A stretch of 64,000 nt of DNA from Desulfoluna limicola. GTDB lineage: Bacteria > Desulfobacterota > Desulfobacteria > Desulfobacterales > Desulfolunaceae. Every line of letters begins with the position of its first letter. The first letter of the stretch is position 1. This document shows positions 1 through 64,000 of this stretch, one piece after another. The stretch is from NCBI RefSeq assembly GCF_021654575.1, contig NZ_AP024488.1:6103501-6167500 (forward strand), read 5' to 3'. The translations under genes were made by a program, and so were the position numbers. The notes beneath the pieces were generated by a model. That model did no database searches and was not told the DNA's origin. It saw only the letters and a list, made by a program, of their open reading frames with translations.

Positions 1-1
1 T

Positions 2-577
2 TACGCGGTGGTGCTGTTTGATGAGATCGAGAAGGCCCACCCCGATGTGTTCAACCTGCTTCTCCAGATTCTCGATGACGGCCGGATGACGGACAGTCAG
101 GGGAGAACCGTTGATTTCAGGAACACCCTGATCATGCTCACCTCAAATATCGGCAGCCATGTGATTCAGGAGTACGGAGGCGAGAATCGTCCTGAGATGG
201 AGGCGAAGGTTGAGTCCATGCTACGGGCTTCCTTCAGGCCTGAGTTTCTGAACCGTATTGACGAGACGGTGATTTTTGACAGCCTCACACGGGAAGAGTT
301 GGCCGAGATTGTGGACCTGCAGTTAAAGCGGGTGGCGGCGCGTCTTTCCGGGCGGGGTATAGGGTTCACGGTTTCGAAGGCGGCGGTGGCTCACCTGGCG
401 GAGGTGGGGTATGACCCTGTTTTCGGAGCACGGCCGATGAAGCGAGCGATTCAGCGGCAGGTGGAGAACCCACTGGCCGTGGAGATTTTGAAGGGGCGCT
501 TCGCTGACGGCGAGACCATTGGCGTGGATGTCGACGGCGGTGCTCTTGTCTTCGAGTCGGTGCCAGAGTCAAGGTAG
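2..577 (+). CDS. clpB: ATP-dependent chaperone ClpB, C-terminal 191 residues (5' end outside window)
   Basis: This is the end of the second AAA+ module of the ClpB disaggregase, which works with DnaK to resolubilise aggregated protein in the cytoplasm. The visible part starts at the Walker B motif (VVLFDEIEKAH), then has the sensor-1 region (LTSNIGS), the arginine-finger stretch FRPEFLNRID, and the sensor-2 motif GARPMKRAIQ near the C-terminus. The reading frame is already open at base 2, so the start lies upstream. The short C-terminal tail after sensor 2 fits ClpB rather than ClpX or HslU. A strong terminator follows. Confidence 0.93.
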   Translation, partial: YAVVLFDEIEKAHPDVFNLLLQILDDGRMTDSQGRTVDFRNTLIMLTSNIGSHVIQEYGGENRPEMEAKVESMLRASFRPEFLNRIDETVIFDSLTREELAEIVDLQLKRVAARLSGRGIGFTVSKAAVAHLAEVGYDPVFGARPMKRAIQRQVENPLAVEILKGRFADGETIGVDVDGGALVFESVPESR

Positions 578-617
578 CAAATCAAACGTTCCTCTGTTGA
601 GGATGTTGTAAAGCATG

Positions 618-665
618 AAGGGCCAGGGTTGCGAAGTAAAGATCGCGGCCTTGGCCCTTTTTTTA
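618..665 (+). terminator. Rho-independent terminator after clpB
   Basis: AAGGGCCAGG and CCTTGGCCCTT form a stem, followed directly by a run of eight T. It lies about 40 bases after the clpB stop. Confidence 0.88.
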
Positions 666-942
666 TTAAATATTTTATAATGCTCATGAGCACCGTTTTG
701 AGGTAAATATTCGATTGAGATGATTGATGAATCAAGGATTATTGTACTTTACTTTGAAATGTTAATCATGTATTCAAATTTATTTACGACTCTCTTTCTG
801 TGAGAAAAAAACGCCTCGTCAGGCGAAAAAGTATAGAGGAATCCGTGTCCGCAGGGATGTTCGGTCATGACATGCGTCATGCATCGACCTGTGGGCCATC
901 ACAGTTCCGGTCTGGATTTCACCATTGTGCCACCGCTTACAA

Positions 943-4562
<3,620 letters not shown>

Positions 4563-4633
4563 CCCTTTCGTCTAAAGGGTGCGCCGATGTGTTTTTGTCG
4601 GCGTAAACATCCTGAAAAAGCAGTGTAAAAAAC

Positions 4634-4682
4634 AGGCAGGGGTTGGCTGCGCAGGGCGCAGTTGGCCCTTGCCTTTTTTTCT
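4634..4682 (+). terminator. Strong Rho-independent terminator after the pyruvate:ferredoxin oxidoreductase gene
   Basis: An 18-bp stem (GGCAGGGGTTGGCTGCGC with its partner, several G-U pairs) is followed by seven T. A smaller hairpin (CGCCGAT...GTCGGCG) lies just upstream at about 4583-4606. Confidence 0.9.
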
Positions 4683-4782
4683 GGTTTGATGTTTGATGTC
4701 TCCGTAAATCTCGAGGGACTGCATTGTGAGCCTCAGCATGTGGGATTTATGTTTTTTATGGGAGGCCGTTCAGGTCAATTTT

Positions 4783-4986
4783 GCCTCCGGCGGCCAGGGG
4801 ATGATCCCCTGGACCCCAGGTTCCGAATGCTCCCACCCCTCGTTCCTCGGGGTGATCACATTCGCTGACGGGCGAAGCCCTTGGCAACGGTGATCTCACC
4901 TTCGATTTGTGTATAAATGCTGTTTGTGAAACCCGCTTTTTCAGATCAGGCAAAAGTTTGGTCCCCGGCAGGACCGCCGGGGGTGC
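4783..4986. repeat. Dispersed intergenic repeat, copy 1 (both ends present)
   Basis: It begins GCCTCCGGCGGC and ends GACCGCCGGGGGTGC, so the ends are roughly inverted. Inside are the hairpin CCAGGGG-ATGAT-CCCCTGG, a second dyad around CACCCCTCGTTCCTCGGGGTG, and the block CAAAAGTTTGGTCCCCGGCA near the right end. The same blocks recur at about 6.1, 7.7, 18.5, 25.3, 25.5, 46.1, 49.4 and 56.4 kb. There is no ORF of note. It fills most of the 547-base gap 4563-5109. The rest of the gap (4987-5109) holds only a weak hairpin and the leader of the next gene. Confidence 0.8.
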
Positions 4987-5109
4987 TTACGTGTGACACT
5001 ATTTTGATGCTCCGCATCGTGATGACGCTTTCTCCTTATATATAAGGGGGTCTTCGAGTTCAGTCGTTTTTCGTGCGGGCTCACCAAATGACTATAAAGG
5101 AAGGGCTAT

Positions 5110-5811
5110 ATGGAGTTCTTAACCGGTGAAAATGAAGGCTGCAGCGGATGCAGCGCTCCTCAGACATCATGCAACAACTGTGGTGCCTGCTGCACAGGCG
5201 GTGGCCCTGTCTTAAGGACCCAGGATGAGCGCCTCATCAAGACGGGCAAGCTGGACATTTCCCAGCTGTATACCCAGAGGGCCGGGGAGTTGATGTTTAA
5301 CAAGGAGTCCATGAAAATGGAGCCCCTGGTTACGGATCAGATTAAGATCAAGGTTGAGGCAGAATCCCTGAGGTGTCGATTCCTGGACAATGAGAACAAG
5401 TGCACGGTCTACGCCCAGCGACCCTTTGAGTGCCGGTCATTTAAATGCTGGGACTCGCGCGAGATCGAAGAGGTCTACTCCTCGGACGATGCCTTGTGCC
5501 GAAAAGATATCATCGGCGGTATTGAGGGCTTGTGGGACCTCGTCCTTGACCACCATCAGCGCTGCAGCTACGAGACCCTGGGTGAGCTGATCCGCGAGGT
5601 GGATACCAATCGCGACCAGGATGCCATGGCCAAGGTGTGCGAGATGATTGCCTATGACCGCAGCCTGCGTGCAAGCCTTACCGAGAGCGGCAAGGTGAAT
5701 GAGGCGACCCTCGATTTTCTCTTTGGGCGTCCCCTGACCACCACCATCGTGATGTTCAACTACAAGGTTGAAAAAGACGGCGATACCGACAAGCTGGTGT
5801 CTGTCAAGTAG
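5110..5811 (+). CDS. YkgJ-type CxxCxxCC cysteine-cluster protein
   Basis: This 233-residue protein belongs to the CxxCxxCC (UPF0153/YkgJ) family of presumed metal or Fe-S binding proteins of unknown function. Residues 11-28 hold six cysteines, including the signature CNNCGACC (21-28). A second group follows at about 94-121 (CRFLDNENKC...RPFECRSFKCW), which is also typical of the family. There is no signal peptide or membrane segment, so it should be cytoplasmic. AAGGAAGG lies just before the ATG. It is monocistronic, with a repeat element upstream and a terminator downstream, and its neighbours give no functional clue. Confidence 0.85.
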   Translation: MEFLTGENEGCSGCSAPQTSCNNCGACCTGGGPVLRTQDERLIKTGKLDISQLYTQRAGELMFNKESMKMEPLVTDQIKIKVEAESLRCRFLDNENKCTVYAQRPFECRSFKCWDSREIEEVYSSDDALCRKDIIGGIEGLWDLVLDHHQRCSYETLGELIREVDTNRDQDAMAKVCEMIAYDRSLRASLTESGKVNEATLDFLFGRPLTTTIVMFNYKVEKDGDTDKLVSVK

Positions 5812-5818
5812 ATCCATC

Positions 5819-5853
5819 GGGGCTCCAAGACGCATGCGTTTTGGAGCCCCCTT
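5819..5853 (+). terminator. Rho-independent terminator after the YkgJ-type gene
   Basis: A long nearly perfect palindrome (GGGGCTCCAAGACGCA / TGCGTTTTGGAGCCCC) is followed by CTTT. The stem starts 8 bases after the stop codon. Confidence 0.85.
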
Positions 5854-6043
5854 TCATGCCATCCCCACCCCCTTCGCGCACCTACCCGAAGAGAAACCCC
5901 AAAAATGTTGCCAGATATAAGATGACCACGCTTTGCCGATGCTACGGGAGATGGATTTTTCTCCTGATAGTTGTTCCGGTTGTTGGTTTGAATTGTAGGA
6001 TGAGCAAAGCGTTGGCGTGCCCATCAAGCCTTTGCCGTTAATC

Positions 6044-6144
6044 ACGGGCGTAGCCCGTCAGCGAATGTGACGTGCCCGAGGAACGAGGGCTCGGAGAATT
6101 CGCGAACCTGGGGTCCAGGGGATCACCCCCTGGCCGCCGGAGGC
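6044..6144. repeat. Dispersed intergenic repeat, copy 2 (right-hand part)
   Basis: It ends in GCCGCCGGAGGC (6133-6144), preceded by CCAGGGGATCACCCCCTGG and by blocks matching copy 1 in inverse orientation: CGGGCGTAGCCCG, GCGAATGTGA and GAGGAACGAGGG. The left terminal GCCTCCGGCGGC is missing. It lies between two convergent genes. The rest of the gap (5854-6043) shows nothing recognisable. Confidence 0.75.
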
Positions 6145-6164
6145 AGGCTTATTTTGTTGTTTTG

Positions 6165-6959
6165 TTAGATATCTGTGCGTGTGTTGGGAAGAAAGTAGCG
6201 CATGGGGTGGTCGCGGACGCAGGAGAGTTTCTCTCTGCTGATGTCCACAAAAAAGAGGCCCTGTGAGAGGCGTGGTGGCCCTGTAAGGTGGCCGGAGGGG
6301 TCCAGGGCCAGGGCAAGGGGGGGGAAGCTTAAGCCCGCCTCGTTGGTGCCGCACTGGTTGACGGCCGCCACCCAGACACTGTTGTCAAAGGCGCGGGCGG
6401 GCAGGTGGCGCATCCAGGAGTCGTACTTCTCTTCGCTGGTGCCCCGGGGGGAGGCGTGGGGGATGATGATCACGTCTGCGCCTTCCTGTGCCATGTGCTG
6501 AAAGGCCAGGGGGAAGTGGGCGTCGTAGCAGAGCAGCATGCCGATGGTAAATCCCTCAAAGGCAAAGAGGGGCAGGGTTGTTCCGGGTGTGTAGACGCCC
6601 TGCTCGGGAGGGGCCAGGTGCAGCTTTCGGTAGGTGGTATGCCGACCGTCTGGAAGCAGGGCAATATGGGAGGCGTACAGGGCCCCGTTTTCGTCTTTTT
6701 CAGGGAAACCGGCAAGAACCCCGATGTCGGTCTCCCTGGCTGCACTTGAGAGCAGGGAGAGGGCCTCATTTTCGGTCAGTGCCCGCTGGGACGTGGACAC
6801 GCCGTTGGCGTATCCGGTGAGGGAGAGCTCTGGGAATACCACGAGTTGTGCCTTGCCGGCCTTTGCTTCCAGGCAGTATTGGCACATCTGTTCCACATTG
6901 GTGGAGGGACCCGTAAGGGTCGCGGGTATGGTGGCCAGGGCAAGGCGCAGGGGCGTCAT
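6165..6959 (-). CDS. Carbon-nitrogen hydrolase (nitrilase superfamily)
   Basis: This 264-residue cytoplasmic enzyme has the nitrilase fold. The catalytic triad can be read directly: Glu44 in FPELSLTGY, Lys112 in YRKLHL and Cys144 in MLLCYDAHFP. The family hydrolyses or condenses amide-type C-N bonds (amidases, N-carbamoylases, NAD synthetase amidase domains); the substrate cannot be told from sequence. It starts 2 bases after the stop of the upstream siroheme decarboxylase gene and is probably co-transcribed with it. The length is normal for a stand-alone member. Confidence 0.85.
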   Translation of the reverse strand: MTPLRLALATIPATLTGPSTNVEQMCQYCLEAKAGKAQLVVFPELSLTGYANGVSTSQRALTENEALSLLSSAARETDIGVLAGFPEKDENGALYASHIALLPDGRHTTYRKLHLAPPEQGVYTPGTTLPLFAFEGFTIGMLLCYDAHFPLAFQHMAQEGADVIIIPHASPRGTSEEKYDSWMRHLPARAFDNSVWVAAVNQCGTNEAGLSFPPLALALDPSGHLTGPPRLSQGLFFVDISREKLSCVRDHPMRYFLPNTRTDI

Positions 6960-6961
6960 GG

Positions 6962-7417
6962 TTACTTCACCGTAAATTCGGCGCGGATCTTGAACACACG
7001 GGTTGCCGGAAAATTGTAGATGCTCGTGATGCCGGTTTGCTTGGTGATTTCAGCCAGGTTCTTTTCGATTTCCTCCACGGAGGCCTCGATGAAGGTGAAC
7101 CAGACGTTGAACTCATCTTCCCGCACGTAGTTGTGGGTGACCCCTTTGAAGCTGTTGACCACTTCGGCAAAGGCGTCAATCTGATCTTCCGGAACCCGGG
7201 CCCCGCACAGGGTGCTTGAAAACCCGAGTTTTTCCGGGCTGAAGTTGCCGCCGATGCGCCGGATGATTCCCCCTTCCTTGAGCTTTGCGACCCGTGTGAT
7301 CACCTCTTTTTCATCCATGGACAAGGCCTCGCCGATGGCGGCGTAGGGTCGTTTGCAGATGGGGAAATCGGATTGAATGTGGTTGATGATCTGCTTGTCC
7401 TTGTCGTCGATGATCAT
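6962..7417 (-). CDS. ahbA: AsnC/Lrp-like siroheme decarboxylase subunit, AhbA type
   Basis: This 151-residue protein has an N-terminal Lrp/AsnC winged helix (IQSDFPICKRPYAAIGEAL to GGIIRRIGGNF) and a C-terminal RAM-like domain with the family block FKGVTHNYVREDEFNVWF. In sulfate reducers, AhbA and AhbB together decarboxylate siroheme to 12,18-didecarboxysiroheme in the alternative haem pathway. The segment LGFSSTLCGARVPED resembles AhbA more than AhbB (from memory of the family). The start is the ATG at 7417, preceded by AAAGGAG. A longer reading frame extends 35 codons upstream but lacks a ribosome binding site. The other ahb genes are not in this window. Confidence 0.78.
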   Translation of the reverse strand: MIIDDKDKQIINHIQSDFPICKRPYAAIGEALSMDEKEVITRVAKLKEGGIIRRIGGNFSPEKLGFSSTLCGARVPEDQIDAFAEVVNSFKGVTHNYVREDEFNVWFTFIEASVEEIEKNLAEITKQTGITSIYNFPATRVFKIRAEFTVK

Positions 7418-7608
7418 GCTGGCTGCTCCTTTGGTCTTTCGGGGGTGGTCTTTTTTGTCCGCAGGTGATGGGGACGTTGTTTGCTTTAACGCCTGAGGCG
7501 ATATCTTATGATGCGGGAACATGGGCCGTCAACAGTTGGTGAGGAATAAGAGCGGGCCCTGCCGCAACACGTGTTCGGGTGTTATGGGTGGTTCGGGCCG
7601 GTTGCGTT

Positions 7609-7780
7609 GCCTCCGGCGGCCCTGCCGGGGGCTAAACGTTTAAAAAGTTTAACAAACAGGTCTTTAACGTCGACCTTGACCGAATTCCGTTTAAACGTCG
7701 GATGTGTTTTGCCCCGAAGGACGAGGGGTAGAGGGCATCCGTTACCTGCTCTCAAGGTGGCACACCTTGCCGCCTGAGGC
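7609..7780. repeat. Dispersed intergenic repeat, copy 3 (complete, inverted termini)
   Basis: It starts GCCTCCGGCGGC (7609-7620) and ends GCCGCCTGAGGC (7769-7780). Internal blocks are CCTGCCGGGGGCTAAAC, the AT-rich dyad GTTTAAAAAGTTTAAC, a GCCCCGAAGGACGAGGGG hairpin and CTCAAGGTGGCACACCTTG. It takes up about half of the gap between ahbA and the yjbQ-type gene. Bases 7418-7608 hold the ahbA leader. Confidence 0.82.
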
Positions 7781-7792
7781 ATAGCTGAGTCG

Positions 7793-8191
7793 TTACTCTG
7801 AAATAAATTTCAGGAGTACCTGGCGTGTGCGGGGCCCGTCATATTCAGCAAGATAGATTCCCTGCCAGGTGCCGAGGACAGGACGCCCTTTCTCAATAAA
7901 AAGGATCTCACTTGATCCGGTGAGGCTGGTCATGACGTGGGCGTCTGAGTTCCCTTCCAGATGCCGGAAGGCAGGGTGGTCTGGGAAGGCCTGGCTCAGG
8001 GCGTAACAGATGTCTGTCTGCACGGTGGGATCGGCATTTTCATTGATGGTCACGGCAGCGGTGGTGTGGGGGACAAAGAGGTAAAGCACCCCGTTTTGCC
8101 AGCCGGCTCTGTCGATCTCGGCGTGAACAGATGACGTGATATCCACCAGCTCTTTATTGTGCCTGGATGTGACTAGTATTTTGTTTGGCAT
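7793..8191 (-). CDS. YjbQ (UPF0047) family protein
   Basis: This 132-residue single-domain protein has the YjbQ family motifs: FVPHTTAAVTINENADP, with His42, and HLEGNSDAHVMTSLTGSSE, with His77 and His85. These are probable metal-binding or catalytic histidines. Family members are annotated as secondary thiamine-phosphate synthases because some complement thiE mutants, but their physiological role is unclear. It is expected to be cytoplasmic and trimeric (family knowledge). A terminator separates it from dsrC upstream, so it is likely its own unit. Confidence 0.88.
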   Translation of the reverse strand: MPNKILVTSRHNKELVDITSSVHAEIDRAGWQNGVLYLFVPHTTAAVTINENADPTVQTDICYALSQAFPDHPAFRHLEGNSDAHVMTSLTGSSEILFIEKGRPVLGTWQGIYLAEYDGPRTRQVLLKFISE

Positions 8192-8218
8192 GGGCCTAAA
8201 AGGGGCAAGGGGTTTAAA

Positions 8219-8254
8219 CCAAAAAAGGCCCCGTCGTAAACGACAGGGCCTTTC
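8219..8254 (-). terminator. Rho-independent terminator of dsrC (minus strand)
   Basis: Read on the minus strand, AAGGCCCTGTCG and CGACGGGGCCTT form a stem with loop TTTA, followed by a T run. It lies about 30 bases past the dsrC stop. Confidence 0.9.
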
Positions 8255-8283
8255 CTGAAAAAACTAAAAACGGCGTCCGGTGA

Positions 8284-8604
8284 TTATACGCAACCGGTGG
8301 GCTTAGGAAGACCAGCCATTTTACAAGCACCTTTACCGGGGCCTGAGGGGAACAGCTCGTAGATGTGCTTGAGCTTGAACTTGGTAAGCTTGGAGAGAAC
8401 ACGTACCATGGGAGCAATACCGTTTTTGCGGTAGTAGTCCTGGAGAACGTCGATTACAAGCTTGTGCTCTTCGTTCAGTTCGGCAATACCTTCTTCCTTC
8501 ATAACGATCTCGAGCCACTCTTCAGTGAACTGAGTGAAATCAAGAAGGAAACCATCCTCATCTACATCAAACGACTTTCCGTTGTATTCAATTGTCTCGG
8601 CCAT
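8284..8604 (-). CDS. dsrC: DsrC (TusE/DsrC/DsvC family) sulfur-carrier protein
   Basis: DsrC is the 106-residue co-substrate of dissimilatory sulfite reductase; its two C-terminal cysteines form a trisulfide that is later reduced at the membrane or by Hdr-like complexes. Both are present: Cys94 (GKGACKMAG) and the penultimate Cys105 (TGCV). This marks a true DsrC rather than a TusE, which keeps only the last one. The core motif ITQFTEEW-like helix and PPMVRVLSK-like segment (here IAPMVRVLSK) are intact. The start ATG has a good AGGAGG. It has its own promoter and terminator and sits directly downstream of the hdrA/flx operon, a meaningful neighbour for a disulfide carrier. Confidence 0.96.
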   Translation of the reverse strand: MAETIEYNGKSFDVDEDGFLLDFTQFTEEWLEIVMKEEGIAELNEEHKLVIDVLQDYYRKNGIAPMVRVLSKLTKFKLKHIYELFPSGPGKGACKMAGLPKPTGCV

Positions 8605-8681
8605 TGAATCAAAACCTCCTGTTGAGAATTATCAATATGAAAGGCTTATCCCTTATTTTGTCCTGTCCACTTCGAAGAGAA

Positions 8682-8710
8682 GAAATACAGTAAAGAAAGG
8701 GCAATGTCAA
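8682..8710 (-). promoter_or_regulatory. Sigma-70 type promoter of dsrC
   Basis: On the minus strand, TTGACA (8705-8710) is separated by 17 bases from TATTTC (8682-8687). The consensus -35 box and ideal spacing fit a highly expressed gene; the -10 box is only a partial match. Confidence 0.6.
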
Positions 8711-8737
8711 CCCGTAACATACAATATGCTACGGGTT
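8709..8737. promoter_or_regulatory. Long inverted repeat upstream of dsrC, possible operator or terminator
   Basis: AACCCGTAACATA and TATGCTACGGGTT pair over 13 bp with a 3-base loop. The repeat overlaps the edge of the dsrC -35 box and lies just after the stop of the flavin subunit gene. There is no T tract on the minus strand, so it is either a regulator site for dsrC or a weak terminator of the upstream operon. Confidence 0.5.
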
Positions 8738-8754
8738 TAACCGCCTCTTTTCGC

Positions 8755-9603
8755 TTACTGATCCTCTTCCGGCATTTCATTGAGCTTATCAAGGGTAAAG
8801 ACGGGGCCGTCTTTACAGACCAGCTCTTTGCCGATGTTGCAGCGACCACACATGCCAATGCCGCATTTCATACGGTTTTCAAGGCTCATGATGATGTGAT
8901 CGGCTTTGTAACCAAGCTTTTCAAGAACAGGCTTGGTGAACTTCAGCATCATGGGAGGCCCGCAAAGGATGGCGTAGGTGTCGTCATCGCCCTGGGGAGC
9001 CTGGGTCTCGGTGACAGTGGGGACGAAACCGGTGTGGTACTTCCAATCGGGGTCGTCGGTGCTGTCAACGGTGATGTTGAGGTTGATGTCATCACGTTTT
9101 TCCCACTCGACCAGCTCGTCTTTGTAGAGGATCATGCCGGGGTGACGTGCCCCGTAGATCACATCCAGACGACCGAAGCGCTTGCGGTTTTCGGGCTCGA
9201 GAAGGTACTTGATGGTGGAGCGCAGGGTGGTGAAGGCGAAACCGGCACCAATGATGACGATGTTCTTTCCTTCAAGGTCCTCAATGGGATACCAGTTGCC
9301 CAGGGGGCCCCGGAGTCCCATCACATCTCCCACTTTCATGTTGTGAAGGTGGTCGGTCACCTTACCGGTACGGAACACGGTAAACATGACAAAGCCCTTC
9401 TCGGAAGGGGAGGAGGCGATGCCGATGGGAATTTCACCCTGACCCGGGATGGAGAGTTCGGCAAACTGACCTACGTTGTATGCGAATTTCTCTTCGTCGC
9501 CTTCGTTCAAGAAAACAAACTTAAAGGTTCTGAGCGTTTTATCCGCGGTCGCAACCTGAATGTCGTCAATGCGAACGGGATACGCCTTATAAGGATTCTG
9601 CAC
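8755..9603 (-). CDS. FAD/NAD(P)-binding [2Fe-2S] oxidoreductase subunit (FlxA/HydG-like)
   Basis: This 282-residue protein is of the ferredoxin-NADP reductase fold. It has an N-terminal FAD-binding barrel (QFAELSIPGQGEIPIGIASSP), an NAD-binding Rossmann part (IVIIGAGFAFTTLRS, AILCGPPMMLKF) and a C-terminal [2Fe-2S] motif CGIGMCGRCNIGKELVC. It resembles sulfhydrogenase gamma subunits and FlxA of the Flx-Hdr complexes of sulfate reducers. The likely role is the NAD(H)-reactive entry point of the complex. It starts with GTG at 9603, preceded by AGGAG. It is the last gene of the hdrA operon, 16 bases after the preceding gene. Confidence 0.85.
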   Translation of the reverse strand: MQNPYKAYPVRIDDIQVATADKTLRTFKFVFLNEGDEEKFAYNVGQFAELSIPGQGEIPIGIASSPSEKGFVMFTVFRTGKVTDHLHNMKVGDVMGLRGPLGNWYPIEDLEGKNIVIIGAGFAFTTLRSTIKYLLEPENRKRFGRLDVIYGARHPGMILYKDELVEWEKRDDINLNITVDSTDDPDWKYHTGFVPTVTETQAPQGDDDTYAILCGPPMMLKFTKPVLEKLGYKADHIIMSLENRMKCGIGMCGRCNIGKELVCKDGPVFTLDKLNEMPEEDQ

Positions 9604-9619
9604 GGGTCTTCTCCTTTTT

Positions 9620-10660
9620 TTAGCTGGCGGCTTCGTAACCGTTCATCTTGTTACAGATGGTGCGGATATCGATGTTGGCGGGGCACTGCTGAACGCAGCG
9701 GCCGCAGCCAACGCACATAAGGCCTTTGTCGTACTTGTCGACGAAGTACTTGAGCTTGTGCATAAAGCGCTGACGGAAACGCTGATGCTTCTGCTCCCTG
9801 GGGTTGTGACCGGATCCGTGCATGGTGAACAGAGAGGTCATGCAGCTGTCCCAGTTTCTCATGCGAACGCCGTCGTTGCCCTTGTTTTCGTCCTGGATGT
9901 CGAAACACCAGCAGGTGGGGCAGGCGTAGGTGCAGGTACCGCAGTTGATGCAGGAGAAGGAGAGCTCTTTCCAGAAGGGTGCGTCGTAGAGCTCAAGGCT
10001 GTTCTTGCCGCGAAGATTGGCCGTCTCAACCTTGGTCACGATCTTGGCTTCCGCTTCGGCTTTTTTGGGCTCGAATACGGCAGCGTCGCCTTCTGCTTCC
10101 CAACCGGCAGATGCGAGAAGCTTCTCGCCTTTTTCGGTGAGAGCTTTGGCTTCGTATGTGTCACCGCAATCGGAGAGGAGAACATCGAGGCCCTCTTCGT
10201 GGTAAGGCCCGCAACCCGCGGTGGTGCAGAAGCACGTCTCGCAGGGGTTGTCACAAGCCAGGCCCACAAAGGTGGTGGCGTCGTATGCGTCCATCCAGTA
10301 GGGGTCGCGGTAGTCCGGAGTGTCGAAGTTCATGCGAACCAGCGCCACGGCCTTGGCATCGCAGGGACGCATGCCGATGACAGCGCGTGCGGAGTAATCC
10401 TTGGGCGCGTCTTTGAGGATGTGGTGTTCCGGGTCGTTTTCGTCCAGGCTGTAAGTAAACATCGGCTCAGACTGGGGGAAAACCACAGACTTGGGGGAGA
10501 GACGGGTATTGCCGAACGCCATGTCGGGGGCTTCGTCACTCGTCAGTTCCTTGAAGTCGTGGGCATCACCCTGCATCACGGGGCCGACAAGGCGGTAACC
10601 GCTTCTCAGGCTGTCAATCCCGCTGGCCCATGTATTTTTATCTATTTTGATGACCTTCAT
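9620..10660 (-). CDS. Iron-sulfur subunit, HydB/AsrA-like (Flx component)
   Basis: This 346-residue protein has an N-terminal domain like sulfhydrogenase beta and anaerobic sulfite reductase A subunits (GMRPCDAKAV). It has a cysteine-rich CDNPCETCFCTTAGC segment and two C-terminal [4Fe-4S] motifs, CINCGTCTYACPTCWC and CVGCGRCVQQCPAN. It probably wires electrons between the flavin/NAD subunit and the other iron-sulfur proteins of the operon. It corresponds to FlxB or FlxC of Flx-Hdr clusters; which one cannot be settled here. No signal peptide, so cytoplasmic. Confidence 0.85.
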   Translation of the reverse strand: MKVIKIDKNTWASGIDSLRSGYRLVGPVMQGDAHDFKELTSDEAPDMAFGNTRLSPKSVVFPQSEPMFTYSLDENDPEHHILKDAPKDYSARAVIGMRPCDAKAVALVRMNFDTPDYRDPYWMDAYDATTFVGLACDNPCETCFCTTAGCGPYHEEGLDVLLSDCGDTYEAKALTEKGEKLLASAGWEAEGDAAVFEPKKAEAEAKIVTKVETANLRGKNSLELYDAPFWKELSFSCINCGTCTYACPTCWCFDIQDENKGNDGVRMRNWDSCMTSLFTMHGSGHNPREQKHQRFRQRFMHKLKYFVDKYDKGLMCVGCGRCVQQCPANIDIRTICNKMNGYEAAS

Positions 10661-10727
10661 GATATTTGCCCTTGTTCATATGATGTTTCATTCGCGTCGT
10701 CGTTATAAAAGGCAGAGGCGAACGGGA

Positions 10728-11579
10728 TTACATGATGAATTTTTCGGGATCGTCCAGCTTGAAGCTGTCCAGCGGAGGACGCTGGTCGACGGTAAGTCCC
10801 GCTTCCCAACCGTAGAGCTCGTTGCAATCTTTTTCGAGCTTCTTGGTGAACTGACGCACCTTGATGTTCTGGGGGCAAGCCGATTCGCAGGCGCCGCAGT
10901 CGGTGCAGCGGCCGGCGCAGTGGTAGGCCCTCAGGAAGTGGTAGGTGCGGATGTCGATGGGATCGGTTCCTTTGCCTACCCACTGGGGTCGGGACTCGTC
11001 CACGAAGCAGGTGGGGCAGTAGCACAAGGGGCATGCGTTCTTGCATGCGTAGCAGCGGGTACATCCGGAGAGGAGCTCTTCAAAGAAGGCCCACTTCTCC
11101 TGGGTGCCCATGGCTTCCACGGCACGAACGTCTTCGTACTTGTCCACATCTGTCTGCTCTTCCACGAGGTCGGCACAGAGCTCGTCATAGATGACGGGGT
11201 TTCTGTGCGTGCAGGTGGCGCAGTTGTCCTGAAGGGACTCGGGGTTGTTTTTGTCCACCATGCCCTTGCAGGGCACACCGATGATCACAAGCTGCTCTCG
11301 GGAGATCTTGTTCTCAATGATGTGGTTGACAATGTTGCGGGAGTCACACCCTTTGGCGATGACGGCAATCTTCTCCTTGCGACCGGTAAGGTAGTTGGCA
11401 AGGTTCAGACGGCAGTTTGCATCCCAGACGAGGTCTTTGGCGTCCTCGGCTTTGGTGATCATGCAGGGCTCATTGGTAAGGGCCACAGTCCCTTTACGGA
11501 ATCCAACAACGCACTCGACGGTTCCGTCGCTCAAGAGCCTTTCCGATATCTCTCTGATTTTTCCGATGTATGATTCCAT
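10728..11579 (-). CDS. FrhB-like iron-sulfur subunit (Flx component)
   Basis: The N-terminal part of this 283-residue protein resembles the F420-hydrogenase/formate dehydrogenase beta-subunit family (CDSRNIVNHIIENKI, IIGVPCKGMVD). The C-terminal part has two ferredoxin motifs: CTRCYACKNACPLCYCPTC and CTDCGACESACPQN. A further CATC pair lies in the middle. It starts only 3 bases after the stop of the MvhD gene, so the two are translationally close. Expected to be a cytoplasmic electron-relay subunit of the Flx/Hdr assembly. Confidence 0.85.
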   Translation of the reverse strand: MESYIGKIREISERLLSDGTVECVVGFRKGTVALTNEPCMITKAEDAKDLVWDANCRLNLANYLTGRKEKIAVIAKGCDSRNIVNHIIENKISREQLVIIGVPCKGMVDKNNPESLQDNCATCTHRNPVIYDELCADLVEEQTDVDKYEDVRAVEAMGTQEKWAFFEELLSGCTRCYACKNACPLCYCPTCFVDESRPQWVGKGTDPIDIRTYHFLRAYHCAGRCTDCGACESACPQNIKVRQFTKKLEKDCNELYGWEAGLTVDQRPPLDSFKLDDPEKFIM

Positions 11580-11582
11580 GGC

Positions 11583-12014
11583 TTAACCCTTCGCCGCGCT
11601 CTTTTTCACGTAATTGGTATTGGGACCCAGAGCCTTGACGGATTCCGTGACCTTCGTCACCACATCCACAAACTTGGTGGATTCGGCAGAAGAGATCCAG
11701 GAGAACTGCAGGCGGCCAGGTTCGACGCCCATGTGCTCCATGAGGTTTTTCATCAGGGCGAACTTTCGACGAGCATAGTAATTACCTTCCAGGTAATGGC
11801 AGTCGCCGGGATGTCAGCCGGAGACCCAAACTGCATCGGCTCCTTCGCGTAAAGCAGCCAGGAAGAACTTGGGGCTCATGCGGCCGGAACAGGGGATCCG
11901 GATCACGCGGACGTTGGCAGGGTACTGGGCTCTGCCCACACCTGCGAGGTCAGCCGCTCCGTAACTGCACCAGTTGCAGAGGAAGCTGACGATTTTCGGT
12001 TCGAAATCAGCCAT
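11583..12014 (-). CDS. Selenocysteine-containing MvhD/FlxD iron-sulfur subunit (in-frame UGA at codon 67)
   Basis: MvhD-type subunits carry a [2Fe-2S] cluster and pass electrons from the oxidoreductase module to HdrA. The 143-residue reading frame is interrupted by TGA at 11814-11816 (codon 67). Read through, the protein is a complete Mvh[13 protein letters not shown] (Cys13, Cys16), Cys42, then VSG-Sec67[18 protein letters not shown]. Cys-type relatives have Cys at the Sec position. A hairpin stands 19-35 bases after the UGA (separate entry). Homology continues in the same frame on both sides, so this is recoding, not a frameshift. Gene callers will report a 66-residue fragment. Confidence 0.9.
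11781..11797 (-). promoter_or_regulatory. SECIS-like hairpin in mvhD
   Basis: On the minus strand ATTACC and GGTAAT enclose loop TGGAA, at bases +20 to +36 counted from the U of UGA. The position matches the hairpins in hdrA and in the small selenoprotein gene, and the loop keeps the GG of bacterial SECIS elements. Confidence 0.75.
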
Positions 12015-12097
12015 TTTATTTCATCTCCTTTGAATTCCGCCCCGAGGGAACAGACCCCGCGGGGCGGAATAAACAGGTTAAGTGCGAAACTCTATCC

Positions 12098-15000
12098 TTA
12101 CGCTTCGACGACGTTGAAGATCTGAGAGAAGATCTGGTCGTTGTCGAAACCTCTGTGACGAATGGCGCCGGAACGACATGAGCCGACACAGAGACCGCAG
12201 CCTTTGCAGAGAACCGGGTTGATCTGGGCTTTGCCTGCTTCCCGGCCTTCGGTCATGAATGACGGAGCGGAGTAGGGGCAGACATTGACGCAGATGCCAC
12301 AGGAGCTGCAGAGTGAGGGAACCACATGGGCGACCTGACCGCTGGTGTGAATGGTCTCACGGGCCAGCAGGGTGATGGCGCGTGACGCCGCCGCTTTTGC
12401 GTGGCCGATGGACTCATCAATGGGCTTGGGATAGTGAGCCATGCCGCAGAGGAAGACACCGTCGGTGGCGAATTCGCTGGGACCAAGCTTGGCATGACGC
12501 TCAACAAAGAAACCGTTGTCGTTCATGGGCAGCTTGAAGAACTGAGCGATCTTCTCATCCCGGTAGGGCAGGACTGCCGTGGCCAGGGAGAGGAGGTCCG
12601 CCTCAATTTCGATGTCGCGTCTCAGCACGTGGTCGGTGGTCTTGATGGTCACCTTGTCACCGTTGACAGAGACTTCGGGCTTTTTGTCTCGGTCGAAGCG
12701 GATGAAGATAACACCTTTTTCACGGGCTTCGCGGTAGAGGAATTCGCGCTCGCCGTAGGTCCGAATGTCACGGTAGAGAATGTAGACGTTGGCTTCGGGG
12801 TTGCGGCGCTTGATCTCCAGGGCGTTGTCGATGCTGTGGGTACAGCAGACACGTGAGCAGTAAGGACGCTCGGGCTCACGGGAACCGACGCACTGGATAA
12901 ATACGGCTGAATTAACGGTCTCGAGAACCGGGTCGTTGGCCTTGAGTTTCTTGTCCATCTCAAGGCTGGTCACGATTCGATCGCTCTTGCCGTAGGAGTA
13001 TTCTGACGGGACGTAGGGCTGAGCACCGGTGGCCATAACGGCTACGCCGTGCTTGATGACGGTCTCCTCATCACCGGAAACAAGGGAGGACTCGAAGTTG
13101 CCCACGAAGCCTTCCACGTTTTCAAGGGTGGTGTTGAGGTGAACGGTGATGTTCTCGTCCTGATTCACTTCCTCAATGACCTCTGCAAGCTTGCTTGCGA
13201 TGTCTTCGCCGGAAGCGGTGCGGAACAGGTTGTTCGCCTGGCCGCCGAGAATGTCATCACGCTCTACGATGTGGGTTTTGTAACCCTGCTTGGAGAGGCT
13301 CTGTGCGGTGGTCATGCCGGAGAGGCCGCCACCGAGAACCATGGCAGTCTGGTTGACCTGCAGTTCCGCTTCATCGAGGGGCTGGAAGAGAGCCACTTTG
13401 GCGATGGACATGCGAATGAGGTCCTTTGCCTTTTCTGTGGCCTGCTCCGGAACATCCTTGTGTACCCAGGAGTTCTGGTTACGGATGTTGGTCATCTCGA
13501 AGAGGTACTTGTTGAGTCCTGCCGCAAGGAGGGTCTCCTGGAAGAGGCCTTCGTGGGTCTTGGGAGTACAGGCTGCAACAACAACACGGTTCAGGTTCTG
13601 CTCTTTGATGGTCTCAGCGATCTTGTCCTGAGTGTCCTGGGAGCAGGAGAAGAGGTTGTTGGTGACAAACTCGACGTAGGGAAGAGACCGGGCATACTCT
13701 GCAACCGCCTCGACATCCACCGTGCCTGCGATGTTGGTGCCGCAGGAGCAGACGAAGACGCCGACCCTGGGACGCTCACCGCTGACATCAAGCTGGGTGA
13801 CGCTTTCAGCTTCTTTGGTGACGGTGTTTCGAGCAGAGGCGATGGCTTCACCGGCCGCTGCAGCTGCCGCACTGGCATCCACGATGGACTCGGGGATGTC
13901 TTTGGGGCCCTGGAACGCGCCGCAGACAAAAATACCTTCACGGCTGGTGGCCACGGGGTTGAATGCGGAGGTCTTGGCGAAGTTGCTGGGGGTCAGATCA
14001 ATCTCCAGCTTCTTGGCAAGCTCGATGGTCTCGGGAGCTGCCTCAAGGCCGATGGAGAGAACGATCATGCCGAAGACTTCGGTCTCAATGCGACCGTCTT
14101 CGGTGACGTAGCGAACTTCCAGGTCATCGGTCTCAGGAATCGGGTTGATGGTGTGAACCCGGCTCCGAACGAAACGAATGCCCTTTTCCTTGCTCTTCTC
14201 ATAGTAAGCTTCGAAGTCTTTACCCGGAGTACGCATGTCCATGTAGAAGATGGCGCAATCCAGATCGTCCCCGTTGTGCTCCTTGGCCATAACCGCTTCT
14301 TTGACGGCGTACATACAGCAGACGCCGGAGCAGTGACCGTTGTCACAGCGGTTGATGTCCCGTGAACCGATGCACTGGAACCAGGCAATTTTCTTGGGCT
14401 CTTCATGGTCCTTGCTCCTGCGTGTCAGGTGTCCCTGGGTGGGGCCTGAAGCGGAGAGGATTCGTTCGAACTCAAGGGAGGTTACAACGTTGGGGAACTT
14501 GGTGTACTGGTAGGTATCAAAGATGGAGGGATCAAAAGGCTTGAAGCCTGTGGCAAGGACCACGGAACCCACGTTGAGGGTGGACTCTTTGGCGGTCTGC
14601 GTGTAGTCGATGGCTCCGGTGGGGCACACCTTGGCGCAGTTTCCGCACTTGTCTTTGATCAACTTGATACACTGGGTGGGATCGATCGCGTATTTAAGAG
14701 GAACCGCCTGGTCGTATTCGACGTAGACGGCTTTACGCTTGATCAGGTTTGCGTTGTAAGGGTCTGTGACTTTCTTGGGACATTTTTCGGCACAGAGACC
14801 GCAGGCGATACATTTGTCTTCGTCTACAAACCTAGGTCTCTCGTTCAAGGTAACTTCAAAATTACCTGCTTCGCCCTGAATGTCAATTACGTCAGAAAGG
14901 GTTTTTAACTCAATGTTCAGATGCCGGCCGACCTCGACCAGTTTAGGGGAGATAATTCACATTGCACAGTCGTTGGTGGGAAAAGTCTTGTCCAGCTGGG

Positions 15001-15136
15001 ACATGACACCGCCAATAGAGGGCCCCTTTTCGACCAGGTATACGTAATAACCTGAATCGGCCAGATCCAGGGCAGTCTGCATACCGGCGATACCCCCCCC
15101 GACGACCATCACGGATCCGATTACATCCTTAGACAT
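12098..15136 (-). CDS. hdrA: HdrA, long form with two flavin modules and selenocysteine at residue 60
   Basis: HdrA is the flavin hub of heterodisulfide reductase-type complexes, where electrons are bifurcated between ferredoxin and a disulfide. The 1012-residue frame is broken only by TGA at 14957-14959 (codon 60). Read through, it gives FPTNDCAM[15 protein letters not shown], where relatives have Cys. Domains in order: FAD site VVGGGIAGM (11-19), ferredoxin motifs from 109 and 156, CSGVCC, an HdrA N-domain ([13 protein letters not shown], about 462), a second FAD site (VLGGGLSGM, about 600), and C-terminal ferredoxins at about 942 and 980. Ordinary HdrA is about 650 residues, so this is a duplicated form. 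The start is the ATG at 15136 after AGGAG. hdrB and hdrC are not adjacent. Confidence 0.92.
14924..14941 (-). promoter_or_regulatory. SECIS-like hairpin in hdrA
   Basis: On the minus strand CTGGTC and GGCCGG (two G-U pairs) enclose the loop GAGGTC, at +19 to +36 from the UGA. The GGUC in the apical loop is the classic SelB-binding feature of bacterial SECIS elements. Confidence 0.85.
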
Positions 15137-15247
15137 GGCTTCTTTCTCCTGTTGAATGGTGCGCAGGCGCATTCAAATCGCTGAGAACGGCCTAGCAGTG
15201 TTACAAAATATTCCAAATAAACCTGAAAAGTTATATTTCCAGAATTA

Positions 15248-15265
15248 GCAAGCGCTCCCGCTTGC
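15248..15265. promoter_or_regulatory. Hairpin in the hdrA-miaA divergent region
   Basis: GCAAGCG-CTCC-CGCTTGC, a perfect 7-bp stem, lies about 110 bases upstream of hdrA. It may be an operator or part of the hdrA leader. The rest of 15137-15454 is AT-rich spacer with the miaA promoter listed separately. Confidence 0.4.
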
Positions 15266-15329
15266 AGCTATCCTACCTTATATTAAAGATAAAATGAGCA
15301 AATACACTTACTACCCGCTATATTGGGTG

Positions 15330-15358
15330 TTGTCAATAGAATTATATTTATATATTAA
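15330..15358 (+). promoter_or_regulatory. Probable sigma-70 promoter of miaA
   Basis: TTGTCA (15330-15335), 17-base AT-rich spacer, TATTAA (15353-15358). It would give a leader of about 90 bases before the miaA ATG. Confidence 0.55.
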
Positions 15359-15454
15359 GGGACTAAATGTCCGTTGATGGTGCGGCCCTTCAAGGTGAAA
15401 TGCCGACTGAACCCGGATTCAATCCGTTTAATTAAATATACATTATTTACTGGT

Positions 15455-16369
15455 ATGAATAGAAAAATTGTTGTCATATGCGGTCCCACCGGTGTAGGAA
15501 AAACCTCTGCTGCAATAGAGGTTTGCAGGCGTTTTTCCGGGGAAGTTGTCGGGGCAGATTCCATGCAGGTTTATCGGCAGATGGATATCGGTACGGCAAA
15601 ACCCACGGCCGAGGAGCAGCGACTTGCCACTCACCACATGATCGATGTGGTGGACCCTGATGAACACTATGATGCTGCTCTGTTTGCCGCACAGGCAGAC
15701 GACGTGATCGCTTCCCTTGGCGGAAAAGGGGTGCTTCCCGTGGTTGCAGGGGGGACCGGGCTCTATGTGAAAGCCCTGATCCATGGGCTTTCCGAGGCAA
15801 TCCCTTCAGATAAGGGGGTTTCCCAACGTTTGGAAGCGGAGGTGTCAGAGCTCGGGTCGGCAGCACTTCATGCCCGTCTGGCACAGGTGGATCCCGATTA
15901 CGCAGCCAAGATCAGCGGCAACGATCCGGCACGAATAGTGCGGGCCCTTTCTGTGTATGAAGTCACGGGCAAGCCCTTGAGTGCCCATCATGCGGAACAC
16001 GCGTTTGCTGAATCGCGGTACGAAGCCTTGAAAATCTGTCTCTTTTCGGATCGAGAGACTCTCTATGACAGGATCAACCGGCGTGTGGACCTGATGGTGG
16101 AGGAGGGGCTTTTGGACGAGGTGCGAGGGCTTCTTGCCAAGGGGTACCATAGGGGCTTGAAATCCATGGGCTCCATCGGGTACCGTCATATGGTGGAGCA
16201 TCTTGAAGATGGGGTCTCCTGGGAGGAGACGATTCGTCTTTTGAAACGGGACACACGGCGATTTGCAAAACGTCAGCTCACCTGGTTCCGATCGGATGCC
16301 GAGATGACGTGGCTGGCTCCGGGGGATCATGACGGACTCTTTTCTGCGGTTGAAGAATTTATTATATAA
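15455..16369 (+). CDS. miaA: tRNA dimethylallyltransferase
   Basis: MiaA transfers a dimethylallyl group to N6 of A37 in tRNAs that read UNN codons. The 304-residue product begins MNRKIVVICGPTGVGKT, with the P-loop at residues 10-17. It then has DSMQVYRQMDIGTAKP, HHMIDVVDP, the substrate motif VVAGGTGLYVKALIHG and DPARIVRAL, all in the usual order. The ATG at 15455 is chosen because homology begins there; the frame is open 27 codons further upstream and no clear Shine-Dalgarno sequence is seen. The next gene follows 16 bases later and is probably co-transcribed. Confidence 0.95.
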   Translation: MNRKIVVICGPTGVGKTSAAIEVCRRFSGEVVGADSMQVYRQMDIGTAKPTAEEQRLATHHMIDVVDPDEHYDAALFAAQADDVIASLGGKGVLPVVAGGTGLYVKALIHGLSEAIPSDKGVSQRLEAEVSELGSAALHARLAQVDPDYAAKISGNDPARIVRALSVYEVTGKPLSAHHAEHAFAESRYEALKICLFSDRETLYDRINRRVDLMVEEGLLDEVRGLLAKGYHRGLKSMGSIGYRHMVEHLEDGVSWEETIRLLKRDTRRFAKRQLTWFRSDAEMTWLAPGDHDGLFSAVEEFII

Positions 16370-16385
16370 AGGAAGGCCTGAGGGT

Positions 16386-18314
16386 ATGCCAACTGAGAAC
16401 CCGTTTAAAAGTAGGGGAGCGTTGACGCTTTGTTTGGTGGCGCTTTTTCTTTGTGTTGCCGGTTGCGGTCAGAAGGACTACAGGGCGGATAAGGCCCTGC
16501 CTGCGGATGAGCAGCTGTTCGCCCGGGCCGAAGAGGCCTTTAATGCCCGCCAATTTGATGAGGCGCTTGAACTCTATGGCGACCTTGTGAAGCGGTTTCC
16601 CGAAAGCGCTGTGGCCCCTGCCGCCCTTTTAAAAAAGGGGATGATTTATGGGGGGAAGGAGGCGTACGACGACGCTCAGGTGGCTCTGTTGCGGGTGTAT
16701 CAGGATTACCCGGAGAGTCCTTTTGCGCCTGTTGCCCTTGTCGAATCCCTGACCTTTTTATACCGCATGGGTGATTTTCCCGGGGTGATTCAAAAGGGGG
16801 TCCAGATACCCGACACCCTCTCCCCATCCGACTATCGGGTGCGGAAATATGCCATCATGGGCGATGCCTACCTTGCCTTAGGGGATCGGGTCGATGCGGT
16901 GGGCGCCTATTTTACCGCCTGCGACATGGTTGATTCCGCTGAGCGCGGCTGGGTGGTGGCTCGCCTTCGAGGGGCTGTGGCGACCTTGACCCTTTCCGAG
17001 GCCGAGGAGATGCTTTCTCGAATTCACGGGAAGGAGAAGCGTGGGTATCTTCTGTTGCAACGCATGAGGGCTCTGGCTGAAGAGGGGGCGGTGGATGAGG
17101 CGCTTCAGGGGCTCAATGATTTTTTAAGCCTCTACAGCGACCACCCTGTCCGAGAAGATGCCATGGCGTTTCGAGAGTTTCTGAGTCGATCGCACTTTAA
17201 CCCCCGGGTACTGGGGTGTCTGCTCCCCTTTACGGGTCGCTATGCCGATTACGGCAGGCAGGCGAGGGAAGGCATTGAACTTGCTTTTCAGGGGGTGGCG
17301 TTACGGCAGGGTTTTGGGGACTTTCAGCTTGTTTTTCGGGACACCGGCTCAGATGATGAGACGACCCGTCAGGCGGTCAGGGAGCTTGTGGCGGCTGGTG
17401 CCGCAGCCATTATCGGTCCGGTGGGCAATGTGGAAAGCGCCACCGACGAGGCCCAGCTTCGCGGGGTGCCCATGATTGCCATGACGGGAAAGGATGGCAT
17501 TGCCGCGTCGGGGGACTTTGTTTTTCGGAATTTTATAACGCCCCGCATGCAGGTGCGCTCTGTGGTCTCTTACGCATTTGAGGTGCTGGGGGTTAACGAT
17601 TTTGCCATCCTTTACCCGGATGAGCCCTATGGCCGTGATTTCATGAATCTCTTCTGGGATGAGGTGGCTCGATACGGTGGGGAGATTCGAGGGGTCGAGG
17701 CATACGGTGCCGATACCGCTGATTTCTCATCTTCCATTAAGAAGTTAACGGGGCTTTGGTACAACAGGCCGGCCAAGGATGGGGATAAGCCGGTCTGGGG
17801 CCGGGTTCTTCCCGAAGGCGTGGAAGGCCAGGGGCCGGTGGTGGACTTTGAGGCGATCTTTATTCCGGATGGAAGCAAGAGCCTGGAGTTGATCCTTCCG
17901 CAGCTTGCTTTTCACGATCTGGGGGGAGTCTACACCCTGGGCACCAACCTGTGGCACAATGCGGACTTGATGGACGCTGCTTCCAAGCACCTCGGCCAGA
18001 GCATTATTCCGGATGGTTTTTTTGCGCGCAGCCGTGACCCGCGTGTGAAACGGTTTGTGACAGCGTTTAAAGGGGCCTTTGGGAGGACCCCCGATTACAT
18101 CGAGGCTGTGGCCTATGATTCGGCATTATTGGTCCTGGGGATTCTTGCCGAGAAGGCCCCTGCCGGCCGGAGTGATGTTCGGGATGCACTTCTGGCGGTC
18201 AATGCCTTTCCGGGTGTTACCGGGTCCACCTCGTTTGATGGAACCGGGGATGCCGATAAAACCCTGACCCTTCTGAAGGGGAAAGGGCGTCGCTTTGTGG
18301 AGGTGCCGAAGTAA
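16386..18314 (+). CDS. LpoA-like lipoprotein: TPR region plus periplasmic-binding fold
   Basis: The 642-residue protein begins with a lipoprotein signal (hydrophobic TLCLVALFLCVAGC, lipobox Cys27), so it should be membrane-anchored in the periplasm. Residues about 40-270 form tetratricopeptide-like helical repeats (EEAFNARQFDEALELYGDLVKRFPES). From about residue 285 there is a type I periplasmic-binding domain (VLGCLLPFTGRYADYGRQAREGIELAF, AAAIIGPVGNVES). This two-part design matches penicillin-binding protein activator LpoA and related ABC-type receptors. A role in peptidoglycan synthesis is inferred; a substrate-binding role is equally possible. The ATG at 16386 is preceded by GAGGGT; an upstream start would overlap miaA. 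Confidence 0.8.
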   Translation: MPTENPFKSRGALTLCLVALFLCVAGCGQKDYRADKALPADEQLFARAEEAFNARQFDEALELYGDLVKRFPESAVAPAALLKKGMIYGGKEAYDDAQVALLRVYQDYPESPFAPVALVESLTFLYRMGDFPGVIQKGVQIPDTLSPSDYRVRKYAIMGDAYLALGDRVDAVGAYFTACDMVDSAERGWVVARLRGAVATLTLSEAEEMLSRIHGKEKRGYLLLQRMRALAEEGAVDEALQGLNDFLSLYSDHPVREDAMAFREFLSRSHFNPRVLGCLLPFTGRYADYGRQAREGIELAFQGVALRQGFGDFQLVFRDTGSDDETTRQAVRELVAAGAAAIIGPVGNVESATDEAQLRGVPMIAMTGKDGIAASGDFVFRNFITPRMQVRSVVSYAFEVLGVNDFAILYPDEPYGRDFMNLFWDEVARYGGEIRGVEAYGADTADFSSSIKKLTGLWYNRPAKDGDKPVWGRVLPEGVEGQGPVVDFEAIFIPDGSKSLELILPQLAFHDLGGVYTLGTNLWHNADLMDAASKHLGQSIIPDGFFARSRDPRVKRFVTAFKGAFGRTPDYIEAVAYDSALLVLGILAEKAPAGRSDVRDALLAVNAFPGVTGSTSFDGTGDADKTLTLLKGKGRRFVEVPK

Positions 18315-18340
18315 AAGATATCGGCCAGGTTGTATAAACA

Positions 18341-18378
18341 AAAAACCCGACGGTGCAGGCACCGTCGGGTTTTTTTTG
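18341..18378 (+). terminator. Rho-independent terminator after the LpoA-like gene
   Basis: ACCCGACGGT-GCAGGC-ACCGTCGGGT is a perfect 10-bp stem followed by eight T. Confidence 0.93.
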
Positions 18379-18409
18379 TTTTTGTGGGATGATTGCCCGG
18401 GCCAATTTT

Positions 18410-18594
18410 GCCTCAGGCGGCCCTGCCGGGGGCCAAACTTTTGCCTGATTTTCATGCTGGGTTTGACACACGGATTTTAAACATTGTCCTTAAACGAATC
18501 TCGCTTTACGTGCGGCTGTGCTTTGCCCTGGGGGGCGAGGGGGACAGCGCATCTGCAGCCTGCTTTCAAGGCGGCACCCCTTGCCGCCGGAGGC
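18410..18594. repeat. Dispersed intergenic repeat, copy 4 (complete, inverted termini)
   Basis: It starts GCCTCAGGCGGC and ends GCCGCCGGAGGC. It shares with copy 3 the blocks CCTGCCGGGGGCCAAAC, CATTGTCCTTAAACGAAT, GCTTTGCCC...GGGCGAGGGG and CTTTCAAGG. It fills the gap between convergent genes, with only about 20 bases between it and the end of the phosphofructokinase gene. Confidence 0.82.
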
Positions 18595-18615
18595 ACAAGT
18601 TGGGCAGAGGTGCCT

Positions 18616-19959
18616 TTATTCTTCGTTTGGGCTTGTCGGGTTTTTGAGGGAGCTTTGCCCTGTGGCCTCAAGGACCGTGGCCCAGAGCTTGCCGGCCGGG
18701 TCCACTTTTTTGCGCTGGGTGATCACCTGGTCCATGGGAACATGGACGAAGTGGTTGTTCCAGTGGCTTACCACCAGCTTGGTTTTTCCTGACATGCCCG
18801 CGTGGACGGCGTCGCGGCCCAGAAAGCTGCAGAAGACGCGGTCATTGGAGTTGGCGGGCAGGCTTCGGATGATGTAGCTGGGGTCGATGTACTTCAGGCT
18901 CATGGGAATCCCCCTCTCCTGGAAGTGGCTCAGGATCCGGTCCTTGAGCAGGAGCCCGATGTCGTAGAGCTTGACGTTGCCGGAAGCGTCGTGCTGGGTC
19001 TGGCGATCCAGGAAGAACTCCTGTCCGGCCCCTTCGGCAACGACAACCACGGCATGGCCCCGTTGTGTGACCCGTTCTTCAAGGTTGTCCAGGAAGCCGT
19101 TAGGTCCATCGATATCAAAGGAAACTTCGGGGATGAGGACGAAATTGACGTCCTGGCGGGCCAGGGCTGCGGTGGCGGCAAGAAAGCCGGACTCCCTGCC
19201 CATGAGTTTGATCAGTCCTATGCCATTTGGGTAGGCTTCGGCTTCGTTGTGGGCCCCGCTGATGGCTTGGGTGGCAATGTCCACGGCTGTGTCGAATCCG
19301 AAGGAGCGCGCCACGAGGTAGACGTCGTTATCAATGGTCTTCGGGATGCCGATGACGCTGATTTTCAGGCCCCTTGTTGTGATGGCATCCGCGATTTTGG
19401 AGGCGGCGGCAAGGGTGCCGTCTCCACCGATCATAAAAAGGATGCCGATGTGCATGCGCTCCAGGCTGTCGACAATCTCCTCGATATCCTGATCGCCACG
19501 TGAGGAGCCGAGGATGGAACCGCCTTTGTCCAGGATGCTCACCACGCTTTCGGGGGTCAGGTCCACCGTGCTGTGGCCGTACTTGGGAATAAACCCCTGG
19601 AGTCCGTGTCGGATGCCGCAGATGTGCTTGACGCCGTAGCGATGGTGGAGCTCCAGAACCACGGAGCGGATGATGTCGTTAAGGCCGGGGCAGAGGCCGC
19701 CACAGGTCACCAGGGCGCAGCGGAGTTTGCTGGGGTCGAAGTAGATCTTTCGCCTGGGGCCGGCCGATTCAAAGGCGGGGGCAGGAAGGTCTCGTTTTTT
19801 GAGCTCCGCCACCTCCTTTTGGTTGACGTGGAGAAGGATGCGCTCATCGTCGTCAACGAAGTAGGTTCCTCCTCCTCGCTCCGTGGGCTGCAGGAGGGGG
19901 GAGGGGATTTTGGCTTCACCAAGGGTCTGGATGGTGGTGTCGATATCTTCAAATCTCAT
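18616..19959 (-). CDS. pfkA: 6-phosphofructokinase (ATP type)
   Basis: This 447-residue enzyme phosphorylates fructose 6-phosphate in glycolysis. Motifs are GGLCPGLND, GSSRGDQD, the nucleotide site IGGDGTLAAA and the catalytic PKTIDNDV. Glycine after GGD (GGDG) is the residue usually linked to ATP rather than pyrophosphate use. The protein is about 120 residues longer than E. coli PfkA because of an extra N-terminal segment of about 85 residues, as in other long bacterial and plant-like PFKs. The ATG at 19959 follows GGGAG at good spacing; the ATGs 5 codons upstream lack one. Confidence 0.9.
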   Translation of the reverse strand: MRFEDIDTTIQTLGEAKIPSPLLQPTERGGGTYFVDDDERILLHVNQKEVAELKKRDLPAPAFESAGPRRKIYFDPSKLRCALVTCGGLCPGLNDIIRSVVLELHHRYGVKHICGIRHGLQGFIPKYGHSTVDLTPESVVSILDKGGSILGSSRGDQDIEEIVDSLERMHIGILFMIGGDGTLAAASKIADAITTRGLKISVIGIPKTIDNDVYLVARSFGFDTAVDIATQAISGAHNEAEAYPNGIGLIKLMGRESGFLAATAALARQDVNFVLIPEVSFDIDGPNGFLDNLEERVTQRGHAVVVVAEGAGQEFFLDRQTQHDASGNVKLYDIGLLLKDRILSHFQERGIPMSLKYIDPSYIIRSLPANSNDRVFCSFLGRDAVHAGMSGKTKLVVSHWNNHFVHVPMDQVITQRKKVDPAGKLWATVLEATGQSSLKNPTSPNEE

Positions 19960-20036
19960 AATCACTCCCATCATGATGTGGCCGGAAGGCCCTCATGGTG
20001 AAGGGAGAGCTCCGGCGAGTAACGACCCGGGTGGGA

Positions 20037-21014
20037 TCAGCTTCCGTTGAACCGGAAGGCGCCCTTGCCCAGGATATCGTGAAGGTGAAGGAGCCCCTTG
20101 ACCCGGCCTTTGTCGTCTATGGCTGGCAGGACGGTGATCTGGTGCTTCTCCATCAGGTTTAATGCGTCGTAGGCCGGGGCTGTGATGGCCACGGAACGGG
20201 GGGCTTGTGTCATGGTTTCGGAGACGGGGCGGGAGATGTCGATGTTCCCTTGGGCCAGCACGTGGCGGGCGTCCCCATCGGAGAGGAGGCCCAGGAGGAC
20301 GTCGTCTTCCCCGGTGACAAAAACGGCACCCAGGCGCCGGGTATCCAGAACGGCAAGGGCTTGGGCGATAGTGGCCGTGGACGGTACCAGAGGGATTTTA
20401 TCTCCGGTAACCATCAGTTCGGACACCTGCAGAGAGAGTCGCTGGCCCAGGGCTCCGGCCGGATGAAATTTTTTAAAATCGTCGGGCTGGAACCCCTTGG
20501 CGTTGATGAGTACCACGGAAAGGGCGTCCCCCATGGCAAGCTGGGCTGTGGTGCTGGACGTGGGGGCGAGCCCCAGGGGGCAGGCCTCTTTTTCCACGCC
20601 GGTGTTGATGACCAGGTCTGCGTGCTTGCCCAGGGTGGAGTTCGGGTTCCCCGTGAAGGCCACCACAGTGCACCCCATGGCTTTGATGCTGGGGATGAGG
20701 TGGTTCAGTTCAATGGTCTCGCCGCTGTTGGATATGGCGAGGACCACATCCCGTGGGGAGGCCATTCCAAGGTCTCCGTGCATGGCTTCCACGGGGTGCA
20801 TGAAAACGGCGCGGGTCCCGGTGCTGCTTAGGGTGGCGGCAATCTTTCGCCCGATGAGGCCGGACTTCCCGATGCCGGTGATGATCACGCGCCCGGTGCT
20901 TTCCAGGATGGCCGTTACGGCTTGTGTGAAGTTGTCGTCAATTTTATCAATAAGGTTGAGGAGGGCGTCGGCTTCCGTGCGGATCACCTCGGCGGCCTGT
21001 TCAATTCGGTTCAT
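20037..21014 (-). CDS. kdsD: Arabinose-5-phosphate isomerase (SIS + CBS domains)
   Basis: This cytoplasmic enzyme converts ribulose 5-phosphate to arabinose 5-phosphate, the first step to KDO for lipopolysaccharide. The 325-residue protein has an N-terminal SIS domain (VIITGIGKSGLIGRKIAATLSS, AISNSGETIEL, TSSTTAQLAMGDALSV) and two C-terminal CBS repeats, the standard KpsF/GutQ/KdsD layout. The start at 21014 (MNRIEQ) follows AAGGAC; the ATG 8 codons upstream does not have one. It is separated from pfkA by 77 bases on the same strand and may be co-transcribed with it. Confidence 0.92.
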   Translation of the reverse strand: MNRIEQAAEVIRTEADALLNLIDKIDDNFTQAVTAILESTGRVIITGIGKSGLIGRKIAATLSSTGTRAVFMHPVEAMHGDLGMASPRDVVLAISNSGETIELNHLIPSIKAMGCTVVAFTGNPNSTLGKHADLVINTGVEKEACPLGLAPTSSTTAQLAMGDALSVVLINAKGFQPDDFKKFHPAGALGQRLSLQVSELMVTGDKIPLVPSTATIAQALAVLDTRRLGAVFVTGEDDVLLGLLSDGDARHVLAQGNIDISRPVSETMTQAPRSVAITAPAYDALNLMEKHQITVLPAIDDKGRVKGLLHLHDILGKGAFRFNGS

Positions 21015-21287
21015 GGTGTTGTCCTTGGGTGGTGTCATATATTGAAACCATGGATGGTATGGCGTGTGTGCATGTGCTATATGCTTTCATGTTCTCTTTT
21101 GGTAAGTGGCATCAAACGCGCCAAAGATCAAGGGAAAAAGCCCGTGGTTACCACGGGGAACACCTTTTAAATACGGACTTTCACGCAAGGGATCGACTCG
21201 TTGGCCGGGCTTGATTGGCTCTGGCAGAACAAGGCGTTGGTCTTTCAGGGCGTGTTGCTGTTTTTATAGGGCTTGGTTAATTTGAAT

Positions 21288-21316
21288 TTGACAAATGGGT
21301 GTGAGTTCTTTATAAA
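21288..21316 (+). promoter_or_regulatory. Near-consensus sigma-70 promoter of the PxxKW gene
   Basis: TTGACA (21288-21293), a 17-base spacer, TATAAA (21311-21316). The start codon is 80 bases downstream. The rest of the gap 21015-21287 shows nothing recognisable. Confidence 0.8.
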
Positions 21317-21395
21317 TACTTGGTTTAATTTTGATCTCTTGAAATACCATGAGTCGGCCTGATGGCCAAAATCTGTGATATAGGGAGTATATCCA

Positions 21396-21674
21396 ATGAT
21401 TTGTACTACAGTTAGAAACGGCAGTGATTGCCCTATGATGACCAAGAGCGGCTGTTCCTATGAGGGCGGCGTTTGCAAGCCCATCATCGAACAGTGTGAG
21501 GGGTGCGCTCGCACCGGTGAGTTCTCTTCTGAAAAATACTGCATGTCCGCTCCAGATCCCGAAGCACGCTGGAAGACCGGTAACTGCAACCTCGCCACCC
21601 ACGTGAAGAACGTGATTGAAGAGAAAAAGCAGAAAATCAACCCCATTAAAGCATCCAAGCGTGGGGGCAGATAG
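21396..21674 (+). CDS. PxxKW family small cysteine-rich protein
   Basis: This 92-residue protein has nine cysteines (MICTTVRNGSDCPMMTKSGC, GGVCKPIIEQCEGC, YCMSAPDPEARWKTGNCN) and ends in a basic INPIKASKRGGR tail. It matches my memory of the PxxKW cysteine-rich family, small proteins common in sulfate-reducing and related Desulfobacterota; the name motif is PEARW here (Arg for Lys). Function is unknown. The cysteine spacing suggests metal or Fe-S binding. A near-consensus promoter in front and a strong terminator behind suggest an abundant single-gene transcript. Confidence 0.82.
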   Translation: MICTTVRNGSDCPMMTKSGCSYEGGVCKPIIEQCEGCARTGEFSSEKYCMSAPDPEARWKTGNCNLATHVKNVIEEKKQKINPIKASKRGGR

Positions 21675-21725
21675 CGGATCGTGTCGATATAAAGCCGATC
21701 ATAGATTCGCCTTTTCAGACGATTC

Positions 21726-21774
21726 AAAGCCCCTGCCCTTCACATGCGTGTTTAAGGACTGGGGCTTTTTTTTT
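21726..21774 (+). terminator. Rho-independent terminator after the PxxKW gene
   Basis: AAAGCCCC and GGGGCTTT bracket a 27-base loop and are followed by a run of nine T. Confidence 0.85.
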
Positions 21775-21889
21775 ACCTCGACAGGCCGAGAGACCCGGTA
21801 TGAAGCCGCATGGGGTAGGTATATATTAATGATGGGCTCCGGCAGCCGGCCGGAGGCGATGTGACGCCACAGATCAAGGAGCAGGGTTC

Positions 21890-23200
21890 ATGAACGAAAT
21901 TGCCAAGCAGCTGAATGATGAGATCGAACAGGGTAACGGTCACCTGATGGAGATGTTGGCACAGGTTGGTAAGAATCTCTTTTTCCCCAAGGGTATTTTG
22001 AGCCAGTCTGCTGAAGCGAAACAGAAAGCACACCGGATCAACGCCACCATCGGTATCGCAAAGGAAGAGGGGGGTATCATGTGTCTCCCCTCCGTGATGG
22101 ACAGCATCGAAGGGCTCGCACCGGAAAACAGTCTGACCTATGCCCCCTCTTTCGGTATCCCCGCCCTTCGCGCGGCGTGGAAAGAGGCGATGTATGAAAA
22201 GAACCCCTCCCTCTCCGACAAAGAGGTGAGCCTTCCCGTGGTGACCTGCGGCATCACCCACTCCATCAGTGTGGTGGCCGATGTTTGGGTCGACCCCGAT
22301 GATGTGGTGATTCTGCCGGACATGATGTGGGGCAACTACAACATGATCCTGTCTGTCAGACGAGGGGCCACCCTCTCCAAATACAATCTCTTCAACAATG
22401 CTGGCGGGCTTGACCTCGAGGCGTTTGAGGCCAAGGTAAAGGAAGAGGCGGCCAAGCGTGACAAGATCATCGTGCTCCTTAACTTCCCCCAGAACCCCAC
22501 CGGGTACACCGCCACCAAGACTGAGGCGGCAAAAATCGCCGACATTCTGGAAGAGGTGGCCAAGGGCGGTACCAACGTCATCGCCATGACCGACGACGCC
22601 TACTTCGGCCTATTCTACGAGGAAGAGACCCTTAAGGAGTCCATTTTTTCTCTTATTGCCGGTCGTCACGAGCGTCTCCTCGCCATCAAGATGGATGGTG
22701 CCACCAAGGAGGATTACGTCTGGGGACTGCGTGTTGCCTTTGTTACCTATGGCATCCCTGCCTGCGAGAACCAGGCCGCTGTCTATGACGCCCTGGAGAA
22801 GAAGACAGCCGGCGCCGTTCGCGGGAACATCTCAAACGCCTCTCACCTGAGCCAGTCTATTGTGCTCAAGGCGATGCAGAGCGAAGGGTACTGGGAGTCC
22901 AAGGAAGAGAAGGGCAAGACCCTCAAGGCCCGTGCCAACAAAGTGGGTGAGGTGGCAAGGGACACCAAGTACGCCGATGCCTGGAGTGTTTACCCCTTCA
23001 ACTCAGGCTACTTCATGTGCATTGCCTTGAAGAACACCGATGCCGAAACCCTAAGGCTTCACCTCCTTGATAAATACGGGGTGGGCCTCATCGCCCTCGG
23101 GGCCACAGATATCCGCGTTGCCTTCTCCTGCCTTGAGCTTGGGGATGTTGAGGCACTCTTTGATATTATCTATCAGGGGGTTCAGGACCTCGCTGGTTAA
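21890..23200 (+). CDS. Class I/II PLP-dependent aminotransferase
   Basis: This 436-residue enzyme has the fold type I aminotransferase landmarks: the substrate-side NFPQNPTGYT block, the PLP-ring aspartate in MTDDAYFGLFYEE, and a candidate Schiff-base lysine in IKMDGATKEDYVWGLRVAF. The C-terminal IRVAFSCL carries the carboxylate-binding Arg. It resembles the aspartate/aromatic group, but the DGATKEDYVWGLR context is unusual and the substrate is not predictable. AAGGAG stands 8 bases before the ATG. The gene appears monocistronic. Confidence 0.82.
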   Translation: MNEIAKQLNDEIEQGNGHLMEMLAQVGKNLFFPKGILSQSAEAKQKAHRINATIGIAKEEGGIMCLPSVMDSIEGLAPENSLTYAPSFGIPALRAAWKEAMYEKNPSLSDKEVSLPVVTCGITHSISVVADVWVDPDDVVILPDMMWGNYNMILSVRRGATLSKYNLFNNAGGLDLEAFEAKVKEEAAKRDKIIVLLNFPQNPTGYTATKTEAAKIADILEEVAKGGTNVIAMTDDAYFGLFYEEETLKESIFSLIAGRHERLLAIKMDGATKEDYVWGLRVAFVTYGIPACENQAAVYDALEKKTAGAVRGNISNASHLSQSIVLKAMQSEGYWESKEEKGKTLKARANKVGEVARDTKYADAWSVYPFNSGYFMCIALKNTDAETLRLHLLDKYGVGLIALGATDIRVAFSCLELGDVEALFDIIYQGVQDLAG

Positions 23201-23361
23201 GGGGCGATCCCCCAACCGGTTATCCATGCTTCGGTGGCAGTGTTTTATTGCCAATATCTTGTATGTGTCATCTATGCAGAAGACATGCTTTTGGTGGTGA
23301 GGTTTTGGGGCTGGGTCAATCACTATTGGCTTAGCCTCAAGCCCGCGTCCAGCCTTTTAAG

Positions 23362-23397
23362 CCCGACGGCCCTGACATGGAATAAGGGGCCGTCGGG
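23362..23397. terminator. Strong hairpin between the aminotransferase and ClC genes
   Basis: CCCGACGGCCC and GGGCCGTCGGG form an 11-bp perfect stem with a 14-base loop. There is no T tract, so termination is uncertain; it may be a Rho-dependent or RNA-stabilising hairpin. Confidence 0.5.
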
Positions 23398-23461
23398 TTA
23401 CCATATAAGCCCTGACCGTTACATCTGAGGGCTCCCCATTCGATTCCCATTGGAGTGTTTC

Positions 23462-25255
23462 ATGGTCCTGCTGACCAAAGGTGCGAGCGGACGAGAAGGA
23501 ATCTACAACGCCGGAAAGTGGTTTTCTTACTTTATCATCATCGGCCTCATTGCCGGGTGTGGATCCATTCTTTTTCACTACCTCTGTCAGCTGGGGGTCC
23601 ATTATTTTATGGACTTCATGGCAGGGTATCGTCCGACTCCCCCCGCCGGTGAGCACCACCTGCTCGTCCCCACCACCCGGCCCTTCAACCGGTGGATTCT
23701 TCTCTTTCTTCCCGCCTTGGGCGGTCTTTTCAGTGGTTGGCTGGTCTACACCTTTGCCCCTGAGGCTGAAGGTCACGGCACCGATGCCGCCATCGACGCC
23801 TATCACAACAAGGGCGGCTTTATCCGAAGCCGTGTGCCCATCATCAAAACCATCGCCTCCACCATCACGCTCACCACCGGTGGTTCCGGCGGCAGGGAAG
23901 GTCCCATCGCCCAGATCGGGGCTGGTTTTGCCTCATTTCTCGCCACCAAGCTGAAGCTCTCCGATCGCGAACGGCGTATCATGATGGCCGCTGGGATCGG
24001 CGCGGGCGTGGGCAGTATCTTCCGTGCCCCCCTGGCAGGCGCTCTTTTTGCCTCGGAGGTGCTCTACCGAGATCCCGAGTTTGAATCGGATGTCATTATC
24101 CCGGCGGGGATCTCTTCGGTGGTTGCCTATTGCCTCTACTGCCTGGTCTTTGGGTGGGGCTCCCTCTTTGAGTCCCCGGACTTTCTCTTCAGGAACCCCC
24201 TGGAGTTGGGGCCTTACCTGGTTCTTTCCGTGGTGCTGGTTCTCACCGGCTGGTTTTATGTCAAGGTGTTTTACGGTACGGAAAAGCTGTTTAAAGGCAT
24301 GACGGGGGTGCCCAATCACCTCAAACCAGCCATCGGTGGGCTCTGTACTGGGATTATCGGATTCTTTTTTGCCCACACCCTGGCCTTTGGCTATGGGTTT
24401 ATCCAGACGGCACTTACCACGGGGCTTCCCCTTACCATGCTCCTTACCCTTGCCATCGGCAAGATTTTCACCACCTCGTTTTCCATCGGCTCCGGTGGGT
24501 CGGGCGGTGTCTTCGGGCCTTCGGTGGTGATCGGCGGTGCCATGGGGGGGGTGGTGGGCGAGCTTTTTCACCGGATAATGCCGGGGGTCGTTACCGAGCC
24601 CGGAGCCTTTGTGATTGTCGGCATGGCCGGGTTTTTCACGGCTGTCTCCAACACCCCCATCTCCACCATTATCTTTGTCAGCGAGATGACCAACTCGTAC
24701 CACCTCCTGCTGCCCAGTCTTCTGGTCTGCTCCGTCTGCTTTCTTTTGGGTCAGAAGTTTACCATTTTTGAAAACCAGGTGAAGAACAAGGTGGATTCTC
24801 CGGCCCATGCCGGCGAGTTCATGGTGGAGATCCTCCAGAAGATCCGGGTAAAGGACCTGATGCATGTGGTGAAGCAGGTGCCCCATGTCCATGAGGAGAT
24901 GGGGTTCATGGCCTTCAAACGCTTCTTTTCGGAGACCAAGCAGCACTACTTTCCCGTGATGAACAAAGAGGACCGGCTGGTGGGTATTTTCTCCTCCACC
25001 GATATCCGGGGTGTCATCTTTCTCAAAGAGGTGGAGCACCTCATTGTGATGCGGGACATCGCCACCACGGACATCATCACCACCACCCCGTCGGAAGACC
25101 TGAACATGGTGCTGCAAAAGTTCACCCAGAAGAACATCGACAGCCTGCCTGTGGTCCAGGAAACAGACCACGGCGTTCTTATCGGGATGCTCGACCGACG
25201 CGCCGTTATCGCCAGCTACAACCTGCAAGTCGAACGCATGAAAACCAGGGGCTAA
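23462..25255 (+). CDS. ClC-family chloride channel/transporter with C-terminal CBS pair
   Basis: This is an inner-membrane anion channel or Cl-/H+ antiporter of 597 residues. ClC signatures are present: GSGGREGP (141-148, gating Glu146), GSGGSGGVFGPS and about ten hydrophobic helices. Two CBS domains follow from about residue 455 (IRVKDLM, DIATTDIITTTPSEDL). In PLAGALFASEVLY the position equal to the E. coli ClcA proton glutamate (Glu203) is Val200, as in true channels, so it may be a channel (inference). The ATG at 23462 follows GGAG. The final codons and the stop lie in a copy of the dispersed repeat. Confidence 0.9.
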   Translation: MVLLTKGASGREGIYNAGKWFSYFIIIGLIAGCGSILFHYLCQLGVHYFMDFMAGYRPTPPAGEHHLLVPTTRPFNRWILLFLPALGGLFSGWLVYTFAPEAEGHGTDAAIDAYHNKGGFIRSRVPIIKTIASTITLTTGGSGGREGPIAQIGAGFASFLATKLKLSDRERRIMMAAGIGAGVGSIFRAPLAGALFASEVLYRDPEFESDVIIPAGISSVVAYCLYCLVFGWGSLFESPDFLFRNPLELGPYLVLSVVLVLTGWFYVKVFYGTEKLFKGMTGVPNHLKPAIGGLCTGIIGFFFAHTLAFGYGFIQTALTTGLPLTMLLTLAIGKIFTTSFSIGSGGSGGVFGPSVVIGGAMGGVVGELFHRIMPGVVTEPGAFVIVGMAGFFTAVSNTPISTIIFVSEMTNSYHLLLPSLLVCSVCFLLGQKFTIFENQVKNKVDSPAHAGEFMVEILQKIRVKDLMHVVKQVPHVHEEMGFMAFKRFFSETKQHYFPVMNKEDRLVGIFSSTDIRGVIFLKEVEHLIVMRDIATTDIITTTPSEDLNMVLQKFTQKNIDSLPVVQETDHGVLIGMLDRRAVIASYNLQVERMKTRG

Positions 25256-25337
25256 AGCCCCTGGACCCCGGGGTTGCCAATGCTATCGGCCTTCGTGCCT
25301 CAGGCCGACGCATTCGCGTACGGGCTTCGCCGTGGGG
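25245..25337. repeat. Dispersed intergenic repeat, copy 5 (overlaps the ClC gene stop)
   Basis: CCAGGGGCTAAAGCCCCTGG followed by ACCCCGGGGTTGCCAATGC matches the left half of copies 1 and 11. The second dyad is GTCGGCCT-like (ATCGGCCTTCGTGCCTCAGGCCGA). The last three codons and the TAA of the ClC gene are inside the first hairpin. Confidence 0.75.
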
Positions 25338-25359
25338 AAATGGTTGTGTTTAAAAAAAC

Positions 25360-25401
25360 AAAAAGGGAGATTGCGTGGGTTGGACGCAGGCTCCCTTTTT
25401 T
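25360..25401 (+). terminator. Rho-independent terminator after the ClC gene
   Basis: AAAAAGGGAG pairs with CTCCCTTTTT around an inner stem TTGCGT/ACGCA, followed by T. It lies between two repeat copies. Confidence 0.82.
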
Positions 25402-25430
25402 AGTCCTACAGATTTTTAACTGTCAGCTAT

Positions 25431-25594
25431 GCCTCCGGCGGGAAGGTGTGCCAGCTTGAAAGCGGGTAACGGATGCGTTTTGCCCCTCTTCCCTCGGGGC
25501 AAATCACATCCGTCTTTGAATCGAGAGTTTCTATGGTGAAGACCTGTTTGTCAAACTTTTCAAAAGTTTGGCCCCCGGCAGGGCCGCCGGAGGC
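25431..25594. repeat. Dispersed intergenic repeat, copy 6 (complete, opposite orientation)
   Basis: It starts GCCTCCGGCGGG and ends GCCGCCGGAGGC. Blocks of copies 3 and 4 are present in reverse order and orientation: GTGCCAGCTTGAAAGC, GCCCCTCTTCCCTCGGGGC, then CAAACTTTTCAAAAGTTTG and GCCCCCGGCAGGGCC. It is immediately downstream of the gph gene. Confidence 0.82.
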
Positions 25595-25601
25595 ATCTTC
25601 T

Positions 25602-26261
25602 TTAGAGCAGTTCCAGCAGTTCCAGGGGGTGTGAGATGATGTGGCGGGCGCCGCTCTCTTCGAGTTCGGCTCTTTCACGGAACCCCCAGAGGACTCCCAC
25701 GGGGACCATGCCGGCGCCTTTGGCGGTTTCCATGTCCACGGAGGTGTCGCCCAGGTAGAGCATCTCTTCGCCTTTGATGCCGGTTGCCTCGAGGATTTCG
25801 ATGGCACCGGCAGGGTGGGGCTTTCTGGGGATGTCTTCGCGCGCGCCGATTGTCATGTCGAAGGTCCAGTCGGGCATGAGATCCTGGACGCACTCACAGG
25901 CGGACTCGTGGGGCTTGTTGGTAAGCACGAAGATCTTCAGCCCTTTCTCGACGAGTGACGTGAGCATTTCAGGGATCCCGTCATAAGGTTTCGAGATGGT
26001 GCCTGTGAGTTCGTGGTAGTGAGCCAGAAACCGGTTCAGGAGTTCCTCGAATTTCCCCGGGTCTGCAGTTACCTCAGGCGGTGCGGCCCGTTCAATGAGG
26101 ACACGTGCCCCGTATCCGGCGAAGTATTTGTAGGCCTCGATGGGGTGGGTCGGGTGGCCGGATGCTTCAAGGGTCTGGTTGGTGGCGGTGGCAATCTCTT
26201 CAAGGGAGTCGATGAGGGTGCCGTCAAGGTCAAAGACAACGCCTCGGTATGTGTTGGTCAT
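25602..26261 (-). CDS. gph: HAD-superfamily phosphatase, phosphoglycolate phosphatase-like
   Basis: This 219-residue HAD hydrolase has all four motifs: DLDGTLIDS (nucleophile Asp11, acid Asp13), the threonine motif LTNKP, the lysine in RKPHPAGAIEIL and the acidic motif YLGDTSVDMETAKGAG. The alpha-helical cap inserted after motif I fits the Gph/PGP subclass. It would clear 2-phosphoglycolate or a similar small phosphate ester. It is the third gene of a minus-strand operon after the small selenoprotein and truA, 11 bases from truA. Confidence 0.85.
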   Translation of the reverse strand: MTNTYRGVVFDLDGTLIDSLEEIATATNQTLEASGHPTHPIEAYKYFAGYGARVLIERAAPPEVTADPGKFEELLNRFLAHYHELTGTISKPYDGIPEMLTSLVEKGLKIFVLTNKPHESACECVQDLMPDWTFDMTIGAREDIPRKPHPAGAIEILEATGIKGEEMLYLGDTSVDMETAKGAGMVPVGVLWGFRERAELEESGARHIISHPLELLELL

Positions 26262-26272
26262 GGGTGTTTCTC

Positions 26273-27088
26273 CTAACAGGGGCCCAGCCAGAGTCCGGCC
26301 GGGTAGAGGGGGGAGTCGATGAATTTCCTCGGGGTATGGGGGACGTCGTCATATTCCACGCGTACGAGAAACAGGCCCTGAGGGGGTGCCGTGGCACCGG
26401 CTTTTGCTCGGTTGCAGGATTCAAGGATGCCTTTAAAGGCATCGGGGGAGGTGCGGGAGAGGCCCACATCCACCAGGGTGCCCACGAGGTTTCTTACCAT
26501 GAATTTCAGGAACCCGCTGCCGCAGAAGGTGAGGGTGATGAGCCCGTCTCCGTGGTCGTGTATGCACGCCTCGTCCATGGTGCGGACGGTGGTGGCCCTG
26601 GGGCTTCCTGTGCCTTCAAAGGCCTTGAAATCGTGGGTGCCCACAAGGTGTGCGGCAGCGGTTTTCATCGCCTCCACATCAAGGGGGGTTCGAATCTGCC
26701 AGAAGGTGTCGGCGTTCACAGCAGGGGCCAGGGGGCGGTTGATGATGCGGTAGGTATACCGCTTTCGTTTGGCGCCGAAGCGTGCGTGGAAGTCATTGGC
26801 CGACGTTCGGCACTCATGGATGGTAATGCTGTCCGGCAGCATGCTGTTCAGCGCTTCCTGGAATTTTTCCGCGGTGATGGCCGTCTCTGCCTTGAAATGG
26901 GCGACCTGCCCCACGGCATGGACACCGGCGTCGGTGCGGCCGGAAGCGATGACGGTCACAGGTCGGGTGACCATGCGTGTCAGGCACTCCTGGATGGCCT
27001 GTTGCACCGTGGGTTGGTCGGGTTGAATCTGCCAGCCGGCGTAGGGGGTTCCAAGGTACTCGATGGTGAGTTTGAAGGTGGTTTCCAT
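26273..27088 (-). CDS. truA: tRNA pseudouridine(38-40) synthase
   Basis: TruA isomerises uridines 38-40 in the anticodon stem-loop. The 271-residue product has the catalytic motif SGRTDAGVHAVGQ (Asp53), the KRKRYTYRI block, HDFKAFEG and the C-terminal FLKFMVRNLVGTLVDVG. The ATG at 27088 is used because homology begins there (METTFKLTIEYLGTPYAGWQ). The frame is open another 71 codons upstream only because it shadows the small selenoprotein gene. The stop of that gene lies 1 base before this ATG, suggesting translational coupling. Confidence 0.95.
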   Translation of the reverse strand: METTFKLTIEYLGTPYAGWQIQPDQPTVQQAIQECLTRMVTRPVTVIASGRTDAGVHAVGQVAHFKAETAITAEKFQEALNSMLPDSITIHECRTSANDFHARFGAKRKRYTYRIINRPLAPAVNADTFWQIRTPLDVEAMKTAAAHLVGTHDFKAFEGTGSPRATTVRTMDEACIHDHGDGLITLTFCGSGFLKFMVRNLVGTLVDVGLSRTSPDAFKGILESCNRAKAGATAPPQGLFLVRVEYDDVPHTPRKFIDSPLYPAGLWLGPC

Positions 27089-27089
27089 A

Positions 27090-27281
27090 TCAGATACGGT
27101 TGATGGGCACGCAGGCCATTTTTCGTTCAAAGGCTTCGTCGATGAGTTCCTTGAGTTTTTCGGGGCGGTAGCTTGTGTTGCAGGACCTGCAACGGAAGGT
27201 AACGCGCTTTCAGGAACGTTGAATTTCAAGGGGGGTGCCGCACTCAGGGCACTCTCCGTGTGTGTCGGTTTGATTGAACAT
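27090..27281 (-). CDS. Small selenoprotein with two CxxC motifs (in-frame UGA at codon 24)
   Basis: This 63-codon gene is easily missed. The ATG at 27281 starts MFNQTDTHGECPECGTPLEI, and UGA follows at codon 24 (27210-27212). The frame then continues KRVTFRCRSCNTSYRPEKL to a stop one base before truA. The cysteine pairs 11/14 and 31/34 form a zinc-ribbon-like layout with Sec24 between them and Cys57 near the end. A 17-base hairpin after the UGA is almost the same as my memory of the E. coli fdhF SECIS. I recall a family called dual CXXC small (seleno)proteins in sulfate reducers, probably this one. Function is unknown; redox or metal binding is inferred. Confidence 0.82.
27177..27193 (-). promoter_or_regulatory. 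SECIS hairpin of the small selenoprotein gene
   Basis: On the minus strand GTTGCAGGTCCTGCAAC forms a perfect stem with GGUC at the tip, at +20 to +36 from the UGA. It is the most canonical of the three SECIS-like hairpins here. Confidence 0.88.
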
Positions 27282-27558
27282 TTCAGATGTTTCCTGTACA
27301 TAAGGGTGGGTGGTCTCGCCCCTTGGGGGGAGGGCCCGCCAGATTTGGCAGCATGTGGCTCAGGTCATGTGCGTGATGGTTCAATTTTAAAGTGCCTGCT
27401 GCCGAAAGCGCCTCGCAATATCAGGGCGTATCGCTGAAGAAATAAACCACAACCTGTCGTTGATTGACAGGCTTCGTTTGATGTTTTGCGAGGCCATCAA
27501 TGAATGTATATAGAAGAAACGGGGCGGATTCAACCGCTCTTTGGAAGGAGATGGCTTC

Positions 27559-28290
27559 GTGACAGAAAACCAGGGGGTACGCCTGCAAAAATATCTGGCC
27601 CATGCAGGGGTCTGTTCCAGGCGGGCTGCCGAGACCCTCATCAAGGACGGAGAGGTCACCGTAAACAATCGGGTGGTGACGGAACTCGGGACCCGTGTGG
27701 ATCCGGGATCGGACCGTATTTGTGTGAAGGGTAAAGAGATTCGTGCCGAAGAGAAGAGGGTGTACCTTGCCCTTCACAAGCCAGTGGGCGTTATCACGTC
27801 TTGCAACCACGGGGACGCTAGGGTGGTGACGGATCTGGTGGATGTGCCGGAGCGGGTCTACCCGGTGGGGCGATTGGATCAGGATTCGTCCGGCCTGTTG
27901 ATTTTGACCAACGATGGGCGTATTCATCACCGGCTCTCGCACCCCTCTTTTGATCATGAAAAGGAGTATCGGGTGAGGGTGGCTGAGGCCATCCCGTCGT
28001 CTGCCCTTGCACGTATGGAGGCGGGCATTCGCCTCAGGGAGGGGAAGACCCGTCCCTGCAGGATTCGTCGGGAAGGCAAGGACAGTTTCACCATTGTGCT
28101 GCAGGAGGGGAAGAATCGTCAAATCCGGCGTATGGCCGAGGCGGTAGGGCATGATGTGGTGACCCTTAAAAGGGTGCGCATGGCCAATGTTCGCCTTGGC
28201 CAGCTGAGGTCGGGGCAGTGGCGTCACCTCTCGGAGGGAGAGGTAAGGGAGCTGTTGAAGCGAACCGGTATCGGGACAGGGAAGGGGTAG
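27559..28290 (+). CDS. rluB: 23S rRNA pseudouridine synthase, RsuA/RluB family
   Basis: This 243-residue protein has an N-terminal S4 RNA-binding domain (RLQKYLAHAGVCSRRAAETLI) and the catalytic motif VGRLDQDSSGLLILTNDG (Asp107). It ends with the EGKNRQIRRMAEAVGHDVVTLKR block typical of RluB/RsuA. RluB, which modifies U2605 of 23S rRNA, is the most likely assignment. The start is GTG at 27559, 8 bases after GGAAGGAG; the TTG at 27541 would put that site inside the gene. It is divergent from the selenoprotein-truA-gph operon; the 277-base gap shows no clear promoter. Confidence 0.88.
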   Translation: MTENQGVRLQKYLAHAGVCSRRAAETLIKDGEVTVNNRVVTELGTRVDPGSDRICVKGKEIRAEEKRVYLALHKPVGVITSCNHGDARVVTDLVDVPERVYPVGRLDQDSSGLLILTNDGRIHHRLSHPSFDHEKEYRVRVAEAIPSSALARMEAGIRLREGKTRPCRIRREGKDSFTIVLQEGKNRQIRRMAEAVGHDVVTLKRVRMANVRLGQLRSGQWRHLSEGEVRELLKRTGIGTGKG

Positions 28291-28298
28291 CGACGCAG

Positions 28299-28928
28299 GT
28301 GAATGTTTTATGGGGGCGAAGGGACAGCTACAGATACAGGGCCAGGGGTGAGTTTTATTGCCCGGGGTGTCGTCAGACCGTTGGCTGCCTGGCCGTGGAG
28401 ACGGTTCGGGTGACCCGCATTCTTTTTCTTCCTGTGTATCGGCAGGTGGGGGACTCGGGAAAAGTCAAGTGTCCCATTTGCGGCGGGGTCTTTGAACGTC
28501 AGGTGACGGCATTCAGCCCTGCGGTTTCCCGGGAGGGGTTGAAACCTGCCCTGGTCACGGTGATGCTGCTGATGATGGACGTGGATGAGGGCGAGAACCG
28601 GGTGGAGATGGCTGTTATTTCCAGGGTTGTGGCTGAGATGACCGGCAGTGCCATGGGGCCCGAGGTTATCGAGCGTGAGGCAGAGCGACTTCGGTCTGAC
28701 GTTGATGCCCTTGGCAATCAGCTTGCGGCCATCGCTCCTTACCTCACCAATGCTGAAAAACGGATGATTCTCGAGTCGGCCTGGCGTGTGGCTCATGCCG
28801 ATGGACACGCACCAGAAAAAGAGATGGCCCTGATGCGGCAGGTGGCTCTTCTGCTTGAGGTACCTGATTCCATTTACAGGCGAGTGACAGGGGATACGGA
28901 AAGGGATGGCCTTTCGCCCGGTGTGTAG
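28299..28928 (+). CDS. Zinc-ribbon plus TerB-like domain protein of unknown function
   Basis: The product is about 210 residues. The first 70 contain two CxxC pairs (FYCPGCRQT and VKCPICGG), a zinc ribbon. The C-terminal half is helical and resembles TerB/DjlA-type domains (EKRMILESAWRVAHADGHAPEKEMALMRQVALLL). No signal peptide; one short hydrophobic stretch (LVTVMLLMMDVD) is part of a helix. The start is uncertain: GTG at 28299 lies just after the rluB stop, while the frame is open back into rluB. It is probably the second gene of the rluB transcript. Function is not known. Confidence 0.65.
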   Translation: MNVLWGRRDSYRYRARGEFYCPGCRQTVGCLAVETVRVTRILFLPVYRQVGDSGKVKCPICGGVFERQVTAFSPAVSREGLKPALVTVMLLMMDVDEGENRVEMAVISRVVAEMTGSAMGPEVIEREAERLRSDVDALGNQLAAIAPYLTNAEKRMILESAWRVAHADGHAPEKEMALMRQVALLLEVPDSIYRRVTGDTERDGLSPGV

Positions 28929-28946
28929 GGCATGGCTGAACAGAGA

Positions 28947-28983
28947 CAAAAGGACACCCTTACAATAGGGGTGTCCTTTTTTT
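28947..28983 (+). terminator. Rho-independent terminator after the rluB unit
   Basis: AAAAGGACACCC and GGGGTGTCCTTTT form a stem with seven T at the end. Its T-poor reverse side suggests it serves the plus strand. Confidence 0.9.
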
Positions 28984-29007
28984 GTGGAAACAGGTATGTC
29001 GGCTGGA

Positions 29008-30285
29008 CTAGTGGGTCACAAGGGCTGCGCGTGCCTCTCCGGCCACGTACAGAGACCCGGCCACAAGGACCAGTTCGCCTGCCCGCGCTGTGGAGCGGGC
29101 TGAGGTGATGGCTTCGTCAATGTCTCGGATCACCATGACGTTCTTGACGTACTTGGCGGCATCGGCCCGCATGGATTCGGGGTCGATGCTGCGTTCTGTC
29201 TGGGCTTGCACGAGGATGACACGTCTGCAGAAGGGCAGGAGATTTGCGAACATCTTCTGGTAGGACTTGTCATCAAGAATGCCGGTCACCAGGGTGATTT
29301 CCCGGCCTTTCTGCTCCTCCTCGAGGTAGCTGACAAGGGCCTTGATGGCCGCAGGATTGTGGGCGCCGTCAATAATGGTTTCCGGTGTGCTGGAGACCCT
29401 TTCAAGGCGCCCGGGCCAGAAGGTGCTGGCGAGGCCTTCCCGAATGGTTTCATCGGCGATGTTGAATCGGTTGTCGCGCCTGAGGACGGCACAGGCGGCC
29501 ACGGCAAGGGCGGCATTTTCCACCTGGTGCTTTCCGAGAAGGGACGTCGAGAGGTCGCTGATGGCGATGCCATTGCAGCGGCAGCTGAATCCGTTTGCGG
29601 AGCGCCTGATATGAATGTCGCGGCCTAACCTGATGACAGGGGCATTGATTTCACGGGCCGTCTCTTCCACCACGCCGATGGCACTGGCCTGGCGGACGCC
29701 AACGATGGCAGGGACCTCTTCTTTGATGATGCCCGCCTTTTCATAGGCAATCTTGGCGATGGTATCACCCAAGTGGTCCTTGTGCTCCAGAGAGATGTTG
29801 GTGATGATGGAGAGGACGGGTGAGACAATGTTTGTGGCGTCCAGGCGTCCACCCATGCCGGTTTCGATGACGGCAACCTCCACCCCTTTTTCGGCGAAGA
29901 TGTCAAAGGCCATGGCTGTGGTCAATTCAAAGAAGGTGCCGGATCGCTCTCCGACGTTGGCAGCTTCTACCCGGTTGTAGCTGGTCACGACCTCTTCATC
30001 GGTGATCATCTCGCCATTCACCTGGATGCGTTCGTTAAAACGGACGAGGTGGGGGGAGGTGTAGAGACCGGTGCGGTAGCCGGAGAGACCGAGGATACGG
30101 GTGAGGTAGGACGCCACAGACCCCTTGCCGTTGGTTCCCGCCACATGGATGACGGTGAATTTTTTTTCCGGGTTTCCGAGGCGCTCAAGGATCCCTTCCA
30201 TGGTATCCAGGCCAAGGATGATGCCGAAACGGCCGAGTTTGTACATGGTGTCGAGGCAGCGTTCGTAGTCGGATTGCATTGTCAT
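29008..30285 (-). CDS. folC: Folylpolyglutamate synthase / dihydrofolate synthase
   Basis: FolC adds glutamate to dihydropteroate and to tetrahydrofolates. The 425-residue product has the Mur-ligase-like P-loop VIHVAGTNGKGSVASYL, the family motif GLYTSPHLVRFNERIQVNG, ETGMGGRLDATN and the C-terminal IDGAHNPAAIKAL. Start choice is weak: MTMQSDYERCL at 30285 is used because homology begins soon after, but no good Shine-Dalgarno sequence is visible and the frame is open 14 codons further. It lies downstream of rpsU on the same strand, behind the rpsU terminator. Confidence 0.92.
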   Translation of the reverse strand: MTMQSDYERCLDTMYKLGRFGIILGLDTMEGILERLGNPEKKFTVIHVAGTNGKGSVASYLTRILGLSGYRTGLYTSPHLVRFNERIQVNGEMITDEEVVTSYNRVEAANVGERSGTFFELTTAMAFDIFAEKGVEVAVIETGMGGRLDATNIVSPVLSIITNISLEHKDHLGDTIAKIAYEKAGIIKEEVPAIVGVRQASAIGVVEETAREINAPVIRLGRDIHIRRSANGFSCRCNGIAISDLSTSLLGKHQVENAALAVAACAVLRRDNRFNIADETIREGLASTFWPGRLERVSSTPETIIDGAHNPAAIKALVSYLEEEQKGREITLVTGILDDKSYQKMFANLLPFCRRVILVQAQTERSIDPESMRADAAKYVKNVMVIRDIDEAITSARSTARAGELVLVAGSLYVAGEARAALVTH

Positions 30286-30324
30286 TGTGGATGTTGCTCT
30301 GAAGATGTTTGTGGTCTGCAAATA

Positions 30325-30366
30325 CAAAAAACCCGGCTATGTGCAGGTAATGCTTAAGCCGGGCTC
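30325..30366 (-). terminator. Rho-independent terminator after rpsU (minus strand)
   Basis: On the minus strand GCCCGGCTT pairs with AGCCGGGT (A-U/G-U tolerated) around a 17-base loop, followed by TTTTTTG. It lies directly upstream of folC. Confidence 0.8.
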
Positions 30367-30406
30367 TTTGAAAACGAATCGATCGATAGCGATATTGGAT
30401 TATGCC

Positions 30407-30604
30407 TTATCGGTTACGGGCACTTGCAATCCTCTGACGTCGCTGCGCTTCGCGCATCTTGCGGCGTCGGAACTCGCTCGGCTTTTCGTAGCTCTTTTTG
30501 AGCTTCAGCCGCTTGAAAAGCCCGTCATTCTGAATTTTTTTCTTCAGAATACGCATGGCTTTTTCCAGATCGTTATCGAGAACTTTAACTTCGATTTCCT
30601 TCAA
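30407..30604 (-). CDS. rpsU: 30S ribosomal protein S21
   Basis: This 65-residue basic protein of the small subunit is needed for recognition of mRNA leaders. The sequence is a clear bS21: EIEVKVLDNDLEKAMRILKKKI near the N-terminus and the Arg/Lys-rich RRRKMREAQRRQRIASARNR tail. The start codon is TTG at 30604, after AAAGGGGCG; no ATG is available nearby. It has its own terminator. Confidence 0.95.
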   Translation of the reverse strand: MKEIEVKVLDNDLEKAMRILKKKIQNDGLFKRLKLKKSYEKPSEFRRRKMREAQRRQRIASARNR

Positions 30605-30704
30605 ATATATCGCCCCTTTCTCAACATCAGAGGCCGTTGATCTTTATTGCGTCGGCATGATGGTTAGTCTGTATACTATTAAAAAGTAAACTTCAGAAAC
30701 ATAA

Positions 30705-30750
30705 AACAAAAAAGAGGTGATAGCAAGAAAAAAATCCTGCTATCACCTCC
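30705..30750 (-). terminator. Rho-independent terminator after adk (minus strand)
   Basis: GAGGTGATAGCA and TGCTATCACCTC form a perfect 12-bp stem. On the minus strand it is followed by TTTTTTGTTTT, so it ends the adk transcript. Confidence 0.93.
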
Positions 30751-30801
30751 TGAATTTCATGCTCGCATAGAGATTGGGGTGGCACAGAGGGCCATCTCTC
30801 C

Positions 30802-31476
30802 CTACAGCTTGGAGACGAGCTCGTCGGTGACGGACTTCATGTCTTTTTCACCGGCAAGGGTGATGTACTTGGTCAGCTCGCTTTTGTCGGCAACATCCTT
30901 GAAATAGTATGCTGCGGCAAGGGTGCCGTCCACTTCGTTGTAGTAGATGGCGTGGCGCTTGTCGATGGCTGAATCGTCCTGATCGTCGGCGCGGGAAGAG
31001 AGGGCGCCTCCACATACACGGCACTTGTCGCCGTTGGGCTTGATGGCTTCGATGCCGATGTTGTTGGGGTGGTTGGGGTCGTTCTCGCAGAGTCGACGTC
31101 CGGTGATGCGGAGTTTGGCGATTTCACGGTCAAGGACGATCTCTACCACGTAGTTGAGTTCCATGCCGGCGGCTTTGAGGGACTCGTCGAGTTTTTCGGC
31201 CTGGACCTTGTTTCTGGGGAAGCCGTCGAGGAGCCATCCATTGGCGCAGTCGTCCTGCTTGAGGCGGTCGAGGATCATGGGGATGGTGATGTCATCGGGG
31301 ACAAGGTCACCGGCGTCGATGTAGCTCTTGGCTTTTTTGCCGAGCTCAGTGCCCCCCTTGATGTTCTCGCGGAAGATCGCCCCGGATTCGATGTGGGCTG
31401 CGTTGTACTTGTCTTTGAGGATGGAGCCCTGGGTGCCTTTGCCGCTTCCGTTGGGGCCGAAAAATAAGATGTTCAT
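30802..31476 (-). CDS. adk: Adenylate kinase
   Basis: This 224-residue enzyme interconverts AMP + ATP and 2 ADP. The P-loop is FGPNGSGKGT (residues 6-15), with Asn where most have Pro-Gly. The NMP-binding segment (HIESGAIFRENI) and LLDGFPRN are intact. The LID region is long and has CRVCGG plus one further Cys, a partial zinc-LID pattern. The protein therefore belongs to the divergent adenylate kinases I associate with sulfate reducers. The ATG is preceded by an AAGAGAAAGGAT-like site. It is monocistronic with a strong terminator. Confidence 0.9.
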   Translation of the reverse strand: MNILFFGPNGSGKGTQGSILKDKYNAAHIESGAIFRENIKGGTELGKKAKSYIDAGDLVPDDITIPMILDRLKQDDCANGWLLDGFPRNKVQAEKLDESLKAAGMELNYVVEIVLDREIAKLRITGRRLCENDPNHPNNIGIEAIKPNGDKCRVCGGALSSRADDQDDSAIDKRHAIYYNEVDGTLAAAYYFKDVADKSELTKYITLAGEKDMKSVTDELVSKL

Positions 31477-31876
31477 GCGAAAATCCTTTCTCTTGGTTTG
31501 GTAAACTATCGCTTCTACATATTAGATGTGGACGGAGTCTTTTGGCCTCAGCTCCGTTGCCTTGAATCCTGTAAGGGGCATAGAAAAGATGAGCCCACCT
31601 CTACTATCGGGTCTGATTTATAGTGAAAACACGGCAAATCTGCAACGTATTCTGTGCGTGCTTCGCTTTTTTGGGACTCATCCTTCTATATTTTTTTACA
31701 TAATCATCAAAAAAGTTTAAGTAATAAAATGTTGTTGGCTTGTCAAGGGCCGGGGATACATTGTATGGGGAAAGGGTTCTGGGAGTCGGGCGAAGGCTGT
31801 GTTGAAAGACGGGGATGCGGTTTGCCCAAACAGCGCTATGGCGTGAGTCAAGGATGAATTATGTAAGGTGAGCTGA
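31477..31876. other. 400-base divergent intergenic region between adk and coaE
   Basis: AT-rich, with no coding signal in either direction. The only suggestive element is TTGTCA (31740-31745) with TATGGG 18 bases downstream, a weak candidate promoter for coaE. Confidence 0.4.
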
Positions 31877-32488
31877 ATGGTGAAGGTTGGGTTGACCGGC
31901 GGTGCTGCCTCCGGAAAGACGACGGTTTGTGAGTTATTCAGGGAGAAGGGGGTGGCGGTCTCCATTGCCGATGACCTGGCAAGGGATGCTGTAAAGGCGG
32001 GGAGCCCGGGTTTTGATGCTGTGGTTGCCTGGTTTGGGCAAGGGGTGGTGTCAGAGAGGGGAGAGTTGGATCGCCCGGCCCTGAGGCGGATGTTGATCTC
32101 CGACACAGAGTCCCGGCGGGTTCTGGAATCTATTGTTCAGCCCGAGGTGATTCGCCTGATGGGGGCGTTTCTTGAACGGGAGGAGGGCAGGGGAGCGGCG
32201 ATGGCTGTCTGTGAGGTGCCGCTGCTTTTTGAGCTGGATCTCGCAGGGATGTTTGATGTGACCCTTCATGTGGGGGTAGGGCACGTCTGTCAGTGCGCCC
32301 GGTTAATGGCTCGTGACGGCGTGACGCAAACAGAGGCCGAACGGCTCCTGGCGCTTCAGCTCTCAGATGAAGAGAAAAGGGGGCGTGCGGATCTGGTTCT
32401 GGATAACACCCGGGGGCTCTCAGAATTACGGGAGGGGTTTTATAAGGTGTTTGAAAAAATTATAAAAAAAAGCCGTGGCTCTTTATAA
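31877..32488 (+). CDS. coaE: Dephospho-CoA kinase
   Basis: CoaE performs the last step of coenzyme A synthesis, phosphorylating the 3'-hydroxyl of dephospho-CoA. The 203-residue product begins MVKVGLTGGAASGKTTVCELF (P-loop), followed by IADDLARDAV, the family motif EVPLLFELDLAGMFD and the LID arginine region MARDGVTQTEAERLLALQ. AAGGTGAG precedes the ATG. Length is typical. It is upstream of rho but separated by about 300 bases with a promoter. Confidence 0.95.
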   Translation: MVKVGLTGGAASGKTTVCELFREKGVAVSIADDLARDAVKAGSPGFDAVVAWFGQGVVSERGELDRPALRRMLISDTESRRVLESIVQPEVIRLMGAFLEREEGRGAAMAVCEVPLLFELDLAGMFDVTLHVGVGHVCQCARLMARDGVTQTEAERLLALQLSDEEKRGRADLVLDNTRGLSELREGFYKVFEKIIKKSRGSL

Positions 32489-32492
32489 GTCC

Positions 32493-32522
32493 TTGACATG
32501 CCGCTCGGCGGTATTGTATCTA
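32493..32522 (+). promoter_or_regulatory. Probable promoter of rho
   Basis: TTGACA (32493-32498), an 18-base spacer containing the small dyad CCGCTCGGCGG, and TATCTA (32517-32522). It would leave a leader of about 270 bases before rho, fitting the common autoregulated rho leader; no other feature is visible in 32523-32792. Confidence 0.5.
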
Positions 32523-32792
32523 ACGATTTGAACCGCTCTTTTTGTCATTACCGACGTCATGATCCTATGGGACCTGCAGAAAAGACACTCACCTTACAGA
32601 AATCATGGTAAAAAATCTGTACACATCCAATATCCGCAGTTGATCTGTGTTTCGCGATGTGCCTGCCGGAGGGCCTCTCTTTTGTTATTACGTTACGGGT
32701 AGCGAGGGCGTTCAATCTTGCCGAAATCAAACGGATTGGGACGACGTGGTTGGTTGTTCTGAATGAGCATATAAAACGTGGGGAAACTGTTG

Positions 32793-34040
32793 ATGAATAT
32801 TGTTGAATTGAAAGCGATGCGGATTGAAGAGCTGGCCAAGATGGCGCGGAGCCTCAAGATCGAGGGTGCCGCCGGTCTTCCCAAGCAGGAGCTGATTTTT
32901 ATGTTGCTTCAGGCTCAGATTGAGCGTGAAGGGCAGATTTTCGGAGAAGGAACCCTTGAGGTGCTTCCCGACGGTTTTGGCTTTTTGCGGTCTCCGGACT
33001 GCAACTACCTGCCCGGCCCTGATGATATCTATGTCTCTCCTTCCCAGATTCGCAGGTTCAACCTCAAGACAGGCGACACTGTCTCCGGTCAGATTCGACA
33101 GCCCAAGGAGTCGGAGCGCTACTTTGCCCTTCTTAAGGTTCAGGCGGTCAACTATGAAGACCCGGACGTTGCTCGGGAGAAAATTTTTTTCGACAACCTG
33201 ACGCCTCTGTATCCTGAGCAGAAGGTGCAGCTGGAGAACGACAAGGACAACTACTCCACGCGCATTATTGAATTGATGGCTCCCATTGGTTTTGGTCAGA
33301 GGGGGCTTATCGTCTCCCCTCCCCGCTCCGGTAAGACCATGATTCTCCAGACCATTGCCAACAGTATGATCAAGAGCCATCCCAACATTGTTCCTTTTAT
33401 CCTGCTTATTGACGAGCGTCCCGAAGAAGTGACCGATATGGCTCGCTCAGTAAAGGCAGAGGTGATCAGCTCGACCTTTGATGAGCCTGCTGAGCGACAC
33501 GTGCAGGTGGCGGAGATGGTGATTGAGAAGGCCAAGCGCCTTGTCGAGCACAAGAAGGACGTCGTCATCCTTTTGGATAGTATCACCCGTCTGGCCCGTG
33601 CCTACAACTCGGTGATGCCTCCTTCCGGCAAGATTCTTTCCGGTGGTGTGGACTCCAACGCTCTTCATCGTCCCAAGCGCTTTTTTGGTGCGGCTCGTAA
33701 TGTGGAAGAGGGCGGAAGCCTGACCATTATCGCCACGGCCCTGATCGACACGGGCAGTCGGATGGACGAGGTTATTTTCGAAGAATTCAAGGGAACCGGT
33801 AACATGGAGCTGGTTCTCGATCGCAAGCTTGCAGATCGCCGCATGTTCCCCGCTATTGATATCAAGAAGTCCGGTACCCGTAAGGAAGAGCTCCTTGTGG
33901 AGAAGGCACACCTCGACCGTATCTGGATTCTGCGAAAGCTTTTGGCCTCCCTGAATACCGTGGACAGCATGGGCTTTTTGCTTGACAAGATCAGCGGGAC
34001 TAAGGATAATGTGGAGTTTCTTGATTCTATGAATTCATAA
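32793..34040 (+). CDS. rho: Transcription termination factor Rho
   Basis: Rho is a hexameric RNA-dependent ATPase that releases RNA polymerase. The 415-residue protein has the N-terminal helix-bundle ([24 protein letters not shown]), the cold-shock-like RNA site ([30 protein letters not shown]), the Walker A motif [11 protein letters not shown], Walker [17 protein letters not shown] and the Q/R-loop region [15 protein letters not shown]. The ATG at 32793 follows GGGGAAA; a GTG 5 codons upstream is less likely. rpmE follows, a common pairing. Confidence 0.97.
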
Positions 34041-34136
34041 TGCCGCGTGGCCGCCTATGACGGCGGTGTCAGGCGATCGCTGATGGTCCCCTGGCGGTGT
34101 TTTTCATATATTTACATTCTAAGGAGTTGGTTACAC

Positions 34137-34358
34137 ATGAAAAAGGGCATTCACCCCGAATACAAAATGGCCACCGCGACCTGTGCTTGCGGTAACGTCA
34201 TGAACGTTGGTTCTACCCGTGAAGAGATCAAGATTGAAATTTGCTCAAGCTGCCACCCGTTCTTTACCGGTAAGCAGAAGCTTGTGGATACTGCCGGTCG
34301 TATCGATCGCTTCCGTAGAAAATTTGCAAACTTCGATGCCAGCAAGGTTGGCAAGTAG
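34137..34358 (+). CDS. rpmE: 50S ribosomal protein L31, zinc-binding form
   Basis: This 73-residue bL31 starts [20 protein letters not shown]. The cysteines CAC and CSSC place it in the zinc-containing (C+) class, which acts as a zinc reserve in bacteria that also have a C- paralogue. AAGGAG lies 10 bases before the ATG at 34137; the longer open frame upstream is not coding. A terminator follows. Confidence 0.96.
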
Positions 34359-34397
34359 TAAGCACGATGTGTACAAGACCGTAAGGCTTGAGAGAAG

Positions 34398-34432
34398 AAG
34401 GGGAATCGGTGTTTTATCGATTTCCCTTTTTG
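34398..34432 (+). terminator. Rho-independent terminator after rpmE
   Basis: AAGGGGAATCG pairs with CGATTTCCCTT (one G-U) around a 9-base loop, then TTTT. Confidence 0.85.
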
Positions 34433-34528
34433 TCGTCCGGACGATGTGTCTGGGCGGGTGAGGGTGAGGACACTTCCCTTTGTGCGGCAGGCTCGCATTT
34501 AGAAGGGGTTATGGGGCAGGCAAAAGCA

Positions 34529-35599
34529 ATGTTTAATAAACTCAAGGGTGTTGAAGATCGGTTTATCAAGCTGGAGCAGCTTCTCAGCGATCCCGCTGTG
34601 GTCAGTGATCGGGTTTTGTATCAGAAATACATCAAAGAGCACGGGGAAATCTCCAAGCTGATGGAGGCGTATCGGCGTTACAAGAAGATTGTGGCTGACC
34701 TTGAAGAAGCTCGGGACCTTCTGACGGATGACGACCCCGATATGAAAGAGATGGCCCAGGAAGAGATTGGGCCCCTTGAGGAGCAGAAGGCGGCTCTGGA
34801 AGAAGAGCTGAAGATTCTCTTGATCCCCAAGGATCCGTTGGACGAAAAGAGTGTCATTGTCGAACTCCGTGCCGGTACCGGTGGAGACGAGTCGGCGCTT
34901 TTCGCCGGAGATCTTTTTAAGATGTATACCCGGTATGCCGAAAGTCTCGGATGGGCTGTGGAAGTTATGGATTCCCACGCTTCTGACGTAGGTGGTTTTA
35001 AAGAGGTTGTCTTTCAGGTGAGCGGGAAAGGGGCTTACAGCTCCTTTAAATATGAGAGCGGGGTCCACAGGGTGCAGCGTGTTCCGGCCACAGAAACCCA
35101 GGGGCGTATCCATACCTCGGCCGTTACCGTTGCTGTTCTTCCTGAGGCAGAGGATGTGGAGCTTAAGATCGAGCCCAATGAGCTGCGTATCGATATCTTT
35201 CGATCGTCCGGGCCTGGTGGCCAGAGTGTCAATACCACCGACTCCGCTGTGCGCATCACGCATATTCCCTCGGGGATTACGGCCACCTGTCAGGATGAAA
35301 AGTCCCAGCACAAGAACAGGGAGAAGGCCATGAAGGTCCTTCGTTCGCGTGTTCTTGACAAGATGATTCAAGAGACAGAGGCCAAGCGGTCTGCCGAGCG
35401 TAAGGGGCAGATTGGCAGTGGGGATCGCAGTGAGCGTATCCGAACCTACAACTTTCCCCAGGGGCGCATGACCGACCACCGCATCGGGCTGACCCTCTAT
35501 CGCCTGGAGGCTATCATGGAAGGGTCGATTGAAGAGATCATCTCTTCTTTGAGGACCCATGCCCAGGCTCAGGCCCTGAAAAATGAACAATCCCTCTGA
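34529..35599 (+). CDS. prfA: Peptide chain release factor 1
   Basis: RF1 recognises UAA and UAG stop codons. The 356-residue product has the anticodon-like PAT motif in [18 protein letters not shown] and the GGQ loop in [20 protein letters not shown]. The ATG at 34529 ([12 protein letters not shown]) is chosen by homology and total length; an ATG 6 codons upstream has AAGGGG too close. The C-terminus overlaps the start of prmC, whose product methylates this GGQ glutamine, so the two form an operon. RF1 does not read UGA, which matters in an organism using UGA for selenocysteine. Confidence 0.96.
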
Positions 35600-36482
35600 T
35601 TCACTGTTTGCGTCCTCCGTCACCGTCGGCGAGATGTTGACGGAGGCGGCCTGCCTTTTCGAGAGGGCCGGGGTGGATGCACCGGTCCTTGCCGCTGATC
35701 TGTTGATGATGCATCTCCTTGATGTTCGTCGTGCGGGACTCCTTCTGAGAAAAAACGACACCGCCACAGCTGTTTTGAAAAAAGGGTATGAATCCCTCGT
35801 GGTGCGTCGTATCGGCCGCGAGCCCATTGCCTATATTATCGGCAGTACCGGATTCTGGGACCTGGATCTCGGGGTGTCGCCCCATGTGCTTGTGCCGCGG
35901 CCCGATACCGAAACCCTGGTGGAGGCGGCCCTTGAAATCCTGATGAAAAAGGAGCTGGGGTCACTGCGCGTGGTGGATCTCGGGACCGGTTCCGGCGCCA
36001 TTGCCCTTTCCCTTGCCAAGGCCTGCCCTCAGCATGTTGTCTATGCTACGGACAGGTCTGCGGATGCTCTTGTGGTGGCCCGTGAAAATGCCCGTCGAAA
36101 CAATCTTCTCGGACAGGTCACCTTTGTGCAGGGTGTCTGGTTTTCTCCGTTTGATGGGGTGGCGCCCATGTTCGACGTGGTGATATCCAACCCGCCATAT
36201 ATTCCCACAGCCGATATAGAAGCGTTGGATCCTGAGGTGGCTGTCTTTGAGCCACGGCTTGCCCTGGACGGCGATGCCGACGGTCTTCGAGATCTCTCTA
36301 TGATCATCTCCGGGTGTCGAGTCCATTTGAAACCCGGTGGGTGGCTGCTTCTTGAGATGGGTTGGGATCAGCGGGAGGCGGTTCGGGGCCTGTTGAACGC
36401 AGAAGGCATTTTTGAGTCCATTCAGTTTTTTGATGATTACGCCGGAAACAACAGGGCTGTGCGTGCTCGGCGTCGCATCTGA
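35583..36482 (+). CDS. prmC: Release factor glutamine N5-methyltransferase
   Basis: PrmC (HemK) methylates the glutamine of the GGQ motif in release factors. The 299-residue protein has an N-terminal helical substrate domain, then the SAM-binding [16 protein letters not shown] and the catalytic NPPY in [20 protein letters not shown]. Its ATG at 35583 overlaps the last 17 bases of prfA in another frame, so translation is coupled. A terminator stands about 150 bases downstream. Confidence 0.95.
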
Positions 36483-36601
36483 TCCTGGGTGTGTTTTTTG
36501 GGCGTCAGCCGCTTTAAATGGCCTTGCGGGTTTGTGCAGAAACTGCTACATATGATCGGATTTGTCGATCAGTGCGTATATTTGCGTCTTCTGGTCGTCA
36601 C

Positions 36602-36654
36602 GCTCCCACTTCGGGAGCAATTTTCAAGCGGCTTGTGAAGCCGCTTTTGTTGAA
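36602..36654 (+). terminator. Tandem hairpins ending the rpmE/prfA region before rpsB
   Basis: GCTCCCACTTCGGGAGC (36602-36618), then AAGCGGCTT-GTG-AAGCCGCTT followed by TTGTTG (36629-36654). The second is a usable Rho-independent terminator, some 120 bases past prmC. Confidence 0.7.
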
Positions 36655-36716
36655 TTTGCCCGATTGACGGGCAGATGCCACCTTAATGACACACGCCCTT
36701 TGACCCGCATCAGGTT

Positions 36717-36739
36717 CTTTCCTTGAAAACTAAGGAAAG
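36717..36739 (+). promoter_or_regulatory. Hairpin in the rpsB leader
   Basis: CTTTCCTT-GAAAACT-AAGGAAAG is a perfect 8-bp stem 48 bases before the rpsB ATG. Leaders of rpsB-tsf operons are often autoregulated by S2 in other bacteria; whether this stem takes part is an inference. Confidence 0.4.
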
Positions 36740-36787
36740 TCGATATCGGGGATGACGGGGGCGGTGGAAAAACCAAAGGAGTAGGAT

Positions 36788-37648
36788 ATGTCTTACGTTA
36801 GCATGAAAGAGCTTCTCGAAGCTGGATGCCACTTCGGTCACCAGACCAAGCGCTGGAACCCGAAAATGAAGCCGTACATCTTCGGCGCTCGTAACGGTAT
36901 CTACATCATCAACCTGCAGAAGTCTGTCGGCATGTTCAAAAATGCATATGACTTCATCGTCGATGTTGCTGCAAGCGGCAAGTCCGTTCTGTTTGTCGGC
37001 ACCAAGAAGCAGGCACGGGAAGCCATCTACGAAGAAGCCAACCGCGCTGAGATGTTCTATGTACAGAATCGCTGGCTCGGCGGCATGCTCACCAACCTTC
37101 AGACCGTAAAGACCAGCATTGAGCGTCTCAGTCACCTCAATGAAATTCAGAACGACGGTACCATCGAAAGCTACACCAAAAAAGAGCGCCTTAAGCTTGG
37201 TAAAGATCGTGACAAGCTCGAAGCCGTTATTGGTGGTATCAGCCAGATGAAGGGTCTGCCCGGCGCCATTTTTATTGTGGATCCCAAGAAAGAGAGCATT
37301 GCTGTTAAAGAAGCCAAGCGTCTCAATATTCCCATTGTCGGTCTCGTGGACACCAACTGTGACCCCGATGACATCGATTACGTAATTCCCGGCAACGATG
37401 ACGCCATCCGTTCCATTCGTCTCATCTCTTCCCGCATTGCCGATGCCTGCATCGAAGGCCGCAAGCGTTACAGCGAAAAGCGGGCTGCTGCAAGCGACAA
37501 GGGCAACGACGAAATGGAAGACCAGGCCGCAGCTGTAGCTGAGTCCGCAGCAGCTGATACCGAAGGTCCCGTGGTGGAAGTGATCCGTAAGAAAACCGAG
37601 AACGATGCCCCGGCAGCTGACGCCGCGGCCGAGAATGCAGGAGAGTAA
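36788..37648 (+). CDS. rpsB: 30S ribosomal protein S2
   Basis: uS2 of 286 residues, starting [33 protein letters not shown]. The family blocks [27 protein letters not shown] and [28 protein letters not shown] are all present. The last 50 residues are an acidic, alanine-rich tail, longer than in E. coli, as in other Desulfobacterota. CCAAAGGAG precedes the ATG. It leads the rpsB-tsf-pyrH operon. Confidence 0.97.
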
Positions 37649-37650
37649 TC

Positions 37651-38247
37651 ATGGCAGAAATCAGCGCAGCAATGGTAAAAGAACTTCGTGAAAAAACCGG
37701 CTCCGGAATCATGGACTGCAAAAAAGCCCTGAAGGAGAGTGACGGCGATGTGGCACAGGCCCTTGACTTCCTGAGGAAGAAAGGCCTCGCTGCGGCAGCC
37801 AAGCGCTCCGCACGCGCCACTTCCGAAGGCACCGTCATGAGCTACATTCACATGGGCGGCAAAATCGGCGTTATGCTTGAGGTCAACTGCGAGACTGACT
37901 TTGTTGCCAAAAACGACGATTTCCAGGCGTTTGCCCGGGATGTTGCCATGCACATTGCAGCCGTCAACCCTGCCGGCCTTGCCCCTGAAGACATTCCCGA
38001 AGAAGTTGTTGCCAAGGAGCGGGAAATTTACCGTGAGCGCGCTCTCGAGCAGGGCAAGCCTGAGAACATCGTGGACAAGATCGTTGAAGGTCAGGTTCAG
38101 AAGTTCTACAAGGATTCCTGCCTCATGAGCCAGGCTTATGTAAAGAATCCCCAGATTACCATTGAAGACTATACAAAAGAGGTTATCGGCAAAATGGGCG
38201 AGAACATTCGTGTCCGCCGTTTCGTCCGTTACCAGTTAGGAGAGTAG
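37651..38247 (+). CDS. tsf: Elongation factor Ts (short form)
   Basis: EF-Ts is the GDP-GTP exchange factor for EF-Tu. The 198-residue protein keeps the N-terminal UBA-like domain (AAMVKELREKTGSGIMDCKKALKE), the EF-Tu contact ETDFVAKND and the C-terminal VKNPQITIEDY...IRVRRFVRYQLGE. It has one core subdomain, so it is the short type seen in many bacteria rather than the 283-residue E. coli type. It starts 2 bases after rpsB. Confidence 0.96.
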   Translation: MAEISAAMVKELREKTGSGIMDCKKALKESDGDVAQALDFLRKKGLAAAAKRSARATSEGTVMSYIHMGGKIGVMLEVNCETDFVAKNDDFQAFARDVAMHIAAVNPAGLAPEDIPEEVVAKEREIYRERALEQGKPENIVDKIVEGQVQKFYKDSCLMSQAYVKNPQITIEDYTKEVIGKMGENIRVRRFVRYQLGE

Positions 38248-38973
38248 ATGACATCGGCGAAGCCTGCCTTCAAACGTGTTCTTCTTAAATTAAGTGGTGA
38301 AGCTCTGATGGGTGATCAGAACTTCGGTATCAGCCCCGACATGATGAAATACGTCGCCGAAGAGGTGAAGTCGATTCATGAGCTTGGGGTTGAAGTGGCC
38401 ATTGTTGTGGGCGGTGGCAATATCTTTCGAGGTATTGCCGCAAGCTCTTACGGAATGGACAGGGCTCCGGCCGATCACATGGGGATGCTGGCTACCGTCA
38501 TCAACAGCATCGCCCTTTCCGGTGCCCTTGAAAAGATCGGGATTCCCACGAGGGTCCAGTCAGCCATCAGCATGCATGAGGTGGCTGAACCCTTCATTCT
38601 CCGTCGGGCGGTTCGCCACCTGGAGAAGGGACGTGCCGTGATTTTCGCCGCAGGGACTGGCAGTCCCTACTTCACCACCGACACGGCGGCGGTGCTTCGT
38701 GCTCAGGAGATCCACGCGGAACTCCTGATGAAGGCCACCAAGGTGGACGGCATCTACGACAAGGATCCTGAAAAGGAGAAGGACGCCACGTTCTTCCCCC
38801 GGATCAAGTACATGGAGGTCCTTGAGAAGCAGCTGAATGTCATGGACATGACGGCGATTTCTCTTGCCATGGACAACAACCTGCCTTTGTCGGTCTTTAA
38901 CCTTTCCGGCAAAGGAAATATTTTCAAAGTGGTCACAGGGGCCAAGGATATCGGGACCCTGATTGACAACTGA
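38248..38973 (+). CDS. pyrH: UMP kinase
   Basis: PyrH phosphorylates UMP to UDP and belongs to the amino-acid kinase fold, not the P-loop kinases. The 241 residues include [58 protein letters not shown] and [11 protein letters not shown]. The ATG is directly adjacent to the tsf stop (0 bases), with GGAGAG inside tsf as ribosome binding site. A terminator follows. Confidence 0.97.
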
Positions 38974-38993
38974 TGATCTTACGGGTATGAATG

Positions 38994-39029
38994 AGATCAG
39001 GTCCGCGATACGCGGGCCTGATCTTTTTC
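38994..39029 (+). terminator. Rho-independent terminator after pyrH
   Basis: AGATCAGGTCCGCG and CGCGGGCCTGATCT pair with a 3-base loop, followed by TTTTTC. Confidence 0.92.
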
Positions 39030-39146
39030 TGTTTTTGGGGGATCCTGTTCGGCAGCGTTCACGCCGGTTTTCAACTCTTTTGATCCCCCTGTGCCATATC
39101 TGATTTGCAACCATCTATTCTTAACGAAGATAGGAAAGGTGACGAT

Positions 39147-39704
39147 ATGATCAATTCGCTGCTTGAAGAGACCCGAGACAGGATGGGCAAAACCATGGAC
39201 GCTCTGGACAAAGAGATGGGCCGTGTTCGCACCGGACGTGCTTCGGCCAACATGCTCGACAGCGTCAAGGTAGACTACTATGGCACCCTGACTCCCCTGA
39301 GCCAGATGGCATCAGTCTCCGTACCGGAACCTCGTCTGCTCGTGATTCAGCCCTGGGACGCCACCGCTCTCAAGGAGATCGAAAAGGGCATTCTCAAGGC
39401 CAACATCGGCCTGACCCCTTCCAGTGACGGAAAGCTGATTCGTATCTCCGTTCCGCCCCTTACGGAAGAGCGCAGGAAAGAGATCGTGAAGCTGGTTCAC
39501 AAAACCTGCGAAGATCACAAGGTCGCGGTTCGCAACATCCGTCGAGATTCCAATGAGACACTGAAGAGCCTGAAAAAAGACGGGGATATCTCCGAGGATG
39601 AGCAGTTCAAAGCTCAGGACCAGGTTCAGAAGGTCACCGATGATTATGTCGGTAAGATCGATGCGATGTACAAAGACAAAGAAAAAGAGATTCTCGAGGT
39701 TTGA
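39147..39704 (+). CDS. frr: Ribosome recycling factor
   Basis: RRF splits post-termination ribosomes together with EF-G. The 185-residue length is exactly typical. Motifs are MDALDKEMGRVRTGRASANMLD, PLSQMASVSVPEPRLLVIQPWD and the C-terminal KVTDDYVGKIDAMYKDKEKEILEV. The ATG at 39147 follows AGGAAAGGTG; an upstream GTG/TTG extension lacks homology. The stop overlaps the start of uppS by one base. Confidence 0.97.
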   Translation: MINSLLEETRDRMGKTMDALDKEMGRVRTGRASANMLDSVKVDYYGTLTPLSQMASVSVPEPRLLVIQPWDATALKEIEKGILKANIGLTPSSDGKLIRISVPPLTEERRKEIVKLVHKTCEDHKVAVRNIRRDSNETLKSLKKDGDISEDEQFKAQDQVQKVTDDYVGKIDAMYKDKEKEILEV

Positions 39705-40444
39705 TGGAACGAGACCTTCCCGAAGGACTTTCAGCTGATCGCCTGCCGGAGCATGTGGCCTTTATCATGGACGGCAACGGCAGGTGGGCAAAAAAGCGGG
39801 TGATGAACCGTGTCAAGGGCCATGAAAAAGGTGCTGGCGCGGTTCGCCAGGTTGTGGAAACCTGTACGAAGTTTGGCATTCCCTACCTCACCCTCTACGC
39901 CTTTTCGACGGAGAACTGGCAGCGCCCGAAAAAAGAGGTGGATGCCCTGATGGGGTTGTTGACCCGCTTTCTTCGCAATGAGAGGAAAAAGCTCGTCAAA
40001 AACGGCGTCCGCCTGACGGCCATCGGTGAAATCGATCGCCTGCCGGAAGAGGTCCGTCACGAGCTCGACCTGACCATGGAGGAGACCCGGTCCAATGCGC
40101 GCCTGACCCTCTGCCTTGCCTTAAGCTACGGCAGCCGCTCCGAGATGGTGGCGATGGTTCAGAAAATTGCCGAAGGGGTAAAGGAAGGACGCATTGATGC
40201 CGCTTCGGTGGATGAGGAGATGGTTTCACAACATCTTTTCACACGGGAGATTCCCGATCCGGACCTGGTGATCCGCACCAGCGGAGAGATGCGGCTCAGC
40301 AACTTTCTTCTCTGGCAGAGTGCCTACAGCGAGATCTTTTTTACCGACACGCTCTGGCCCGATTTTACCGAATCCGAGTTTGCCTCCATTCTCAAGGATT
40401 ACCAGGGGCGTGAGAGACGGTTTGGAAAAGTGCTTCAACCCTGA
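39704..40444 (+). CDS. uppS: Isoprenyl transferase (undecaprenyl diphosphate synthase)
   Basis: This cis-prenyltransferase makes the C55 carrier lipid for peptidoglycan and LPS. The 246-residue protein has the substrate site FIMDGNGRWAKKR (catalytic Asp), LYAFSTENWQRP and RTSGEMRLSNFLLWQSAYSEIFF. The ATG at 39704 shares its A with the frr stop. This uppS-cdsA-dxr-rseP order after frr is widely conserved in bacteria. Confidence 0.96.
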   Translation: MERDLPEGLSADRLPEHVAFIMDGNGRWAKKRVMNRVKGHEKGAGAVRQVVETCTKFGIPYLTLYAFSTENWQRPKKEVDALMGLLTRFLRNERKKLVKNGVRLTAIGEIDRLPEEVRHELDLTMEETRSNARLTLCLALSYGSRSEMVAMVQKIAEGVKEGRIDAASVDEEMVSQHLFTREIPDPDLVIRTSGEMRLSNFLLWQSAYSEIFFTDTLWPDFTESEFASILKDYQGRERRFGKVLQP

Positions 40445-40474
40445 TGGGTGGGGTGCGACATAGGTAGATATACC

Positions 40475-40520
40475 AAAGGGAGTATCGGCTGTCGGATGCG
40501 GCGGGACCGGGCTCCCTTTT
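40475..40520 (+). terminator. Possible weak terminator between uppS and cdsA
   Basis: AAAGGGAG and CTCCCTTTT flank a 29-base loop. The loop is long and the T run short, so read-through into cdsA is likely. Confidence 0.45.
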
Positions 40521-40590
40521 GCTGTATGAACATGGGCCACCATAAACATATCCGGCATGATTTTTTGCCGATGCAAAGGATGTGATACCA

Positions 40591-41403
40591 ATGCATGTGA
40601 AACGGATACTCTCAGCGATTGTTGCGATTCCTCTACTCTGGCTTTTTATTCTTAAAGGCGGGGCCCTTCTCTTTACCCTTCTGGTCATGGCCGTTGCGGT
40701 CATAGCCCTGACCGAGTATTACCCGCTGGTCGATGATACGGCCGACCTTTTCGGCCCCCTTCCTCTTCTCGGTTACGCCTCTTCCCTTGCCATGGTCGGA
40801 ATAGCACATTGGGTCGCCAACCCCTGGGGTGTTCTTCTCGGTGTCGTGTTGCTCAATATTCCCCTGGGGGGCTTTTTTTTGCTTTCCCGTTTTGAGCAGG
40901 ATCCCAAGGTGGTGAAACACCTGTTGAGCCATGTTTTTGGCCTTCTTTACATTCCCATGGTGTTGGCATCCGTGGTTCGTCTTCGCATTGCCCCGGAGGA
41001 TGGGGTGATGTGGATCTTTACGCTGCTGGTGACGGTGGCAGCCTGTGATACCGGGGCATTCTACGCTGGCACCTACCTGGGCAAGCGCAAACTCTGTCCC
41101 TCGGTGAGCCCCGGGAAAACCATCGAGGGCTTTATGGGCGGCATGGGCGCGGCTTTACTTGCGGGCTTTCTCATGAAGGGGTTGTTTCTCCCTGGCCTGG
41201 GGTGGTTCAGCTGCCTCCTGTTATTTCCTTTGGCCGGTGCGGTGGGTCCCTTGGGCGACCTGTTTGAGTCGGCCATGAAAAGGGCTTCCGGTATCAAGGA
41301 TTCCGGTCATATCATCCCGGGACACGGCGGTATTCTTGATCGCATCGATGCCCTTCTGTTTGTGGCCCCTCTGTTCTATTTCTTCATGATTTTGAGCGCC
41401 TGA
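40591..41403 (+). CDS. cdsA: Phosphatidate cytidylyltransferase
   Basis: This integral membrane enzyme converts phosphatidic acid and CTP to CDP-diacylglycerol. The 270-residue protein has about seven or eight hydrophobic segments and the CDS signature near the C-terminus (SVSPGKTIEGFMGG and KRASGIKDSGHIIPGHGGILDRIDALL). The ATG at 40591 follows AAGGA; the GTG 3 codons upstream is less likely. Its stop overlaps the first ATG of the dxr frame. Confidence 0.94.
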   Translation: MHVKRILSAIVAIPLLWLFILKGGALLFTLLVMAVAVIALTEYYPLVDDTADLFGPLPLLGYASSLAMVGIAHWVANPWGVLLGVVLLNIPLGGFFLLSRFEQDPKVVKHLLSHVFGLLYIPMVLASVVRLRIAPEDGVMWIFTLLVTVAACDTGAFYAGTYLGKRKLCPSVSPGKTIEGFMGGMGAALLAGFLMKGLFLPGLGWFSCLLLFPLAGAVGPLGDLFESAMKRASGIKDSGHIIPGHGGILDRIDALLFVAPLFYFFMILSA

Positions 41404-41414
41404 TGGGGAGTGCC

Positions 41415-42569
41415 ATGAAATACCTGACCCTGCTGGGCTCCACCGGGTCCATCGGAAAAAATGTGTTGGAAATTGTTCGGCTTTACCCGGATCGCTTCGG
41501 TGTCAAAGCCCTGTGTGCCGCCACCAGCGTGGAGCTCCTGGCGGCACAGGTCAGGGAGTTCTCACCGCAAATTGCCTGCGTCATTGATGAACCCCATCGG
41601 GAGAAACTGAAACGGCTGCTTCCGGCAGGGTGCCGTACCGAGCTCCTTTGCGGGGTGGACGGTTACAAGCAGGCGGCTTCCCATGCCGATGTCTCCATGG
41701 TGGTCTCTGCCTTCGTGGGGGCGGCCGGTTTGGTGCCCACCCTTGCAGCCATCCATGCAGGAAAGAGCATTGCCCTTGCCAACAAAGAAACCCTGGTGAC
41801 CGCCGGGGATCTTGTGATGCCCCTGGCTGCGGAAAAAGGGGTGCCCATTCTTCCTGTGGACAGTGAGCACAGCGCTATTTTTCAGTGCATGAATGGGGAA
41901 AACCCCCGGGAGGTGGGCAAGTTGATCCTTACCGCCTCTGGTGGCCCGTTCCGGAGCACGCCCGTCGATGAGATGGGGGCCATCACCCTTGCCCAGGCCC
42001 TCAACCACCCCACCTGGAGTATGGGGAAAAAGATCACCATCGACTCCGCCACCCTCATGAACAAAGGGCTCGAAGTCATTGAAGCGCATCATCTTTTCGG
42101 TACCCCTGCAAGCCGGATAGAGGTTGTGGTCCACCCCCAGAGTATTGTACATTCCATGGTGGCCTATGTGGATGGGGTGGTCATGGCGCAAATGGGCCAA
42201 CCGGATATGAAGGGGGCCATAGCCTATGCGTTGAACTACCCTCAGCGTCTTGATATCGGCATGGCGGCCCCTGATTTTGCAGCCCTTGCTTCGCTTACCT
42301 TTGAGAAGCCTGATTTTACAAAGTTTCGGTGTCTGAAGCTCGCCTTTGAAGCGGCTGAGGCCGGGGGAACACTGCCGACCGTTCTTAACGCTGCCAATGA
42401 GGTAGCTGTGGCGGCTTTTCTTGAGGAACGTATTGCATTCCTTGATATCCCCCGAATCATTGAAACAACCATGGATGCCCATGGGGTGATTACGCGACCT
42501 GTCCTGGATGATGTCCAGGAGGCCGACGCCTGGGCAAGGCGAAAAGCAACTGAACTTTTATGCCGGTAA
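41415..42569 (+). CDS. dxr: 1-deoxy-D-xylulose 5-phosphate reductoisomerase
   Basis: DXR makes 2-C-methylerythritol 4-phosphate, the committed step of the MEP isoprenoid pathway, using NADPH. The 384-residue protein shows the NADPH site LTLLGSTGSIGKN, ANKETLV, the metal and substrate motif PVDSEHSAIFQC, LTASGGPFR and HPTWSMGKKITIDSATLMNKGLEVIEAH. The ATG at 41415 follows GGGGAG; an in-frame ATG at 41403 overlaps the cdsA stop and remains possible. Isoprenoid made here supplies UppS upstream. Confidence 0.95.
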   Translation: MKYLTLLGSTGSIGKNVLEIVRLYPDRFGVKALCAATSVELLAAQVREFSPQIACVIDEPHREKLKRLLPAGCRTELLCGVDGYKQAASHADVSMVVSAFVGAAGLVPTLAAIHAGKSIALANKETLVTAGDLVMPLAAEKGVPILPVDSEHSAIFQCMNGENPREVGKLILTASGGPFRSTPVDEMGAITLAQALNHPTWSMGKKITIDSATLMNKGLEVIEAHHLFGTPASRIEVVVHPQSIVHSMVAYVDGVVMAQMGQPDMKGAIAYALNYPQRLDIGMAAPDFAALASLTFEKPDFTKFRCLKLAFEAAEAGGTLPTVLNAANEVAVAAFLEERIAFLDIPRIIETTMDAHGVITRPVLDDVQEADAWARRKATELLCR

Positions 42570-42595
42570 CGGCATCAACACATCCAGGATAGTTC

Positions 42596-43915
42596 ATGAC
42601 GACCAACCTGTTTTCCATTATCATCGTTTTGGGAGTTCTCGTTTTCTTCCATGAATTGGGCCATTTTCTGGTGGCCCGTTGGTTTGGCGTGGGGGTGGAA
42701 AAATTCTCCCTGGGCTTTGGGCCGCGTCTTTTTGGCCGCAAAGTGGGCATGACCGAGTACATCGTCTCTGCCATCCCACTGGGCGGATATGTGAAGATGG
42801 TGGGTGAGGATCCCGACGCGGAGATCACCGACGAGGAGAGACATCTCTCCTTTACCCACAAGCTGGTGTGGCAGCGGATGCTCATCGTTGCAGCCGGACC
42901 GGTTTTTAACCTCGTCCTTGCCGTGTTGATCTACACCGGTCTCTTTGGTGTCTATGGCGTCAATGGACTTCCGCCTGTTGTGGGGCAGATTAAGCCAAAT
43001 ACCCCGGCGGCCAGTGCCGGTATCGGGTATGGCGACCGGGTGGTCGAGGTGAACGGGTCGCCCGTTGTTCTGTGGAACGATATCGCCGATGCCATAGAAG
43101 CAAGCGATGGCGAGTCCCTTGCCCTTACCGTTGAGCGCTCCGGTGAGACCCGGGTTATGGAGATCACCCCCGAACCATCCACCGCCCGAAATATTTTCGG
43201 CGAGGAGGTCCCCTCCTGGGCCATTGGCATCGGCCCGATTCAGGACCCCGTTATCGGAGGTGTACAAAGTGGGTCCCCTGCAGAGGACGCGGGCCTTCAG
43301 GCCATGGACCGGATTCTGGCCGTGGAAGGCACGCCCCTGTCTGTATGGGGGGACGTGGTCACAGCCATCACCGGCAGTGAGGGCCAAGCCGTGGAGCTTC
43401 TCCTGCTTCGAAACGGATCGGAGCTCACCCTCTCCATCCAGCCGGAGCAGCTGGACGGAAAAGACGGGGTCTGGCGGATCGGGATTGCGCCTTATTACGA
43501 GGTGGTCAACAAACGCCTCGGGTTTTTTGGCTGCATCACAGCAGGCGTGGGCAAGACCTGGTTCCTTGGCAAGTTGATGGTGGTGGGCCTTGTGAAAATG
43601 GCCAAAGGGAACATTGACGCCGACCTCGGCGGCCCCATTATCATTGCCAAGATGGCAGGCGATCAGGCCCGGGTTGGGATCTCTTCCCTCATCTCCTTTA
43701 TTGCCTTTATCAGCATCAACCTGGCTATCCTGAATTTCCTTCCCATCCCGGTGTTGGACGGCGGGCACCTTGTCTTTTTCACCATTGAGTGGGTGACGGG
43801 CAAACCGGTAAACGACAAGTTCAGGGAGCTGGCCCATCAGGCGGGGATGTTTCTCCTGCTGTCCCTGATGGTCTACGTTTTTTACAGCGACATCATGAAG
43901 CTCTTTTTCAAGTGA
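42596..43915 (+). CDS. rseP: Site-2 (RIP) membrane metalloprotease RseP
   Basis: RseP is an intramembrane zinc protease that releases envelope-stress regulators from the membrane. The 439-residue protein has the zinc motif HELGH near the N-terminus (FFHELGHFLVARWFG), two periplasmic PDZ domains (about 115-280), and the third ligand in NFLPIPVLDGGHL within a late membrane helix. There are four membrane segments in the usual places. It ends the frr-uppS-cdsA-dxr-rseP block and is followed by a terminator. Confidence 0.95.
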   Translation: MTTNLFSIIIVLGVLVFFHELGHFLVARWFGVGVEKFSLGFGPRLFGRKVGMTEYIVSAIPLGGYVKMVGEDPDAEITDEERHLSFTHKLVWQRMLIVAAGPVFNLVLAVLIYTGLFGVYGVNGLPPVVGQIKPNTPAASAGIGYGDRVVEVNGSPVVLWNDIADAIEASDGESLALTVERSGETRVMEITPEPSTARNIFGEEVPSWAIGIGPIQDPVIGGVQSGSPAEDAGLQAMDRILAVEGTPLSVWGDVVTAITGSEGQAVELLLLRNGSELTLSIQPEQLDGKDGVWRIGIAPYYEVVNKRLGFFGCITAGVGKTWFLGKLMVVGLVKMAKGNIDADLGGPIIIAKMAGDQARVGISSLISFIAFISINLAILNFLPIPVLDGGHLVFFTIEWVTGKPVNDKFRELAHQAGMFLLLSLMVYVFYSDIMKLFFK

Positions 43916-43967
43916 TGCCGCCCCGGGTGTGCCCTTTTCCGGCAATGCCCAGTTCATGTGTGATATG

Positions 43968-44001
43968 AAAAGGCTCCGGGAGAGATTCCGGGGCCTTTTT
44001 T
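43968..44001 (+). terminator. Rho-independent terminator after rseP
   Basis: AAAAGGCTCCGG and CCGGGGCCTTTT pair around an 8-base loop with a T run. Confidence 0.88.
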
Positions 44002-44210
44002 AGTAAACAGTGAGTGTTGAGTAGGGCGTCATAGGTTTGTGTGTTGTATGCACGACCATGGCTTGCTCTCTTACGTTGGGTGAATTCCAACGAGAGATGC
44101 CCTGAATAACGAAACCCGAGGCACAGACGCAACCTGCTCCCATCGTTTGGCGTCGCCGGACTCATACTGTCACGAACCCTGTGGCAACGCGTGCGTAACC
44201 ACCAGCAATC

Positions 44211-44244
44211 AGCTTTCAAGGTGGCTCACCTTGCCGCCGGAGGC
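44211..44244. repeat. Dispersed intergenic repeat, copy 7 (right end only)
   Basis: AGCTTTCAAGGTGGCTCACC runs into the terminal GCCGCCGGAGGC (44233-44244). Bases 44002-44210 upstream have no clear gene or repeat. The element ends 43 bases before the YcaO start. Confidence 0.7.
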
Positions 44245-44287
44245 AGATTTGTGGTCCCATGAATCATAGTAAGGCAAAGAGGCAATC

Positions 44288-45973
44288 ATGATTGATTATC
44301 GAATGAAGTTGACGACCACCACGGCTGCCACGGGGTACTTCGCGGTGGTTCCCGAAGGCGTTGAGAGCTTAGAGGATGTGATAGCAGAGCTCCGAAAGGC
44401 ACCCATGGACGGCTTTATGCGCCAGGCAGCCCTGACGATGCTGGGATCCAAGGGTAAGGAGGGCCTTACCGGCATGCTGGCAGGTGCGGATTCCCTGGTG
44501 AAGGGCCTCATCTATGAAGCATGCCTTGCCCTTGACACCTTTGAAGGGCTCAGAGAGGCCCTGGAGGCAGAAGGGTTGTCCCCGGAAAAGATAGAGAGCC
44601 CCCTCGTCTATGGTCGTTTTGTTGCAGAAAATGGTGTCTCTTCGCACCCGTGGTCCGGGATGCTTGCCGAGAATGTCGATGGCCTGGTGGAGTTGCCCTA
44701 CTTTTCCGAGGCACCCTCCCTTGCTGTGGACCCTGACCCCACCGGTCCTTCCGAGCCCCTTCCTGTGGCTGCCATGGCCGCAGAGATTCGAAAGGTGCAG
44801 CCCGAGATGGAGAGGGTTCCCGCATCTGAAACGGCCTCCATCGCCAAGGCCAAGCTTGAGGTGGTGGGCATTTTCACAGAAGGTGAGATGCGCCATCAGG
44901 CCTCCTTGTCCCCCATCGCCCTCCTGCGCAAGTGGAAGGTGGAGAGGCGGGTATCGTCAGGAGACCTTGACTACACCCTCACCGGAGAGCAGACCAGTTA
45001 CGGCAAAGGCCTCTCCGTGGTTGACGCCCGGGCGTCCCTGTACATGGAAATCGCAGAACGCCACAGCTCCTATGCCTCCATAGAGAATGAACGCGTGGTG
45101 GGTACGATTCAGGAGCACGAAGTGGTGAAGGCCCGGTTCAGCGAGTTGGTGGCTTCCGGCAGAAAGGCCCTTGATCCCAATGCATTGATGCTTGACGTCC
45201 CTTACCGGGACGAGCCCCTCCATTGGATGGAAGGGGTGACACCCACCGAGGCGGGAGAGGCAACCATTCTCGTTCCGGTTCAGGCTGTGTTTCTTTTTAT
45301 GAACCTGGATGAGCCCAACCTTTTTTCAAGCCTCGGTTCGACCGGCCTTGCGTCTGGAAATACCCCTGACGAGGCGCGCGTTTCCGGCCTTTACGAGGCC
45401 CTGGAGCGGGAAGCGGAAGCGACTCAGGCCTTTGACCCTTCGCTTTGCTTTGAGCTCTATACCGCCAGTGACTATCTGGGGCCGCTTCTTTCAGCGTATC
45501 GTCAGGAGGGCATCAAGCTCTTTTTTCAGGAGCTCACCGGGCGCTTGGGAATCCCCTGCTGCAAGGCGATGGTGGTGGACCATGAAGGCGTGGTGGCCAA
45601 GGGCTGCGCTGTGAACCTGGATGCCCGGCGTGCAGCAGTCTCCGCCATGACAGAGGTTCCCTTTGCCTTTCCCGGCGGGGAGGCATCCGGTCCGCCTCCG
45701 TTGAATCCGGTGCCCGTCCACGAGGAGCAACTGCCCGATTACTCCACGGGCTCGGCTCCGGGGGATCGCATGCTCATTGAGCAGTTGTTGGCACAGGAGG
45801 GCTTCACCCCCATCTATGTGGATCTTACTCGCAAGGACCTTGAGATTCCAGTGGTGAAGACCCTGGTTCCAGGGTTTGCCTATTCCGCGGATTTCGATCG
45901 ATTCACCCGCTTGAGCCCGAAACTTCTCTCCTGCGCTGCTGCCATGATGAAGTCAAAGCACTGCAAAGGCTGA
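44288..45973 (+). CDS. YcaO-domain protein with an unassigned N-terminal region
   Basis: YcaO proteins use ATP to modify amide backbones (azolines, thioamides, amidines). The 561-residue product has a YcaO domain from about residue 190 onward: TSYGKGLSVVDARASLYMEIAERHSSY, GSTGLASGNTPDEARVSGLYEALEREAEA (nucleotide/metal helices) and AVNLDARRAAVSAMTEV. The first 190 residues (DSLVKGLIYEACLALDTFEGLREAL and so on) look helical and match nothing I know. It has no TfuA, precursor peptide or dehydrogenase neighbour, so substrate and reaction cannot be assigned. AGAGG precedes the ATG. The gene stands alone between repeats. Confidence 0.85.
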   Translation: MIDYRMKLTTTTAATGYFAVVPEGVESLEDVIAELRKAPMDGFMRQAALTMLGSKGKEGLTGMLAGADSLVKGLIYEACLALDTFEGLREALEAEGLSPEKIESPLVYGRFVAENGVSSHPWSGMLAENVDGLVELPYFSEAPSLAVDPDPTGPSEPLPVAAMAAEIRKVQPEMERVPASETASIAKAKLEVVGIFTEGEMRHQASLSPIALLRKWKVERRVSSGDLDYTLTGEQTSYGKGLSVVDARASLYMEIAERHSSYASIENERVVGTIQEHEVVKARFSELVASGRKALDPNALMLDVPYRDEPLHWMEGVTPTEAGEATILVPVQAVFLFMNLDEPNLFSSLGSTGLASGNTPDEARVSGLYEALEREAEATQAFDPSLCFELYTASDYLGPLLSAYRQEGIKLFFQELTGRLGIPCCKAMVVDHEGVVAKGCAVNLDARRAAVSAMTEVPFAFPGGEASGPPPLNPVPVHEEQLPDYSTGSAPGDRMLIEQLLAQEGFTPIYVDLTRKDLEIPVVKTLVPGFAYSADFDRFTRLSPKLLSCAAAMMKSKHCKG

Positions 45974-46041
45974 TGATTGTGGATGACATTTCAACAACTT
46001 TTCACTAAAACATGAATGCAGTTCTTTTTTTGATGAATCGT

Positions 46042-46172
46042 GCCACCGGTGGCCCTGCCGGGGGCTAAATGTTTAAAAAGTTGAACAAATCAGGTTTTGA
46101 ACATCGTCCTTAAACGAATACCGCTTTAAAGGCGCATGTGCTTTCAAGGTGGCACACCTTGCCGCCGGAGGC
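46042..46172. repeat. Dispersed intergenic repeat, copy 8 (complete, degenerate left end)
   Basis: The left end is GCCACCGGTGGC, then CCTGCCGGGGGCTAAAT, GTTTAAAAAGTTGAAC, CATCGTCCTTAAACGAATACC, CTTTCAAGGTGGCACACC and the right end GCCGCCGGAGGC. It is closest in order to copies 3 and 4. Confidence 0.82.
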
Positions 46173-46214
46173 CAACCTGTGGCCTGTTTTAATGGGTGGG
46201 CATGTCTTAACGAA

Positions 46215-46269
46215 GGCCAGGAGCATTCGCAACCAGGTTTCCAGGTGCCTTCACCTGGCCGCCGGAGGC
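46215..46269. repeat. Dispersed intergenic repeat, copy 9 (right-hand part)
   Basis: GCCAGGAGCATTCGCAACCA, then the hairpin CCAGGTGCCTTCACCTGG and the end GCCGCCGGAGGC. It ends 45 bases before the histidine kinase start. Confidence 0.65.
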
Positions 46270-46314
46270 TTGTTTTTGATGTCTGCCAATCTGATCTGAA
46301 CCGGGGAATTGCCT

Positions 46315-47808
46315 ATGTCCAGTGGAATCAAAACCAGCATCAGCGTGAACCTTGCGTTTCTTTTTCTTTTTGCCATGGGGGTGACCGCGTTTTCCGCCTT
46401 GACCCTGGTTCGTCAGGTGATGGTGAAAAAAGAGGTGGAAAGGGCCTTGCATCTTGCCCAGGCCATGGTGGATATAGGGTTTGATGAGAAGGGCAAGCGC
46501 GATGTGAGCGGGATGCGTTTCGTTCTTGGCGGCATGGTGGAGGGAAGCGCCATTTCCCTGGTGAAGGTGTCGATTCTCGACGAGGATTTGAGCTACGGGT
46601 TTGGCACCGATCCCAGGGTGGGGGAGGCTGAAGAGGCTATTGCCAAGGCGGTTCGGACCGGAAAACCCATCATCGAAAAAGGGAAAGCCAACCGTTTGCT
46701 TGGGTTTGATGGTGCCGCGATTGTTGCGGTCCCCATGGAAAAGCCGGCGCGTGGCGGGGTTGCGGTGATTGTGTCCTCTAAAAAAGTGGGGGCAAGGTTA
46801 AAAAATACGGTAAAGCTGCTGGCCTTTTACATCCTTATCAATTTGTGCGTGGTCACCTTTGCCGGGGTCTCCCAGGTCTCTAAGGTGGCCATCAAGCCGG
46901 TGACACGGCTTCTCTCCAAGGCTGAAAATGTCGGGACGGAAGAGCATTTTCTCTTTCACGAAGAGGCAGGTAACGAGTTCTCACGGCTCTCCATGGCTCT
47001 GAATACCATGATCAGCCGGATCAATGAGGACCGGGAAAAACTGAAACTCAGTGTGCGGGAGCTGGAAAGCGCAAACGCCGAGCTGAAGAAGGCCCAGGAG
47101 GAGATTGTCCGAACGGAAAAGCTGGCAGCCATGGGCCGGCTCGCCTCAGGTGTTGCCCATGAAATCGGCAACCCCCTGGGGATCATCGCGGGGTACCTGA
47201 CCCTGATAAAATCGGCTGAAGCAGCGGAAGAACGCGACGACTTTATCCATCGAACCGAAGAAGAGGTGGGCCGCATTGACGGCATTATCCGGCAGCTCCT
47301 CGACTTTAACCGCAGCGGCGACAAAGGGGAGAAGGTGGTGGTGGGGGTCCATGAACTGGTGGGTGAGATCAGCGAACTTGTTCGGGTTCAGCCCCTGCTC
47401 AAAGAGATCGACTTCACAACGAAGCTTCAGGCCCGAAACGATGGCGTTGTGGCCACTCATGGTGAGCTCCGGCAGGTGTTTGTCAACATGGTCCTCAATG
47501 CTGCAGATGCCATCGAGGCCGCTCAGAGGGACCAGGGGACGATAAGCGTTACCACCCGAAATACTGAAGAGGACGACGGACGGTTCTCTCTGGAGGTGGC
47601 GGTGGAAGACAACGGCGAAGGAATTGCCGAAGGGGACCTGCTCAATATTTTTGACCCCTTTTTTTCCACCAAAGAGCCGGGCCAGGGAACAGGCCTGGGG
47701 CTTTCCGTCTCTTTTATGATTGTGGAAGGGTTGGGCGGAAGCTTGCGGGCTGAGAGCCGCAATGGCGAGGGGACCCGCATGATTTTGAGGTTTCCCGTCC
47801 AGGCATAG
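46315..47808 (+). CDS. Membrane sensor histidine kinase (NtrB/PilS-like output)
   Basis: This 497-residue inner-membrane kinase has an N-terminal transmembrane segment (VNLAFLFLFAMGVTAFSALTLV) and a periplasmic sensor of about 120 residues. A second transmembrane helix (LLAFYILINLCVVTFAG) leads to a HAMP-like linker, a coiled coil (LKLSVRELESANAELKKAQEEI) and the phosphoacceptor site LASGVAHEIGNPLGII. The ATPase domain has the N box (NMVLNAADAIEAA), G1 (VEDNGEGI) and G2 (GQGTGLGLS). The cognate regulator is the next gene. No PAS domain was recognised. The ATG at 46315 follows GGGGAA. Confidence 0.9.
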   Translation: MSSGIKTSISVNLAFLFLFAMGVTAFSALTLVRQVMVKKEVERALHLAQAMVDIGFDEKGKRDVSGMRFVLGGMVEGSAISLVKVSILDEDLSYGFGTDPRVGEAEEAIAKAVRTGKPIIEKGKANRLLGFDGAAIVAVPMEKPARGGVAVIVSSKKVGARLKNTVKLLAFYILINLCVVTFAGVSQVSKVAIKPVTRLLSKAENVGTEEHFLFHEEAGNEFSRLSMALNTMISRINEDREKLKLSVRELESANAELKKAQEEIVRTEKLAAMGRLASGVAHEIGNPLGIIAGYLTLIKSAEAAEERDDFIHRTEEEVGRIDGIIRQLLDFNRSGDKGEKVVVGVHELVGEISELVRVQPLLKEIDFTTKLQARNDGVVATHGELRQVFVNMVLNAADAIEAAQRDQGTISVTTRNTEEDDGRFSLEVAVEDNGEGIAEGDLLNIFDPFFSTKEPGQGTGLGLSVSFMIVEGLGGSLRAESRNGEGTRMILRFPVQA

Positions 47809-47847
47809 CTGAATAGTGACACTGTTGTTTTAAGACCGTTGTGATTT

Positions 47848-47917
47848 GACCCGAGGAACGAGGGGCAAAACGCTGCGGTCACCAGCTTTCATGGTGGCTC
47901 ACCTTGCTGCCGGAGGC
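47848..47917. repeat. Dispersed intergenic repeat, copy 10 (inside the kinase-regulator operon)
   Basis: GACCCGAGGAACGAGGGGCA, CAGCTTTCATGGTGGCTCACC and the end GCTGCCGGAGGC. It lies in the 124-base gap between kinase and regulator genes, ending 15 bases before the regulator's chosen ATG. Its GGAGG may contribute to ribosome binding. Confidence 0.7.
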
Positions 47918-47932
47918 CTTTTCAAGGCCGTC

Positions 47933-49348
47933 ATGAATACTATGGGGGAAAATGTGGCGGGAAAAATCCTGATCATCGACGACGAGAAGAACATGCGGCA
48001 CATGCTGATGTCGCTGCTTGAAAAAGAGGGGTACACTGCGGAGACTGCGGCCTCCGGGTCCACGGGTGTGAAGATGGCCGACAGGGCCTTGAAGCAGGAC
48101 GCCCCTTACGATTTTATTCTTCTTGACGTCAAAATGCCAGGTGTGGACGGTATCTCGCTGTTACAGGAGAACCGGGGCATATTTTCCCGGTCCATGGTGA
48201 TCATGATGAGTGCGTACGGCACCATCGACACCGCTGTTTCGGCCATGCGTCACGGAGCCTTTGATTTTATCTCCAAGCCTTTCAAGCCCGATGAGGTGAC
48301 CCTGTTGCTGGAACGGGCGGCCGAACACAGGGCCCTTAAGAATGAAAACCTCTACCTGAAAAACCAGTTGGGTCAGATTGAGGAACGGTTTCATTTCTCC
48401 AACATGGTGGCCAAGAGCGATGCCATGAAGGAGGTCTTTATCCTGGCCAAGAAAGCCGCTCGATACGCCATCACGGTGATGATATTCGGAGGCAGCGGTA
48501 CGGGCAAGGAGCTCATTGCACGGGGCATCCACAAGGAGAGCGACCGTGCGGACAAGCCCCTGGTGGCCGTAAACTGCGGGGGAATCCCCGAGACCCTTAT
48601 GGAGAGCGAGTTTTTCGGGCACAAGAAAGGGGCGTTCACCGGGGCAACCTACGACAAGAAGGGGCTTTTTGAAGAGGCCCACGGCGGGACAATCTTTCTG
48701 GATGAGATCGGGGAACTCCCAATCTCCATGCAGGTGAAGCTTCTGCGCGTGCTTCAGGAGAGCGAGGTTCGCCCTGTGGGTGATGTTCGAACCCGGAAAA
48801 TTGACGTACGCGTCATTGCCGCGACCTCCAGGAACCTGAAAGAGGAGGTTGACAAGGGTGCCTTTCGAGAGGACCTTTATTTTCGTCTCAACGTTCTGAC
48901 CATCACGCTTCCTTCCCTCTCCGAGCGGCCGGAGGACATCCCCCTTCTCTGCGACCACTTTCTCAAGAAGTTCAACCGAAAGCTCGGAAGCCGGGTGACG
49001 GGCGTATCTCCTTCGGCAATGAAGCTTCTTTTAGAATGCGACTGGCCCGGCAACGTCCGGGAACTGGAGAACGTCATCGAACGTTCCGTGGTCCTCTCCG
49101 ACGGAGATCGCGTCGAGCCCGATTCACTGCCCCCTGCCATCGCCGGCAAGACCCCTCGAAAAGAGAACAACGAGGGCAGCTTTACCCCGGAAGGCTTTTC
49201 CCTGAAAGTCGCCATGCGCCAGCTGGAAAAGATGATGATTCAGCGGGCCCTTCAAGAGACCGGCGGCAACCGCACCCATGCCTCAAGGATCCTCGAAATC
49301 AGCCACCCCTCCCTTCTCTCCAAGATGAAGATGTACAGCATCACGTAA
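47933..49348 (+). CDS. Sigma-54-dependent response regulator (NtrC/PilR family)
   Basis: The 471-residue protein has a receiver domain (ILIIDDEKN, phosphoacceptor in ILLDVKMPG, conserved Lys in ISKPFKPDE). A sigma-54 AAA+ domain follows, with Walker A GGSGTGKELI, the sigma-54 contact loop GAFTGA and Walker B TIFLDEIGE. The C-terminal Fis-type helix-turn-helix is GGNRTHASRILEISHPSLLSKM. It should bind enhancer sites and activate sigma-54 promoters when phosphorylated by the kinase encoded upstream. Two such promoters lie downstream, ahead of the pilin clusters. The ATG at 47933 is preferred; 47942 is an alternative. Confidence 0.93.
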   Translation: MNTMGENVAGKILIIDDEKNMRHMLMSLLEKEGYTAETAASGSTGVKMADRALKQDAPYDFILLDVKMPGVDGISLLQENRGIFSRSMVIMMSAYGTIDTAVSAMRHGAFDFISKPFKPDEVTLLLERAAEHRALKNENLYLKNQLGQIEERFHFSNMVAKSDAMKEVFILAKKAARYAITVMIFGGSGTGKELIARGIHKESDRADKPLVAVNCGGIPETLMESEFFGHKKGAFTGATYDKKGLFEEAHGGTIFLDEIGELPISMQVKLLRVLQESEVRPVGDVRTRKIDVRVIAATSRNLKEEVDKGAFREDLYFRLNVLTITLPSLSERPEDIPLLCDHFLKKFNRKLGSRVTGVSPSAMKLLLECDWPGNVRELENVIERSVVLSDGDRVEPDSLPPAIAGKTPRKENNEGSFTPEGFSLKVAMRQLEKMMIQRALQETGGNRTHASRILEISHPSLLSKMKMYSIT

Positions 49349-49386
49349 GCTTGGTGACCCACATCGTTTTGTAACCATTCAGGTCT

Positions 49387-49483
49387 GCCTCCGGCGGCAA
49401 GGTGAGCCACCTTGAAAGCGGGTTGCGAATGCTCTCACCCTTCGTTCCTCAGGGTGGTCACATTCGCTTGTGGGTAAAGCCCG
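49387..49483. repeat. Dispersed intergenic repeat, copy 11 (left-hand part)
   Basis: It starts GCCTCCGGCGGC, then AAGGTGAGCCACCTTGAAAG, the dyad CACCCTTCGTTCCTCAGGGTG and GGGTAAAGCCCG. It follows the regulator gene by 38 bases. The remaining 390 bases to the sigma-54 promoter have no gene. Confidence 0.78.
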
Positions 49484-49874
49484 TGCCCAAAGCGGCCATC
49501 CTGTCAACTCTGGCATAAAGTCTGGTTGTTCGATCTTTATGGGGAGCCTTCTGGAACCGTATTTTTAAACGTGAGCTGAAGCGTTACCTTGTAAGTATCT
49601 GGCCTGTTTTTACCTCAATTGAATGATGTGCGTTAAATGGTGAACATGTGATTCATAGATGACCCAATGTGACTGCTCAGTGTAAAAATTCTTAATACCC
49701 GTCTCTTTATCCTCTGTATCGCCGTGATGTGAACTGTGCGCGATCGCCTCCCTGTAATTTTCTGTAAAAATTAATTTTAGATGAAATAATTACTGAATAT
49801 ACAGGTGTTAACCCTGTGTGGGTCTGTGATGCGAAATACGTCGCCTCCATGAGTTTTGCCTTGCGAAATTGCGA

Positions 49875-49890
49875 TGGTACGGTGCTTGCT
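49875..49890 (+). promoter_or_regulatory. Sigma-54 (-24/-12) promoter of the first minor-pilin operon
   Basis: TGGTACGGTGCTTGCT matches TGGCACG-N4-TTGCW with one mismatch and exact spacing (GG at 49876, GC at 49888). Transcription would start near 49900, leaving a leader of about 50 bases to the fimT-like ATG at 49951. Confidence 0.78.
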
Positions 49891-49950
49891 GTGTTTCAAT
49901 AGGTGGTGAACATTGAACGCAAAAACATACATGTGAGTGGTGGGGTGACA

Positions 49951-50466
49951 ATGGAAAACAAAAAAGGGGCCAGGGGGTTTACCCTGGTGGAGATGATGGT
50001 GGTGGTGGCCATGGTTGCCATTGCGGCCGGGTTGGCGTTTCCGTCCATGAATCAATTCGTGGTGAACGTCAAGACCAAGTCGGCGGCTCGTGGGATTTAT
50101 AATTTGATGCAGCACGGGCGGATCATGGCGGTAAAGGAAGGGCGTCAGGTTCGGCTTCAGTTCGGTGATACAGACCTTGGTGGCAAGGCGTTTTCAGAAG
50201 TGCGTCTCGTACTCTTCGAAACAGATGGCGACGGCAATCCGATTGTTGAAATTCAGGAGCGTTTTGCCATTGAAGCTCCGGTGAAGGCCGAGCGGAAACA
50301 GGCCGACGTCCGGGAGGTGGTCTTTACGCCCCAGGGAATAATCAGCGGTCCGGCAACCGGAGTGGAGGTAAAGAACACCCTTACGACCAAAGGCTATGCG
50401 CTTTCCGTCTCACCCTTGGGGACCGTAGATATGAGCGGAAAAACAAGCGGAAGGGGGTGCTCATGA
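49951..50466 (+). CDS. Type IV minor pilin, FimT/GspH-like (cluster 1)
   Basis: This 171-residue prepilin has a short leader with cleavage signal ARG/FTLVEMMVVVAMVAIAAGLAF, where Glu5 of the mature protein and the hydrophobic helix are standard. The C-terminal domain is GspH/FimT-like (ARGIYNLMQHGRIMAVKEGRQVRLQF). Minor pilins prime pilus assembly at the inner membrane. The ATG at 49951 is chosen because a GTG at 49903 would lie at the predicted transcription start. The TGA overlaps the next ATG (ATGA). Confidence 0.88.
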   Translation: MENKKGARGFTLVEMMVVVAMVAIAAGLAFPSMNQFVVNVKTKSAARGIYNLMQHGRIMAVKEGRQVRLQFGDTDLGGKAFSEVRLVLFETDGDGNPIVEIQERFAIEAPVKAERKQADVREVVFTPQGIISGPATGVEVKNTLTTKGYALSVSPLGTVDMSGKTSGRGCS

Positions 50467-51299
50467 CGAAGGACAAAACAGGGGAGAGCGGCTTTACCAT
50501 ACTTGAGATCCTTGTGGCCCTGCTTCTCTCGTCGGTGTTGCTTTTCTTTATCTACGAGATCTTCAGCAGTCAAAACCGTCTTCAGATCGATGAAAACCAG
50601 AGGATGACCCTCCAGCAGGACGGCAGGGCTGCATTGAACCTGATGGCCAACGGGATGCGCCTGGCAGGATACTCCCCACGAGGAACAACCGCCGAGGCGG
50701 CGTTGAATGGCAACAGCGCATCGGCAGGCATCACCGTGGCTGCCTTTAACGGGATTACTTACACTTGCGACCTGAATGAAAACGGGCAGATCGACACGGG
50801 TGAAACCATCTCCTTTCAACTCAATGCAACAGACCCCACCATCCTCGAGCGCAGCGTGGGCGGTGCCTCCCAGCCCCTGTTGACCAATGTTGTGGCCTTC
50901 AGCATTCTCTACGCCTGGGATGTGGAGGGCAAGGGAGCCTCCAGTGGCTACGGAGACCTTGAGCCCACAGGGGCTGCCACCAACTGGGGGGTAGACAGCG
51001 ATGGGGACGGTGCCCTTGACCTTTGTTACCAAGCCGATGCAACAGGAGCCCTGATCCTTGCCGCACCCATCGCCTTGAATCCCACGGTGCCGTTAAACCA
51101 GGTACGCGGGGCGCGCATCTGGCTTCTTCTGGAGAGTGACCGGAAGAAGCAGGTGGACGTTTCTTCCAATACAGCCTTTTCGGTGCCATTGGCAGGCGCC
51201 AATTCAAGCGCGGGGGCTTTGGATACCGGCACCCTTGATTCGGATCGGTCGCACCGCCTTTTCACCACCACGGTAAAATTGAGAAACATGTATTTTTAA
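50463..51299 (+). CDS. Type IV minor pilin, PilW-like (cluster 1)
   Basis: This 278-residue prepilin starts MTKDKTGESGFTILEILVALLLSSVLLFFIYEIF. It has the PilW signature NLMANGMRLAGYSPRG after the helix, and the ending HRLFTTTVKLRNMYF is nearly repeated in the cluster 2 copy. AAGGGGG precedes the ATG at 50463, inside the end of fimT. Expected to be a low-abundance tip or initiation subunit. Confidence 0.87.
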   Translation: MTKDKTGESGFTILEILVALLLSSVLLFFIYEIFSSQNRLQIDENQRMTLQQDGRAALNLMANGMRLAGYSPRGTTAEAALNGNSASAGITVAAFNGITYTCDLNENGQIDTGETISFQLNATDPTILERSVGGASQPLLTNVVAFSILYAWDVEGKGASSGYGDLEPTGAATNWGVDSDGDGALDLCYQADATGALILAAPIALNPTVPLNQVRGARIWLLLESDRKKQVDVSSNTAFSVPLAGANSSAGALDTGTLDSDRSHRLFTTTVKLRNMYF

Positions 51300-51312
51300 T
51301 TCGGGGAAGAGC

Positions 51313-51762
51313 ATGCAGACACCAAATAACAACAGGGGCATGACCCTCATCGAGGTGATGGTGACCATGGTGGTCTTTGCCGTGGGGGTCTTAGGGATCA
51401 TCACCCTTCAACTGAACGCCGTACACGCCAATGTGGAGACTCGCAACTGGGATGAAGCCAACAGGATTTTGGCCTCCCATGTGGAGCGGATCGGCATGGG
51501 TGCTTACAACTCGTTGGTCAATGCGGACGGTAATACAGGATCAAGCGCTCAACTTGAAACCTGGAGAGCGGATCCCTTTGAGGATTCCAGTCTGGGGACG
51601 TCCATGGAAACAGGGTTGAGCCGATATGCGTTGAGGCGTTTCGTTACGGAGAACCTTACTCAGGGTACCAAAACCGTCTTTTTTTGCGTTAGCTGGCCCC
51701 AGGGGACGCAGGAGAAACGAATCTTCAGAACCGTGGTGAAACCGCCGGACAGGGAGGGGTAA
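51313..51762 (+). CDS. Type IV minor pilin, PilV-like (cluster 1)
   Basis: This 149-residue prepilin has the leader MQTPNNNRG and MTLIEVMVTMVVFAVGVLGIITLQLNA; residue +1 is Met instead of Phe, which prepilin peptidases tolerate. The GVLGII.LQL segment is typical of PilV. The start follows GGGGAAGAG. The 13-base gap to pilW and 2 bases to pilX fit one operon. Confidence 0.85.
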   Translation: MQTPNNNRGMTLIEVMVTMVVFAVGVLGIITLQLNAVHANVETRNWDEANRILASHVERIGMGAYNSLVNADGNTGSSAQLETWRADPFEDSSLGTSMETGLSRYALRRFVTENLTQGTKTVFFCVSWPQGTQEKRIFRTVVKPPDREG

Positions 51763-51764
51763 GG

Positions 51765-52310
51765 ATGGAAACTCAGCGCAGAGGAGTAAACCAAGAGGGT
51801 TCCGTGATGCTCGTGGCCATGCTGGTGATGTTGCTGCTCACCATGATTGGTCTTGCCGCCACCCGGAGCAGTGTCTTTGAGATGAAGATGGCCAGCAACC
51901 AGAGGGCCTTGGATGAGGAGTTCGCCCGGGCCGAGGCGGCCCTGAACCTCTCCATCCGAAATTTTCGAAACCTCACGGGAGTAGCTGCCGTCCTGAACGA
52001 TACTGAAAACCCTGATAACCTGAGTGTCAGCTGTGTTCAGAACCGAAGTCTCGACGACGTCAGTCTGGCCCGGGTGGAGATCAGGCGGATTTTTCTCCCC
52101 CTTTCGGCAGATGACAAAGATGTGGCAGGACTATCATCTCAGGCCAATGCGGTGCCGGAGTTGAGCCACCGTTTCTACGATGGTTCCATCGACAGGAAAC
52201 GTTTCGCCATCACGGCCACGGCCATGAGGCGCGGTACATCGACTCCGTCAAGTACCTGGATTCAAAAGGGGCTGGCTCTTCCGGCTGAGCAGGATCGGGA
52301 CCTGTTCTGA
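51765..52310 (+). CDS. Type IV pilus assembly protein, PilX-like (cluster 1)
   Basis: This 181-residue protein has N-terminal QEGSVMLVAMLVMLLLTMIGL and RSSVFEMKMASNQRALDEEFARAEAAL, the PilX N-terminal pattern, which lacks the usual Phe-Thr-Leu-Ile-Glu. It ends IQKGLALPAEQDRDLF; the cluster 2 copy ends almost the same way. The start follows GGAGGGGTAAGG. Confidence 0.85.
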   Translation: METQRRGVNQEGSVMLVAMLVMLLLTMIGLAATRSSVFEMKMASNQRALDEEFARAEAALNLSIRNFRNLTGVAAVLNDTENPDNLSVSCVQNRSLDDVSLARVEIRRIFLPLSADDKDVAGLSSQANAVPELSHRFYDGSIDRKRFAITATAMRRGTSTPSSTWIQKGLALPAEQDRDLF

Positions 52311-52489
52311 TCCTGGTCCCACCCGGAAAGTGGCTTCGAGAATGCTCCTGGTGCATCGCCTCTCTGGGTCCTTACTTGGCACCTGACAATATACTTGGTC
52401 ATAAAACCATAGCTGGTAGACACATGAACGTTTCAGGAGAGACCACTCACAGGGGGCAGGGCTTTTCTGAGAAAGTTCAGGGGAAACAG

Positions 52490-55400
52490 ATGAAACAACT
52501 GATACAACTGATCTTGGTGCTTGTGATGACGGCGACTGCCGTCTACGCCGAAGACATCGATGTCTTCAGCAATTGCGACAACGCCCTTCCACCCAATGTG
52601 CTGGTACTGTTCGATACCTCTTTGAGCATGCGGAATCAGGATGTGTACGACGATTCCATTTTGGAGTACTCCCACGACAAAACCGATTGGTATTCAGGTA
52701 TGAAATATGATGACCCGTATCGGTTGTATTACAAGCCGTCAACAGGGGGGGCATGGCTGACCTTAGGGTCTTTGTGGTTCGATAAAATGTCACACCTGGG
52801 TAATGTGACATGCCCAGAGGCCATTGAAGCCATAACGTCCAAGGGGTATTTCGAGGGTAAGCTGAGCTCACATGATGGAGAATGTGGGGGGACGCTCGTA
52901 ACCAGCAAAATTGTTGCGACGGGCAACTACCTGAACTACACAGAGTACGTGAATAGGGAGATGCCAAAAATCTCTTATGCTCTCGGTGTGGAAAGCGGCG
53001 AGCCTGGCTTTGATCTTGAGACTTACTGCCCCACCACAGATTACTATAATTACCATGGAAACAACCTGGGCTATGGGGACTATCGTGTGGGGCACGGGGC
53101 CTACAATCGGGATGAGGATCGGGTTTATGTTAAAATGGGACTAACCCGACCCTACAGCAGTGTGTTTCATCCCGGTGGCATCAAGGTCAAGGATCTCGGC
53201 TGCGAAGAAGCCAGGAACAGTCTGAGGGCTAACGGCTGGGTTAAAGCGAAAATTTTTGAAACAAAAACATGCTCCTGTGTCCCCTGGCCGTTAAGCGTTA
53301 TAGCGGTCCCCAAGCTGCTGGTAACGCAAAACTTTCTTAACTATCTCGATATGAAGCGGTCCCGTCGATACAACGGCATTGATGCTCTCTACAACGTTAT
53401 TCAGAACCGCCACAACGACGCAAACTTCGGCATCATGCAGTTCGACCTTGGTCATTACCCCACTTTTTCTTCATGGAAGAGTGACGGCGGAGACCTTGCC
53501 GCCCCCTGCGGATCATCTCTTGCAGACTTGAAAACGGTGCTGTATGGCCACGACAGCGATGCGGACATCGAGTATGGGCAGCCCCTCCATTTTGGCCGCT
53601 CCAAATCAGATATCGGCAAGGACACTCCCTTGTCCGAAAGCCTCATCGAGGCTGGCCTCTACTTCAGCGGTCAGCCAAGCTGGTTTAACAGCTACACCAT
53701 TCCCGGCTCATTTTTCGGAACCACAAGGCCCCTGCATTCCGGTTCCACAAACGGTCGCAGTTACAAGAGCCCCATTGAATGTCCCAAGCAAGGGAACCAC
53801 GTCATTATTATTACGGATGGGGCCCCTTCAGATGACTTTGCGCTTGTCGACCCATCACTGCCTGACCATAGGATGATTCTTACCAAACCCTTCCCGCATT
53901 ACAATGAATTGACGGGCAATCCTACAACGTCGACGATTGGGGATTATGACCGTGATGAAGAAAAATGTGCGAAACTTTTCGGGAGTTGCCTTAATGCAAC
54001 GCTTCAGCAGGCCTGGGTTGATGATGTCGCTGCATTTCTCTACGACAAAGACCTGTCGTCCCTGGAGGGCAGGCAGTCTGTGTTGACCCACGCCATCAGT
54101 TTCCGTATGGATGCCGACGCCTCCAGCACCGATGAGAACCTCCTTCGCAATACGGCGAAAAACGGGCATGGCATGTATGCGGTGACGAAGAGTAAGCAGG
54201 AACTGGAAGATGCCTTGTCCCTGATCCTTGAGGGGGTGATCAAGGTCTCCACTTTCTCCTCAGCGGTAACGCCCGTGCGCCAGGACGACCTCACCTACTC
54301 CGGGGACGAGACCCTTCTCACCACCTTCCATGTGAGTTCGGGGGAGAGGGGGAAGGGCAATGTGAAAAAGTATCGGCGGGACGGGGATGTGATCATGGGC
54401 TACGGCCCCGGTGGAACCGAAGCGCCCTTGCTGACGGGGAAGTCTGTTAACCTGAATGTCAAGGATCTCTGGTCCGACAATGCTTTGGCTGGTGATGATG
54501 AGGACACACCTGATGAAGGGCTGGCCGGGGTCTTATACAAAAGACTTGCCGATATCACCTTTCAGGACAATGCCGACTGGAGTTCCAAGCTCAACCAGGT
54601 GGCCAACGATCGAAAAATATACGGGGTGAAGATCGCCGGGGGCAATGGGAACAACACACGTTACGCCGTGGCGGACCTGCGAACCCTTACAACGGGGCCC
54701 AACCCGGAGATAACCCTCCCCAAAGCCGACGGGGATGTATATGAGGCCGACAGGCTCAAACAGTTTCTTGCCGAAGATGTCTACGGCCTGAGCCTTGCCT
54801 GGCCCTTAGGCCATATCGTACACCCGGACGTGGTGGTGGCCCAGTACCCGACACCCGGAAACGGAAATGGCAATGCCGTTTACCCCATGCTGTTTGTGGG
54901 GGCCAACGACGGGATGCTTCACTGCTTTGATATGACCACGGGCCAGGAAAAGTGGGCCCTGGTGCCTCCGGATCAGACAGATCGGCTTTACCTTCTGGAG
55001 AACACCATGGTTCATCCATGGTTCATCGACGGGGAGATGGTTCTCTATCACACCATAACCACGGAGAAGGACCCCCACGGAAAGGTCATGAGAAAGAAGC
55101 GAACACCCCAGACCCTTATTTTCGGGGAACGGCGGGGGGGCAGCGCGTACCATCTGGTAGATGTGACCCGCACCACCGAAACAGCCAACAATGCCCCGGG
55201 GTATGTTGCCATGGTGGGGAATACCTCTGAGTGGGGGCAGTCGTGGAGCACGCCGAGGCTCTGTCAGGTGAAAGTGAGGCCTGGCACGGGCGATGGCAGC
55301 AAAAAGACGGCATTTCTGGTGGGCGGCGGTTACGACACCAATCAGGATATGGAGACGCCTGAAGAGGACACGAAGGGCCAGTTTGTGGGGATCTATGACC

Positions 55401-56338
55401 TCGAGGGTGGTGAGATTAAAAAAATCAGCACCTACAACAACGGCACAGAGATTGAAGCCTGCATCGTCGGAGCCCGCATCATCGATCACGACCACGACGC
55501 TGAGAGGATTTTCTCCCGAATATATGCCGGAGACCTGGAGGGCCATGTCTATCACTTTTCAGATGAATTGGATCAGGACGAAAACAGTCTCTGGGTTACC
55601 AAAACGTATGAAGAGATGAATGGAAACTGGGACCGACGCCATCTTCTGTTCAAGGCACACTATGAGGATGGGGATACAAGCGAGCTCATCAAGCAGAAGA
55701 TCTTCTATGCCCCGATGTATGGAACGGCCTGCGATATGAACCTGGTCTACGTGGGTACGGGGGATCGTGAAAAACCCGATAAGAAGACGGTTGCCAACAG
55801 TCTCTATGCCGTTAAGGAGCAGTGGGCCGGCGATGCTCTCTTGAGGGCCGATTTGTCTCACTTTACCATCGCCAACCCCCAGGTCGATGGCGGGATATTT
55901 GAAGAGTACACAGAAGGTGGCATCGATTCCAGCGGCAATGCTGTTACGGCCCTGACAGATTTCAGCACGTCCAAGGGCTGGTACTTTGATTTTCCCCGTG
56001 AGGGCGAAAAGGTGATCTCTGAAATCAGTGTCCTGGGAAGCATTCTCGTTTTTGGCACCTACACCCCCCAGGTCGACGGCATGGCGTCTTCACGATGCGA
56101 TGCCGATGAAGATTGCAAAACCGGCGAGGGCAGGGTTTACATTGTCAACGCATGCCCGTGGACCTTTGAGGTGAAATCAATCAAAACCGGTGCACGGGAC
56201 CCCATGCCTCAACCGGCCATTATTTTCGATAAAGACACCGGAAAAGTGCTCATCAGCACCGGCGACGGCGGCGTCTACGACCCCGATCTGCCTGTGGTGG
56301 AACCCGAGTACTGGAAGTCCAGCACCTCGGGGAACTAA
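52490..56338 (+). CDS. pilY1: PilY1-like pilus tip adhesin (cluster 1)
   Basis: This 1282-residue secreted protein starts with a signal peptide (MKQLIQLILVLVMTATAVYA, ATG at 52490 after AGGGG). The N-terminal half resembles a von Willebrand A domain with the metal-site motif DTSLS and IIITDGAPSDD. The C-terminal third (from about residue 760) is the PilY1/PilC beta-propeller region (PMLFVGANDGMLHCFDMTTGQEKWALVP, GERRGGSAYHLVDV, GGYDTNQD). PilY1 caps the pilus with minor pilins and controls retraction or adhesion (family knowledge). Open frame exists 38 codons upstream without signal features. Confidence 0.92.
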   Translation: MKQLIQLILVLVMTATAVYAEDIDVFSNCDNALPPNVLVLFDTSLSMRNQDVYDDSILEYSHDKTDWYSGMKYDDPYRLYYKPSTGGAWLTLGSLWFDKMSHLGNVTCPEAIEAITSKGYFEGKLSSHDGECGGTLVTSKIVATGNYLNYTEYVNREMPKISYALGVESGEPGFDLETYCPTTDYYNYHGNNLGYGDYRVGHGAYNRDEDRVYVKMGLTRPYSSVFHPGGIKVKDLGCEEARNSLRANGWVKAKIFETKTCSCVPWPLSVIAVPKLLVTQNFLNYLDMKRSRRYNGIDALYNVIQNRHNDANFGIMQFDLGHYPTFSSWKSDGGDLAAPCGSSLADLKTVLYGHDSDADIEYGQPLHFGRSKSDIGKDTPLSESLIEAGLYFSGQPSWFNSYTIPGSFFGTTRPLHSGSTNGRSYKSPIECPKQGNHVIIITDGAPSDDFALVDPSLPDHRMILTKPFPHYNELTGNPTTSTIGDYDRDEEKCAKLFGSCLNATLQQAWVDDVAAFLYDKDLSSLEGRQSVLTHAISFRMDADASSTDENLLRNTAKNGHGMYAVTKSKQELEDALSLILEGVIKVSTFSSAVTPVRQDDLTYSGDETLLTTFHVSSGERGKGNVKKYRRDGDVIMGYGPGGTEAPLLTGKSVNLNVKDLWSDNALAGDDEDTPDEGLAGVLYKRLADITFQDNADWSSKLNQVANDRKIYGVKIAGGNGNNTRYAVADLRTLTTGPNPEITLPKADGDVYEADRLKQFLAEDVYGLSLAWPLGHIVHPDVVVAQYPTPGNGNGNAVYPMLFVGANDGMLHCFDMTTGQEKWALVPPDQTDRLYLLENTMVHPWFIDGEMVLYHTITTEKDPHGKVMRKKRTPQTLIFGERRGGSAYHLVDVTRTTETANNAPGYVAMVGNTSEWGQSWSTPRLCQVKVRPGTGDGSKKTAFLVGGGYDTNQDMETPEEDTKGQFVGIYDLEGGEIKKISTYNNGTEIEACIVGARIIDHDHDAERIFSRIYAGDLEGHVYHFSDELDQDENSLWVTKTYEEMNGNWDRRHLLFKAHYEDGDTSELIKQKIFYAPMYGTACDMNLVYVGTGDREKPDKKTVANSLYAVKEQWAGDALLRADLSHFTIANPQVDGGIFEEYTEGGIDSSGNAVTALTDFSTSKGWYFDFPREGEKVISEISVLGSILVFGTYTPQVDGMASSRCDADEDCKTGEGRVYIVNACPWTFEVKSIKTGARDPMPQPAIIFDKDTGKVLISTGDGGVYDPDLPVVEPEYWKSSTSGN

Positions 56339-56340
56339 CC

Positions 56341-56414
56341 CCCAGGGGATGATCCCCTGGACCCCAGGTTGCCGCAGCGTATTGCCCTCGTTGCTTGGTC
56401 AATACGCTGCGGCG
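56341..56414. repeat. Dispersed intergenic repeat, copy 12 (left-hand part, no terminal sequence)
   Basis: CCAGGGGATGATCCCCTGG with ACCCCAGGTTGCC equals the left half of copy 1. A second dyad, CGCAGCGTATTG/CAATACGCTGCG, follows. It begins 2 bases after the pilY1 stop. Confidence 0.72.
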
Positions 56415-57161
56415 TTTCAGGCGAGGTGGAGGAGTTCGACCCTATAAAATGAATACCCAAGAGGGGCAAATCGCCTTGCCTCAGCTTACTTGCCATGTGT
56501 GTCACACGTTCGGGCCATGAATGTATTGACGGTGCGCCCCATCAAAACATACCGCCCATGATCATCCGGGTGTGCTTGTGCACCACTTTCCATTCAAATC
56601 AGGCCAATCAAGCCCTCCTGCATCTCTCTGTAGAGCCAACTCCCCTTTATAAGATGCCGCCATGGTGAGCCTGTGACCCCTCCGGCAGGCCTCGGCCTGC
56701 TTTCCTCCCTCTCTTATTGCGACTATTTTGTTTGTCTCAGAATATCAGATAAATAGTTTTCCTTCCTCTCTGTTTAACTCTCTTGGGCCAGGCATTAGTT
56801 ATTCGTGACCGATCGTAAAATAAATTCATAGCGTATTTTATTTGGGCATGGTTGAGCAAACGGCTGGTAAACCACTTGAATATAAGTGGTTTGCGAAGTG
56901 ATGTTATACTTGTTGTGTCTGGGTGTAAAATAAATAAACCCCATTATGATTTATTTATCTGTTCGATATCATGAGTGTATTACGACAGCTATTAAATAGT
57001 TTAAGAGGTGGGTGCGGAATCGCTTCTTTGTTCAGGGCAATGTTATATTTGATTGAATAAATTCTTCATATGTTCATTTGGTTGGCAAGGCGGGTTGATC
57101 CTTTGGGGTTCGTGATTGTACGATTTTTGTGGAAATGTTGGTTAATGAACATTGTTTAAGG
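56415..57161. other. Long AT-rich gap between the two pilin clusters
   Basis: No credible ORF, RNA gene or mobile element is seen. A perfect hairpin AAACCACTT-GAATAT-AAGTGGTTT lies at 56869-56892. The last 400 bases are markedly AT-rich compared with the window and lead into the sigma-54 promoter of cluster 2, so enhancer sites for the regulator could lie here (inference). Confidence 0.5.
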
Positions 57162-57177
57162 TGGCTCAGGTTTTGCT
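57162..57177 (+). promoter_or_regulatory. Sigma-54 (-24/-12) promoter of the second minor-pilin operon
   Basis: TGGCTCAGGTTTTGCT matches TGGCACG-N4-TTGCW with two mismatches and exact spacing; the invariant GG and GC are present. Transcription would begin near 57188, 100 bases before the fimT-like ATG. Confidence 0.72.
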
Positions 57178-57288
57178 TTATGTATGGTGGGCGTAAGAAG
57201 AATGTCGCGTATATTTATAACGCAGATATTCTGGATGATTGAATTGTAGTTAACCAAATCTTTCCTGACTAAAATCCGGGAGCTTGTC

Positions 57289-57795
57289 ATGAAAAACCAG
57301 AGAGGATTCACCCTCCTTGAACTGATGGTGGCTGTTGCCTTGATCGCCATTGTGGCGAGTGTCGCCGTGCCATCGTGGCGGGAGTTTGTGGCGAACCGCA
57401 GGACAGCAGGGGCGTCGAGAGAGATATTGAATGCCCTTCAGCATACCCGGATGAAGGCTATCAAAGAGGGGCAGACCATTACGGTTATTTATACCGATAT
57501 TCACGGCATTGCTATTTCAGAACCAAGCGATGGTTCGACAGGCGCTTTTGAAAAGGCATTTATAAGTTGGGGTGAAAACGGCGACGGAACTCCGGAAACT
57601 ATTGAAATATTTGAAGTTCCGAGAAATGTTCAATGCGATACAAATCAGGGTTCCATGGCTTACAACTCACGAGGGATTCTCCTGGCGACCAACAGCGGAA
57701 CTGTTAGGACGTGGAGCTCCCTGACAAAACGGGAGTATAGCGTTGTCATCAACAATCTTGGCACTCTGAGGCAGGCATCCGGGATTCATTTATAA
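57289..57795 (+). CDS. Type IV minor pilin, FimT/GspH-like (cluster 2)
   Basis: This 168-residue prepilin starts MKNQRGFTLLELMVAVALIAIVASVAVPSW, with a minimal six-residue leader and Glu5. The GspH/FimT domain includes REILNALQHTRMKAIKEGQTITVIY. It is a paralogue of the gene at 49951, with the same position in the cluster but low identity outside the N-terminal helix. There is no strong Shine-Dalgarno sequence; GGGAG lies about 12 bases upstream. Confidence 0.9.
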   Translation: MKNQRGFTLLELMVAVALIAIVASVAVPSWREFVANRRTAGASREILNALQHTRMKAIKEGQTITVIYTDIHGIAISEPSDGSTGAFEKAFISWGENGDGTPETIEIFEVPRNVQCDTNQGSMAYNSRGILLATNSGTVRTWSSLTKREYSVVINNLGTLRQASGIHL

Positions 57796-57827
57796 CGGGC
57801 TTCACTATGACCAATCGAGGATAAGCA

Positions 57828-58826
57828 ATGGGTACATTGAAAAAAGAAACGCTGTCCAGTGTTATAAAGTTACAGGGCTCTCTCAATGAGAGAGGGTTTA
57901 CGCTTATTGAAATCTTGGTGGCCCTGGTCATGGGTGTGATCTTTTTTACCGCCATTTGTGCCTTGGTGATTGATCAGACACAAACCCATGAAGATCACCA
58001 GATGAAGGTGATGATGCAGCAGAACGGGCGAGCAGCGTTGGCAGTTCTTTCCAATGAGATGAAGTTGGCTGGCTATTCGCCCATACCTCGAAGTGATGGG
58101 GGCTCAGGCCGCCTTGCTACATTTCAGGTTGCCGGGATCACCGCCATGGAATGTACCTATGACACAAGTTCCAACGGTTCCATCGAGCTGAAGTCTGGGG
58201 CAAGCAATAGTTATAATGAGCGTACAGTTCTTTCTTTTAACCCAGTTACTAGACAACTTCAGAGAAACAATAACACCAATGCTTTTCTAAATAACGTCGA
58301 GGCCTTCAGGATTCTCTATGCTTATGATGCCGATGATCCTGGAGCGGGCGCCGACAAATACGGCGTACTCGAACGAGACAGCAGCACTGGCAGGGTTATC
58401 TGGGGTTACGATGACGATCCGACCGATGGAGACAACAGGCTGACAAAGTTTTACACCTTTGACGATGAATGGAAGGTACGGACACTCCCCGCCACACCCG
58501 CCACACCAGCCATTCCGGCCATTCCCGCCCAACCGGGTGCCGGTCCGGGTGGAACAACCATACCCGCCGTACCCGCCATACCCGCTCAGCCAGCCCGGCC
58601 AGCCAGACCGGAGCCTCCTTCGGATCTGACCGATAATCCACCCACCTTTGACAGGATCCGTGCTGCCAAGATCTGGCTTTTGATGCGAAGCAATAAAAGG
58701 AAAAACAAGGATGGCGTTGAGATACTTCCAGACAGTGTCCCCTTATATACCACGCAGCTGGACACCGACAACTTTTCCTACCGGCTTTACACCACCACCG
58801 TGAAATTCCGGAACATGTATTATTGA
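57828..58826 (+). CDS. Type IV minor pilin, PilW-like, with a proline/alanine-rich insert (cluster 2)
   Basis: This 332-residue prepilin has cleavage site NERG/FTLIEILVALVMGVIFFTAICAL and the PilW block LAVLSNEMKLAGYSPIP. Between about residues 220 and 265 lies a low-complexity stretch of three-residue repeats (PATPATPAIPAIPAQP, PAVPAIPAQPARPARP) absent from the cluster 1 copy. The C-terminus YRLYTTTVKFRNMYY matches the cluster 1 ending. The start follows GAGGATAAG. The insert would form an extended polyproline-like linker or stalk (inference). Confidence 0.87.
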   Translation: MGTLKKETLSSVIKLQGSLNERGFTLIEILVALVMGVIFFTAICALVIDQTQTHEDHQMKVMMQQNGRAALAVLSNEMKLAGYSPIPRSDGGSGRLATFQVAGITAMECTYDTSSNGSIELKSGASNSYNERTVLSFNPVTRQLQRNNNTNAFLNNVEAFRILYAYDADDPGAGADKYGVLERDSSTGRVIWGYDDDPTDGDNRLTKFYTFDDEWKVRTLPATPATPAIPAIPAQPGAGPGGTTIPAVPAIPAQPARPARPEPPSDLTDNPPTFDRIRAAKIWLLMRSNKRKNKDGVEILPDSVPLYTTQLDTDNFSYRLYTTTVKFRNMYY

Positions 58827-58879
58827 TGACGCCTGATTATCTCGTATGAGCTTTTATTCCATGCCGGGGAGACGTGAAC

Positions 58880-59377
58880 ATGACGAACGAAAACGGATTT
58901 ACCATTCTGGAAGCCCTCTTTTCCATGGCGATTTTTGCCGTTGCTATGCTTGGGGTTATCGGGTTGCAGTTGAACTCCTTCCAGGCCGACGAAGAAACGC
59001 GAAGGAGGGATATGGCTGTGCAGCTCCTCACCGAAGGGGCGGAGTTGGTGGAGTGTTCCAGTTACTCGAGTACCGACCTCTATCGCCCCACCGGTGCGGA
59101 TCAAAATATGATTCAAGAGTCTGCTTTTTCGGGGTTCATAGGCCAGGTTGAGGCCGGTACTGCCACTGACAACTGGTTGTCCTGGGGGGGTGGGAAAGCC
59201 AATGTTTTTCTGCGATACAATCAGGACTTTCAGGACTTGGACACTGACGGCACGCGGGATAACAACGAACCGGAGTTCAAAAAAATACTTCTGGTCTCTT
59301 CCTGGAGGTCTTTGAAAACCGGCCAGACGGAAACCTTTCACCAGGTGATGGTGAAACCTGAAAACACGCTGCAATAA
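58880..59377 (+). CDS. Type IV minor pilin, PilV-like (cluster 2)
   Basis: This 165-residue prepilin starts MTNENG/FTILEALFSMAIFAVAMLGVIGLQLNSF. The GVIGLQL block and the short globular part fit PilV. The ATG at 58880 follows GGGGAG at 8 bases; a GTG two codons upstream is less likely. It corresponds to the gene at 51313. Confidence 0.85.
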   Translation: MTNENGFTILEALFSMAIFAVAMLGVIGLQLNSFQADEETRRRDMAVQLLTEGAELVECSSYSSTDLYRPTGADQNMIQESAFSGFIGQVEAGTATDNWLSWGGGKANVFLRYNQDFQDLDTDGTRDNNEPEFKKILLVSSWRSLKTGQTETFHQVMVKPENTLQ

Positions 59378-59387
59378 GGGGGAGATC

Positions 59388-59990
59388 ATGACGCCACAGC
59401 TTGGAAACGAAAAGGGCTCCGTGATGCTCTTAACCATGATGTTTATTTTGATCATTACCGTCATGGGTCTCATTGCCACCCAGACATCTGTTTTTGAGAT
59501 AAAGATTGCGGAGAATAGTCGGCGCTACAATGAAGAGTTTGCGGCGGCGGAGCTGGCCCTGAATCATGCCATCGTTAATTTCCGGAACCAGGCCACAGTC
59601 GGTGGGTATGACATTGCCAATGTCCTCAACGACACGCGAAACAGCGAGTATAAAAATGCGGTGTATATCAACGATTCCCCCCAGACGTATGAAGGAAGTA
59701 CAGATAGCGTTGCAGAAATTGAGATCCGAAGGATCGTGGACGAAGCCGCACCGGTTTGCGATGGGGGGGACAGCGGCACTGCAATTTGTGCTCTTTCAAC
59801 ACAAGCAAACAATGTCCCTCAGCTTCCACATAGGTACTATGCCGGGTCCATCGACAAGCGTCGTTTTGCCGTGACAGCAACGGCCTACGGTCGACATCCA
59901 AGAATAATAAACGGTGAACGAATTCCCTCCACCACTTGGGTGCAGAAGGGGATTTCACTTCCTGCGGAGCAGGATAAGGACATATTCTGA
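59388..59990 (+). CDS. Type IV pilus assembly protein, PilX-like (cluster 2)
   Basis: This 200-residue protein has N-terminal NEKGSVMLLTMMFILIITVMGLIATQTSVFEIKIAENSRRY-type PilX features and the C-terminal WVQKGISLPAEQDKDIF. It is the counterpart of the gene at 51765, with an extra segment in the middle carrying two cysteines. GGGGAG precedes the ATG. Its stop overlaps the first ATG of the pilY1-like frame. Confidence 0.85.
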   Translation: MTPQLGNEKGSVMLLTMMFILIITVMGLIATQTSVFEIKIAENSRRYNEEFAAAELALNHAIVNFRNQATVGGYDIANVLNDTRNSEYKNAVYINDSPQTYEGSTDSVAEIEIRRIVDEAAPVCDGGDSGTAICALSTQANNVPQLPHRYYAGSIDKRRFAVTATAYGRHPRIINGERIPSTTWVQKGISLPAEQDKDIF

Positions 59991-60019
59991 TGAATGAATT
60001 TGGAGTGGAGGGTAATGCC

Positions 60020-63000
60020 TTGAAAAGAAGAGTGATCTCCCTTTTGATAATCCTGTTTGTGGCTTCATCGTCTGCCTGGGCTTATGACATTGACATTTTT
60101 GATGAGTGTTCGGTGGCCATTAAACCCAATGTGCTGTTTTTGATGGATACATCCTTGAGTATGAGGCGGCAGGATGTCATCGACAATGGCATTGAGAGTT
60201 ATAACAGCGAGGGGGCCTTTATCATCACCCGGGATGCGACGGGTGAAGTTACGAACGTGCAGATTGACCCGAATAATGATGCAGATGACCCGTCAACAGA
60301 TGAAGTTGAAGAGCAGAGTTATCTCGACAGGGGGTATGAGGGTGACTCGGCCATGAACAGAAGTCGGGACCGGGACTATGAAGACAATATCTTCCGATGG
60401 AATAAGGATTTAAAGCAATGGTATCGCTACAGGGCTGCGGCGGGCCAGCATCACCTCGAACTGCATGAAATCCCAAATAAAGACGTCCTTGAAGCCTTTT
60501 TAAGGTTCGGCACATTTCAAGGAAATATAGATCACTGGGGTAATTTGAAAGAGGATGATGATTATCGGATTTATGCTACAGGTGATTACATAAATTACTT
60601 GAAATACGTTGAAGCAGCGCAGGCAACCATCGATTGGGATGAAGATAATGAGTATGATGAAACAATAGATTACAGGCGGTTTCACGGGGCTGACGCAGAT
60701 GGTAAACCCTTGGGTTATGGAGAGTATATAACAAGCAAGGTATATGTTCGCATGGCAGGGGATATAAGGCCATTTAACAGCATTCGGAATATTCTCAATT
60801 CAAGTCCCAACGGTATTTATATTGATGATCCGGGCAACACGGGCAGAGAGATTTTGGACTGCTCCACAGCATTGGCAGCTCTTAAGGTCGACGGCTGGAC
60901 ACGAAGTAAGGTGTGGGAAGCATTTGGGTGTGACTGCGGAGGATTGATTACATACACCCTGATGACGGGTAATTTTCTTAATTACCTTGATATGAAGAAA
61001 TCCCGTCGTTACAACGCCATCGATGCCGTCTGGAGTGTGATTAATAATAGGCCCAACGATGGCAGATATGGCATCATGCAGTTTGATTTGGGTATTTTTT
61101 CTACCTTTTTCGATCTTTCCCACTGGCGGACTCAGGGAGCTGATTTGGCAGCTCCCTGTGGGTCCTCTACGGACACATTGAAACGAGTGTTGTATGGCGA
61201 GTACGACCACGAACATCGTACATCAATTCCCGAGTATGGGCAGCCTCTCTATTTTGGTCATCCATCCGATATTTCTAAAGAGACCCCCCTTGCAGAAGCT
61301 CTTATTGAAGCCGGTTGTTATTTTTCGGGGCAAAACAGTTGGTTTAATTCAGACCCAATTCCCGATAGCTTTTTTGACAGCACCCATACAGGTACAACAT
61401 CGAATACAACGTGCAGATACAAGAGCCCGATTCAATGCAAAGACCAGAAGAACCATATCGTGATTCTAACCGATGGTGCCCCCAAGGATGACTTTGAAGT
61501 TTTTGATGGCTTGCTGACAAACAAGGGCAAAGGCGTTTCATGGAACTGGATACTCAATAAAAATTTTGATTACTTCAACCCCGATACCAATGCTGCCGTC
61601 TCTGCACCCATAGGGAACTGTTTTATTCCGGTTTCCCCATTGGTGGATAACGATGTAGAGATGATTTTAGGTTCCACGCTGAATATTAACTATAAACAAC
61701 AATGGTTGGATGACGTCGCCTATTTTCTCTATCAAAAAGATATGACCGATAAGGATAATGATGAAGGGCGTCAGAATATCCACACCCATGCAGTTGGGTT
61801 TGTGGTGGCAGCGAATGCGAACAGCCTTGATCGGCCTTTGTTGATTCAAACAGCAGAAAATGGCAAGGGGCACTATATGTTCACAAGCAGCAAGGATGAG
61901 CTGATCGCTGAACTGAACTCTATTCTGGACACCGTGATGGAAGATTTCTCCTTTTCATCTGCCTCTACCCCGGTCAGCCAGTCCGACATGGTGTACTCCG
62001 GTAACGATATGTACATGTCCTCATTTATTCTGGAGGCAGGAGCCCGTGGCCGGGGCAATGTTCTGAAATTTGAGCGCGACCATGATGTGGTGACAGGCCA
62101 TGCCGATGAGAATCTTTTTGAACTCGATGGCAGTGTGAATGGAGATACCCGGGATTGGTGGTTCCCCGGTAGCGAACCTGCGGGAAATAATCCCGAAGAC
62201 CCGATTCCATCCCATGGATTGGCGCGGAAATTGTACTCACAAATTCAACCGGGTGCCAGTCTCGGGGTAAATCCTACTCCCGAGGCGACTTTCAATGCAG
62301 TAAAGTCAAAACGCAGTATTTATATCCCTTACCAAAGTGGTGTTGGAGGATGGACCCTTGGTGATGTGGGAACCCTTTCAACGGATGGGGCAATTACGAT
62401 ACCCAAGGAAGACGGCACGAATTACAGTGGGGATGAACTTTACAGGTTTCTCTATAAGAGAATCTATGGGTATGGGTATAACTGGCCATTGGGAGATATC
62501 ATTCATTCCAATATTGTTGTGGCTCAGTACCCTAGAACAACAGAGCATGATTATGGTGTTGACAGTTATCTTTTTGTGGGCACCAATACCGGCAAGCTGC
62601 ATTGTTTCAATGCCGCCTCCGGGAATGCGACTGGGGCCGGGGAAGAGGTGTGGTCTCTGATCTATCCCGATTTCAAAGACAGGCTCCATCAGTTGGAGAG
62701 CTTCTTTGATAAGGATGAGCGTTGGTTTGCGGATGGCTGGATTACACTGTATAACAAGCATGTTAAGCATGCGGCGGCAGGGGGTAATGGGGCGTATTCC
62801 GTAGTCACACCCTCGTACCTTATCGCAGGGGAGCGTCGAGGAGGCAGCAGTTACCACCTTTTGAAAATAACGGATGTGGATAGTCCCGAATATATAGCAA
62901 AAATCGGTGGAATCGACCCCTGGGGGCAATCCTGGAGCAAGCCGGATATGTGCCAGGTGGTAAAAGCTGGCGAGGGGCTTAAGACAGCTTTTCTTGTGAC

Positions 63001-64000
63001 GGGGGGCTATGATACCAATCAGGATGCGTTGTTTCCTGGCACTGATCAGAAGGGCCGGTTTGTTGCGCTGTACGGTATTGATGGGAATTTGATAAAAAGG
63101 TTTCCGGAAAGTGGTGCTGGAAGTGAAGCCTGTATTGTTTCTGCTCGGATTATAGATCATGACCATACGGTGAATGCTTACAATGAGAGGGTTTTTTCAA
63201 GAATTTATGCGGGTGACCTTAAGGGCAATGTCTATCATTCGACGGATGATTTAACTGCAACAGGTCAGGCCAAAACACCTGATGGGAGCTGGGCTCTTTC
63301 TCACAAATTATTTTCGGGGCACTCTGTATCCGCGAGGATTAACAGAACCAACGGGACGCTTCACCAGAAGATTTTCTATCCACCCATAGCAGGGATGGCG
63401 TGTGCAGAGAATCGGGTCTTTTTCGGCACAGGAGATCGCGAGAACCCGTTATTTTCATATGCAACGTTCAGAGACAGTGTCTACTCTGTTCCGGAGTCCT
63501 GGAGCAAAACGTTTTCACGTGATGATCTGAATAAGTTCACATTGGATGAGAACAATATCGTTACTGACACGAATTTTGGGAGTGGGGTTACAAAAGAAGT
63601 ATATAATAACATCTCTAAGACGGAACCAGTGAATAAAGAAGCCTGTGAGGGTGGTTGCCATGCTACGTACACAAATTGCATGGAGAATTGTGATTTGCAT
63701 CCTGATGATGACGGATGCAGTACTTCGTGTATCACTCAACAAATCAATTGTAAAAGCTATTGTGGGTCAGGTTGGTTCTTTGACTTTGTCAGAGAAGGGG
63801 AAAAACAGGTTTCTGAATCTATAGTACTCGATAATACTTTGATTTTTGCAACATATACTCCACCAGAGGTGACACTTTCAGCAGATGTCTGCAACGCTGG
63901 TGGGACTTGTACACCAGGGGCTGGGCGAGTGTATGTTATCAGTACCTGTGAGGATGCTTTCTCTGTGAAATCATACAAATTGAAGAATAACCCTATGCCT
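60020..64000 (+). CDS. pilY1: PilY1-like pilus tip adhesin (cluster 2, 3' end outside window)
   Basis: The frame is open to the last base, giving at least 1327 residues. It begins with a signal peptide (LKRRVISLLIILFVASSSAWA) read from TTG at 60020 after GGAGGG; an in-frame ATG at 59990 overlaps the pilX stop and is the alternative. The VWA-like part keeps DTSLS and IVILTDGAPKDD. The propeller region has SYLFVGTNTGKLHCFNAASG, AGERRGGSSYHLLKI and GGYDTNQD. Near the end is an insert with four CxxxC pairs that cluster 1 PilY1 lacks. Function as in the first copy, with probably different ligand or stability properties. Confidence 0.92.
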   Translation, partial: MKRRVISLLIILFVASSSAWAYDIDIFDECSVAIKPNVLFLMDTSLSMRRQDVIDNGIESYNSEGAFIITRDATGEVTNVQIDPNNDADDPSTDEVEEQSYLDRGYEGDSAMNRSRDRDYEDNIFRWNKDLKQWYRYRAAAGQHHLELHEIPNKDVLEAFLRFGTFQGNIDHWGNLKEDDDYRIYATGDYINYLKYVEAAQATIDWDEDNEYDETIDYRRFHGADADGKPLGYGEYITSKVYVRMAGDIRPFNSIRNILNSSPNGIYIDDPGNTGREILDCSTALAALKVDGWTRSKVWEAFGCDCGGLITYTLMTGNFLNYLDMKKSRRYNAIDAVWSVINNRPNDGRYGIMQFDLGIFSTFFDLSHWRTQGADLAAPCGSSTDTLKRVLYGEYDHEHRTSIPEYGQPLYFGHPSDISKETPLAEALIEAGCYFSGQNSWFNSDPIPDSFFDSTHTGTTSNTTCRYKSPIQCKDQKNHIVILTDGAPKDDFEVFDGLLTNKGKGVSWNWILNKNFDYFNPDTNAAVSAPIGNCFIPVSPLVDNDVEMILGSTLNINYKQQWLDDVAYFLYQKDMTDKDNDEGRQNIHTHAVGFVVAANANSLDRPLLIQTAENGKGHYMFTSSKDELIAELNSILDTVMEDFSFSSASTPVSQSDMVYSGNDMYMSSFILEAGARGRGNVLKFERDHDVVTGHADENLFELDGSVNGDTRDWWFPGSEPAGNNPEDPIPSHGLARKLYSQIQPGASLGVNPTPEATFNAVKSKRSIYIPYQSGVGGWTLGDVGTLSTDGAITIPKEDGTNYSGDELYRFLYKRIYGYGYNWPLGDIIHSNIVVAQYPRTTEHDYGVDSYLFVGTNTGKLHCFNAASGNATGAGEEVWSLIYPDFKDRLHQLESFFDKDERWFADGWITLYNKHVKHAAAGGNGAYSVVTPSYLIAGERRGGSSYHLLKITDVDSPEYIAKIGGIDPWGQSWSKPDMCQVVKAGEGLKTAFLVTGGYDTNQDALFPGTDQKGRFVALYGIDGNLIKRFPESGAGSEACIVSARIIDHDHTVNAYNERVFSRIYAGDLKGNVYHSTDDLTATGQAKTPDGSWALSHKLFSGHSVSARINRTNGTLHQKIFYPPIAGMACAENRVFFGTGDRENPLFSYATFRDSVYSVPESWSKTFSRDDLNKFTLDENNIVTDTNFGSGVTKEVYNNISKTEPVNKEACEGGCHATYTNCMENCDLHPDDDGCSTSCITQQINCKSYCGSGWFFDFVREGEKQVSESIVLDNTLIFATYTPPEVTLSADVCNAGGTCTPGAGRVYVISTCEDAFSVKSYKLKNNPMP

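Follow-up and report, generated by a model that had tools for sequence, protein, structure and literature searches.

A small gene with an in-frame UGA upstream of truA

The window analysed here, meaning the whole 64-kb stretch of DNA (64,000 nucleotides), carries on its minus strand the truA gene for tRNA pseudouridine(38-40) synthase (26273..27088; TIGR00071, 197.8 bits) and, directly 5' of it, the coding frame of a 63-residue dual-CXXC selenoprotein (27090..27281), recognised by its match to the NCBIfam model NF041197.2 and its conservation in relatives. Read from 27281 down to 27090 on the minus strand, this frame translates as MFNQTDTHGECPECGTPLEIQRS-U-KRVTFRCRSCNTSYRPEKLKELIDEAFERKMACVPINRI-stop, where U stands for an in-frame UGA at codon 24 (27210..27212, minus strand). 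Two CXXC knuckles flank this codon, CPEC at residues 11-14 (27240..27251, minus strand) and CRSC at residues 31-34 (27180..27191, minus strand), both assigned from the frame translation and the alignment of family members. The spacing is C-x2-C-x9-U-x6-C-x2-C, and the Sec sits within R-S-U. The stop codon of the small gene is a TGA (27092-27090, minus strand, counted within 27090..27281), and one base separates it from the truA ATG at 27088, giving the junction TGA-T-ATG. This re-reading of the frame confirms the initial annotation, which named no strand but had described 63 residues, a UGA at codon 24, the CPEC/CRSC layout, and an end one base before truA. A probable ribosome-binding site, ACAGGAA, lies about 9 nt 5' of the ATG (27291..27297, minus strand), and the TACAGGAAA string at this site is unchanged in 6/6 orthologues.

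Upstream of the truA start, 71 further codons in its frame contain no stop, reaching back to an ATG at 27301; this stretch (27089..27301, minus strand) overlaps the selenoprotein gene, which is read in a different frame. Were this stretch a genuine N-terminal part of TruA, the enzyme would have 342 residues; the open frame from the ATG at 27301 speaks for such a long form, as does the absence of stops over at least 84 codons of this frame in three close relatives (L088, L089, and L090). The extension is, however, interrupted by stop codons in two of the five close relatives (L087 and L091), with the truA start following the small gene at a distance of 1 or 30 nt (30 nt in L091). Moreover, TIGR00071 covers residues 5-241 of the short form, and in other Desulfobacterales truA stands apart from the small gene, mostly with a gap of 18-28 nt. 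Because the extension frame is stopped in L087 and L091, TruA starts at 27088 and the longer call is an artefact, so that the earlier dismissal of the 71-codon extension as false was correct; the chance that the stretch belongs to TruA is negligible. The open truA frame (window 26273-27301, minus strand) is a trap for automatic start calling, and the annotation of truA starts in the genus deserves checking since the small gene overlaps this open frame.

Two other Cys-containing products were noted in the window on the plus strand. One is a frame of 236 codons (28218-28928) with CPGC and CPIC, both in its N-terminal part, for which no NCBIfam match was found at E 1e-10. The other is a small, Cys-rich protein of the PxxKW family (21396-21674; NF038144, 120 bits).

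Family membership and distribution

The read-through protein matches NF041197.2 along the complete profile (positions 1-53 of 53) with 68.6 bits and an E value of 3.7e-19, where the curated cut-off is 40 bits. A six-frame search of the window genome with NF041197 returned this gene, at 59.9 bits, as the sole match in the genome. In addition to a score above the cut-off, the protein has its Sec/Cys position between two CXXC motifs at the fixed spacing, as well as the RxU motif. NF041197 (CxxC_Se_CxxC) is described as a 'dual CXXC motif small (seleno)protein' and is equated with OS_HP3, motif RxU, in a 2026 review (PMC13188914). As summarised in that review, OS_HP3 was predicted in 2007 by Zhang and Gladyshev in an Olavius algarvensis symbiont (PMC13188914). 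The likeness extends over the entire profile, the five Cys/Sec positions and their spacing, and the R-S before Sec. The window gene differs in adjoining truA, which is a Desulfobacterales arrangement, and its protein has VPINRI at the C-terminus, where CDR[IL] is commoner, yet nothing essential differs. On sequence grounds, the window gene is an additional member of the NF041197/OS_HP3 selenoprotein family. The initial annotation had called it an overlooked selenoprotein gene: the Sec frame is real, but its kind was already catalogued, as the NF041197 match and the OS_HP3 listing demonstrate. Its confirmation adds one member to a still uncharacterised selenoprotein family, in which only the function would be new ground. 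By its authors' own account, deep-Sep failed to pick up the OS_HP3 gene of one genome (PMC12013277).

The 'hypothetical protein DW' of deep-Sep (PMC12013277) is also placed under NF041197, with the motif GxU (PMC13188914). It shares the dual-CXXC plan with Sec in between, but has GxU where the window protein has RxU. Among the loci collected, a second dual-CXXC set (L076-L085) scores lower, is mostly GRU, and often shares a genome with the first set; it probably corresponds to the DW protein. No member of this second set was found in the genome of the window.

Of 297 genomes of the phylum searched with NF041197, 81 matched, 64 of them above the cut-off, so that roughly one sampled genome in four has the family. 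A single internal TGA is found in most matches, and none in the others. In the alignment of 58 main-form members, C11, C14, C/U24, C31, and C34 are the only invariant columns, with the Sec/Cys column occupied by Sec (UGA) in most members and by Cys in the others. The C-x2-C-x9-[UC]-x6-C-x2-C spacing is kept in 66/69 members, and a C-terminal end of the form [DN]R[ILVF], downstream of the UGA, is conserved in 49/60. A Cys-only branch (L009-L015 and L019-L021) ends in IIYD or similar, not in [DN]R[ILVF]. Many loci of this branch have a same-strand gene of about 186-192 codons directly upstream, probably encoding a phosphoribosyltransferase.

Closer to the window, TruA marks the genome as that of a sulfate-reducing bacterium of the Desulfoluna type, being 76-85% identical to its counterparts in D. 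spongiiphila and D. butyratoxydans as well as in related MAGs. The small frame with its UGA lies 5' of truA in all five of these Desulfoluna-type genomes (5/5) and at 8 further Desulfobacterales-type loci, the latter with a gap of 18-28 nt, and the UGA is retained in 6/6 Desulfoluna-type orthologues. The initial annotation had raised the question of Cys homologues at the same locus; Cys forms do exist, but at other loci, and the truA-linked copies found were all Sec.

The post-UGA hairpin and decoding as selenocysteine

A SECIS-type apical hairpin, GTTGCAGGTCCTGCAAC (27177..27193, minus strand), starts 16 nt past the UGA, consists of 7 bp and a 3-nt loop, and overlaps the codons of the second CXXC. 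The initial annotation had likened it to the fdhF SECIS, and comparison with the E. coli gene bears this out. The fdhF sequence (NC_000913) reads TGA-CACGGCCCATCG-GTTGCAGGTC-TGCAC, the E. coli K-12 sequence past the UGA being CACGGCCCATCGGTTGCAGGTCTGCACC, and the 10-nt core GTTGCAGGTC at the hairpin apex is common to both. The core of fdhF lies 12 nt past the UGA, four bases nearer than the window hairpin at 16 nt, and the window hairpin, unlike that of fdhF, has a perfect 7-bp stem and overlaps CXXC codons. At this locus, Rfam gave no family above its gathering score. As evidence for Sec by itself, the hairpin was rejected: its shape is common, with 32 perfect 7-bp/3-nt-loop hairpins on both strands of the 64-kb window, and the local folding z-score at the hairpin is weak (-1.3). 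The case for Sec is made by the comparative evidence, the hairpin alone being weak evidence.

Comparison among relatives shows that the hairpin is constrained. In tests that treat related sequences as independent, and whose P values are optimistic for that reason, none of the 17 hairpin sites varies in six orthologues, compared with 65/169 sites elsewhere (Fisher P = 0.0008); of the third codon positions, 0/6 in the hairpin differ among the orthologues versus 39/57 outside it (P = 0.002); a codon-column permutation test for the invariant 17-nt run is borderline (P = 0.06); and, across the phylum, at least 6 of the 7 stem pairs are formed in 35/52 Sec genes versus 1/18 Cys genes (Fisher P = 4e-6), the pairing register being taken from the window hairpin, which makes this last contrast not fully blind. 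As Sec and Cys genes both encode the second CXXC at this place, the need to encode CXXC is not enough to account for the hairpin. Among the outermost stem pairs, exchanges such as G-C, T-A, and C-G occur. Folding energies after synonymous shuffling showed only a trend between Sec and Cys genes (mean z -1.57 versus -1.01, P = 0.08), because the stems of Sec genes fall into two or more registers, whereas pair counts in the window register separate Sec from Cys genes clearly. Six loci (L047, L030, L056, L059, L063, and L070) have a stable hairpin in another register, with a stem pairing positions of about 6-16 with 21-31 past the UGA. The position of the SECIS thus differs within the family, several Sec members using this other register.

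If the UGA were an ordinary stop, the gene would be a 23-codon fragment or a pseudogene, with a downstream frame that is open by chance. The abundance of hairpins of this size by shape in the window and the modest folding z-score would both be compatible with this explanation, but the behaviour of the downstream half is not. Its sequence is conserved in many families throughout the phylum, relatives have Cys in place of Sec in the same column, and the Desulfoluna-type genomes show an excess of third-position changes among the post-UGA codons. The initial annotation held that its reading would fail if conservation ended at the UGA; conservation in fact runs on to the C-terminus. The conservation past the UGA refutes the ordinary stop in practice, and we regard it as exceedingly improbable.

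The genome of the window encodes SelA, SelB, and a tRNA-Sec with the UCA anticodon. As a discriminator between Sec and Cys, selA is uninformative, since it was present in all tested Sec, Cys, and no-match genomes except two incomplete ones. The locus and its genome show what is expected of a selenoprotein gene, namely Sec/Cys exchange, conservation on both sides of the UGA, a constrained post-UGA hairpin, and the SelA/SelB/tRNA-Sec machinery. Judged from the sequence comparisons, the UGA at codon 24 is almost certainly read as Sec, and in the joint claim of Sec decoding and NF041197/OS_HP3 membership we place high confidence. SelB with tRNA-Sec would recognise the hairpin over the second CXXC codons and insert Sec at residue 24.

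Predicted ribbon fold and possible roles

The zinc-ribbon-like layout suggested in the initial annotation is backed, at low model confidence, by a Pfam match and a predicted β-hairpin. The window protein scores 26.0 against Zn_ribbon_6 (PF07191), whose gathering score is 25. In the structure model (mean pLDDT 64.5, pTM 0.40), two predicted strands (residues 17-23 and 26-31) are joined by a turn that contains Sec24, and a helix spans residues 40-56; the β-hairpin predicted between the two CXXC knuckles has low pLDDT and weak fold matches. Using this weak model, Foldseek returned no match at E <= 0.001, and the VIA structure search reached a best Z of only 4.0, its ribbon-like matches being weak. 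A PDB sequence search was likewise weak, with 2jrp as the best match (E 4e-5). The family profile resembles metal-binding ribbons, including HypA (3a43, E 1.7e-4) and YfgJ-type proteins, and a weak structural likeness to the Trm112-type ribbon 6zxw_H was seen (Z 3.4, rmsd 3.4, 45 aligned). The Zn_ribbon_6/YfgJ-type ribbons resemble the window protein in their knuckle spacing, but they are double ribbons without Sec and the likeness is short. A zinc ribbon with Sec at the hairpin tip is the putative fold, predicted at low model confidence.

In such a ribbon, the four Cys would bind one zinc ion (or iron), and Sec would be exposed at the tip of the β-hairpin, between the knuckles and at the far end from the metal. 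The selenol would then be a redox or electrophile-reactive residue directed towards a partner, and not a Zn ligand. If the model is right, an exposed, reactive selenol directed at a second molecule is a likelier role for Sec than ligation of a metal or pairing in an internal disulfide. The protein would most likely be a cytoplasmic thiol-redox accessory, and we lean slightly towards a redox mechanism.

Gene neighbourhood was considered as a clue to function and rejected, as the neighbours vary by lineage and point to no pathway. The small gene adjoins truA in Desulfobacterales, where co-translation with truA would follow merely from gene adjacency. Outside this order, its neighbours are a phosphoribosyltransferase, an acyltransferase, ArgJ, a semialdehyde dehydrogenase, and other housekeeping genes, and many Desulfobacterales truA loci are without the small gene. 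This variation by lineage argues against truA as a functional partner and favours a general role.

Two other roles can be set against a redox function. Sec24 may be a metal ligand, or a residue that captures metals or metalloids, in which case the protein would be a metal chaperone or sensor and not a redox protein. Capture of this kind has been proposed for other uncharacterised selenoproteins (PMC13188914), and both the four invariant Cys plus Sec and the profile's resemblance to HypA and YfgJ-type ribbons would suit it. The Sec lies nine and six residues from the knuckles, though, and the model places it in the far-end turn; the latter argument is not decisive because the confidence of the model is low. 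We consider metal capture unlikely, if still a serious contender. The adjacency to truA and the weak Trm112-type likeness could also suggest that the small protein cooperates with TruA to modify tRNA, for instance as its zinc-ribbon partner, in the way Trm112 serves Trm11. The housekeeping neighbours outside Desulfobacterales and the many Desulfobacterales truA loci that lack the small gene speak against this partnership, which appears very improbable.

Returning to an exposed selenol, the protein may be a phylum-wide housekeeping ribbon in which the Sec at the tip is not a thiol-disulfide partner of the protein's own Cys, perhaps using its conserved C-terminal [DN]R[ILVF] sequence to work with a common partner. 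To our knowledge, there is no worked-out precedent for such a placement of Sec at the tip of a β-hairpin, and we put this proposal forward tentatively, as a rather doubtful one. The truA-linked copies in culturable Desulfoluna are a simple place for testing the function of the family.
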